Below, in pieces: positions 1-38,197 of a stretch of 38,197 nt of DNA. The stretch covers positions 164,570-202,766 of the forward strand of contig JAKUNJ010000003.1 in assembly GCA_022451965.1 (NCBI GenBank). Direction: 5' to 3'. The translations under genes and the position numbers were made by a program. This stretch comes from Dehalococcoidia bacterium (GTDB lineage Bacteria > Chloroflexota > Dehalococcoidia > Lucifugimonadales > Lucifugimonadaceae). The first letter of the stretch is position 1. Every line of letters begins with the position of its first letter. The notes under the pieces are model-generated. The model was not told the origin of the DNA and did not search any database. It worked only from the letters and a program-made list of their open reading frames with translations.

Positions 1-870
1 CCTGAATTATTCAGTGACTATGGTGTTTTACCTGTAGATGAATATAATTCAAAGCTATATTCAACTTTAGCTTCACTCTCAGAATCTAGTAATCCTGAAA
101 TAGTACTGCTTACTCCCGGTGTTTATAATTCAGCTTATTTTGAACATTCTTATCTAGCACAGCAATTGGGAATCGAACTAGTTGAAGGATCTGATTTAGT
201 AATAGGAAAAGATGGTTATTTATACAAAAAGACAATAAGTGGATTAGTAAAAGTTGATGTAGTTTACAGAAGAATAAATGATGATTTTTTAGATCCCCTA
301 GCATGGAATAAAAATTCAACTTTGGGAGTACCTGGTTTAATTAAAGCTTGGCAAGAAAAAAAAGTTATCATAGTTAATGCGCCTGGGTCAGGTATTGCTG
401 ATGATAAGGCAATATACTCTTTTGTACCTGATATGATTAAGTTTTATTTAAATGAAAAGCCTATATTGAATAATATAAAAACTTACCTTTGTTCAAATGA
501 AGATGATCAAAACTTTGTATTAGAAAACATTAAAGATCTTGTCATAAAACCAGTAAACGAATCTGGCGGATACGGAATAGTGATAGGAAGAAATGCTAGT
601 AATAACCTAATCAAAAAAACTATTAAAAAAATTAAAGAAAATCCTAGAAACTTCGTAGCTCAACCTTTTATAACATTGTCAACTGGACCAACTTATATGT
701 CCGGTGACATAGATTCACGCTACATGGACTTAAGACCTTTTATTTTATCAGGTAAAAATGACTATGTTTCTCTTGGAGGTCTAACTAGAGTTGCCTTAAA
801 GAAGGGATCATATATAGTTAATTCTTCACAAGGTGGAGGAAGTAAAGACACCTGGATAGTAAATAAATAA
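1..870 (+). CDS. Circularly permuted ATP-grasp type 2 protein (DUF407), 5' end cut by the window
   Basis: The frame is open from base 1, so the true start lies upstream; 289 residues are visible. Motifs typical of the family run throughout: LLTPGVYNSAYFEHSYLAQQ, GIELVEGSDL, YRRINDDFLDPLAW, NAPGSGIADDKA, KPVNESGGYGIVIG, DLRPF and a C-terminal VNSSQGGGSKDTW. Members of this family have the ATP-grasp fold with permuted strands and are thought to form peptide-like amide bonds; the substrate is unknown. The family is nearly always followed by an Alpha-E gene, as here (1-base overlap, TAATG). Such operons often also carry a transglutaminase-like gene; none follows here, but one could lie upstream of the window. 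Family assignment is secure; the biochemical role is not. Confidence 0.93.
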   Translation, partial: PELFSDYGVLPVDEYNSKLYSTLASLSESSNPEIVLLTPGVYNSAYFEHSYLAQQLGIELVEGSDLVIGKDGYLYKKTISGLVKVDVVYRRINDDFLDPLAWNKNSTLGVPGLIKAWQEKKVIIVNAPGSGIADDKAIYSFVPDMIKFYLNEKPILNNIKTYLCSNEDDQNFVLENIKDLVIKPVNESGGYGIVIGRNASNNLIKKTIKKIKENPRNFVAQPFITLSTGPTYMSGDIDSRYMDLRPFILSGKNDYVSLGGLTRVALKKGSYIVNSSQGGGSKDTWIVNK

Positions 871-1778
871 TGCTTAGTAGTGATGCAGAACATTTTTATT
901 GGTTATCAAGATATGCAGAGAGAGCAGAAAATACAGCAAGATTAGTAAATGTAAACGTTGAACTAATGTTGGATTTCCCAGGAGATAAATCTCAAGCTTG
1001 GAAACCAGTTATTGAAATTACTGGAATGGAAGATTCTTTTTCAAAAAAAAATTCTTCCTATAATGAAAATGTTGTAATTAATTTTCTTACGTTTGATAAA
1101 AATAATCCTAACTCAATACTTTCAAGTTTAGCTAGTGCGCAATACAACTCGAAGCCTATTAGAGATAACTTACCACGAGCTTCAAGTGAACAATTGAGTT
1201 TTCTTATAAATAACTTTATAGAAGTATCTAAATCAAAATCTAATAGAAAAAGAAGCAGCATAATTTCAAGTGTCATATCAAATATTCAACTTTTTTTTGG
1301 TATTATTTCAGATAATTTTGTAATGGGAACAGAATATCAATTTATAAAGTTAGGTAGGTTTATTGAAAGAGCTGATATGATCTCAAGGATTGTAGATGCT
1401 CAATGTATAAAGGATGAAATTTTTGTTTTAGGCGAAGAATATCCCACTATTCAGTGGACAAGTATACTTAGATCTTTGTCTGCTTATGAAGCATACAGGA
1501 TTTCTCAAGGAACAATTTCAAAAGGAGAAATTATAAATTTCTTAATAAAGAATGAACATTTTCCAAAATCAATTGTAAAATGCTTAGGCAATGTTCAAGA
1601 AGCAATTAATAATCTACCAAATAACAAGGAGCTTAGAATTTCTATCGATCAAATTAGAAATACAATAATAAATTCTGATGTAGATAAATATTCAAATAAC
1701 AGACTTCATGACTTCATAGATAATCTTCAGAAAAACCTTTTAGATTTAGATATGGAAATATCAAAGAATTATTTCTAA
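870..1778 (+). CDS. Alpha-E domain protein (DUF403), partner of the ATP-grasp protein
   Basis: 302 residues, about the usual length. The N-terminus (LSSDAEHFYWLSRYAERAEN, then TARLVN) matches the family opening consensus, and GRFIERADMISRIVD repeats the same helix pattern further on, as expected for an all-helical protein built from similar bundles. The ATG shares its A with the stop codon of the ATP-grasp gene, so the two are almost certainly translationally coupled. The pair occurs together in many bacteria and is thought to act in synthesis of an unidentified small peptide-like molecule. No catalytic residues can be named. A 96-base gap follows before the next gene. Confidence 0.9.
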   Translation: MLSSDAEHFYWLSRYAERAENTARLVNVNVELMLDFPGDKSQAWKPVIEITGMEDSFSKKNSSYNENVVINFLTFDKNNPNSILSSLASAQYNSKPIRDNLPRASSEQLSFLINNFIEVSKSKSNRKRSSIISSVISNIQLFFGIISDNFVMGTEYQFIKLGRFIERADMISRIVDAQCIKDEIFVLGEEYPTIQWTSILRSLSAYEAYRISQGTISKGEIINFLIKNEHFPKSIVKCLGNVQEAINNLPNNKELRISIDQIRNTIINSDVDKYSNNRLHDFIDNLQKNLLDLDMEISKNYF

Positions 1779-1874
1779 TAAAATACTAAATTGTTGTGTA
1801 AATTTTACATTTAAGATTTAATATCTAATTTGTTATTTTTATAAATAAAATGATGTATATATATAAAAAAAAAA

Positions 1875-2282
1875 TTGGAAGATAAAAAAAGTAAATATCT
1901 TATAATTAGAATTCTGTTAATTATACTCGGAAGTATTTTTGTGGCTATAGGTGCTATAGGAATACTTGTTCCTGGTTTGCCTACTACACCTTTTATGATT
2001 TTAGCTGCAGCTTGCTATATAAGATCATCTAATAAACTATACAATTGGCTGATAAAAAATAAATTATTTGGAAAACATATAAAAAACATAAGAGAAGGAA
2101 AAGGTATTCCAATAAGAGTTAAAATATTTGCTCAAGTTATGATGACTACTTTCATTTTTCTTGCAATTATTCCTTTTTCTCCAATATCAGTTCCCAATTT
2201 ATTTATCAAAATAATAATTTTTCTAGCAGGTCTTACTAGCTTTTGGTATGTAGCTTATAGAGTACCAACATTGAAAGAATAA
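1875..2282 (+). CDS. DUF454 (YbaN-like) small inner-membrane protein
   Basis: 135 residues with a TTG start. Hydrophobic segments lie at about residues 8-50 and 90-128. The segment GAIGILVPGLPTTPFMILAA followed by CYIRSS, and then a basic loop with NWLIKNKLFGKHI, is diagnostic for DUF454, a family of unknown function in bacterial membranes. ATGs at 1850 and 1853 are out of frame, and the A-rich stretch before the TTG has no clear ribosome binding site, so the start is the least certain part. The next gene begins 3 bases after the stop, so the two are probably co-transcribed. I infer no function. Confidence 0.85.
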   Translation: MEDKKSKYLIIRILLIILGSIFVAIGAIGILVPGLPTTPFMILAAACYIRSSNKLYNWLIKNKLFGKHIKNIREGKGIPIRVKIFAQVMMTTFIFLAIIPFSPISVPNLFIKIIIFLAGLTSFWYVAYRVPTLKE

Positions 2283-2285
2283 ATT

Positions 2286-4289
2286 TTGAGAATCAAAAAA
2301 AAATATTTAATTATTCCCTCTTTTCTTATTTTATTTATCTATATTTTTCTTTCAATATTTTCTTCAATTTCAACTTTCAGAGTTTCTTCTGAAAGCTCTA
2401 ATTTAGATCCATCATATTTAGATTTGGAATATGAAGACATTGATATAGTGTCTGGTGAAAGTATTATTTCTTCTTGGTGGATTCCAAATAATAAAGATAA
2501 AACTATCCTTATCCTCCATGGTCTCAGAAGTCAAAAAGATGATGAATACATATTAAATTTTATTAGAGAATTTCATAATCTTGGCTATTCTATAATAGCA
2601 ATAGATTTTAGGAACCACGGAGATTCAAGTAAAGGAAATTTTACTTTTGGAGTTGATGAGATAAACGATGTTTATAATACAATTGAATTTTATAATTCCT
2701 ATAAAAATATTGAAGAAATAGGAATATGGGGTTTTAGTTATGGTGCAACGACAGCTAACTTAGCTGCTATAAATAATGAATTAAAAAATAATAATTCAGC
2801 AAGAATTGTTGGAGTTTTCTCAGATTCTCCTTATTTTAGTCTTACAGACTTAATTAGTTCTCAAATTTCAAGGAGGACACCATTAAATGAATTTATGTCA
2901 GATTTATTAAAACCTGGAATATTATTATTTACAAACATTTTTTATAATTTTGATTTTAATTCAGTTGAAAATACTTATATAGAAGGTTCTAAAGTTAGTA
3001 TACCTACAAAAATCATAGGTTGTACTGGAGATCAAACAGTTCCTATAGACCAATCAATTAATGCAAGTAATACTTTAGGTCAATTGAGTAGTTTTGTGGA
3101 ATTTAGTAATTGTTTAGAACATGGGGATGCTTTTATAAGTGACCCAGAAAAGTATCTTAGTGAATTTAAAACTCATTTTGATAAAGCTTTTCAATCAGAA
3201 GCTTTTAATAAGAATAATGAAAATATAATTAGTGATTTCAACAATTATCCTCAAATTGATAATAGTAATTATATTCTTGACAAAATTGATATAGATAGAA
3301 AATTTGATAACCCATGGGCTATAGAAATTTTAAATACAACTCAAGCAATTATTTCTGAAAAAAAAGGTGAGTTGACTCTTGTTAATTTTGAGGAAAAAAC
3401 TGCACGAAATATAGATCATAATATACCTTCTGTGCAAGTTGGTCAGGGTGGATTATTAGACATTGTTATCCATGAACAATTTTTATACGCTTCATTCAGT
3501 AAAAAAAATGATAAAGAAGAATATACTACAGCAATTGGAAGAGGAATATTATCAGAAGATTATTCTAAAATAAGTGAATTTGAAATTATATTTGAAGCAC
3601 TCCCATATTTTAAAGAAACTGTTCATTTTGGTTCTAGATTAATAATTCAAGATGATTATTTATATGCATCAATAGGAGAAAGAGGAAAAGGTGTAGTGGC
3701 GCAAGAATTAGATTCACATGCAGGAAGCATAATTCGAATAAATCTTGATGGTACAATACCTAATAATCCATTTTCTGATGAATCAAATCTTGATGAAATA
3801 TATATGATTGGTCTCAGAAATCCTCAAGGCATGGCAATAAATGAAAATGGTGATATTTATATAACTAACCATGGAGCAAAAGGAGGTGACTTTCTAGGAT
3901 TAATTTTTTCAGGTGGAAATTATGGTTGGAATAAAATTGGCTGGGGTGGTAAAAATTATTCTGGAACAAATATAGGATCAGGGAAAAGTTTTTTAGAGGA
4001 CTACAATATCCCCTTAATTTCATGGGTTCCATCAATAGCTCCAAGTGACCTTATCTTTTACAAAGGAGAAGAATTCCCTAATTGGAATGGAAAAATTCTT
4101 GTAAGTTCTCTTAAATTCAAATTAATAGTTAGTTTGGAAATAAAAGATAACTCGATCAGTCAAAAAGAAATAATACTAAAAGATAAAATAGGAAGAATAA
4201 GGGATATAGAAGTTAATTCTAAGGGGGAAATATTCATTATTACTGATGAAAAAAATTCATATATTTGGAAACTCCGCTCATCAAAATAA
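2286..4289 (+). CDS. Membrane-anchored alpha/beta hydrolase fused to a sorbosone-dehydrogenase-like beta-propeller
   Basis: 667 residues, TTG start 3 bases after the DUF454 stop. An N-terminal membrane anchor (about 6-28) is followed by an alpha/beta hydrolase domain (about 45-305). The hydrolase has HG at 78-79, the nucleophile elbow GFSYG at 149-153 (Ser151), a probable acid Asp249 in GDQTVP, and a probable catalytic His279 in EHGDAF. From about 335 to 665 the sequence follows the PQQ-dependent aldose sugar dehydrogenase (YliI/GSDH) family: NPWAIEIL, LYASIGERG, HAGSIIRINLDGTIP, GLRNPQGMA, GNYGWN, FPNWNGKILVSSLK and RIRDIEVNSKGEIFI. The fusion would sit outside the membrane and could combine ester cleavage with sugar oxidation. 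Both domain calls are confident; I do not know this architecture as a described enzyme. Whether the propeller keeps PQQ binding cannot be settled by eye. Confidence 0.85.
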   Translation: MRIKKKYLIIPSFLILFIYIFLSIFSSISTFRVSSESSNLDPSYLDLEYEDIDIVSGESIISSWWIPNNKDKTILILHGLRSQKDDEYILNFIREFHNLGYSIIAIDFRNHGDSSKGNFTFGVDEINDVYNTIEFYNSYKNIEEIGIWGFSYGATTANLAAINNELKNNNSARIVGVFSDSPYFSLTDLISSQISRRTPLNEFMSDLLKPGILLFTNIFYNFDFNSVENTYIEGSKVSIPTKIIGCTGDQTVPIDQSINASNTLGQLSSFVEFSNCLEHGDAFISDPEKYLSEFKTHFDKAFQSEAFNKNNENIISDFNNYPQIDNSNYILDKIDIDRKFDNPWAIEILNTTQAIISEKKGELTLVNFEEKTARNIDHNIPSVQVGQGGLLDIVIHEQFLYASFSKKNDKEEYTTAIGRGILSEDYSKISEFEIIFEALPYFKETVHFGSRLIIQDDYLYASIGERGKGVVAQELDSHAGSIIRINLDGTIPNNPFSDESNLDEIYMIGLRNPQGMAINENGDIYITNHGAKGGDFLGLIFSGGNYGWNKIGWGGKNYSGTNIGSGKSFLEDYNIPLISWVPSIAPSDLIFYKGEEFPNWNGKILVSSLKFKLIVSLEIKDNSISQKEIILKDKIGRIRDIEVNSKGEIFIITDEKNSYIWKLRSSK

Positions 4290-4300
4290 ATTACAAAAGA

Positions 4301-4738
4301 TTATCTATTTTTCATTTCCTCTATTCTCATGGGCATTTGATCTATTTCTTTAAATATTTTATTTGAATCTATAAATTTATTAGTATCAATTTTTATCTGG
4401 CCATCCTTACCCAATAATAAAGTCCGAGAGTTTCGATTATTAAAAAATCTTTTAAAAATCTTTTCGTAACTAACTTCATTAATCATTTCTTTAGACTGAA
4501 ATCCATCAAAACTTACAAAAAATTCATTATTATCAGAAAATAAAATTACTAAATCCCTATCAACTATTTCATCAGAATATTTAGTTAGGTCATCAAGCTG
4601 ATTTTGAATGAATTCATCATTATCAGAAAAAACAATTACTAATCTATTTTCCCACTCTAAGTTTTCTAAATCAAAAAATACTTCATTTTGATTACAACTG
4701 GAAAATAAGAATAGAATAATTAAAATATATATTTTCAT
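4301..4738 (-). CDS. DUF4174 lipoprotein
   Basis: 145 residues. A short hydrophobic leader ends in LFLFSSC, a plausible lipobox with Cys15 as the lipidated residue. The rest matches DUF4174: WENRLVIVFS near residue 30, DRDLVILFS near 60, a central LLLGKDGQIKI, and the C-terminal signature IDQMPMRIEEM. The fold is thioredoxin-like by family description, but there is no CxxC, so redox activity is not expected. The motif VI-x-FSDN-x-EF occurs twice, 30 residues apart, encoded by a near-identical 32-base DNA repeat (separate entry). The gene converges with the hydrolase fusion, leaving 11 bases between the stops, and lies 22 bases downstream of the OSBS-like gene on the same strand. Confidence 0.8.
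   Translation of the reverse strand: MKIYILIILFLFSSCNQNEVFFDLENLEWENRLVIVFSDNDEFIQNQLDDLTKYSDEIVDRDLVILFSDNNEFFVSFDGFQSKEMINEVSYEKIFKRFFNNRNSRTLLLGKDGQIKIDTNKFIDSNKIFKEIDQMPMRIEEMKNR
4521..4642 (-). repeat. 32-base imperfect direct repeat inside the DUF4174 gene
   Basis: The plus-strand segments 4521-4552 and 4611-4642 match at 29 of 32 positions and start 90 bases apart, exactly 30 codons, in the same frame. They encode the two VI-x-FSDN-x-EF copies. This looks like an internal duplication within the coding sequence. Confidence 0.7.
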
Positions 4739-4760
4739 TTTCTTTTATAAGATTATAGAT

Positions 4761-5858
4761 TTATCTGATTTTTTTTGATTTTATTGTGTATTTCTTTAGT
4801 AAATCTTCATCCGGTATTGGGTTAGTGCTCACAGGTTCAAAATAATATGGAGATGAATATCTATTTTCTGGTTTACACAAATCATTTTTATAAAATCTAT
4901 CTGAAGGAAAAAGATCTCCTGGATAAGTAAAGTTATCTAAAGTTGCAAGAGCAATACATATACTAACCCCTAAAGCACTTTCCAGCATTCCTCCTACCCA
5001 AACGGGGATTCCTGATTCTTCTGCTAATTTATTTATCTCTAGAGAATTTGTTATTCCTCCTACCCTTCCGGGTTTAATATTTATAAATTTACATGCTTCT
5101 ATTTCAATTGCCTGCTTAGCTCTTTCAACACTATTAATTGATTCATCAAGGCAAATAGGTGTATCTATAATTTTGGCTAATTTAGAATGATCAATTAGAT
5201 CATCTGAAGCTAAAGGTTGTTCTATAAAAGCTAAACCATGTTTATCAATAACTTTGAAAAATTCTAAATCATCTAATGTATATCCCCCATTACAATCAAC
5301 GTGAAATACAGAATTTGGAAAAGTAGAACAAACTGATTCTAGAACATCAATATCCCAACCTTTTTTTATTTTTAATTTTATTCTTGGAGTTTTCTTATCT
5401 ACAGCTATTTGAATCTTTGATATAAGAGTATCTATATCATCTTCAACTCCAAAATCTGCACCTGAAATAACTTTCTTTCTAGTACCCCCAATTAATTCAT
5501 AAAGAGGTTTTTTTTCTATATTACTTTTCAACATCCACCATGTAATATCTAGACCTGCTTTTGCAAAAGGATTACCCTTGTAAACACTAAGTTCGTTATT
5601 TATATCCTCAGAAGTTTCATAATTTTTACCTACAATAGATTTTGCAAAAATTTCAGTAATATTATAGTAAATAGAATTCGCACTTTCGTATGAATATGTA
5701 GGTAATTCTAGCCCACAAGTTTCAGCCCATGCCTCATTGTTACCAGATTTAGAATGTAACAATATTGAATGGATTTCATAGTCTGCACCGTAAGACGTTA
5801 TCCATGGGTCAATTAACGGCATTGCAACATGATATACACTTAACTCATCAATATTCAT
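4761..5858 (-). CDS. Enolase-superfamily enzyme of the OSBS / N-acylamino acid racemase type
   Basis: 365 residues. The second-lysine motif KLKIK gives Lys163, metal ligands are Asp188 (DCNGGYT), Glu213 (FIEQPL) and Asp238 (CLDES), and the opposite catalytic lysine is Lys262 in NIKPGRVGG. The C-terminal VWVGGMLESALG is typical of the o-succinylbenzoate synthase / N-succinylamino acid racemase subgroup. All catalytic residues are present, so the enzyme should be active. No menaquinone gene is nearby, so racemization of N-acyl amino acids is at least as likely as MenC activity. The ATG is preceded by a good AAAGGAAG ribosome binding site, which fixes the start. It is divergent from the esterase at 5967 across a 108-base gap. 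Confidence 0.88.
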   Translation of the reverse strand: MNIDELSVYHVAMPLIDPWITSYGADYEIHSILLHSKSGNNEAWAETCGLELPTYSYESANSIYYNITEIFAKSIVGKNYETSEDINNELSVYKGNPFAKAGLDITWWMLKSNIEKKPLYELIGGTRKKVISGADFGVEDDIDTLISKIQIAVDKKTPRIKLKIKKGWDIDVLESVCSTFPNSVFHVDCNGGYTLDDLEFFKVIDKHGLAFIEQPLASDDLIDHSKLAKIIDTPICLDESINSVERAKQAIEIEACKFINIKPGRVGGITNSLEINKLAEESGIPVWVGGMLESALGVSICIALATLDNFTYPGDLFPSDRFYKNDLCKPENRYSSPYYFEPVSTNPIPDEDLLKKYTIKSKKIR

Positions 5859-5966
5859 TTTTCTTCCTTTAGGTTATAAAATAGATATAAATCTAAATAT
5901 ATTTATAATTGCTAACCTATGATTTATTATATGAGAAATAAGCATAAGATATCAGAACTTTAATTT

Positions 5967-6629
5967 ATGATTACAAAGAAAATAGAGACAAAATTTCTTG
6001 ACTACTTAATTACCTATCCAGATAACTATAATCCTGATCATTCATATTCTATTATAATTATGCTACATGGATACGGAGCAAGTATGAATGATTTATCAAG
6101 TCTAGCTCAGCCTATTAATTCTAATGATTTCATATATATTTTCCCAAATGCACCTATAAATCTTAATTTAGGTTTTAATATGACTGGATATGCATGGTTT
6201 CCTATTGAAACAGGAGATTATGATAGTTCTTCTAATTTACTTAAATCAACTATTAATAAAGCTTTGGAAGAAATAAATTACGAGAAAATTTTTATAAGTG
6301 GTTTTTCACAAGGTGGGATGATGGCTATTCATTCTGGTTTATTTTCAAGTAATAAATATGATGGAGTGATAATACTAAGTTCCAAACTAATTCATAATAA
6401 TCTGATTATTAGAAAAAATTTACCAGAAGATACGAAAATTTTTATTCGACATGGAACTTTGGATAATATTTTAGATATAAATGAAGGCAGAAAAATTAAT
6501 GATGAGTTACAAAAATTAGGATTTGATGTAGATTACAAAGAGTATAAAATGGCACATGAAATTAATATGAATGTTATCAATGATCTATCTTTTTGGCTAA
6601 GCAAACAAAAAGGTATAAAAAATGAATAA
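5967..6629 (+). CDS. Phospholipase/carboxylesterase-family alpha/beta hydrolase
   Basis: 220 residues, the usual size for the cytoplasmic carboxylesterase (YpfH/EstB-like) family. The oxyanion region is IIMLHGYGASMNDL, the nucleophile elbow is GFSQGGMM (Ser114), the probable acid is Asp166 in HGTLDNIL, and the catalytic His197 lies in MAHEI. There is no signal peptide, so it should act in the cytoplasm on small esters or acyl groups. The natural substrate cannot be read from the sequence. It is the first gene of a three-gene overlapping cluster: its stop lies 8 bases inside the next gene. No clear ribosome binding site precedes the ATG. Confidence 0.85.
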   Translation: MITKKIETKFLDYLITYPDNYNPDHSYSIIIMLHGYGASMNDLSSLAQPINSNDFIYIFPNAPINLNLGFNMTGYAWFPIETGDYDSSSNLLKSTINKALEEINYEKIFISGFSQGGMMAIHSGLFSSNKYDGVIILSSKLIHNNLIIRKNLPEDTKIFIRHGTLDNILDINEGRKINDELQKLGFDVDYKEYKMAHEINMNVINDLSFWLSKQKGIKNE

Positions 6630-7278
6630 ATTATTTATTCTTGGATCAAGTAGAGGCTTAGGGAAAGAAATATTAAAAAGTGCAATTTCAAAAGATTATA
6701 TTATTAGAGCATTGGTAAGAAATAACAAAAATCTTTGTGATTCAGAAAAAGTAAAGTTTTATAAAGGAGATGCTACAAATATTGAAGACCTTAGAAATTC
6801 AATTGGAGAATCTGAAATAATTATTTCTTCATTAAATGTAATGAGGAAAAATATTTTTCCTTGGAGTGGAATTATTAATTCAAAAAATACTGTTTCAGAA
6901 TTTATAAAAAATATTAATATTTTAAGTAAAGATCTGAAAATAAAAAGAATAATAACAATATCTGCTTGGGGAGTAGGGAGTTCTTATAAAAATATTCCTT
7001 TTTGGTTTAAGTATTTTATTAAGGGTTCAAATATTAAATATCCCTATCTAGACCATGAAAAACATGAATTTGAATTAAGAAAATCTCAGATAAATTGGAC
7101 AATAATTAGACCGACTTTTCTTGTTAATTTTGGAGGATATTATAACGTTATGGAATCCGATGAAAACTATCCCAAACCAAATTTATTTGTTAGCAGAAAA
7201 TCTTTAGCTAATTTCATCATAAATATAATCAACTCAAATAATCATAATAAAAAGATAATTACTGTTTCAAAACAATGA
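6622..7278 (+). CDS. NAD(P)-binding Rossmann-fold protein (atypical SDR / NmrA-like)
   Basis: 218 residues. The N-terminus KLFILGSSRGLGKEILK is a glycine-rich dinucleotide-binding loop of the TGxxGxxG class. The segments GDATNIEDL, IIISSLNV and IITISAWGVGSS follow the beta-strand pattern of atypical short-chain dehydrogenases, and NWTIIRPTFL matches the tWTIlRP motif of NAD(P)H-binding family members. There is no classical YxxxK at the expected place, so it may bind the cofactor for reduction or for sensing. The ATG lies 8 bases before the end of the upstream esterase, and the stop overlaps the next gene by 4 bases (ATGA), so the three genes are coupled. Confidence 0.78.
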   Translation: MNKLFILGSSRGLGKEILKSAISKDYIIRALVRNNKNLCDSEKVKFYKGDATNIEDLRNSIGESEIIISSLNVMRKNIFPWSGIINSKNTVSEFIKNINILSKDLKIKRIITISAWGVGSSYKNIPFWFKYFIKGSNIKYPYLDHEKHEFELRKSQINWTIIRPTFLVNFGGYYNVMESDENYPKPNLFVSRKSLANFIINIINSNNHNKKIITVSKQ

Positions 7279-8186
7279 TTAAATATACAATGATATCTAC
7301 AGTTTGCATATTGATATTTTCAGGATGTTTACCCTCAAAAAATATTGAGAAACAAGTAAATAATCAACTTGAAATAGAAACCTCTTGTTTAGTTAATGAA
7401 TCAATAAGCCAAAGAAAAGAAAGTATAATAATTGGAGATTTAACTCGGGAATATAGCATAACAGTTCCAAAAGTTATGTCTGGGAAAAAAATGCCTATCA
7501 TTATAGCTTTTCATGGTGGTAATGATGGATATTTTTATTTTCCTCAACAAGCTCTTTTCGAAAATATCTCTCTTAGAGAAAATGTGATTATAATCTACCC
7601 TCAGGCCAAACAATACTTAAGTAATGAAGGTGCTTGGCAATTAAATACCCAAAAAAATAACATGCAGGACTTAAATTTTGTTGATAATTTAATTGACTAC
7701 GCAGTTGAAGAATATTGTGGGAATAGAAATCAAACATATGCAATTGGCTACTCATTAGGATCTATGTTTACCTATGAGTTGGCATGTCACATGAGTAATA
7801 AATTTGTATCTATCGCAAGTTATGCAGGAAGTATGCCTATAAACCCCAATTCATGTGATATTGATGAATCTATAAATATAATGCATATTCATGGCAAGAA
7901 TGATGCGATAATTCCATATTACGATAGTTGGGAATGGAAAAACTGGGATTCAGTGGGTTCTATGATGGATACTGAAAGTTTAATTGAGTTTTGGGGTAAC
8001 AAAAACTCGTGCTTATCTAAATCAACATCAAATTCAGATGAATATTCAGAAATAATATATTCTGATTGCAAAGATAATACAAAAGTAAAACTATTTGCTC
8101 TTAATAAAGTAGGACATGACTGGCCTGAAGAAATAAATTCTACTTCAACGAATGAGTTTATATGGAATTTTTTAATAGAAAACTAA
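7275..8186 (+). CDS. Lipoprotein esterase of the feruloyl esterase / PHB depolymerase (LpqC-like) family
   Basis: 303 residues. A signal peptide ends in the lipobox IFSGC, giving lipidated Cys18, so the enzyme is probably anchored outside the cytoplasmic membrane. The oxyanion region is IIIAFHGGNDG, the nucleophile is Ser160 in GYSLGSM, the probable acid is Asp210 in HGKNDAIIPY, and the catalytic His281 is in GHDWP. Extra cysteines (39, 148, 171, 194, 246, 265) could form disulfides outside the cell. The family cleaves aromatic or polyhydroxyalkanoate esters; the substrate here is unknown. Its start overlaps the previous gene by ATGA. It converges with the enolase-family gene, with only 2 bases between stops. 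Confidence 0.85.
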   Translation: MIKYTMISTVCILIFSGCLPSKNIEKQVNNQLEIETSCLVNESISQRKESIIIGDLTREYSITVPKVMSGKKMPIIIAFHGGNDGYFYFPQQALFENISLRENVIIIYPQAKQYLSNEGAWQLNTQKNNMQDLNFVDNLIDYAVEEYCGNRNQTYAIGYSLGSMFTYELACHMSNKFVSIASYAGSMPINPNSCDIDESINIMHIHGKNDAIIPYYDSWEWKNWDSVGSMMDTESLIEFWGNKNSCLSKSTSNSDEYSEIIYSDCKDNTKVKLFALNKVGHDWPEEINSTSTNEFIWNFLIEN

Positions 8187-8188
8187 TT

Positions 8189-9346
8189 TCAAAAAAATTC
8201 AGTATAAGGTTCTGAATCAACTGGTGTATATTTTGAAGGAGGGAATTCAGTTAATGCATCTTCATCAATATCTGTTCCCCAACCAGATCCTTTAGGAGGA
8301 GAAGTAAATCCATCTTGAATCTCAATATTATTCGTAAGAACTTTTTTATATCTTTCAAGAAAGCTTACAAAAATTTCTTGCTTATAGCAGTTTGGAATGC
8401 TCATATCTAAATGTAAACTTGCAACAGTAGAAATAGGTCCATTAGAATTATGAGGGGCAACACTTAGATAATGAGTTTCTGCTGCGGTAGCAATTTTCTT
8501 TAATTCACTCAATCCACCTGCATGACATATATCAGGTTGTAGTATTGATACTGACTTATTTTCAAATAATTTTTGAAAATCCCATCTACTATATAGCTGT
8601 TCTCCTGTTGACAAGGGAATTGTAGTTTTTTGAGAAAGCTTATCCAGCATATCTAGATTATCAAACTGAACAGGTTCTTCAACCCAAGCTAAATCATATG
8701 GTGTAAGTTTATTTAGAACTTTCAATGCGCTTCCAAAATCAAGTCTGGCTCGAATATCTACTGCTATTTGAATATTTTTACCAACTTCTTCTCTTACAGC
8801 CTTCACCAACTCTATACCCTTGTATATATTTTCGTTTTCAATATTGTATTTGCCAATAAATGGATAAAACTTTAAGCATTTATACCCACTATCAATAATT
8901 TCTTTTGCTGCAATAGCATGTTCCTCAGGAGTTTCTAAACCTTCGAACCAACCATTAGCATATACAGGTATTTTTTCTCTGACTTTACCTCCTAATAATT
9001 GATATACAGGTACATCTAAGGCTTTCGCTTTGATATCCCAAAGAGCAAGATCAATTGCACTAATAGCACTCATTGTTACTGCTCCGCCAGTCCAAGTAAC
9101 TCTTCTGTACAAGGAAGTCCAAATAAATTCTATATCAAAAGGGTCTTTATCAATTAGGAATTTAGCAAAATCCAAAATTTCAGATTCTAACGATTGGTCT
9201 TTGTATTGTAGACTCCCTTCTCCAATTCCATAAATACCTTCATCAGTATAAATTTTCACGAAAAGCCAGTTATTAGTGTCTCCATCTACAGAAGTTTTAT
9301 GAGATTCAGCAGCCATTCTTAAAATTTTTACATCGGTTATTTTCAT
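8189..9346 (-). CDS. Mandelate racemase / galactonate dehydratase-like enolase-superfamily enzyme
   Basis: 385 residues. The N-terminal capping domain runs to about 125 and ends with VYQLLGGKVR. The barrel shows Lys159 in KFYPF, the metal ligand Asp197 in DIRARLD, Glu223 in WVEEPV, Glu249 in STGEQLYSRW, Asp272 in LQPDICHAGG and His299 in APHNSNGP. The Asp/His pair with TGEQ resembles acid-sugar dehydratases such as galactonate dehydratase more than lysine-only racemases. Substrate assignment within this superfamily from sequence alone is unreliable. The ATG overlaps the stop of the small upstream gene by 4 bases, so the two are translationally coupled. Confidence 0.87.
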   Translation of the reverse strand: MKITDVKILRMAAESHKTSVDGDTNNWLFVKIYTDEGIYGIGEGSLQYKDQSLESEILDFAKFLIDKDPFDIEFIWTSLYRRVTWTGGAVTMSAISAIDLALWDIKAKALDVPVYQLLGGKVREKIPVYANGWFEGLETPEEHAIAAKEIIDSGYKCLKFYPFIGKYNIENENIYKGIELVKAVREEVGKNIQIAVDIRARLDFGSALKVLNKLTPYDLAWVEEPVQFDNLDMLDKLSQKTTIPLSTGEQLYSRWDFQKLFENKSVSILQPDICHAGGLSELKKIATAAETHYLSVAPHNSNGPISTVASLHLDMSIPNCYKQEIFVSFLERYKKVLTNNIEIQDGFTSPPKGSGWGTDIDEDALTEFPPSKYTPVDSEPYTEFF

Positions 9347-9573
9347 CTTTTACTCAGTTCTGAAATTTTAGTAAGTAACTCATTTTCATCAAAAATTGAA
9401 ATTGTTTTAATATTTTCATTTGATTTCTCAGGAAAAACTCTTCTTAATAGCGCTTCTGAATTCTTGATCAATTTAACTGAGTCTTCAGTAAAATAGTCTC
9501 CTAAAACAGACAACTTAATAACTTTATAATCTTCATCAAATTCATAAAATATATATTCTTTTTCTTTCTTCAT
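9343..9573 (-). CDS. Small hypothetical protein coupled to the enolase-family gene
   Basis: 76 residues, ATG start. I do not recognise it. It is charged and soluble, with an N-terminal stretch (YIFYEFDEDYKVIKLSV) that looks like paired beta strands and a C-terminal half that looks helical; there is no membrane segment, cysteine or metal motif. Its stop overlaps the start of the enolase-superfamily gene (ATGA), which supports it as a real translated gene rather than chance. It lies 39 bases downstream of glpD on the same strand. It could be a small regulator or a chaperone-like partner of the enzyme, but nothing in the sequence says so. Confidence 0.6.
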   Translation of the reverse strand: MKKEKEYIFYEFDEDYKVIKLSVLGDYFTEDSVKLIKNSEALLRRVFPEKSNENIKTISIFDENELLTKISELSKR

Positions 9574-9612
9574 AGTAAGTAATCTATATCAAAGTTAGTA
9601 ATGAGTATGTAT

Positions 9613-11106
9613 CTAGATATTATCTTTCAACCAGTTTTCTAAATATTTTACTTGATCATGAGAAAATCTTAAGCCAAGTTTTGATCTTCTCCAGAGTATA
9701 TCTTCAGTAGTTTCTGCAAACTCATTTTCTACCATCCATAAAATTTCTTTTTCAGTTAAATTCCAACCAAAATTAATACCTAAATCTTCAATTTTCAAGC
9801 TATTATTCAAGATATCAAAGCTATCTTTGCCATAAGCTCTTAACAATCTAATAGCCCATTTTTTATCTAAATATTTATATTTATCCATTATTTCTTTGAC
9901 TAATTCATCAAACTCATTAGGATTAAAATTTCCACCTGGTAAATTAGAATTCTTTGTCCATTTTTTTTCTAAATTACTAAAGTATGGTTTTAATTCATTC
10001 ATCACTTTTTCAGCTAAAATTCTATAAGTAGTAATTTTTCCACCAAATACATTTATCAAAGGTGCTTTTCTATTTTGAGAGTTAGTTTTTATAACATAAT
10101 CTCTCGTTACATTTTGTGCTTTTGTTTTATTATCATTAAATAATGGTCTAACTCCTGAGTATGTATGAACTATATCATCAGTACTTACGGGGTTACTTAA
10201 ATAGTTAGAAACAGACTCTACTAAATATTTTTTTTCCTCTAAGCTACACTTTACTTCACCAGGATCACCTTCATATTCAATATCAGTAGTTCCAATAAGA
10301 GTAAAATCAGATTCATAAGGAATAGCAAATATAATTCTTCCATCAGAATTTTGAAAAATATAATTATGATTTTTTTTGAAAAGCTTTTTTGTAATTATAT
10401 GACTTCCCTTAATCAATCTCATTCCAATGTCATTTTTTTCATTGAGTTTTTCATCAATTACATTAGTCACCCAAGGGCCTGCACAATTAACAATAGACTT
10501 TGATATGATAGTTTTTTTAATACTAGTTTTATTATCTCTTAAGGTTATTTCCCATAAATCGTCTTTTCTTTTTGCATTCTCAAAGGAAGTATGAGTTTTT
10601 ATAGTTGCACCCTTAAGTTTTGCATCTTTTGCATTTAATATAACCATTCTAGAATCTTCAACCCAGCAATCCGAATACTCAAATGCAACAGAAAAATTCT
10701 TTTTCAAGGGATTACCACTTTCATGATTTTTTAGGTTTATTTTTTTAGTAGCAGGTAGAAGTTTCCTACCTCCAATGTGATCATAAAGAAATAAACCTAG
10801 TCTCAAAAGCCAAGCAGGCCTCAAGCCATTATGATGAGGAAGTATGAATCTAAGTGGCCATATAATATGAGGCATAGAATTTAGTAAAATTTCGCGTTCT
10901 CTGAGAGATTCTCTAACTAAGTTGAAATGAAAAAATTCTAGGTACCTTAAGCCACCGTGTATTAACTTTGTAGATGATGAGGAAGTAGCTTGTGCGAGAT
11001 CATCTTTTTCACAAAGTAAAACACTTAATCCTCTACCAGATGCATCTCTAGCAACTCCTGCACCATTTATTCCACCGCCTATAACGACTAGATCAAACTC
11101 TTGCAT
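9613..11106 (-). CDS. glpD: Aerobic glycerol-3-phosphate dehydrogenase
   Basis: 497 residues, full length. The FAD-binding motif VVIGGGINGAGVARDA lies at about 7-22, followed by the GlpD hallmark SSSSTKLIHGGLRYLE at 42-57. The DAO domain continues through FAIPYESDFTLIGTTD and the C-terminal GlpD domain starts near 380, with the RLLRAYG motif. It oxidises glycerol 3-phosphate to dihydroxyacetone phosphate at the membrane and passes electrons to quinone. No glpF or glpK is nearby. The ATG at 11106 has no obvious ribosome binding site. The DUF2784 gene lies 27 bases upstream on the same strand. The assignment is secure. Confidence 0.95.
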   Translation of the reverse strand: MQEFDLVVIGGGINGAGVARDASGRGLSVLLCEKDDLAQATSSSSTKLIHGGLRYLEFFHFNLVRESLREREILLNSMPHIIWPLRFILPHHNGLRPAWLLRLGLFLYDHIGGRKLLPATKKINLKNHESGNPLKKNFSVAFEYSDCWVEDSRMVILNAKDAKLKGATIKTHTSFENAKRKDDLWEITLRDNKTSIKKTIISKSIVNCAGPWVTNVIDEKLNEKNDIGMRLIKGSHIITKKLFKKNHNYIFQNSDGRIIFAIPYESDFTLIGTTDIEYEGDPGEVKCSLEEKKYLVESVSNYLSNPVSTDDIVHTYSGVRPLFNDNKTKAQNVTRDYVIKTNSQNRKAPLINVFGGKITTYRILAEKVMNELKPYFSNLEKKWTKNSNLPGGNFNPNEFDELVKEIMDKYKYLDKKWAIRLLRAYGKDSFDILNNSLKIEDLGINFGWNLTEKEILWMVENEFAETTEDILWRRSKLGLRFSHDQVKYLENWLKDNI

Positions 11107-11133
11107 TGAATTAAATATCTAAAATTTACTATT

Positions 11134-11424
11134 TTAACCTTTTATCCTCTTTTTAATTCTTACAAAATTTTTCAAATAATAATGATAAATAAAACCCTTA
11201 ATTTGAGGCTTACCTATTTTTTTTCTTAATCTATTTTCCAAATTTGTATATGGACAGGTAATTTCAGTTGAAAAAATCAGATAAATTGTCCAACTTAATA
11301 ACGGGAATGTGATGTACCATTCTGCAAAAATTATATAAAAAGGAATAGAAAAAAAAGTAATAACCAAAAATATATGATGTGAAATTACTACAATATAAAA
11401 TAAAAACTTATCTGAAAAAATAAT
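11134..11424 (-). CDS. DUF2784 small membrane protein, probable ATT start
   Basis: The family signature TCPYTNLENRL and then GFIYHYYL identify DUF2784, two-helix membrane proteins of unknown function. The first canonical start is TTG at 11367 (77 residues), but this cuts the first helix. The frame stays open upstream to a TGA at 11436-11434 and encodes FLFYIVVISHHIFLVITFF, which matches the family's N-terminal helix with its conserved His. The only sensible start there is ATT at 11424, 5 bases after AAAGG, giving 96 residues. The alternative is an ATG at 11437 in another frame that would join this frame after loss of one T in a run of six. I favour the ATT start because other genes here show the same pattern. 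Confidence 0.72.
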   Translation of the reverse strand: MIFSDKFLFYIVVISHHIFLVITFFSIPFYIIFAEWYITFPLLSWTIYLIFSTEITCPYTNLENRLRKKIGKPQIKGFIYHYYLKNFVRIKKRIKG

Positions 11425-11434
11425 TAGAACCTTT
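11422..11434 (-). promoter_or_regulatory. Ribosome binding site and probable ATT start of the DUF2784 gene
   Basis: On the minus strand AAAGG (11434-11430) is followed by five bases and then ATT at 11424-11422, in frame with the DUF2784 coding sequence. No ATG, GTG or TTG exists in frame between the upstream stop codon and 11367. Confidence 0.5.
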
Positions 11435-11482
11435 CATAATTTAAACTAACACTAGCCTATCAAAAAAAATCATAAATATATT

Positions 11483-12292
11483 CTATTTTGTAAACTTAAA
11501 AATTCTACTACCTAATCTATCAGTTACGTAAAATATACCATTTGTATAATGAATATTAGATGGTTTCCAACTTTCCATATGGTAAATTTCTATCATCTCT
11601 CCTTCAGAATTTAGTACACCAATAGCGCCTATTCCTGGTAAGGTTTGATAAATATTACCATCATCATCAACTGTTATACCATCTGGATTACCAGGCTCAG
11701 CAAATCTTCTAAACATTCTAGGTTCTGGCACATCTTCAGATTCATGATTTTCTAAAACTACTAGTCTATTAGCCCTAGTTTCTGATATAAAAACATTTTT
11801 AGAGCTTATTGTGATACCGCTTGGAAATGCTAAATCTGAAATAAATAATTCAACTTTGTTTTTGATTAGCTTATAAACAGGGCTTATACAAGGATTTGGG
11901 TATGGATTTCTAAGTGGATCCGTGAATATAACTTCATCATTTTCATTTATATCTAAATCTGATGGACCATTTAATTCAATATCATCGTAAGAGTCACATA
12001 ACTGTGTAATACTTCCATTTCCTAGACTAACTCTCAATATAGCTTTTCTTGCTGCATCAGCTACTATAAGTGAGTTAGATTTTTTAGAAAAAGCTATTCC
12101 GAGGGGCCTTCCTTTAGTATTTGCATGTGAGTTTATATTAGATTTATTAATCTTAAATATATTTCCTGAGGAAGCCGAAGTAACATATACTTTACCTTTA
12201 TCATCGACAGTTATTCCTTCAGGATGAGGAATTGAGGAAGTAATTTCTTCAAGATTATTAGGTAAATTTGGTTGTAGTTTATTAAAGATTAT
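11483..12292 (-). CDS. SMP-30/NHL-type six-bladed beta-propeller, probable ATA start (or broken 5' end)
   Basis: The first canonical start is TTG at 12037 (184 residues), but the coding frame continues upstream to a TAA at 12295-12293. The whole 269-residue frame shows six repeats of the pattern P-x-GI-(V/A)-x-DD-x-G-x-(I/V)-Y: HPEGITVDDKGKVYVT, RPLGIAFS, GPSDLDINENDEVIF, FPSGITISSKNVFIS, NPDGITVDDDGNIYQ and KPSNIHYTNGIFYVT. The first two lie wholly upstream of the TTG, so a complete propeller needs the longer frame. It probably starts at ATA 12292, five bases after AAAAGGA. The family includes gluconolactonases and strictosidine-synthase-like hydrolases; no catalytic set is clear. It starts 10 bases after the mscS stop, so the two form an operon. 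An in-frame ATG at 12310 is blocked by TAA at codon 6, so a nonsense mutation is the main alternative. Confidence 0.72.
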   Translation of the reverse strand: MIFNKLQPNLPNNLEEITSSIPHPEGITVDDKGKVYVTSASSGNIFKINKSNINSHANTKGRPLGIAFSKKSNSLIVADAARKAILRVSLGNGSITQLCDSYDDIELNGPSDLDINENDEVIFTDPLRNPYPNPCISPVYKLIKNKVELFISDLAFPSGITISSKNVFISETRANRLVVLENHESEDVPEPRMFRRFAEPGNPDGITVDDDGNIYQTLPGIGAIGVLNSEGEMIEIYHMESWKPSNIHYTNGIFYVTDRLGSRIFKFTK

Positions 12293-12310
12293 TTATTTCC
12301 TTTTATTCAT
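12290..12310 (-). promoter_or_regulatory. Start region of the propeller gene: five-codon ORF, ribosome binding site and ATA start
   Basis: An ATG at 12310-12308, overlapping the end of mscS, opens a five-codon ORF (MNKRK) that ends at TAA 12295-12293. The sequence AAAAGGA at 12304-12298 lies inside this ORF, and an ATA codon at 12292 directly follows the TAA in the same frame. The layout fits termination and re-initiation at ATA, or a simple nonsense mutation at codon 6. Confidence 0.45.
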
Positions 12311-13637
12311 CAATATCTTGATCATTCCATAGTGAGCCTCTTTTAGCTAAGGCTATTTGAGCTAAAATTTGTTCAACATCTTCTGGAGAATTATTTTCCG
12401 GAGATTTTTCTTCTTTATTAGAAGTTTTTCTCTTAGTTTGCTTTTCTTGAATAGTTAATCTAGGTTGATCATCTCCCCAATATAAAGTTTGGTGAGGGAA
12501 TGGGATTTCAATACCTTCAATATCAAATCTAGCCTTAATTCTTCTGATAAGCTCAGACCTCAAGAGCCATTGTTTCATAGGCTTACAATCACCTAAAACC
12601 CTAATGGTAATACAAGAATCATCCAAAGACTGAATCCTCAAAACTTGTGGAGCCTTAATTATATTTAAACCAAAAACAGGATCAGCAGATAGCTCATTAC
12701 CTATTTGATTTAAGATCATAATTACTCTTTCTAAGTTTTCTTTGTATGCCACTCCTACATCTAATACAACTCTTGAATAATTTTTTGTTCTATTTGAAGA
12801 TACACTTATTTCGCCATTAGGAATTACATGGACAGTTCCCTCTAAATCTCTTAGTATAGTACGTCTGAGGTTTATATCCTCTACCAATCCTGATGTTCCA
12901 GCTATAGTAACTACATCTCCAGTCCGATATTGATTTTCGGCTATAACAAATATTCCACTAATTAGATCTCTAATTAAATGTTGAGCACCAAATCCAACTG
13001 CTATACCTACTACTCCAAATCCAGCAAGAACAGGACCAACTGGCACTGCTAATTTTGTAAGAATCATAAATACACCAGTTATAATAACTATAATTTGAGC
13101 TCCACCAGTGGAAACTTTAGATAGAGTATTTGCTCTTTTTTCTGATTCTTCATGTTCACCATATTCGGATCTACTCATTACAAAAGTATGAACCACTTTT
13201 GGAAGTATTCTTTCAATTATTCTTACAAATGCCCATACACCTAAAATTATTAGAATTATTACAATTCCATTAGAAAAAATCCATGGGAAAAAACCGGTAA
13301 ATACCTCTTGAAAATATGATGAAATAGGAGATACATTAACACCGACTATTGATAGTAATCCTACAGTCATCAATAGTAAGAAGAAAAATAAAACGATAGT
13401 ATCAAAACCCTTAGAATCCATTAAGGACATGAATATACCTATATCTCTTGTTTCATCTCTATTTTTAAGTCTAGTACTTAAAGTTGATATTCTAGGTCTT
13501 GCTAATCGATGAAAAAGGTACCATGAAATTAGCACAAATAATACTAGTATAAGAGCCCATATACCCTCTTTGAAAAACCAAGTATAGAAACTAGAGTAAC
13601 CTAGATAATTGAGTATTGAATCAATAAAATTATTCAT
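12303..13637 (-). CDS. MscS-family mechanosensitive channel
   Basis: 444 residues from the ATG at 13637; a TTG at 13667 would add ten residues, and neither has a clear ribosome binding site. About four or five membrane segments precede the conserved pore helix and beta domain: GFGVVGIAVGFGAQHLIRDL, ISGIFVIAENQYRTGD, then SGLVEDINLRRTILRDLEGT and VHVIPNGEI. This is the standard MscS core, which opens under membrane tension to release solutes after osmotic downshock. The C-terminus carries a charged, probably disordered tail (about 385-444, KQTKRKTSNKEEKSPENN) beyond the usual domain. The SMP-30 propeller follows closely on the same strand. Confidence 0.92.
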   Translation of the reverse strand: MNNFIDSILNYLGYSSFYTWFFKEGIWALILVLFVLISWYLFHRLARPRISTLSTRLKNRDETRDIGIFMSLMDSKGFDTIVLFFFLLLMTVGLLSIVGVNVSPISSYFQEVFTGFFPWIFSNGIVIILIILGVWAFVRIIERILPKVVHTFVMSRSEYGEHEESEKRANTLSKVSTGGAQIIVIITGVFMILTKLAVPVGPVLAGFGVVGIAVGFGAQHLIRDLISGIFVIAENQYRTGDVVTIAGTSGLVEDINLRRTILRDLEGTVHVIPNGEISVSSNRTKNYSRVVLDVGVAYKENLERVIMILNQIGNELSADPVFGLNIIKAPQVLRIQSLDDSCITIRVLGDCKPMKQWLLRSELIRRIKARFDIEGIEIPFPHQTLYWGDDQPRLTIQEKQTKRKTSNKEEKSPENNSPEDVEQILAQIALAKRGSLWNDQDIDE

Positions 13638-13704
13638 AATAAAAATTAAAGTACTTAAATTATCCAATAATTTATTATTTATTTCCTAGGAATATTAATA
13701 CGAG

Positions 13705-14427
13705 CTAATTCAAAAAATCATTAATAGCTAAGTTTGATTTTTTATACTCAGATTGCTTTAGATTACCTAAATTAAAAGGACCATAGGAAACTCTTTTAAG
13801 AGAAATCACCTTCAAATCAAGAAATGAAAAAATTTTTCTTATCTCTCGATTTTTACCTTCAACTAATTCCATTTCATAAATAGTTTCTTTATTAGATTTT
13901 TTCTTTATTATTTTGATTGATTTATATTGGAAATTTCCAATCTTTATACCTTTTCTTATCTTTATTAGATTTTCATATCCGATTGGTTTATTAATACTTA
14001 CTAAATATCTACGAATAATAGAATTTTTTGGATGCTCTAAATATCTAGATAATTCACCATCATTAGTGATGAGTAGTAATCCAGAGGTATTTTTATCTAA
14101 TCTTCCCACTGAAAACATACCTCTTAAAAATTTAGGAAGTTCTGAAAAAATTGTTCGACGATTTTTTTCATCATCTTTTGAAACAATTAGACCAATGGGT
14201 TTATGATACAAATAAATTTCCGGAGGCATAATTTTAGGTAATAATTCACCATTTATTGTCACAATATCTTCCAAAGATATATTAATTGCTGGAGATTGAA
14301 TTAATTCTCCATTTATTCTAACCTTTTTTTGATGAATTAAAGATTCTGCTTTTCTTCTAGAACAATAACCAGATCTTGCAATTATTTTTGCTACTCTGAA
14401 TTCTGTTTTATTGTTACTATTAATCAT
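13705..14427 (-). CDS. 16S/23S rRNA pseudouridine synthase, RsuA/RluB family
   Basis: 240 residues. An S4 RNA-binding domain (about 10-57, with ARSGYCSRRKAESLI) is followed by the catalytic domain: YHKPIGLIVS, then GRLDKNTSGLLLITNDG with the catalytic Asp111, and LVEGKNREIRKIF near residue 195. The family converts one uridine in rRNA to pseudouridine. RsuA (16S), RluB and RluE/F (23S) are not safely separated here, so no gene symbol is given; the S4 domain excludes RluE. The start at 14427 is divergent from the small membrane protein at 14447, with only 19 bases between, so the promoters must overlap coding sequence. Confidence 0.92.
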   Translation of the reverse strand: MINSNNKTEFRVAKIIARSGYCSRRKAESLIHQKKVRINGELIQSPAINISLEDIVTINGELLPKIMPPEIYLYHKPIGLIVSKDDEKNRRTIFSELPKFLRGMFSVGRLDKNTSGLLLITNDGELSRYLEHPKNSIIRRYLVSINKPIGYENLIKIRKGIKIGNFQYKSIKIIKKKSNKETIYEMELVEGKNREIRKIFSFLDLKVISLKRVSYGPFNLGNLKQSEYKKSNLAINDFLN

Positions 14428-14446
14428 ACTTAAGAAATATTTAAAA

Positions 14447-14722
14447 ATGGATCAAATTCTAGAAGCTATTTTTACTAACATCTCACTTCGTACTTGGACA
14501 ATAAGTGCTACTATAATTTTTACTATTTTTTATTATTTTATTTTTATATTGATTATAAAGCTTTATTCTTCTGAAAAGGAAAAGAGAAATGGTATTCATA
14601 TAATAATAAAAATAACTATCTTCGTAATTTCCTTAATTGGTGCTATCTTAACTCAAGGAGTATTAGCAGATCTTTATTTCTTCAAAGACTGGGAATGCGG
14701 GCTTACATCAACCTGTATATAA
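14447..14722 (+). CDS. Small two-helix membrane protein of unknown function
   Basis: 91 residues from the ATG at 14447; a TTG at 14411 is possible but would run into the oppositely oriented pseudouridine synthase gene. I do not recognise the family. Two hydrophobic helices (about 14-38 and 52-80) flank a short charged loop (SSEKEKRNG), and the C-terminus ends in FKDWECGLTSTCI with two cysteines, likely close to the membrane surface. The coding stretch fills the gap between two real genes and keeps typical membrane-protein composition, which supports it modestly. The next gene starts 51 bases downstream. Confidence 0.5.
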   Translation: MDQILEAIFTNISLRTWTISATIIFTIFYYFIFILIIKLYSSEKEKRNGIHIIIKITIFVISLIGAILTQGVLADLYFFKDWECGLTSTCI

Positions 14723-14748
14723 TTTGACGTAAAATTCTTAAGATTTAG

Positions 14749-14757
14749 TGCAATAAT
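14749..14757 (+). promoter_or_regulatory. Possible extended -10 promoter upstream of DUF502
   Basis: TGCAATAAT (TG, one base, then AATAAT) lies 17 bases before the ATG of the DUF502 gene. A TTGACG at 14724-14729 is too far away (about 22 bases) for a normal -35. It would give a very short leader. Weak evidence. Confidence 0.3.
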
Positions 14758-14773
14758 ATAAGTAGGAATCAAA

Positions 14774-15406
14774 ATGAATAAATTAAGTGAAAGAATATAT
14801 AACTATATTAAGAAACGATACATAATAGGTCTTCTATTATTATTCCCTTTAGCTGTTACATATTTTGTTGTTGCGTTTGCATTTAATAGTTTAGATGGAA
14901 TTTTACAACCATTATTCAGATCTATATTTGGAAGAAATATTCCTGGTGCAAGTTTCATAACATTATTTATACTTGTTTTCCTTGTCGGAGCTTTATCATC
15001 AAATAGTATTGTAAAAAAAGTAATTCAGATATTTGAATCTGTGGTTCAGAAACTTCCATTAGTTAATGGTATTTATAGTACTTCAAAGCAGGTTTCTACA
15101 GCCTTTACTGGAGGAGATAAAGATCAAGGTGGATTCAATATGGTTTGTGCTATTGAATATCCAAAAGAAAAAGTATGGACTATTGGATTTTTAACAAACA
15201 CAATAAATTTTGATGGAGAAGACCATGGTTTTGTTTATATGCCATCAACGCCAGTTCCAAACACAGGGTGGTTAGTTGCTGTGCCAAAAGAAAAAATTAA
15301 GATTCTAGATCTTTCAGCAGATGAAGCTATGAAAATAATTGTAGCTGGAGGATTGGGAGCATCAAATAAATTAAATTCAAAGAAAATTATTGATGATAAA
15401 GAGTGA
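14774..15406 (+). CDS. DUF502 family membrane protein
   Basis: 210 residues, preceded by a good AGGA ribosome binding site. Two membrane segments (about 17-40 and 56-77) precede a soluble domain with family features: PLVNGIYSTSKQV near 97-109, FLTNTINF, VYMPSTPVPNTGWLVAVPKE and the C-terminal DEAMKIIVAGG. DUF502 proteins are widespread in bacteria and of unknown function. It is the first gene of the run DUF502-thiL-tsaE-tsaB-ndk, and its end overlaps the thiL start, so the genes are likely co-expressed. Confidence 0.9.
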   Translation: MNKLSERIYNYIKKRYIIGLLLLFPLAVTYFVVAFAFNSLDGILQPLFRSIFGRNIPGASFITLFILVFLVGALSSNSIVKKVIQIFESVVQKLPLVNGIYSTSKQVSTAFTGGDKDQGGFNMVCAIEYPKEKVWTIGFLTNTINFDGEDHGFVYMPSTPVPNTGWLVAVPKEKIKILDLSADEAMKIIVAGGLGASNKLNSKKIIDDKE

Positions 15407-16352
15407 AGAACAATTTATAGACTTTATTTCTAATAATTTTAACAAAATAAAGAATATTCCCGATTCCTGGATTGGTATTGGTGATGACGCTGCCAGCATA
15501 GATTTGAGCAATAAAAATGTAATTTTTTGTTCTGATGCTATGGTTGAAGATGTTCATTTTAGATCAAGTCACGGATACGAATCTGTTGGATGGAAATCTA
15601 TAGTTTCAAATCAAAGTGACTTAGCAGGGATGGGGGCATTTGCATCAGCTTTTACTATTTCATTAGGTATAAATAGCGATTTTTCTGATAAAGATATAAG
15701 CCTTCTATATAAAGGTATGAATGATGCTTGTGAATCGTATGGAGGATATCTTGTAGGGGGCGATGTCGTTAATTCAGAAAAAATTTTTATATCAATCTCA
15801 GCTATTGGTGAATTATATAAAAAAAATTCTTTGATGCTAAGAAATAAAGCAAATGTTGGTGATCTAATTGCCGTGACAGGAGAGATTGGTGAAGCCGGTG
15901 CTGGGTTTTTTGCATTAGAAAAAGAGTTGAGTAACTATAAAAAACAAAAGGAAAGTTTTCTAAAACCAAAACCAAGAATCCATGAATCTAAAAATGCTAT
16001 AAAAAATGGAATAATTTGTGGAATGGATTTATCAGATGGATTGCAAAAAGACTTATCGAGAATTAGTAATTCATCTAAAGTATCTATTGAAATTGATTTA
16101 GATTCTATCCCATTTGATAAAGAACTAAACAAATTATATAAAAAAGATCTATTTGAGAAATTAATTTCCTCTGGTGAAGATTATCAACTAATATTGATTG
16201 GTGATATGGAATCAATTAAAAAAATGAGTATAAAAAACGAAATTACCATTATTGGAAAGGTTGTTAATAATAATACTTCTGAATTAATATTTATGAGTAG
16301 TAAAAAAAATATAAAAATTAAATCTAAAGGTTTTGATCATTTTGGAAAATAA
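15393..16352 (+). CDS. thiL: Thiamine-monophosphate kinase
   Basis: 319 residues from the ATG at 15393; the TTG just before it at 15390 is less likely. The motifs are those of ThiL: WIGIGDDAA at 27-34, SDAMVEDVHFR, SNQSDLAGMGA, GGDVVNS, VTGEIGEAGAG, GMDLSDGLQKDL and SGEDYQL. It phosphorylates thiamine phosphate to thiamine pyrophosphate in the cytoplasm, the final step of the pathway in most bacteria; thiE, which makes its substrate, is at 20063-20683. It overlaps DUF502 by 14 bases and tsaE by 11 bases. Confidence 0.95.
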   Translation: MIKSEEQFIDFISNNFNKIKNIPDSWIGIGDDAASIDLSNKNVIFCSDAMVEDVHFRSSHGYESVGWKSIVSNQSDLAGMGAFASAFTISLGINSDFSDKDISLLYKGMNDACESYGGYLVGGDVVNSEKIFISISAIGELYKKNSLMLRNKANVGDLIAVTGEIGEAGAGFFALEKELSNYKKQKESFLKPKPRIHESKNAIKNGIICGMDLSDGLQKDLSRISNSSKVSIEIDLDSIPFDKELNKLYKKDLFEKLISSGEDYQLILIGDMESIKKMSIKNEITIIGKVVNNNTSELIFMSSKKNIKIKSKGFDHFGK

Positions 16353-16842
16353 TAATTACAAAATACCATCATTTGAAAATGAAAAGTTAGAAAAAACTAT
16401 TATCTCTAATTCAATAGAAGATACAAAAGAATTAGGTTTATCTATTGGAAAAATAATTGATATTGGAGACTCTATACTTTTATCAGGGGATTTAGGTGCT
16501 GGTAAAACTGAATTGGTAAGATCCATTGTAGAAGGTTCAGGTAATGATAGCTTTGTGAGAAGTCCTACATTTGTATTAATTAACAACTATTCTGGAGAGA
16601 AAAATATCACTCACTGCGATTTCTATAGAATAGATCTAGAAGATCAGGTAGAAGAAATTGGCATAGAAGAGTATTACGAAAATAGCACTGTAATCATCGA
16701 ATGGGCAGAAAAAATTATAAATAATACAAAAGAAGATTCAATTTTAATAAAAATTCATTTTACAGAAATAGATAACCAAAGAAAATTTATGTTATATTCT
16801 ACTGGTTACTATTCTAAAAAATTTATAGAAAAAATAAAATGA
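16342..16842 (+). CDS. tsaE: tRNA t6A synthesis ATPase TsaE
   Basis: 166 residues. The Walker A motif GDLGAGKT is at about 49-56, followed by SPTFVLINNY, HCDFYRIDLEDQVEEIGIEE and VIIEWAEKI, all typical of TsaE. The protein supports the TsaBD complex that attaches threonylcarbamoyl to A37 of ANN-reading tRNAs. I chose TTG at 16342 because AAAGG lies 11 bases upstream; TTG at 16333 is only 2 bases from it. The gene overlaps thiL by 11 bases and tsaB by 4 (ATGA). tsaC and tsaD are not in the window. Confidence 0.93.
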   Translation: MENNNYKIPSFENEKLEKTIISNSIEDTKELGLSIGKIIDIGDSILLSGDLGAGKTELVRSIVEGSGNDSFVRSPTFVLINNYSGEKNITHCDFYRIDLEDQVEEIGIEEYYENSTVIIEWAEKIINNTKEDSILIKIHFTEIDNQRKFMLYSTGYYSKKFIEKIK

Positions 16843-17459
16843 ACCATTTATTTATTGATACCTCCAACTCATATTGTTCAATCAATCTATGTATTAAGGA
16901 TGATTTAGTTTTTACTAAATTTTGGGAAAGTAATAATAATCATTCTGAAGAACTTTATGCAAATTTTATAAAAGTTACTAAATACTTATCTCAAGTTGAT
17001 TATGTAGGGGTATTAACAGGTCCAGGAGGATTTAATTCCATAAGAATAGGCATTTCATTTGCTATGTCTATAATTTTATCTAAGAACATTAAGATTTTAG
17101 GAATTCCTACTCATTTGGTTCAAGCAATTGAGCATATTGAATCTAAAAAAAATATAACTTCGGTAATAAACTGTGGAAAAAACTTAACAAGTTGGGCAAA
17201 ATTTAAAAATGGTGAAATAGAACCTGAAATGATAGGAATAGAAAAAGTAAATTCTTTCGAAGGTAACCAATTTTGTGGAGAGACAAAAAGTATCACGGAA
17301 AACCCAAAAAATTATAAAAAAATTCTTAAGACTGCAGAGATGATAATAGAAAAAAATGGTTTTAATAAACCTGATGAGATTCTTCCTATTTATTCAAAAA
17401 AACCATCTATTAGTAAACCTAAAGAAGCATATAGAATTTTTGAAGAAAAAGGAGAATAA
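16839..17459 (+). CDS. tsaB: tRNA t6A synthesis protein TsaB
   Basis: 206 residues. The ASKHA-type N-terminus LFIDTSNSYCSINL and the central VGVLTGPGGFNSIRIGISFA identify TsaB, the scaffold that pairs with TsaD. After about residue 100 the sequence diverges from the classic enzymes, as is common in this family, and the C-terminal half is short. The ATG overlaps the tsaE stop (ATGA), so the two are coupled. The gene ends one base before the TTG start of ndk; its last codons (GAAAAAGGAGAA) contain the ndk ribosome binding site. Confidence 0.92.
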   Translation: MNHLFIDTSNSYCSINLCIKDDLVFTKFWESNNNHSEELYANFIKVTKYLSQVDYVGVLTGPGGFNSIRIGISFAMSIILSKNIKILGIPTHLVQAIEHIESKKNITSVINCGKNLTSWAKFKNGEIEPEMIGIEKVNSFEGNQFCGETKSITENPKNYKKILKTAEMIIEKNGFNKPDEILPIYSKKPSISKPKEAYRIFEEKGE

Positions 17460-17460
17460 A

Positions 17461-17913
17461 TTGGAAAGAACATTAATTCTGGTAAAACCAGATGGAGTAC
17501 AAAGATCTTTATCGGGAGAAATAATATCAAGATTAGAAAGATCTGGATTAAAGATAACGGGTATGAAACTTTTGCATGTTAATGAAGATTTAGCTAAAAA
17601 ACATTATGCTGAGCATGAAGATAAACCATTCTTTGGTGATTTAGTAGAATATATTTGCTCTGCTCCAATAATTGCCTTAGCATTTTCAGGACCTAATGCT
17701 GTTGAAAAATCAAGAAAATTAATTGGAAAAACTAATCCTCTTGAATCCGAACCAGGAACTATTAGAGGTGATTTTGGTTTAGAGATTTCTAGAAATTTAA
17801 TTCATGGTTCTGCATCGATTGAAGATGCTAAAAGAGAAGTTTCAATTTTCTTTAATGATTCAGAAATAATTGATTACGAAAAGTCATCGGATAGCTGGAT
17901 TTTAGAATTATAA
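17461..17913 (+). CDS. ndk: Nucleoside diphosphate kinase
   Basis: 150 residues from the TTG at 17461, the family's usual length. AAAGGAG lies just upstream inside the end of tsaB and decides this start. Motifs are ERTLILVKPDGVQR at 2-15, the Kpn-type loop, GDFG at 103-106 and the active-site His115 in RNLIHGSAS. The enzyme balances nucleoside triphosphate pools through a phosphohistidine intermediate. The C-terminus (SDSWILEL) is slightly longer than in E. coli. Its stop and that of rsfS on the other strand share the palindrome TTATAA. Confidence 0.96.
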   Translation: MERTLILVKPDGVQRSLSGEIISRLERSGLKITGMKLLHVNEDLAKKHYAEHEDKPFFGDLVEYICSAPIIALAFSGPNAVEKSRKLIGKTNPLESEPGTIRGDFGLEISRNLIHGSASIEDAKREVSIFFNDSEIIDYEKSSDSWILEL

Positions 17914-18261
17914 AATATTTAATATCTCATAAGAATCTGACCAAAGACCTTCAAGATCATAGTTATTTCTTTGATCTTCAAGAAATAAATGTATAACCAA
18001 ACCAGGATAATCAAGTAAAACCCAACCACCATTTGAAAGACCTTCTTTGTGATTGATTTTTATTTTAAGATCTTTTAAATGTTTAGTAATCGTGTTACCC
18101 GATGATTCGAGATGTTGACTGGTCAAACCTGTAGCAATAATAAAATAATTAAAATATTCAGATTGCTTAGAGACATCAAGAACAATTATATTTGAAAGAA
18201 GATTATCACTCATAACTTCAGCAGTTTGAACTACCACTTTAGAAAATTCTTTCGTGTTTAT
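17908..18261 (-). CDS. rsfS: Ribosomal silencing factor RsfS, possible ATA start
   Basis: The core NIIVLDVSKQSEYFNYFIIA, TGLTSQHLESS, GGWVLLDYPGLVIHLF and YDLEGLW identify RsfS, which binds ribosomal protein uL14 and blocks subunit joining when nutrients are low. GTG at 18237 gives 109 residues. The frame is open further upstream, and TKEFSKVVVQTAEVM matches the family's N-terminal helix. An ATA at 18261 lies 7 bases after AAAGGA (ATT at 18264 is 4 bases away), giving 117 residues. I prefer ATA because of the ribosome binding site, but the GTG cannot be excluded. The gene converges with ndk, with six bases of overlap, and is divergent from mnmA. Confidence 0.9.
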   Translation of the reverse strand: MNTKEFSKVVVQTAEVMSDNLLSNIIVLDVSKQSEYFNYFIIATGLTSQHLESSGNTITKHLKDLKIKINHKEGLSNGGWVLLDYPGLVIHLFLEDQRNNYDLEGLWSDSYEILNIL

Positions 18262-18274
18262 AATAAGATCCTTT
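18259..18274 (-). promoter_or_regulatory. Ribosome binding site and possible ATA/ATT start of rsfS
   Basis: On the minus strand AAAGGA (18274-18269) precedes in-frame ATT (18264) by 4 bases and in-frame ATA (18261) by 7 bases. The next canonical codon is GTG at 18237, 31 bases from this site and without a good ribosome binding site of its own. Confidence 0.45.
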
Positions 18275-18282
18275 GATATAAT
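18274..18282 (+). promoter_or_regulatory. mnmA: Possible extended -10 promoter for mnmA
   Basis: TGATATAAT, an extended -10 with a perfect TATAAT, lies about 50 bases before the mnmA ATG. No convincing -35 was seen. It overlaps the rsfS ribosome binding site on the other strand. Confidence 0.4.
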
Positions 18283-18297
18283 TTGCTTGTTGTAATA

Positions 18298-18303
18298 ATT
18301 ATA
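18298..18303 (-). promoter_or_regulatory. rsfS: Possible -10 element for rsfS
   Basis: TATAAT on the minus strand, about 37 bases before the proposed ATA start. Transcription would begin near 18291 and leave a short leader that includes the AAAGGA. The -35 region is an A/T run and is not convincing. Confidence 0.35.
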
Positions 18304-18333
18304 TTTTAGTTTAAATTAAAAAAAAAAATATAT

Positions 18334-19443
18334 ATGAAAAATATAAAAAATAGAGTTTTAGTTGCTATGTCTGGTGGAGTCGATTCTTCAGTTGCAGCAG
18401 TTTTGCTTCACGAACAAGGATACGAAGTCATTGGAATAACTATGAGATTATTTGATAATCCATTCAAAAACTCTAATGTCTTAAATAAATCCTGCTGCTC
18501 ACTTGATGACGTAAATGATGCTAGAAAAACATGTAGTGTTATTGGAGCTAGACACTATTACATTAATATGGTGGATCAGTTTAAAGATAAGGTAATGAAT
18601 AAATTTATAGGAGAATATCAAAAAGGCAGAACTCCTCATCCCTGTTTATCATGTAATCATAGTTTAAAATTTGACTCCTTATTTAGAAAAGCTGATGAAC
18701 TTGGGTGTAAGTTTATAGCAACAGGTCATCATGCAAAAATTAAACTAATAAATAATGAATATAAAGTAGAAAAAGCTAAAGATCACGGCAAAGATCAATC
18801 ATATGTACTTTTTACCTTGAATCAAGAAAAACTAAAAAGACTTCAATTCCCAGTTGGTCATTACTCTAAAGAAGAAATTAGAAATATTGCAAAAAAATAT
18901 GAACTTTCTCATGCTGATAAGCCTGATTCACAAGATATTTGCTTTATTCCTAAAGGAAATTATAGAGATTTTTTAAAAGGTAAAGTAAAACCTATCAAAG
19001 GTTCCCTAATTGATGAAAGTGGTAATAAACTCAAGGAGCATGAAGGAATACATAATTTCACAATCGGGCAAAGAAAAGGTATCGAGATAGGCGGGCTCAA
19101 TAAAAAAGTATATGTAAAGGAAATAAATAATAAATCAGGTGATGTTACTATTTCTGAAAATGAAAGTTTATTTGAAAAGAGTTTGATAGCAGACCAAGTA
19201 AACTGGGCAAATGGATTCACTCCTGAGAACAACTTAAAAGTCAAAGCCAAAATAAGATATAACGCTATTGAAAAAGAGGCTATATTAAATCTTATTGATG
19301 AAGATCAAATTTCTATAACCTTTTACGACCCCGTAAGAGCTATTACTCCTGGACAACCAGTCGTTTTATATAAAGAAGACTCAGTTTTAGGTGGAGGAAT
19401 AATCAAAGAGACAGTCTCAATCAAAGAAAAATCAAATGTCTAA
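18334..19443 (+). CDS. mnmA: tRNA-specific 2-thiouridylase
   Basis: 369 residues. The PP-loop SGGVDSS is at 13-19, the catalytic nucleophile is Cys104 in PHPCLSCN, and the second catalytic cysteine is Cys203 in DSQDICFI. The C-terminal region contains the HNFTIGQRKGIEIG motif and ends in a beta-barrel domain. The enzyme places sulfur on U34 of Lys, Glu and Gln tRNAs and needs persulfide sulfur from a cysteine desulfurase; one is encoded at 28660-29829. It is first in the run mnmA-rnhB-thiE and overlaps rnhB by 8 bases. The ATG follows an A-rich leader without a clear ribosome binding site. Confidence 0.96.
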   Translation: MKNIKNRVLVAMSGGVDSSVAAVLLHEQGYEVIGITMRLFDNPFKNSNVLNKSCCSLDDVNDARKTCSVIGARHYYINMVDQFKDKVMNKFIGEYQKGRTPHPCLSCNHSLKFDSLFRKADELGCKFIATGHHAKIKLINNEYKVEKAKDHGKDQSYVLFTLNQEKLKRLQFPVGHYSKEEIRNIAKKYELSHADKPDSQDICFIPKGNYRDFLKGKVKPIKGSLIDESGNKLKEHEGIHNFTIGQRKGIEIGGLNKKVYVKEINNKSGDVTISENESLFEKSLIADQVNWANGFTPENNLKVKAKIRYNAIEKEAILNLIDEDQISITFYDPVRAITPGQPVVLYKEDSVLGGGIIKETVSIKEKSNV

Positions 19444-20062
19444 TTTAGATTTTGAAGCGGATCTTTGGAATAAAAATTATAATTACATTTGCGGTATTGA
19501 TGAGGTAGGTAGAGGTTGCTTGGCAGGTCCTGTTTATTCTGGAGCTGTAATTTTGGATAAAAATAAAAGTTTTGAGGATCCTTTTTTCGAAAAAATCAAT
19601 GACTCTAAAAAAGTTTCTACAAAAGTTAGAGAAAATCTTGTTGATTATATAAAAGAAATTTCTATATCCACTGCTATAGGTCTTTGCACTGCTGAAGAAA
19701 TAGATGAGATAGGTATTCAAAATTCGGTTAAATTATCAATGAAGAGAGCTTTAAATAATCTAAGTATAAAACCAGATTATTTATTAATTGATAGTTTATC
19801 TATAGATTCTAAGATTCCACAAAAAAATATTATTAAAGGTGACCAAGCCTCTAAATCAATATCTTCAGCGTCAATAATAGCAAAGGTGAGTAGAGACAAT
19901 TATATGATTGATGAACTTTCAAATGTATATCCTAATTATTCATTTGAAAAAAATAAAGGTTATGGCACAAAAGTTCATATGGAGGCTATAAAGAATTATG
20001 GAATCACAAATGTACATAGAAAATCTTTTGAACCAATAAAAAGTATGATCTCGGAGAATTAA
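19436..20062 (+). CDS. rnhB: Ribonuclease HII
   Basis: 208 residues. The motif GIDEVGRGCLAGPV provides catalytic Asp22 and Glu23; Asp119 (LLIDS) and Asp136 (KGDQ) complete the four-carboxylate site, followed by SASIIAKVSRD. The enzyme removes ribonucleotides from DNA and RNA-DNA hybrids. The start overlaps the mnmA end by 8 bases. The stop is directly adjacent to the thiE ATG, and the end of the gene (TCGGAGAAT) supplies thiE's ribosome binding site. Confidence 0.95.
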   Translation: MSNLDFEADLWNKNYNYICGIDEVGRGCLAGPVYSGAVILDKNKSFEDPFFEKINDSKKVSTKVRENLVDYIKEISISTAIGLCTAEEIDEIGIQNSVKLSMKRALNNLSIKPDYLLIDSLSIDSKIPQKNIIKGDQASKSISSASIIAKVSRDNYMIDELSNVYPNYSFEKNKGYGTKVHMEAIKNYGITNVHRKSFEPIKSMISEN

Positions 20063-20683
20063 ATGAAAAGTATTGAAGGTATATATGTAATTATTGATCC
20101 TGAATTCATCAATAATGAAGATCCAATAGAGATGACTAAAAAAGTCTTAGCAGGAGGAGCAAAGGTAATTCAGCTAAGAAATAAAATCGCATCAACTCTA
20201 GAAACAATTAAATGGGGTATAGAAATATCAAATTTATGTAATGAATACGAGGCTATTTCAATCATTAATGACAGAGTAGATATAGCATGCATATCTAATT
20301 CAGATGGAGTCCATTTAGGCCAAAAAGATATACATCCTGACCTAGTAAAACAAATTACTCATAAAAACCTTCAAATTGGTACTTCGAATGCAATAATTTC
20401 TGAAGTAGAAGAATCTGAAAAAAATAGTTCTACTTATATAGCTATTGGAAGTATTTTTCCAACAACAACTAAGTCCGATACAAGACCTGCTAGTCTACAA
20501 TTATTGGTTGATGCAAAAAAAGTGTGTAAGAAACCTATTGTAGCTATTGGAGGAATAAATCAACAAAATATAGAGAGTACTATTGAGACTGGCGTGGACT
20601 CTGTTTGCATTGCAACTGCAATAACTTTATCTAAAGATCCTGAAAAAACGACTAAATCATTATCTAAATACTTTGATATTTAA
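20063..20683 (+). CDS. thiE: Thiamine-phosphate synthase
   Basis: 206 residues. The TIM-barrel motifs are GAKVIQLRNK near 33-42, INDRVDIA, DGVHLGQKD, AIGSIFPTTTKSD and PIVAIGGI. It joins the hydroxymethylpyrimidine and thiazole phosphates into thiamine phosphate, which ThiL (15393-16352) then phosphorylates. It starts at the base after the rnhB stop, with GGAG 7 bases upstream. No thiC, thiG or thiD is in the window and no TPP riboswitch is visible before the operon. Confidence 0.94.
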   Translation: MKSIEGIYVIIDPEFINNEDPIEMTKKVLAGGAKVIQLRNKIASTLETIKWGIEISNLCNEYEAISIINDRVDIACISNSDGVHLGQKDIHPDLVKQITHKNLQIGTSNAIISEVEESEKNSSTYIAIGSIFPTTTKSDTRPASLQLLVDAKKVCKKPIVAIGGINQQNIESTIETGVDSVCIATAITLSKDPEKTTKSLSKYFDI

Positions 20684-20724
20684 TAGGGAAATTATATATT
20701 AGAACAGTATTAAATTTTTCACTC

Positions 20725-20730
20725 GGAGGG
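20725..20730 (+). promoter_or_regulatory. hppA: Strong ribosome binding site of hppA
   Basis: GGAGGG lies 7 bases before the ATG at 20738. It is the strongest Shine-Dalgarno sequence noticed in the window and suggests high expression of the pyrophosphatase. Confidence 0.75.
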
Positions 20731-20737
20731 AAAAAAT

Positions 20738-22801
20738 ATGTCTGAAATTTTATATGGTGTTATTGCAGCAGTAGTTTCTTTGCTCACAGCAGGAATTTTA
20801 TTTTTGAGAGTTCAAAGAATTAATGTTGTTAATGAGGATGTTAAGAATATAGGAGATCTTATCAAGGAAGGTGCAATGGCTTTCTTGAAAAGAGAATATA
20901 CTGTTCTATCTATGTTTGTTATAGCAGTATTTGTAATATTAGTTGTGTTTATAGATTTAGATATATTTGGAATAATTGGTACAAGCCAAGGTAATATAAA
21001 TATGTCGATTTCTTACCTAATTGGTGCTGCTGGGTCTGCTTTGGCAGGATACTTTGGAATGGCTGCTGCTGTAAGAGGAAACTCTAGAACTACGGAAGCT
21101 TCCCAAAAAAGCCTAAATAATGGATTAAGAGTTGCCTTTAGTACAGGTGCAGTTCCTGGATTTGCAGTTGTTGGTATAGGTCTTCTTGGAGTATCAGTTT
21201 TATATTTAGTTTTTGAAAGTGCTACAGTAATAGCTGGTTTTGGTTTTGGAGCTAGCTCTGTTGGCTTATTTGCCAGAGTGGCTGGGGGTGTATATACAAA
21301 AGCTGCTGATGTTGGAGCTGATCTTGTTGGAAAAGTAGAAGCCGGCCTTCCTGAGGATGATCCTAGAAATCCAGCTACAATCGCTGATAATGTAGGTGAT
21401 ATGGTTGGAGATACTGCTGGTATGAGTGCTGATCTTTTTGAATCCTATGCAGGATCTCTTATTGCTACAATCGCTCTTGCGGTCGCTGCTACAAAAAGCA
21501 TAAGTAGTGATTTGGTGATCCTTCCAATTATAGTTTCAAGTATTGGAGTAATTGCATCAATAATAGGAACATTCCTGGTTAGAACAAAAGAAGGTGCTTC
21601 AATGAATAATCTTCTATGGAGTTTCAGAATTGGAATTTTTGGAGCAACTATATTAGGTTTAATTGGTGCTGGAGTTTATATAAGCGCTAAAGGAATGGAT
21701 TTTAATCTTCTATGGGTGATATTGTTCGGTAATCTACTTGGAATAATTGTAGGGACAGCAACAGAATATTTTACTTCATATGAATATAAGCCTGTTAAAT
21801 GGATGGCATCACAATCAGAAACAGGTGCCGCCTCTGTAATCATTGCTGGTATTGCTGTTGGATTATATTCAACCGTTATACCTGCCATAACAATTGCTGC
21901 AGGAATATTAATTTCTTTCACTCTTGCAGGTGGTACAGTAGACGATCCTATAATGGGACTTTATGGTATTGCATTAGCTTCAGTAGGAATGCTTAGCACA
22001 CTTGCTATAACATTGAGTACTGATAGTTTTGGACCTGTGAGTGATAATGCTGGTGGTATTGCAGAACAAGCTGGTTTAGACCCTCAAGTAAGGGAAAGAA
22101 CCGATGCTTTAGATAGTTTAGGTAACACTACTGCTGCTACTGGAAAAGGTATATCAGTTACTAGTGCTGTCCTAACTTCACTTGCTCTTCTAGCTACATA
22201 TGCAACAGTTGCTGGTATTGATTCATTGAATTTACTAAATCCAAAAATTTTAGTTGGAGCTATTATAGGTGGTTTATTGCCATTTATTTTTGCTGGATTA
22301 ACTATGGCTGCAGTAGGTAGAGCTGCTGGAGCAATGATAGAAGAAGTTAGACGTCAATTTAGAGAAATCAAAGGACTTAAAGAAGGTAAAAAAGGTGTAA
22401 AACCTGATGTAGCAAAGGCTGTTGAAATTTCAACCAATGGTGCATTAAAAGAAATGATAGTTCCGGGAACATTAGCAATACTTGCTCCAATCGCTGTAGG
22501 AATTATTCCATTCCTTGGGCCTGAAGCTTTAGGAAGTATGCTTGCAGGATCTATTATTTCTGGATTTTTACTTGCTATTTTTCTAAATAACTTTGGTGGT
22601 GCTGCTGACAACGCAAAAAAATATATCGAGTTAGGTAACCATGGTGGTAAAGGATCTGATGCTCATGAAGCAGGTGTCATAGGAGACACTGTCGGAGATC
22701 CAACTAAAGATACTAGTGGGCCAGCTCTTAACATTTTGTTAAAGCTAATGGCGATGGTATCAATAGTTTTTGGTCCTCTATTTTTAGGGATAGGTGGATA
22801 G
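20738..22801 (+). CDS. hppA: Membrane-bound ion-translocating pyrophosphatase
   Basis: 687 residues with about 16 hydrophobic helices. The pyrophosphate-binding motif DVGADLVGKVE is at about 191-201, followed by EDDPRNPATIADNVGD and DLFESYAGS. The second acidic cluster near the C-terminus includes NNFGGAADNAKKYIE and GDTVGDPTKDTSGP. GNTTAATGKG at 462-471 has the alanine pattern of potassium-dependent enzymes rather than the lysine of potassium-independent ones. It couples pyrophosphate hydrolysis to export of protons or sodium; which ion cannot be decided from the motifs I checked. The strong ribosome binding site suggests high expression. A 12-bp inverted repeat lies 24 bases after the stop. 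Confidence 0.96.
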   Translation: MSEILYGVIAAVVSLLTAGILFLRVQRINVVNEDVKNIGDLIKEGAMAFLKREYTVLSMFVIAVFVILVVFIDLDIFGIIGTSQGNINMSISYLIGAAGSALAGYFGMAAAVRGNSRTTEASQKSLNNGLRVAFSTGAVPGFAVVGIGLLGVSVLYLVFESATVIAGFGFGASSVGLFARVAGGVYTKAADVGADLVGKVEAGLPEDDPRNPATIADNVGDMVGDTAGMSADLFESYAGSLIATIALAVAATKSISSDLVILPIIVSSIGVIASIIGTFLVRTKEGASMNNLLWSFRIGIFGATILGLIGAGVYISAKGMDFNLLWVILFGNLLGIIVGTATEYFTSYEYKPVKWMASQSETGAASVIIAGIAVGLYSTVIPAITIAAGILISFTLAGGTVDDPIMGLYGIALASVGMLSTLAITLSTDSFGPVSDNAGGIAEQAGLDPQVRERTDALDSLGNTTAATGKGISVTSAVLTSLALLATYATVAGIDSLNLLNPKILVGAIIGGLLPFIFAGLTMAAVGRAAGAMIEEVRRQFREIKGLKEGKKGVKPDVAKAVEISTNGALKEMIVPGTLAILAPIAVGIIPFLGPEALGSMLAGSIISGFLLAIFLNNFGGAADNAKKYIELGNHGGKGSDAHEAGVIGDTVGDPTKDTSGPALNILLKLMAMVSIVFGPLFLGIGG

Positions 22802-22825
22802 ATTATTTTCATAGAATATTGGATA

Positions 22826-22862
22826 AATCTCTTCAGATAATATAGTATTTTCTGAAGAGATT
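22826..22862 (+). other. Perfect 12-bp inverted repeat between hppA and the deacylase gene
   Basis: AATCTCTTCAGA (22826-22837) and TCTGAAGAGATT (22851-22862) are exact reverse complements around a 13-base A/T-rich loop. There is no T-run after the stem, so it is not a classical Rho-independent terminator. It may protect the hppA mRNA end, partly stop transcription, or affect the deacylase ribosome binding site that begins 16 bases later. Confidence 0.6.
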
Positions 22863-22878
22863 AAATCTATATATCTTT

Positions 22879-22893
22879 GGAGAGAATAATATA
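22879..22893 (+). promoter_or_regulatory. Ribosome binding site and probable ATA start of the deacylase gene
   Basis: GGAGAG (22879-22884) is followed by six bases and then ATA at 22891-22893. The codons after it read LDILIKNGSV, which aligns with the normal N-terminus of this amidohydrolase family. No ATG, GTG or TTG occurs in frame until 23161. Confidence 0.7.
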
Positions 22894-24483
22894 CTAGACA
22901 TCTTAATAAAAAACGGAAGTGTATTTTCAGGAAATAACAATGAACCTGAATCTAATAATATTGGAATAAAAAATTCAAAAATAGATTTTATTGGAAAAGA
23001 GTCCCCAGAATCTAAAAAAGTTATTGATGCAAAAGATTACATTGTTACACCTGGTTTCATAGATATTCACACACATAGTGATATCTCATTTTTAGTTGAT
23101 CCTGAGGCCGATAGTAAGCTGACTCAAGGAGTAACTTTTGAATTTCTTGGAAACTGTGGAATGAGTTTTTGTGCTCCATTGAATAGTGCTTCAAAGCAAA
23201 CATTGTCAGATAGATTATCTAAATATGATTCTGACGTTAAGATTGATTGGAATGATTTTACTGATTGGTTAAACAAAATAGAAAGAAATATTCCATCAAT
23301 TAATCTCGCAGCTCAATTAGGCCATGGAGTTCTTAGATCTTATGTAATGGGAATGAAAGCTGTCTCCGCAACACCAGAAGATATAGAAGCTATGAGGAAT
23401 ATTGTTCGCTCTTCGATAGATCAAGGAGTTTTAGGATTTTCAACAGGTCTATGGTATGCTCCGGGATCATATTCTCATACAGAAGAAATTGTCGAAATAA
23501 CTAAAGTAGTTGCAGAGCACGATTTGTTATATTCAAGCCATATTAGGTCTGAGAGCGATGATGCTTCTGGGCTTTTCCCTGCTCATGCAGAAGCTATAGA
23601 AATTGGAAGAAGAACAGGAGCTAAAATTCAAATTAGTCATGTTAAGAGTGTTGGCCCTCAGTTTTGGGGTAGAGGCAACGAACTTTTAGAAGGAATGTAT
23701 AAAGCAAGAGAAGAAGGGATAGATGTAGCAGGAGACCAATATCCTTATGAATGGTCTAGTACTCCTACTAGTGGATGTATGTTTCCTAGATGGAGCCTTG
23801 AGGGAGGAAGAGAAAAGACTCTTGAGAGGTTAAAGGATAAAAATATTAGAGAGGCTATAAAATCTGAAACTATAAATTATATAAATAGATTTCACGGTTC
23901 AGCAGGTTGTATTTTAGCTGAATTTTCAAATGATAAAAAACTTGAAGGACTTAATTTATCTGAAATTTCTGAAGAATTTTCATGTTCACCTGAAGAAGCT
24001 GCTATGAGACTTTATGAAATTTCTGAAGGTTCATTCGTACTTCATTCTATGGAAGAACAAGACGTAGATACGATAGGAATGTCTGACATAATTGCAGTTG
24101 CTTCAGACGGTAATTCACTTAGAAACATAGGACCTCTTAGTAATGGAAAGCCACATCCAAGAAGTTATGGAACAAACACAAGATTTATAGAAGATATGGT
24201 AGTAAATAAAAAGAAAGTTTCAATTTCAAATGCTATTTATCGAATGACTAGCCTTCCAGCAAGCAGAATAGGATTAAAAAATAGAGGTGAAATAAAAAAA
24301 GGATATTTTGCAGATATTAATATTTTCAAACCCGAAGAGTTAAAAGAAAAGGCTACTTATGTAGATCCACATCAATATTCTACTGGTATGAAATGGGTTT
24401 TAGTAAACGGAAAAATTGCACTAAAAGATGGGAAAAAAATTGAAGGCAGATTTGGAAAAGTTGTCAGATCAAAAGAGGGATAA
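22891..24483 (+). CDS. N-acyl-D-amino-acid deacylase (D-aminoacylase-like amidohydrolase), ATA start
   Basis: 530 residues if started at ATA 22891. The first canonical start, ATG 23161, lies 90 codons later and would remove the metal site. The upstream frame encodes LDILIKNGSVFSGN, then PGFIDIHTHSD with His60 and His62, and LGNCG with the bridging Cys89. The rest of the site is His217 (SSHIRSE), His250 (ISHVKS) and Asp406 (ASDGNS), matching D-aminoacylases in order and spacing. The enzyme would release D-amino acids from N-acyl forms, although some members act on related amides. The creatininase-family gene starts 4 bases after its stop, so they are an operon. The ATA start rests on the ribosome binding site and on these catalytic residues. 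Confidence 0.9.
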   Translation: MLDILIKNGSVFSGNNNEPESNNIGIKNSKIDFIGKESPESKKVIDAKDYIVTPGFIDIHTHSDISFLVDPEADSKLTQGVTFEFLGNCGMSFCAPLNSASKQTLSDRLSKYDSDVKIDWNDFTDWLNKIERNIPSINLAAQLGHGVLRSYVMGMKAVSATPEDIEAMRNIVRSSIDQGVLGFSTGLWYAPGSYSHTEEIVEITKVVAEHDLLYSSHIRSESDDASGLFPAHAEAIEIGRRTGAKIQISHVKSVGPQFWGRGNELLEGMYKAREEGIDVAGDQYPYEWSSTPTSGCMFPRWSLEGGREKTLERLKDKNIREAIKSETINYINRFHGSAGCILAEFSNDKKLEGLNLSEISEEFSCSPEEAAMRLYEISEGSFVLHSMEEQDVDTIGMSDIIAVASDGNSLRNIGPLSNGKPHPRSYGTNTRFIEDMVVNKKKVSISNAIYRMTSLPASRIGLKNRGEIKKGYFADINIFKPEELKEKATYVDPHQYSTGMKWVLVNGKIALKDGKKIEGRFGKVVRSKEG

Positions 24484-24487
24484 TATT

Positions 24488-25228
24488 ATGAAAAACTTAG
24501 AATTTTTTAACAGAAACCAAGCAAGAGATTTTATTAATAAAAATAAACCAATGGCTATTATTCCCACAGGCTCTGTAGAGCAACACTTAAATCATTTATT
24601 TATAGGTATGGATATAAATTCAGCGACAGGAATAGCACAAGATCTTGCTGAAAAATTCTCTGATGATGTTATATTTTATAGACCTCTAAATGCTGGAATA
24701 GCAGAGCATCATATGGCATTTCCTGGAACTATGACTCTAAGAGTTAACACATTTATAGGAGTTCTTACAGATATAGTTGAAAGCTTGATAAGAGGTGGTG
24801 TAAAAAAGATTCTTTTTATAAATGGTCATGGAGGGAATGTAGAACCAATGGCAACTGCGATGAGAAATATATCTTTACAAATGAAAGGAATTCATGAAGG
24901 AATTGATACTACAGAAGTAAGAACTCATTATGATTATGAAGAACTTCTTAATAAAGATTCAGAAATTGATATTAGATATACAAGTTATTGGGAAACTCAT
25001 GATGAAGATTTCATAAAAAATATAATTGATGACGACGTATGGCCTGGTCATGCTGGTGAATATGAAACCTCAGTTGCATTGTATATGTTTCCAGATTTAG
25101 TTGATAAAGATGCAATTAAAAATGATCCCTTAGGAACATCTACAAATGCTTCAAAAGAAAAGGGCGAACAAATTTATATTGACATAATCAATCAATATTC
25201 CAAAATAATTAAAGAAATGTTGCAATAA
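24488..25228 (+). CDS. Creatininase-family amidohydrolase
   Basis: 246 residues from the ATG at 24488, preceded by AGAGGGA; an ATG at 24428 inside the upstream gene is unlikely. Conserved metal ligands appear in IIPTGSVEQHLNHL (Glu31, His33), GMDINSATG (Asp42), NGHGGN (His114) and GHAGEYETS (Glu191). True creatininases have HYE where this has HGG, so it more likely belongs to the non-creatininase branch, which includes MftE-like peptidases and formamide or amide hydrolases. Its pairing with an N-acyl-D-amino-acid deacylase suggests a two-step breakdown of an amide-containing compound; the substrate is unknown. It converges with mutS, with 33 bases between stops. Confidence 0.88.
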   Translation: MKNLEFFNRNQARDFINKNKPMAIIPTGSVEQHLNHLFIGMDINSATGIAQDLAEKFSDDVIFYRPLNAGIAEHHMAFPGTMTLRVNTFIGVLTDIVESLIRGGVKKILFINGHGGNVEPMATAMRNISLQMKGIHEGIDTTEVRTHYDYEELLNKDSEIDIRYTSYWETHDEDFIKNIIDDDVWPGHAGEYETSVALYMFPDLVDKDAIKNDPLGTSTNASKEKGEQIYIDIINQYSKIIKEMLQ

Positions 25229-25261
25229 AAATCTATAAAATGTAGATCGTTATTCATATAA

Positions 25262-27811
25262 CTATAAATTTTTTTGAATATCTGAAATTATTTTCATAAG
25301 TTCGAAAGGGGTAATATTTATCAGATCAAGATCTTTTATTTGTTTAGACACATCTGATATATTTTCCTCAAAAAGTAGAGGCTGAAAGGAATTATTACTA
25401 TATTTTGGATTTTCAAATTCTCCTAGTAAAATTTTAGCTTTTAATAAAACTTCCATAGGGATACCTGCAATTTCTGCAACATTTATTCCATAAGATTTTT
25501 CTGCAGAACCTTCAATTATTCTGTGTAAGAAATTTATAGAATTATTTTCTTCGTGTACAGCTACTTGAAGATTAATAATATTTGGATAAGTTTCAGGCAG
25601 TTTTGTTAATTCATGGAAATGAGTAGCAAATAAAGTTCTAAATTTCTTCTCTTCTTTGGTGTTTATATATTCTAAAATTGACCAAGCTATAGATAAACCA
25701 TCATATGTACTAGTGCCTCTTCCTATCTCATCTAGAACAGCAAAAGATTTATTAGTAGATTGAGCAAGTATTCTAGATGTTTCCTCCATCTCTATAAGAA
25801 AAGTAGATTTACCTGTATGAATATCATCTGTAAGACCTGTCCTTGTAAAAATCCTGTCAACTATACCAATTTCACATTTACTAGCTGGCACAAAAGATCC
25901 TACCTGACTAAGAATAACTATAATTGCCATAGTTCTTAGGTAAGTAGACTTACCGGACATATTTGGACCAGTTATAATCGCTGTATTTGTTTTATTTGAA
26001 AAATTTAAGTCGTTTGGAACAAACTTACCAAAACCTAAAGTTTTATCTATAACTGGATGTAATGCATCTCTAATATCAAATTTATTATCATCAGATAAAA
26101 CTGGTTTTATCCATTTGTTATTATTTGCAATTTTAAACATAGAGTAAATAGTATCTATATTTGATATATCTTTGCTCATATTTAATATTTCATCTTTGTA
26201 GATAGTAATTTCTTCACAAATTTGATTAAAAATCATCGTTTCTAAAGAGTCTATTTTTTCACCAGCTGTTAATATCTTTTCTTCAAGAATTTTCAATTCA
26301 TTAGTGTAGTATCTTTCAGAATTTGCTAGAGTTTGTCTTCTTATGAAGTAATCTGGTACTAAATCTAAGTGTGATTTAGTTACCTCAAAATAGTATCCAA
26401 AAACACGATTAAAACTTATTTTTAAGTTATTAATTCCTGTTTTATTTTTTTCATTATTTTCAAGTTCTAATATAGATGTATTTGATTCAAACTTTAGTTT
26501 CTTAATCTCATCTAAATCTTTATTAAAGCCTTCTCTTATTGGCAGCTGTGTTTGAATTTCAGACAATTTATCAGTATCCAATGCAAAGTTAAGATATTTT
26601 GATAATTTTTTAATTAAGACTTGATTTGAGTCAAATATAAACTTTTTTGAAGTGAATAATTTTTTCACCAAAGGTAATTGATTTAATGATTCATAGATTG
26701 AAATTATATCTCTATAGTTAGCTGATTTATTCTCAACGCGATTTATTATTCTCTCAATATCACTAATTTTTCTTAAAATATCATCAAGTTCTAAAAGATT
26801 ATCTTTATTTTCATCTATCCATTCAATTTGAGAATGTCGTTTTTCTAATTTACTAATGTTCTGTGATGGACTTATCAGCCAATTTCTAAGTAATCTACTT
26901 CCCATTGCAGTATTTGTCTGATCCATGAAATAAAATAAAGTATTTTGGTCATTACCAGAAAAGGATTTTACTATTTCCAAATCTCTTAAAGTTACATAAT
27001 CAAGGATTAAGTCATTAGATCTATCAATGCTGTTAATTGTTTGGTGATTTTTTGAAAAGTTTTTTTGATTAGAATCAATAAAATCTAAAATTATACCTAG
27101 GGACATAAGCAATGATTTTCTATTTGATAACCCTATTTGGGTTATATCCTCTATTTCAAAATGGGAGTTTATAATTCTTTTAGCAAGACCTAAATTTTTA
27201 ATTTCTCCATCATATTCTCTAAGAAGATACTCATCAAAAAATTCATTTATGATTTCATTATTTTCTTTAACATAAAGTATTTCTTTGGGATTTAATCTTT
27301 CTATTTCGTTTTGAAGGTTTTGATTGTCAGTAGCGTATGTTTCAAATCGTCCTGTAGAAATATCTAAAGCACAAATATCTATTTGATTTTTATCTTCATA
27401 GATACTGACTAAAAAATTATTATCATTAGAATCCAAAAGATTTTCATCTGTTACGGTTCCTGGGGTTATTACTCTGGTAACTGCTCTATCTACAATTCCC
27501 TTCGATTCTTTGGGGTCAGAAGTTTGTTCTGCTATAGCAATCTTTAATCCTGAATCTACTAATTTTTTTAAATTATTATCAAGAGAATGATATGGGATAC
27601 CTGCAAGTGGAACCTTTTTTTTATCTCCAACATCTCTAGCAGTTAGCGCTATATTCAAGATTGAAGACAGTTTTTTTGCATCTTCATCAAATGTTTCGTA
27701 AAAATCACCCATTCTGAAAAGCAAAAGACAATCATCATATTTATTTTTTATATCTAGATATTGTCTCCTGCCTGGGGACATTTTAATTGAGCTATTCTTT
27801 TTTGTAGTCAT
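25262..27811 (-). CDS. mutS: DNA mismatch repair protein MutS
   Basis: 849 residues, full length. The mismatch-contacting motif GDFYETF (Phe37, Glu39) follows SPGRRQYLDIK in domain I. The ATPase domain has Walker A GPNMSGKST near 615 and Walker B region DEIGRGTSTYDGLSIAW near 697, with TLFATHFHEL after it. The C-terminus is short: only about 60 residues follow the NVAEIAGIP segment. The gene recognises base mismatches and slides on DNA to recruit MutL, which is not in the window. It lies 6 bases downstream of the membrane-protein gene. The ATG has no evident ribosome binding site. Confidence 0.97.
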   Translation of the reverse strand: MTTKKNSSIKMSPGRRQYLDIKNKYDDCLLLFRMGDFYETFDEDAKKLSSILNIALTARDVGDKKKVPLAGIPYHSLDNNLKKLVDSGLKIAIAEQTSDPKESKGIVDRAVTRVITPGTVTDENLLDSNDNNFLVSIYEDKNQIDICALDISTGRFETYATDNQNLQNEIERLNPKEILYVKENNEIINEFFDEYLLREYDGEIKNLGLAKRIINSHFEIEDITQIGLSNRKSLLMSLGIILDFIDSNQKNFSKNHQTINSIDRSNDLILDYVTLRDLEIVKSFSGNDQNTLFYFMDQTNTAMGSRLLRNWLISPSQNISKLEKRHSQIEWIDENKDNLLELDDILRKISDIERIINRVENKSANYRDIISIYESLNQLPLVKKLFTSKKFIFDSNQVLIKKLSKYLNFALDTDKLSEIQTQLPIREGFNKDLDEIKKLKFESNTSILELENNEKNKTGINNLKISFNRVFGYYFEVTKSHLDLVPDYFIRRQTLANSERYYTNELKILEEKILTAGEKIDSLETMIFNQICEEITIYKDEILNMSKDISNIDTIYSMFKIANNNKWIKPVLSDDNKFDIRDALHPVIDKTLGFGKFVPNDLNFSNKTNTAIITGPNMSGKSTYLRTMAIIVILSQVGSFVPASKCEIGIVDRIFTRTGLTDDIHTGKSTFLIEMEETSRILAQSTNKSFAVLDEIGRGTSTYDGLSIAWSILEYINTKEEKKFRTLFATHFHELTKLPETYPNIINLQVAVHEENNSINFLHRIIEGSAEKSYGINVAEIAGIPMEVLLKAKILLGEFENPKYSNNSFQPLLFEENISDVSKQIKDLDLINITPFELMKIISDIQKNL

Positions 27812-27817
27812 AAAATA

Positions 27818-28657
27818 TTAATAATCTATGGTAACACTATCACTAGACACCCATCTGAGTCTATTTATGGTTACATCTCTAGGTAGATCTACAATAAGAT
27901 ATCCAACAACCTGAGTGCCTTGAACTAATGTTATATCACCCCACAGAGGAACAAAATCTTTAACTTCATGATCTTTTATAATATTTGATACTTCTTTTGC
28001 TCGAATAATCGTATTTGAGGGATAATAAGTTTTACCATTAGAAGATAATAATTCCGCACACTTTTCATCTATATTTAGAGTGATTGTATTAGCTGTTTCA
28101 TTAATAACTTCTAGCTTAACTAACCCAATGTGTCTTTCATTATCTATTGAATCAATTTCCCAATTTAGAAGCTTATTGGTAACTGCATCAGGACCATCAT
28201 AATGAACTTTATTTTGATAGATAGGCTTTTCACTTTTTATCCAAAGTACTTTTCCTGATTTATAAAGTGGATCTACGTTATCAGAATTTAAGAATACCCA
28301 AGGAATTACAATTATTGCCAAAAGAACAGAAAATAAAGTCGTAAACATCAAAACTATTGGCCTTTTGGACTTTGGAAACTTAGTTATTCTTCTTGTTAGG
28401 ATATTATTTTCAGAATCTATCTCAACATATTCTTCGCCTAATTCATCAAAACCATTTATAGAATAATCAAAATAAAATCTTGATACTTCATTACTTTTTT
28501 CAATTCTATTTACAGAATATTTCTTGTTCTTATCCTTAAAATCAGGTCCATATTCATAATCATTTTCAATTAAGTGATTATAAGAAATATCAATCTGTTC
28601 TTTGTAATCATTAAATTCTTTATAATCTAGTGTGAATTTATCTTTTTGTTTACTCAT
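27818..28657 (-). CDS. Single-pass membrane protein of unknown function
   Basis: 279 residues. I do not recognise the family. A charged, probably cytoplasmic N-terminal part (1-98, rich in Asp, Lys and Tyr) is followed by one membrane helix at about 101-123 and a C-terminal domain of about 150 residues that alternates hydrophobic and polar residues, consistent with a beta-sandwich (for example GLVKLEVINETANTITLNI). The positively charged RRITKFPKSKRP just before the helix supports an inside-out orientation, placing the C-terminal domain outside. It sits between the cysteine desulfurase (2 bases) and mutS (6 bases), in one apparent operon. Confidence 0.6.
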   Translation of the reverse strand: MSKQKDKFTLDYKEFNDYKEQIDISYNHLIENDYEYGPDFKDKNKKYSVNRIEKSNEVSRFYFDYSINGFDELGEEYVEIDSENNILTRRITKFPKSKRPIVLMFTTLFSVLLAIIVIPWVFLNSDNVDPLYKSGKVLWIKSEKPIYQNKVHYDGPDAVTNKLLNWEIDSIDNERHIGLVKLEVINETANTITLNIDEKCAELLSSNGKTYYPSNTIIRAKEVSNIIKDHEVKDFVPLWGDITLVQGTQVVGYLIVDLPRDVTINRLRWVSSDSVTIDY

Positions 28658-28659
28658 AG

Positions 28660-29829
28660 TTATGAAGTTAAATCTTTATATATTTCTAAGAGGCTATTAG
28701 CTATATACTCAACTTCTTCAAATGTGTTATCTCTTCCAAAAGAAATCCTAACTGAACCCATAGCTAAATTTTCTTCAACATTTTTGGCTAGCAAAACATG
28801 AGAAGGTTCTACTGAAGCAGTTGAACATGCTGAACCACTAGATGCCATTATACCCTTAAAATCTAATGAAATTAATATTGGTTCTCCCTGAATATTAGGA
28901 ATTGAAAAGTTCAAAATATTAGGTAATCCTGAGCTTGAACTGTGTATTACAAGGTCAGGTAGAATTTCACTTAATTTCTTTATCAACGTATTTCTTAATT
29001 TATCAGTATGAGAATAAAAATTTTCTCGATTATTTTCGGCTATTTCAATAGCTTTTCCTAGTCCAACAATACTTGGAACATTTTCAGTACCTGATCTATT
29101 TTGCCGCTCTTGGCCTCCACCATCTAGAAGAGGTTCCAAGAAAAGATCTTCTTTTACATAAAGAGCTCCTACGCCTTTAGGTCCATTAAATTTGTGTCCA
29201 GATATTGATAAAAGATCTAAATCAAGATCAACTACATCAATTTTTATCTTTCCTATTGCTTGAACTGCATCAGTATGAAAAATTATTTTTTTACCAAATT
29301 CATTTTCTTTCTTTCTTACAATTTCTACTAATTCTTTTATATTTTGAACTGATCCTATTTCGTTATTAGCAAAAATTATTGACACTAATTTTGTTTTTTT
29401 AGAAATTAAGTTTTCAAATTCTTTAACTTTTATTTGACCATTATCATCAACATTACAATAAATGGTTTTATATCCAATATTAGCTAATTGTTCAGAGGGA
29501 TGAATAATAGCATGATGCTCTATTGAAGAAATAATAATTTCATCTTGATCATTCTCTATTCGAGGCTTACAAAATCCCTTTAAGGCCAAATTATTTGATT
29601 CTGTTCCTCCGCTTGTAAAAATAATCTCAGAGGCCTTAGAATTAATAACAGATGCTACTTTGTCTCTAGCAAATTCTATAGCTGCTTTAGATTCTTGACT
29701 TAACATATATAAGCCAGAAGGATTCCCATAATTTTTTGTAAAAAATGGTAGCATTTCATTCAGTACTTCTTCTGAAACTGGAGTAGTAGCTGCATTATCA
29801 ACGTATATTTCATTTAAATCTAAACTCAT
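28660..29829 (-). CDS. Cysteine desulfurase (NifS/IscS family)
   Basis: 389 residues. The N-terminus IYVDNAATTPV and the cofactor motif SGHKFNGPKGVG with the PLP lysine Lys213 are typical, as are SSIEHHAIIHP (His106 stacking on PLP) and HTDAVQ. The persulfide cysteine Cys335 lies in SGSACSTASVEPSHVL, a group I (IscS/NifS) loop. It supplies sulfur for iron-sulfur clusters and for MnmA. No iscU or regulator is adjacent; the downstream genes are a membrane protein and mutS. A TTGTAA-16-TATAAT promoter lies just upstream. Confidence 0.95.
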   Translation of the reverse strand: MSLDLNEIYVDNAATTPVSEEVLNEMLPFFTKNYGNPSGLYMLSQESKAAIEFARDKVASVINSKASEIIFTSGGTESNNLALKGFCKPRIENDQDEIIISSIEHHAIIHPSEQLANIGYKTIYCNVDDNGQIKVKEFENLISKKTKLVSIIFANNEIGSVQNIKELVEIVRKKENEFGKKIIFHTDAVQAIGKIKIDVVDLDLDLLSISGHKFNGPKGVGALYVKEDLFLEPLLDGGGQERQNRSGTENVPSIVGLGKAIEIAENNRENFYSHTDKLRNTLIKKLSEILPDLVIHSSSSGLPNILNFSIPNIQGEPILISLDFKGIMASSGSACSTASVEPSHVLLAKNVEENLAMGSVRISFGRDNTFEEVEYIANSLLEIYKDLTS

Positions 29830-29848
29830 AAAATTAATTATAAATTAC

Positions 29849-29876
29849 ATTATAAAAATAAGGTGTAAATTTACAA
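29849..29876 (-). promoter_or_regulatory. Promoter of the cysteine desulfurase-mutS operon
   Basis: On the minus strand, -35 TTGTAA (29876-29871) and -10 TATAAT (29854-29849) are separated by 16 bases. The start of transcription would be near 29842, leaving a leader of about 12 bases before the ATG, consistent with the lack of a ribosome binding site. Confidence 0.55.
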
Positions 29877-29925
29877 TTTTCGGTAAACTAGTAAGAATAA
29901 AAATTAGCATTAAGAGAAAAGATTA

Positions 29926-30885
29926 TTGATAAGAGTTGAACATTTCTATAAAAATTATGGCCCCTACCCTGCTGTAATAGATGTATCTTTTGAAGTTCTA
30001 AAGGGTGAGATTGTCGGATTTCTTGGTCCTAATGGTGCAGGTAAGACAACTACAATGAGAACTATTACTGGATATCTTCCTCCAACTTCTGGAAATATAA
30101 CAGTAAGCGGATATGACTCTCTTAAGTATTCACTTGAAGCAAGGAGACACATAGGTTATTTACCTGAAACAGTTCCTTTATATTTAGACATGACTGTAAG
30201 TGATTACTTAAGTTTCATGGGTAAAATCAGAGGAATGAATCAAAAATGGATAGATGAAAGAATAAATAAAGTCATAGATCATGTGAAATTGGGTGATTAC
30301 AGAAATACACATATAGGGAAATTATCAAAAGGTTACAGGCAAAGAACAGGCATAGCTCAAGCTATTTTGCACGAACCTGACGTTTTAATCATGGATGAAC
30401 CAACAATAGGAATTGATCCAATTCAAGTTGTAGAAACTAGAGAATTAATTAGTGAATTAGGAGAATCACATACACTATTAATTTCTTCTCATATACTTCC
30501 GGAAGTTTCGGCAATTTGTCCAAGAGTGTTAGTTATTTCTGACGGAAGAATAGTAGCTGATGATAAACCAAATAATCTCTCTCAAAGATTATCAGGAACA
30601 GAAAGAATTGAATTAGGTGTTTCAGGTACTAAGCCTTCAGAAGTAATTTCTAAAATTAGAGATATAGATTCCGTAATTGATGTAAGATCAGACTCTAGAG
30701 CAGAGCAATTAGATCAAGCAAAAAAAGAAAATTATTACCCAATAATAGTTGATGCTAAAACTAATGAAAATTCCTCTGAAAAAATTGCTAAAGTTATTGT
30801 TGACAGTGGTTGGGGATTAAGAAATTTAACACCTTTACCCATGACATTGGAAGAAATATTCTTACAGCTTACACAAGAAAATTAA
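29926..30885 (+). CDS. ABC transporter ATPase, GldA-like
   Basis: 319 residues, TTG start. Walker A is GPNGAGKTT at 34-42, the signature is LSKGYRQR at 133-140, Walker B is VLIMDEP at 153-159, and the switch histidine is His189 in SSHIL. The roughly 100-residue C-terminal extension carries the TLEEIFLQLT motif seen in GldA and other ABC-2 export ATPases. It forms a cassette with the permease (30889), the GldG-like protein (31652) and the DUF4340 protein (33405). Bacteroidetes use Gld homologues in gliding; elsewhere such cassettes are export systems of unknown cargo. Confidence 0.93.
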   Translation: MIRVEHFYKNYGPYPAVIDVSFEVLKGEIVGFLGPNGAGKTTTMRTITGYLPPTSGNITVSGYDSLKYSLEARRHIGYLPETVPLYLDMTVSDYLSFMGKIRGMNQKWIDERINKVIDHVKLGDYRNTHIGKLSKGYRQRTGIAQAILHEPDVLIMDEPTIGIDPIQVVETRELISELGESHTLLISSHILPEVSAICPRVLVISDGRIVADDKPNNLSQRLSGTERIELGVSGTKPSEVISKIRDIDSVIDVRSDSRAEQLDQAKKENYYPIIVDAKTNENSSEKIAKVIVDSGWGLRNLTPLPMTLEEIFLQLTQEN

Positions 30886-30888
30886 TAT

Positions 30889-31650
30889 ATGAAAAATATC
30901 TTTATAATTTTATCTAAAGAAATAAAAACTTATTTTGCTTCTCCTATGGCATATATAGTTGCTGCTGCATATTTAGCAATTACTGGTTTTTTCTTTGTAG
31001 CTTCTGTTTCTGATGCTTTCTCAGAAGCAACTATTAGAGGTTATCTAGCTGGTGCCACATTTTTTATGATATTTATGTCCCCAGCAATAACAATGAGGCT
31101 TATAGCTGAAGAACAAAAACTTGGAACATTAGAGCTTCTCTTAACATCTCCTGTTAAGGAAGCTGAGGTTGTAATTGGAAAATTTCTTGCTTCTTTGGTA
31201 ACTGTGTGTGTAATGATATTTTTATCGATGTATTTTGTAATTCTGCTTTACATATTTGGTGATCCTGACTCAGGACCATTATTTAATGGAATATTTGGAC
31301 TAATCTTATATTCATCATCAACTCTTGCTATAGGTCTTTTCGCATCTTCTCTATCTCCAAATCAAATAGTTGGTCTTATAGTTGGATCGGGAATATTAAC
31401 AAGCTTGACAATAATTGATTTTATTTCAACAAGAGTTTCTGGAATTGGTAGCGATATACTAAGTTTTTTACAATTAGGTGCTTCTTTTTCAGTATTCGAT
31501 TTAGGATCATTAGGTGTTTCTGAAAGTGGTCATTTTGCTGATTTTTCAAGAGGTATATTTTCTTTAATCGATGTTATTTTTTATCTTTCAGTTACAATTG
31601 TTTTTCTACTCCTAACGATAATAATCTTAGAATCAAGAAGGTGGAGATAA
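30889..31650 (+). CDS. ABC-2 type permease, GldF-like
   Basis: 253 residues with about six membrane helices. The N-terminus KEIKTYFASPMAYIVAAAYL matches GldF, and the central MRLIAEEQKLGTLELLLTSP followed by VKEAEVVIGKF is the conserved cytoplasmic coupling region of this permease family. It starts 3 bases after the ATPase stop and ends 1 base before the GldG-like gene, so it is part of the same transporter. No cargo can be inferred. Confidence 0.9.
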   Translation: MKNIFIILSKEIKTYFASPMAYIVAAAYLAITGFFFVASVSDAFSEATIRGYLAGATFFMIFMSPAITMRLIAEEQKLGTLELLLTSPVKEAEVVIGKFLASLVTVCVMIFLSMYFVILLYIFGDPDSGPLFNGIFGLILYSSSTLAIGLFASSLSPNQIVGLIVGSGILTSLTIIDFISTRVSGIGSDILSFLQLGASFSVFDLGSLGVSESGHFADFSRGIFSLIDVIFYLSVTIVFLLLTIIILESRRWR

Positions 31651-31651
31651 G

Positions 31652-33403
31652 ATGAGTATAAATAAAGATAAAAGACCTTCAATAGAATCTACAAAATTTA
31701 GTCCCACTAAATTTATAACAGACTTAAGAAAAAATATGAAATCCTTGAGACAAGGACTACTATTAGCTTCTATATCTTCATTTTTTCTTGGATTTATTGT
31801 GTGGGTTTTCTTTAGAGACCTTTCATCAATAGGTGTATGGATTATGCTAATTGGAATAATTATTCTATTTATAATTGGTTTGATTTCTATAAGAAATATT
31901 TTTACTTTTATTTTTGGTAGAAGAGGTAGATATGGTATTAATACCTCAATAATATTTATAACTTCCTTAACTCTCATAATAGTTTTAAATTCATTGTTAT
32001 TTTGGCTATCAGGTAGGCCTGACTCACCAGATTGGTTGAGAATAGATACTACTGCTACAAAGCAATTTATATTAGAAGATCAAGCAGTTAAAGTTATTGG
32101 TAATCTTAATGAAGATGTTAAGATTAACGTTTTCATGGCAACAAATACACCTTCTAAGGCTGCTAATTGGAGAGCGACAGAAGACTTACTTCTTGAATTT
32201 AAGAGAAGATCAAAAAAGGTAAATCTGAGTTACGAAAGAATTGATCCTGAATTAGATCCAAATACACCTGCAAAATATGGTGTAAATATTTTCCCCTCAA
32301 TTGTAGTTGAAGCTCTTGATTCAAGGAGAACTCAAATTATTCCTGGAAGAAATACAAGCATTTCAGACTCTGTATTTACAGAACAAGATATAATAACGGG
32401 ACTTCTTATTGTAAATCAATTAAAACAAAAAGAGGTTATATTTCTTACAGGACATGGAGAGAGAGACATAACTGATCTCAATCCTAACTCTTCAGGAATG
32501 GGATTAGTTTATTCTGATTTATTAGCGCAAAATTATAAAGTTTTATCTGCTACCTCTCAAGAATTAGCAATTTTGTTATCTGAAAATAATATTCCTGCTG
32601 TACTTGTAATTGCTGGAGCAGAGTCAAATATTTCTGTACAAGAGTCAGCTATTATCTCGGAATATTTATGGAAAGGAGGAGCTTTATTATTAATGATTGA
32701 ACCTGAAATTACCCCAGATGGAATAAAAGCATTCCTTTCTAAATATGGTATTGCTGTTGGAGAAGGAACAATATTTGATATGGCAAGCTTTGTTGCTCCT
32801 AAGCCAAATTATCTACAAATTAAAAAAACAAATGGTCAAATTCCTCCTCATGAAATAACTAGTGATTTTGATGTACTATATTTTCCTGGTTCAGCCTTTT
32901 TAGGTTCTACAATAAGTCCTGATACAGTTCCTGTTTCAGATAATGGTGAACCTTATATAAAACATATTCCTCTTGCGTTTACAACTTTAGAAAGTTGGTC
33001 ACAAAAAACTAGTGATACAGAAGATATCACTTATGATTCTTCATTGGATGTAATGGGACCATTTCCAACAATTTTAGCTGTAGAATCAATATCTGAACTA
33101 GGAAAATTCCCTACTGAAAAAGAAGATGGTACCTTAGCCCAAACTTCTTTAGTGGTTATAGGTGATACGGATTTTGCATCAAATAAGTATGCGGGGTCAG
33201 CTATGAATAGTGATTTACTCATAAATAGTATCAACTGGCTAGCAAAAGATTATGAGTTAATCACTATAAGACCTAAAACTCAGTCATTTAGAGAGTTAGT
33301 CCTCACTTCAAGTGAAAGAGACTTCATAAGATGGAGTGGATGGCTATTGATGCCTTCATTGATTGGTATAGGTGGAATTATTAGTTGGTGGCGAAGAAGA
33401 TAA
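31652..33403 (+). CDS. GldG-like ABC transporter auxiliary protein
   Basis: 583 residues with AGGTGGAG just before the ATG. Two or three N-terminal membrane helices (about 35-120) and one C-terminal helix (about 562-579) flank a large domain exposed outside. That domain follows the ABC_transp_aux pattern: VKINVFMATN, then YERIDPELDPNTPAKYGV, IIPGRN, FLTGHGERDI, GGALLLMIEP and VIGDTDFASN. In Bacteroidetes GldG is required with GldA and GldF; here it probably forms the periplasmic or external part of the same exporter. The C-terminus ends in WWRRR. Confidence 0.9.
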   Translation: MSINKDKRPSIESTKFSPTKFITDLRKNMKSLRQGLLLASISSFFLGFIVWVFFRDLSSIGVWIMLIGIIILFIIGLISIRNIFTFIFGRRGRYGINTSIIFITSLTLIIVLNSLLFWLSGRPDSPDWLRIDTTATKQFILEDQAVKVIGNLNEDVKINVFMATNTPSKAANWRATEDLLLEFKRRSKKVNLSYERIDPELDPNTPAKYGVNIFPSIVVEALDSRRTQIIPGRNTSISDSVFTEQDIITGLLIVNQLKQKEVIFLTGHGERDITDLNPNSSGMGLVYSDLLAQNYKVLSATSQELAILLSENNIPAVLVIAGAESNISVQESAIISEYLWKGGALLLMIEPEITPDGIKAFLSKYGIAVGEGTIFDMASFVAPKPNYLQIKKTNGQIPPHEITSDFDVLYFPGSAFLGSTISPDTVPVSDNGEPYIKHIPLAFTTLESWSQKTSDTEDITYDSSLDVMGPFPTILAVESISELGKFPTEKEDGTLAQTSLVVIGDTDFASNKYAGSAMNSDLLINSINWLAKDYELITIRPKTQSFRELVLTSSERDFIRWSGWLLMPSLIGIGGIISWWRRR

Positions 33404-33404
33404 A

Positions 33405-34388
33405 ATGAATCTACGTATCTCATTAGTATTAATAACAATACTCGCTTGGGTTTCAATATTTGGTGTTCTTATATACAAGTCTGATATAGGAGAAGAAAAA
33501 GATGTTCAAGAAAGTTCTTTTTTTTATCGAATATCTTCTCAAGATATAACTAATATATCGATAACTCATAATACAAAAACTTTTAGCTGGTATTTAGGAG
33601 CCGATAGAGTTTGGTATTTTGATGATATGAATAATGTTCCTACTGACAACTATAGGTGGGGTGGAATAATTGATCTTTTAGCTGGACCAAAACTTTATAG
33701 AACGATATCTGAAAATATTGAAGATAAATCAAAATATGGATTAGAAAATCCACAAACTGAAATTTCCATATATCTTAATAATGGAGATAAGAGAACTTTA
33801 TATATAGGTAATGAAACACCTGATAACCAAAATAATTACGCTTATCTAGAAGGTGTAGATAAATTAGTTATGTTAGATGCTACTTGGAAAGGGGTTTTGA
33901 TAAGACTTGTGAATGAACCACCTTATCCTAAATGGATGTCAAAATTAATACCCGAAGAAGCAATTGAAATAGTGGTGATAAAAAACTCCGAAATTTATAA
34001 AGCCTTTGCAAAAAATAATGAGGGTTGGCATGAATGTATAGTTCCTATTACCTCAACACCATGTAATGGAGATAAACAAACTGAATATATGTACATAGAA
34101 AACTTTTTAGAAGAGTATTCAAATATAGAAATACTAGGAGCAGTAAAATTAAATTTAATGTTTGAAGAAGACTATAAACAATATGGTTTAGGTCTAAATG
34201 CCCCGTATATTGACATTAAAACTATTTCTAGGGATGAGGCAGGAACAAACACAATTTATAATACTTCTATTAGTATAGGAAAATTAAGTGAAGATCAGAG
34301 TGGTTATTTCTCAGTGGTAAAAGAAACTAAAGATGTTGTACTCACTGAAAGATATTGGACAGAAAAAGTATTAAGACTTTTTGATTAA
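33405..34388 (+). CDS. DUF4340 protein of the Gld-like cassette
   Basis: 327 residues from the ATG at 33405, just after the GldG stop; GAAGAAGA acts as a weak ribosome binding site. One N-terminal membrane anchor (about 6-23) precedes an exterior domain with the DUF4340 features YGLENPQTEISIYL and then TLYIGNETPDNQNNYAYLEG. A second, more divergent repeat has YGLGLNAPYIDIKT. Such proteins regularly follow GldG-like genes, so it is likely a subunit of the exporter. It converges with the VWA gene and the two stops overlap in TTAA. Confidence 0.85.
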   Translation: MNLRISLVLITILAWVSIFGVLIYKSDIGEEKDVQESSFFYRISSQDITNISITHNTKTFSWYLGADRVWYFDDMNNVPTDNYRWGGIIDLLAGPKLYRTISENIEDKSKYGLENPQTEISIYLNNGDKRTLYIGNETPDNQNNYAYLEGVDKLVMLDATWKGVLIRLVNEPPYPKWMSKLIPEEAIEIVVIKNSEIYKAFAKNNEGWHECIVPITSTPCNGDKQTEYMYIENFLEEYSNIEILGAVKLNLMFEEDYKQYGLGLNAPYIDIKTISRDEAGTNTIYNTSISIGKLSEDQSGYFSVVKETKDVVLTERYWTEKVLRLFD

Positions 34389-37300
34389 GTTGTTAAGTTT
34401 TTATATAGTTCAGGAAGCCTCGCTGGTAACATTGAAATATCAGACAAAACTTCATAAGAAAAATCATCCATCATAGTTTTCAAGTAATCATGTCCAGATT
34501 TGTCTACAGTCAAACAGAAAGGAGTAATTCCCTGCTGTCTCGCTTCAATCAATGCTTGCCTTGTGTCATATACTGCGTATTCTTTTTCTACACCTTCTCT
34601 TGAATAACCTCTATCTTGAGGTCTTCCATCAGTAATTAGGAAAATGAATCTAGATCTTGCCTCATGATTTGCTAACTTTGTTATAGTATGTCTTATAGCT
34701 GGACCCATTCTTGTAGCATGAAGTGGAGCTACTCTGTCTATTCTCCCAGATATCGAATCATTAAATTTTTCATCTAAATCCTTAATAGTATAAAATTCTA
34801 CATTTTCTCTGCCATACCCTGAAAATCCATAGATACCATAATCATCACCGAGCATCTCTAGAGAATTTACCATTAATACAATTCCTTCTTTTTCTACGTC
34901 TACAATTCTTTTATATGACCTTCTAAGACCTTCTGCTCTTCTAGATCTTAGCCATATCATGTATTCAACAGGATCATCAGGAGCTCCCCAATCATCATTA
35001 TTTGATTTGGAATTATCATCAATAGCCTCAGCTGTTGATGCTGACATATCTATTAACATAGCTACTGCAACAGATCTTTCAGTTTTGTTTCTTCTCCAGT
35101 AAATTTTTTCATCTGGAGTTACTCCAGATCTAAGATCAATTAAGGCTTCTATACCTGCATCTAAATCAGCTTCTTCTCCATCTTCTAGTCGTTTTTGTTT
35201 TCTGTACTGTTCAGGAACAAAAAGTTCAAATTGTTTTTTTATTTGATAAACCAAAGAAGAATTATCTGTTAATGTATCTTTATAAAAATTTGCCTCTCCA
35301 TCAGGTAGTTTTTTTTCATGAAGCAAACACCAATTAGGCTTATACTCTACATCCCTAAAGTCCCATTCTGGATATGTATAAGTATCTGGTTCTTTTGCTT
35401 CTAATGGGCCACCCTCTTCATCGATATGCATTGGCTCACCGCCAGTAAATGATGAGTTATCTAGATCTCTATTCTTTAATTCTTTCATGAGATTTTCTAG
35501 AAGTTCTTGATTCTCAGTTGCATCAAGTTCAGAATTTTGATCAGATTCTTTTGTTTCTAGATCAGGAGAGTTTTGAACTAATTCTTCAATTTGTTCTTGA
35601 GTAAGCCCTTGTATTTCTTCACCTTCTCCTTGCATTTCTTCACCACTTACAGTTAGCATTTCAGTTAGAAGTTGTCCTAATTCAGGCTTAAAATCTCCTT
35701 GGTATTCTACTGGATCAGCTGGGCTATAATCATCTTCCATAGGATCAATATTTTCTTGATCTTGAGTTTCTTCACCTGATTGTTCTCCCATACTCGATTC
35801 ATACATATCTCCAAAGAAAGACATCATTTCATCAACAGTTTCTGGATCATTATATTCATCTTCTGATTCATCTATATCTGGTAATTCTTCAATCTCATCA
35901 AGTGGTGCATTTTCCTCTTCATTTGAAATTTTTCTAATATTATCAAAAAGTCTTACTGTTACCATCATAGAGTCTTCAACAGTCATAACATTTTGATCAA
36001 AATTAGTTAAGGTTCTTAGATAATTTGTAATTTTAGTGAAAATAGTTTTGGTTCCTTTAGGAACTATAAAGTTAGAACCTTTTCCTAATGTAAATCTAAC
36101 CACTTCTTCAACGAAAATTTCTCTTCTTTTTTCTCTATCACTTGTTCTATTATTTAATGTTTCTAATCTTATTTTTTTAAATTCATTTCTTAAACCTGGA
36201 TATTTTTTTAAGATCAATTCGTCTATTCTGTATGCTTCAACTATATTAAACAATTCAGCAGCAAACTGTGGGTCTGCAATGAAAGGTTTAGCTCCTCTAA
36301 GAACTTTTGCTATTCTAGTAGCATGTTCATCTCCCATTTCAGAAACTTGTTCGAGTAATTTAATAAAAATTTGCTTTGAGTAGGGATTAATAGGTTGAAT
36401 CCTAAAATCATACTTAAAAGTTCCATATTCTGAATAAGCAGCTTGACGAGCTGAAATAATTTTATAGTAGCTAAAATTTTCATCTTTAGTTGGATACTGT
36501 TTTATTACGCTAGGAAGATATATAGTTTTACCATCGGTAGTTGGCAAGTCAGTATCAGTCCAACCAATATTCTTTTCAACATTTTTAGATGTTTCAGATA
36601 TAGATACATCAACATCACAAAGTGCTGTACAAAAAAGTTTCATTAAATCTTTAATTCTATGTAATTCAACACTAGATGATATTCTATCAATTAAATCATT
36701 TGATTCTTTTGACTGAAGCTTAAAGAATTGAGATGCTGGAGTTGTATTAGTGTCTTGATCTATTGCCAATCTTATGCCTTGAGATTTCCATTGATCTAAT
36801 TGATCAATATCAAGATTGTCTAATAATCTTGGTATATTAGATAGAAAATCAATACTCGCATATGGCACATTATTAACTATTTGTTGATTCATCTGAAGGA
36901 TCTGGTCTCTATCATTTTTACTTACTAAAGCCAAGGTCTTAATAATTAATTTTAGGAATTCAGAAATTTTTACACCTGCAGTTCCATATATCCTCCTACA
37001 CATATCAAAAATAAGTTTTATGTTTGCATTTGGTAACTTAATTATTTGTTCTGCAACAATTTCATAGACTGGTTTAATATCTCTCCATTCTTTTTCAGTA
37101 ATTAATAAAGAAAGATGAATAAGATCATCTATTTCAAGGAAGTTTGTTTTATAAATCTCAATTGAATCATCAAGTATTTCTGATGCATAATCATATGATC
37201 TATTTGAAAGAACATCAATAAAATCAACAAGTTTACAATATTGATCAAATGATAATGTTTCTAATATATTTGCAGTTGATTCAAATAATTTACAAGTTAA

Positions 37301-37717
37301 GTTAGTTGATTTCCAAGTACCTTTATATAACTTCGTAACTCTAGAGACCCAATCATCAATATATCTTGGTCTAAGTCTTATCATTGTCATAGGACTAGAA
37401 TTCAAAAATGATTCTGATATTTTTGTACTGTCCTTTGATAGCTTTAGTCCTGCTTTGCTCCACCCTAAGAATTGACCTGAAGGAAGATATTGCTGAACCT
37501 TTACAGAAGCATTATAGTAGGCTAAAGATGATTCCCAAGAGCGAGCAGAATCCTTGGCTATATCAATGCCAATATTTTCCCATTGGTATAAAATTTCTTC
37601 TGGTAGTTTATTTATTAAAATTTCTCTAGATTCTAAATATGCTAATAGAACCTCTTCAGGATAGGCCTTTAGAAGTCTTTTGATTTTTTCATGATCAAAT
37701 TTTGAAATATTTTCCAT
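34385..37717 (-). CDS. Large VWA-domain protein, NorD/CobT-like, with helical N-terminus
   Basis: 1110 residues. The N-terminal part (about 1-590) is mostly predicted helices with repeats resembling HEAT-like bundles and no recognised motif. An acidic, probably disordered linker (about 600-785, rich in Glu and Asp, with DEIEELPDIDESEDEY) leads to the VWA domain. The metal-binding MIDAS motif is complete: Asp890-Met-Ser892-Ala-Ser894, and a later Thr-Asp1030 in ITDGRPQDRG. NorD, CobT and CbbO proteins with this architecture act with a MoxR-type AAA+ ATPase to activate or remodel a metalloenzyme. No MoxR gene is in the window, but the Nudix gene 3 bases upstream is cut, so the partner may lie beyond. 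Confidence 0.88.
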   Translation of the reverse strand: MENISKFDHEKIKRLLKAYPEEVLLAYLESREILINKLPEEILYQWENIGIDIAKDSARSWESSLAYYNASVKVQQYLPSGQFLGWSKAGLKLSKDSTKISESFLNSSPMTMIRLRPRYIDDWVSRVTKLYKGTWKSTNLTCKLFESTANILETLSFDQYCKLVDFIDVLSNRSYDYASEILDDSIEIYKTNFLEIDDLIHLSLLITEKEWRDIKPVYEIVAEQIIKLPNANIKLIFDMCRRIYGTAGVKISEFLKLIIKTLALVSKNDRDQILQMNQQIVNNVPYASIDFLSNIPRLLDNLDIDQLDQWKSQGIRLAIDQDTNTTPASQFFKLQSKESNDLIDRISSSVELHRIKDLMKLFCTALCDVDVSISETSKNVEKNIGWTDTDLPTTDGKTIYLPSVIKQYPTKDENFSYYKIISARQAAYSEYGTFKYDFRIQPINPYSKQIFIKLLEQVSEMGDEHATRIAKVLRGAKPFIADPQFAAELFNIVEAYRIDELILKKYPGLRNEFKKIRLETLNNRTSDREKRREIFVEEVVRFTLGKGSNFIVPKGTKTIFTKITNYLRTLTNFDQNVMTVEDSMMVTVRLFDNIRKISNEEENAPLDEIEELPDIDESEDEYNDPETVDEMMSFFGDMYESSMGEQSGEETQDQENIDPMEDDYSPADPVEYQGDFKPELGQLLTEMLTVSGEEMQGEGEEIQGLTQEQIEELVQNSPDLETKESDQNSELDATENQELLENLMKELKNRDLDNSSFTGGEPMHIDEEGGPLEAKEPDTYTYPEWDFRDVEYKPNWCLLHEKKLPDGEANFYKDTLTDNSSLVYQIKKQFELFVPEQYRKQKRLEDGEEADLDAGIEALIDLRSGVTPDEKIYWRRNKTERSVAVAMLIDMSASTAEAIDDNSKSNNDDWGAPDDPVEYMIWLRSRRAEGLRRSYKRIVDVEKEGIVLMVNSLEMLGDDYGIYGFSGYGRENVEFYTIKDLDEKFNDSISGRIDRVAPLHATRMGPAIRHTITKLANHEARSRFIFLITDGRPQDRGYSREGVEKEYAVYDTRQALIEARQQGITPFCLTVDKSGHDYLKTMMDDFSYEVLSDISMLPARLPELYKNLTT

Positions 37718-37720
37718 AAC

Positions 37721-38197
37721 TTAGTTTTCTAACAAATCTGATAATTGAATTATCATTCTTGCTGATGCTCCCCAAATTAATTTATCCTCGTAAACAAATG
37801 CTCTTGAATCAATTCTTTCATCTTCTTTGGTAAAAGAAAAATACCTTTTATTATTATTTTCAATCAATTTAAAAAGAGGTATCTTTGCTATTTCTTCTAC
37901 CTCATCCTCATTAATATCTATTCTAGACATTCTAGTAACTTCTCCAACATATGGTTGAATTAACCATCCAGTGCCTAAAGTCATAACTGGATCAAGTTCT
38001 CCCCATAAAGTAAAATCAGATCTTTCAATACCAATTTCCTCATTAGTTTCTCTTGAAGCTGTATCTTCTAAATTTCTATCTATAGGTTCTGTTTTACCAC
38101 CAGGAAATGCCCATTCTAAAGCATGTTTACCTTCATTAGCTCTTTTTATCATATACAAAGGAAACTCAGGGTTATCTTTTTCAATTAAAATACTTAC
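37721..38197 (-). CDS. Nudix hydrolase (CoA pyrophosphatase-like), 5' end cut by the window
   Basis: The frame is open to the window end, so the start lies beyond 38197; 158 residues are visible. The Nudix box is complete: FPGGKTEPIDRNLEDTASRE followed by TNEEIGIE, with the catalytic REx2EE glutamates. The TEPID spacing and the following tryptophan-containing strand (TLWGELDPVMT) resemble NUDT7/8-like CoA diphosphatases, but other substrates are possible. The C-terminus ends in a helix with ARMIIQLSDLLE. It precedes the VWA gene by 3 bases on the same strand. Confidence 0.88.
   Translation of the reverse strand, partial: VSILIEKDNPEFPLYMIKRANEGKHALEWAFPGGKTEPIDRNLEDTASRETNEEIGIERSDFTLWGELDPVMTLGTGWLIQPYVGEVTRMSRIDINEDEVEEIAKIPLFKLIENNNKRYFSFTKEDERIDSRAFVYEDKLIWGASARMIIQLSDLLEN

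Follow-up and report, generated by a model that had tools for sequence, protein, structure and literature searches.

A deacylase gene with a probable AUA start codon in an uncultured Chloroflexota lineage

A deacylase gene in the window, that is, the whole stretch of 38,197 nucleotides of DNA analysed here, is very probably functional and complete and translated from a near-cognate AUA codon at position 22891. This codon would be positioned by a Shine-Dalgarno (SD) sequence and read by the ordinary initiator tRNA, whose CAU anticodon would mismatch it at the third position. It belongs to the AUH starts (AUA, AUC or AUU), and this reading draws on comparison with related genomes. The window's genome (G000), that of an ocean bacterium, has a size of 1.25 Mb and a G+C content of 30%, and its close relatives are MAGs of SAR202-cluster Chloroflexota.

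The deacylase frame and its start region

The frame 22891-24483 (forward strand, 1.59 kb) encodes an N-acyl-D-amino-acid-deacylase-like amidohydrolase of 530 aa. The protein matches Amidohydro_3 (PF07969) with 83.7 bits against a curated cut-off of 29.7, and its nearest solved structure by sequence is the N-acyl-D-glutamate deacylase 3GIP (E 1.7e-65). The motifs HxH, GNCG, SHIR, SHxK and SDG align residue by residue to 3GIP and 9G5M, an alignment that covers the bridging Cys and the later metal-ligand His, His and Asp. In the NCBIfam search, the best model (NF006560) reached 193.5 bits, which is below its cut-off of 340, and thus no substrate is given to the enzyme. Membership in the N-acyl-D-amino-acid deacylase subfamily is predicted from the PF07969 match and the metal ligands, with the NCBIfam score falling short of its cut-off.

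The metal site is complete only when AUA 22891 serves as the start. The sequence-only reading had placed the HxH and the GNCG cysteine within the 90 codons before ATG 23161, and the alignment to 3GIP and 9G5M bears this out, with HTH at residues 60-62 and the bridging cysteine at residue 89. As the first in-frame canonical codon (ATG, codon 91) lies downstream of both, a protein begun there would be without them, and it may soundly be inferred that such a protein would be dead. Gene callers restricted to ATG, GTG and TTG would thus deliver a catalytically incomplete deacylase of 440 aa with its metal-binding site cut off.

The same reading had described a frame devoid of ATG, GTG and TTG ahead of 23161, and this holds from the in-frame TAG at 22843-22845 onwards. 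One in-frame CTG (22852) occurs between this stop and the AUA. Moreover, the coordinates, the SD sequence GGAGAG and its six-base distance from the start proved right when the sequence was read again. The spacer is AATAAT (22885-22890), and the ATA is followed by CTA GAC ATC TTA ATA AAA AAC GGA (LDILIKNG). In the N-terminal alignment, the AUA stands at the initiator-methionine position of about 20 homologues, in agreement with the earlier choice of this codon as the start. The SD sequence is good, not exceptional, with 22% of the sampled genes having one at least as strong. A codon-usage scan of 385 ORFs from 430 kb of the window's genome ranked the deacylase ORF second in coding potential upstream of the first canonical start, which is more than chance would give. 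In another ORF (L143:4805-5377), which contains a short internal repeat, strong coding potential is found 75 codons upstream of the first canonical codon. The features of the window are collected in Table 1.

Table 1. Positions of the features in and around the deacylase gene, and of the second gene with an AUH start, in the window
Feature	Position	Strand	Basis or remark
SMP-30/gluconolactonase-like gene (PF08450), second AUH-start gene in the window	11483..12289	-	start ATC 12289-12287 or ATA 12292-12290
hppA, membrane H+-pyrophosphatase (PF03030), upstream gene	20738..22801	+	domain match
Remnant 3' tail of MBL-fold gene	22826..22889	+	TAA 22887-22889 ends 1 nt before AUA; comparison with G003/G006/G007, where the MBL-fold gene is intact
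Perfect 12-bp hairpin between hppA and SD	22826..22862	+	predicted fold
In-frame stop TAG upstream of AUA	22843..22845	+	frame reading
Shine-Dalgarno GGAGAG	22879..22884	+	GGAG kept in all six AUH species, 8-9 nt upstream of start
Predicted AUA initiation codon	22891..22893	+	aligned to the homologues' initiator position
HTH codons (residues 60-62, metal-ligand HxH)	23068..23076	+	alignment to 3GIP/9G5M
Cys89 codon in GNCG (bridging metal-ligand cysteine position)	23155..23157	+	alignment to 3GIP/9G5M
First in-frame ATG/GTG/TTG (ATG, codon 91)	23161..23163	+	frame scan
Creatininase family gene (PF02633), downstream gene	24488..25228	+	domain match

Start codons and gene order in related species

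The aligned orthologues carry ATA at the initiator position in the window's genome and two sister species (G001, G004), ATC in G006 and G007, and ATT in G003. An AUH codon is thus kept at the homologous methionine position in six species (ATA in three, ATC in two and ATT in one). The same position is occupied by TTG in G031 and by ATG in G002, G005 and almost every relative further away. The first canonical codon is located 90 codons downstream of the AUH in five of the six species, and G003 has a TTG at codon +4. An in-frame TAA located three codons upstream of the ATC rules out any other sensible start in G006 and G007. Furthermore, dN/dS over codons 2-90 is 0-0.14, similar to the rest of the gene (Nei-Gojobori counts for AUH species including the three with ATA; one pair with saturated dS), which implies that the 90 codons are translated and under purifying selection.

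These comparisons bear directly on the idea of a sequencing or assembly error, or of a change from ATG to ATA confined to a single lineage, where it would have killed the gene. Only a single base lies between ATA and ATG, but the ATA recurs in both sister species, ATC or ATT takes its place in three more, and the genomes come from separate MAG projects (OSU, TMED, NAT, EAC and H12BWF for the AUH assemblies with named records). An AUH common to species from several projects makes a shared base-call error not credible. With the low dN/dS upstream of ATG 23161 also against it, this explanation retains hardly any probability. To the G at 22893 in the reads, which the sequence-only reading had named as refuting its start, the comparison gives a partial answer: the other five AUH species have the same or another non-G third base.

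The surroundings of the gene differ among the six species. An MBL-fold gene (PF12706) ends just upstream of the AUH in G003, G006 and G007, where the junction of stop, spacer and start reads TGA-T-ATT in G003 and TAA-AT-ATC in G006 and G007. In G000, G001 and G004, this gene is gone save for its 3' tail, and hppA lies directly upstream of the deacylase. Two genes separate hppA and the deacylase in G006 and G007 (L043:8067-10000), one of them ADP-ribosylglycohydrolase-like by eye and the other MBL-fold; the MBL-fold gene alone does so in G003, and the interval 22801-22891 of the window's species holds neither, save the tail. The leader as a whole has a folding z of -4.1, and the SD sequence is weakly or partly paired in the predicted fold. 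The 12-bp leader hairpin was not seen by eye in G006 and G007.

The close spacing of the MBL-fold stop, 1-2 nt before the AUH in G003, G006 and G007, would suit a programmed frameshift by which ribosomes enter the deacylase frame from the preceding gene or from a short ORF ahead of it. Such a shift would, however, need to be +1 in G003 but -1 in G006 and G007, as the spacing is one base apart, and the MBL-fold gene is deleted in the window's species. Additionally, the only nearby out-of-frame canonical codon (TTG at -14 in G000, G001 and G004) is unconserved in frame and reach, and relatives start independently with ATG or TTG. A frameshift or fusion with the upstream gene was rejected as inconsistent between species. 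The missed frameshift that the sequence-only reading had named as a threat to its start is thus excluded by the species-dependent spacing of 1 or 2 nt and by the lack of a conserved out-of-frame start, and the probability of this mechanism is negligible.

Use of another near-cognate codon for initiation is very unlikely, whether the CTG at 22852, which is in frame, or one of two internal AUH codons (codons 4 and 6). The CTG is found in frame 13 codons upstream in the three nearest species (G000, G001 and G004), but the TAA ahead of the ATC in G006 and G007 is followed by no CTG. The internal AUH codons are separated from the SD sequence by some 17 nt or more, and their use would drop the first strand conserved in homologues.

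AUH starts in the genome and the lineage

Canonical starts are found in 29 of the 31 window genes and are conserved in every case for which an orthologue was available; the two AUH genes are the deacylase and the SMP-30-like gene. About a third of the window's genome was sampled, as stretches. Among 184 orthologue pairs from the sampled stretches of G000 and G002, with starts assigned by alignment, 170 are canonical in both genomes, and the deacylase, the SMP-30-like gene and recF stand out as clear AUH cases in G000. The number of AUH genes is a lower bound, since any whose true start is soon followed by a canonical codon would escape notice. In a sister genus (g5), recF is the sole exception among 29 pairs. 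The control genus (g6) is too close for a useful comparison, and the 20 exceptions flagged there are uninterpretable.

At least five AUH-start gene families were found, which might point to AUA or AUH as a general start codon of the window's genome through an altered IF3, initiator tRNA or code. Against this stand the 170 pairs with canonical starts on both sides and the codon tallies, in which SD-anchored AUH codons remain at the background rate without genome-wide excess; genome-wide AUH usage was rejected on these tallies. An altered initiator tRNA was likewise rejected, as the tRNA has the anticodon CAU and a standard GGG/CCC stem, and IF3 is present. An altered anti-SD was also rejected, the anti-SD of the 16S rRNA being intact (CCTCCTTT). 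A general AUH start is therefore highly improbable, and the AUH start is a rare, gene-specific feature. The earlier claim of a non-canonical start stands, although conservation applies to AUH as a class and not to AUA alone, and the feature is no genome-wide rule.

Two further ideas did not hold. By eye, only the AUH genes of the window seem to have strong SD sequences; in the genome sample, those of the five-AUH-gene set are mildly stronger, which is weakly significant (P 0.03), and the rule was rejected. An MFS gene (L144 16135) was rejected as an AUA start due to a conserved CTG/TTG four codons further upstream.

The other AUH genes vary in their reach. The SMP-30-like gene begins with AUH (ATC, ATA or ATT) in all seven genus members holding it, and its first canonical codon in G000 is a TTG 85 codons in. 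For infC, AUA is the start in the window's genus, and almost every other SAR202 genome read has AUA, AUC or AUU (L089-L092, L063-L088). A Na/Ca exchanger-like gene (L153:860 = G000:C4:100860; L259-L267) begins with ATA in six species, while three others have ATG at that position, and in the ATA species the first canonical codon is 24-65 codons downstream. The start of recF (L151:14859-16013, reverse strand = G000:C4:14859-16013; L269-L298) is AUC, AUU or AUA in all 30 family genomes read, G+C-rich ones included, and never AUG. GGAG or a similar motif usually lies just upstream of recF, and an in-frame stop often precedes the start by 1-4 codons. The recF AUH is likely to be actively maintained, and recF is probably a better example than the deacylase of a weak start that is maintained.

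It is conceivable, though less likely than not, that selection retains the deacylase AUH itself as a weak start under IF3 control, of the infC type, and that this codon is not merely tolerated. The third base drifts among A, C and T without G in the six deacylase species and in all 30 recF genes, and Streptomyces sigR and Escherichia coli infC offer precedents (PMC5472188). However, the deacylase sample is too small and holds few independent third-base changes, the absence of G is not improbable in an AT-rich genome, and ATA and ATG interchange in the exchanger gene.

Two genes of G000, L147:7338-8246 (miaA-like, judged by its N-terminus) and L156:371-1567 (MFS-like), begin with ATG or TTG, but their G002 orthologues have no canonical codon close to the conserved N-terminus; AUH starts are possible in both orthologues. 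The G002 contigs C6 and C14 carry identical MFS and equally scoring tRNA matches with matching spacing, which suggests a redundant contig or a duplication in that assembly.

Initiation at the AUA codon and comparison with known systems

Translation of the deacylase from AUA 22891 would proceed by ordinary means. The GGAG of the SD sequence would set the 30S subunit in place, and the initiator tRNA (anticodon CAU) would pair with the first two bases of the AUH. Owing to the third-base mismatch, initiation would presumably be weak, at about a tenth of that from AUG as in the Staphylococcus aureus cases, and sensitive to IF3, and the protein would begin with fMet. In S. aureus, the AUH starts of ccpN, cvfC1 and citZ work with an SD sequence at roughly 10% of AUG in poor medium (PMC13009471). 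Repression of non-canonical starts by IF3 is established for infC and sigR (PMC5472188), and in vitro, weak pairing at the third position, that of AUU with the anticodon CAU included, is disfavoured by IF3, EF-G and RRF (PMC10158994). By analogy, we infer that IF3 may repress the deacylase start as well. Within the lineage, the AUA or other AUH starts of infC in nearly all SAR202 genomes read and the ATA/ATG interchange in the Na/Ca exchanger lend support to initiation at the AUA.

The gene order suggests an evolutionary route via the MBL-fold gene. An ancestral AUG or UUG, as in G002/G005 and G031, may have turned into AUH while the deacylase sat behind this gene, whose stop 1-2 nt upstream would hand terminating ribosomes to the AUH for reinitiation. 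The MBL-fold gene would later have been deleted save its tail in the window's species, so that the AUA and its SD sequence now stand alone behind hppA.

The deacylase start is readable from comparative data alone, as the third base turns over between species and the start stays non-canonical. The AUH of recF in 30 of 30 related genomes suggests that weak AUH starts are annotated too rarely in uncultured lineages and that a comparison of this kind can uncover them systematically. A small ancient AUH set in SAR202 (infC and recF family-wide; the SMP-30-like gene, deacylase and Na/Ca exchanger in the genus) might respond together to IF3 levels; this is unlikely, but if true, the joint response would tie DNA repair and scavenging enzymes to translational capacity.

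To our knowledge, very few AUH starts have been documented in bacteria, infC aside. The class of weak AUH starts is already known from E. coli infC and S. aureus ccpN, and the genes and lineage described here are new; a search of open-licence PMC papers found none that deals with start codons in SAR202 or with a non-canonical start in recF. With regard to the enzyme, the N-terminal strand, HxH, GNCG and later His, His and Asp of the D-aminoacylase and N-acyl-D-glutamate deacylase (1M7J, 3GIP) are aligned with the deacylase here, which is distant from them by sequence and of predicted function, and most of its relatives have an ordinary start codon. The AUU or AUA start of infC, the gene of IF3, is likewise AUH, SD-guided and conserved, and the infC of the window's genome itself starts with AUA; E. 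coli infC is autoregulated by IF3, whereas the deacylase has no known link to translation. Streptomyces sigR (GTC) differs in its codon and in that repression by IF3 was demonstrated there and is presumed here, but it shares with the deacylase a conserved non-canonical start that is easily mis-annotated, with low-level expression in sigR (PMC5472188). The starts of S. aureus ccpN (AUA), cvfC1 (AUU) and citZ (AUA) were mapped by ribosome profiling and reporters, whereas that of the deacylase is derived by comparison in uncultured Chloroflexota; as in the deacylase, they combine an AUH codon with an SD sequence, and those of ccpN and cvfC1 are conserved among species (PMC13009471).
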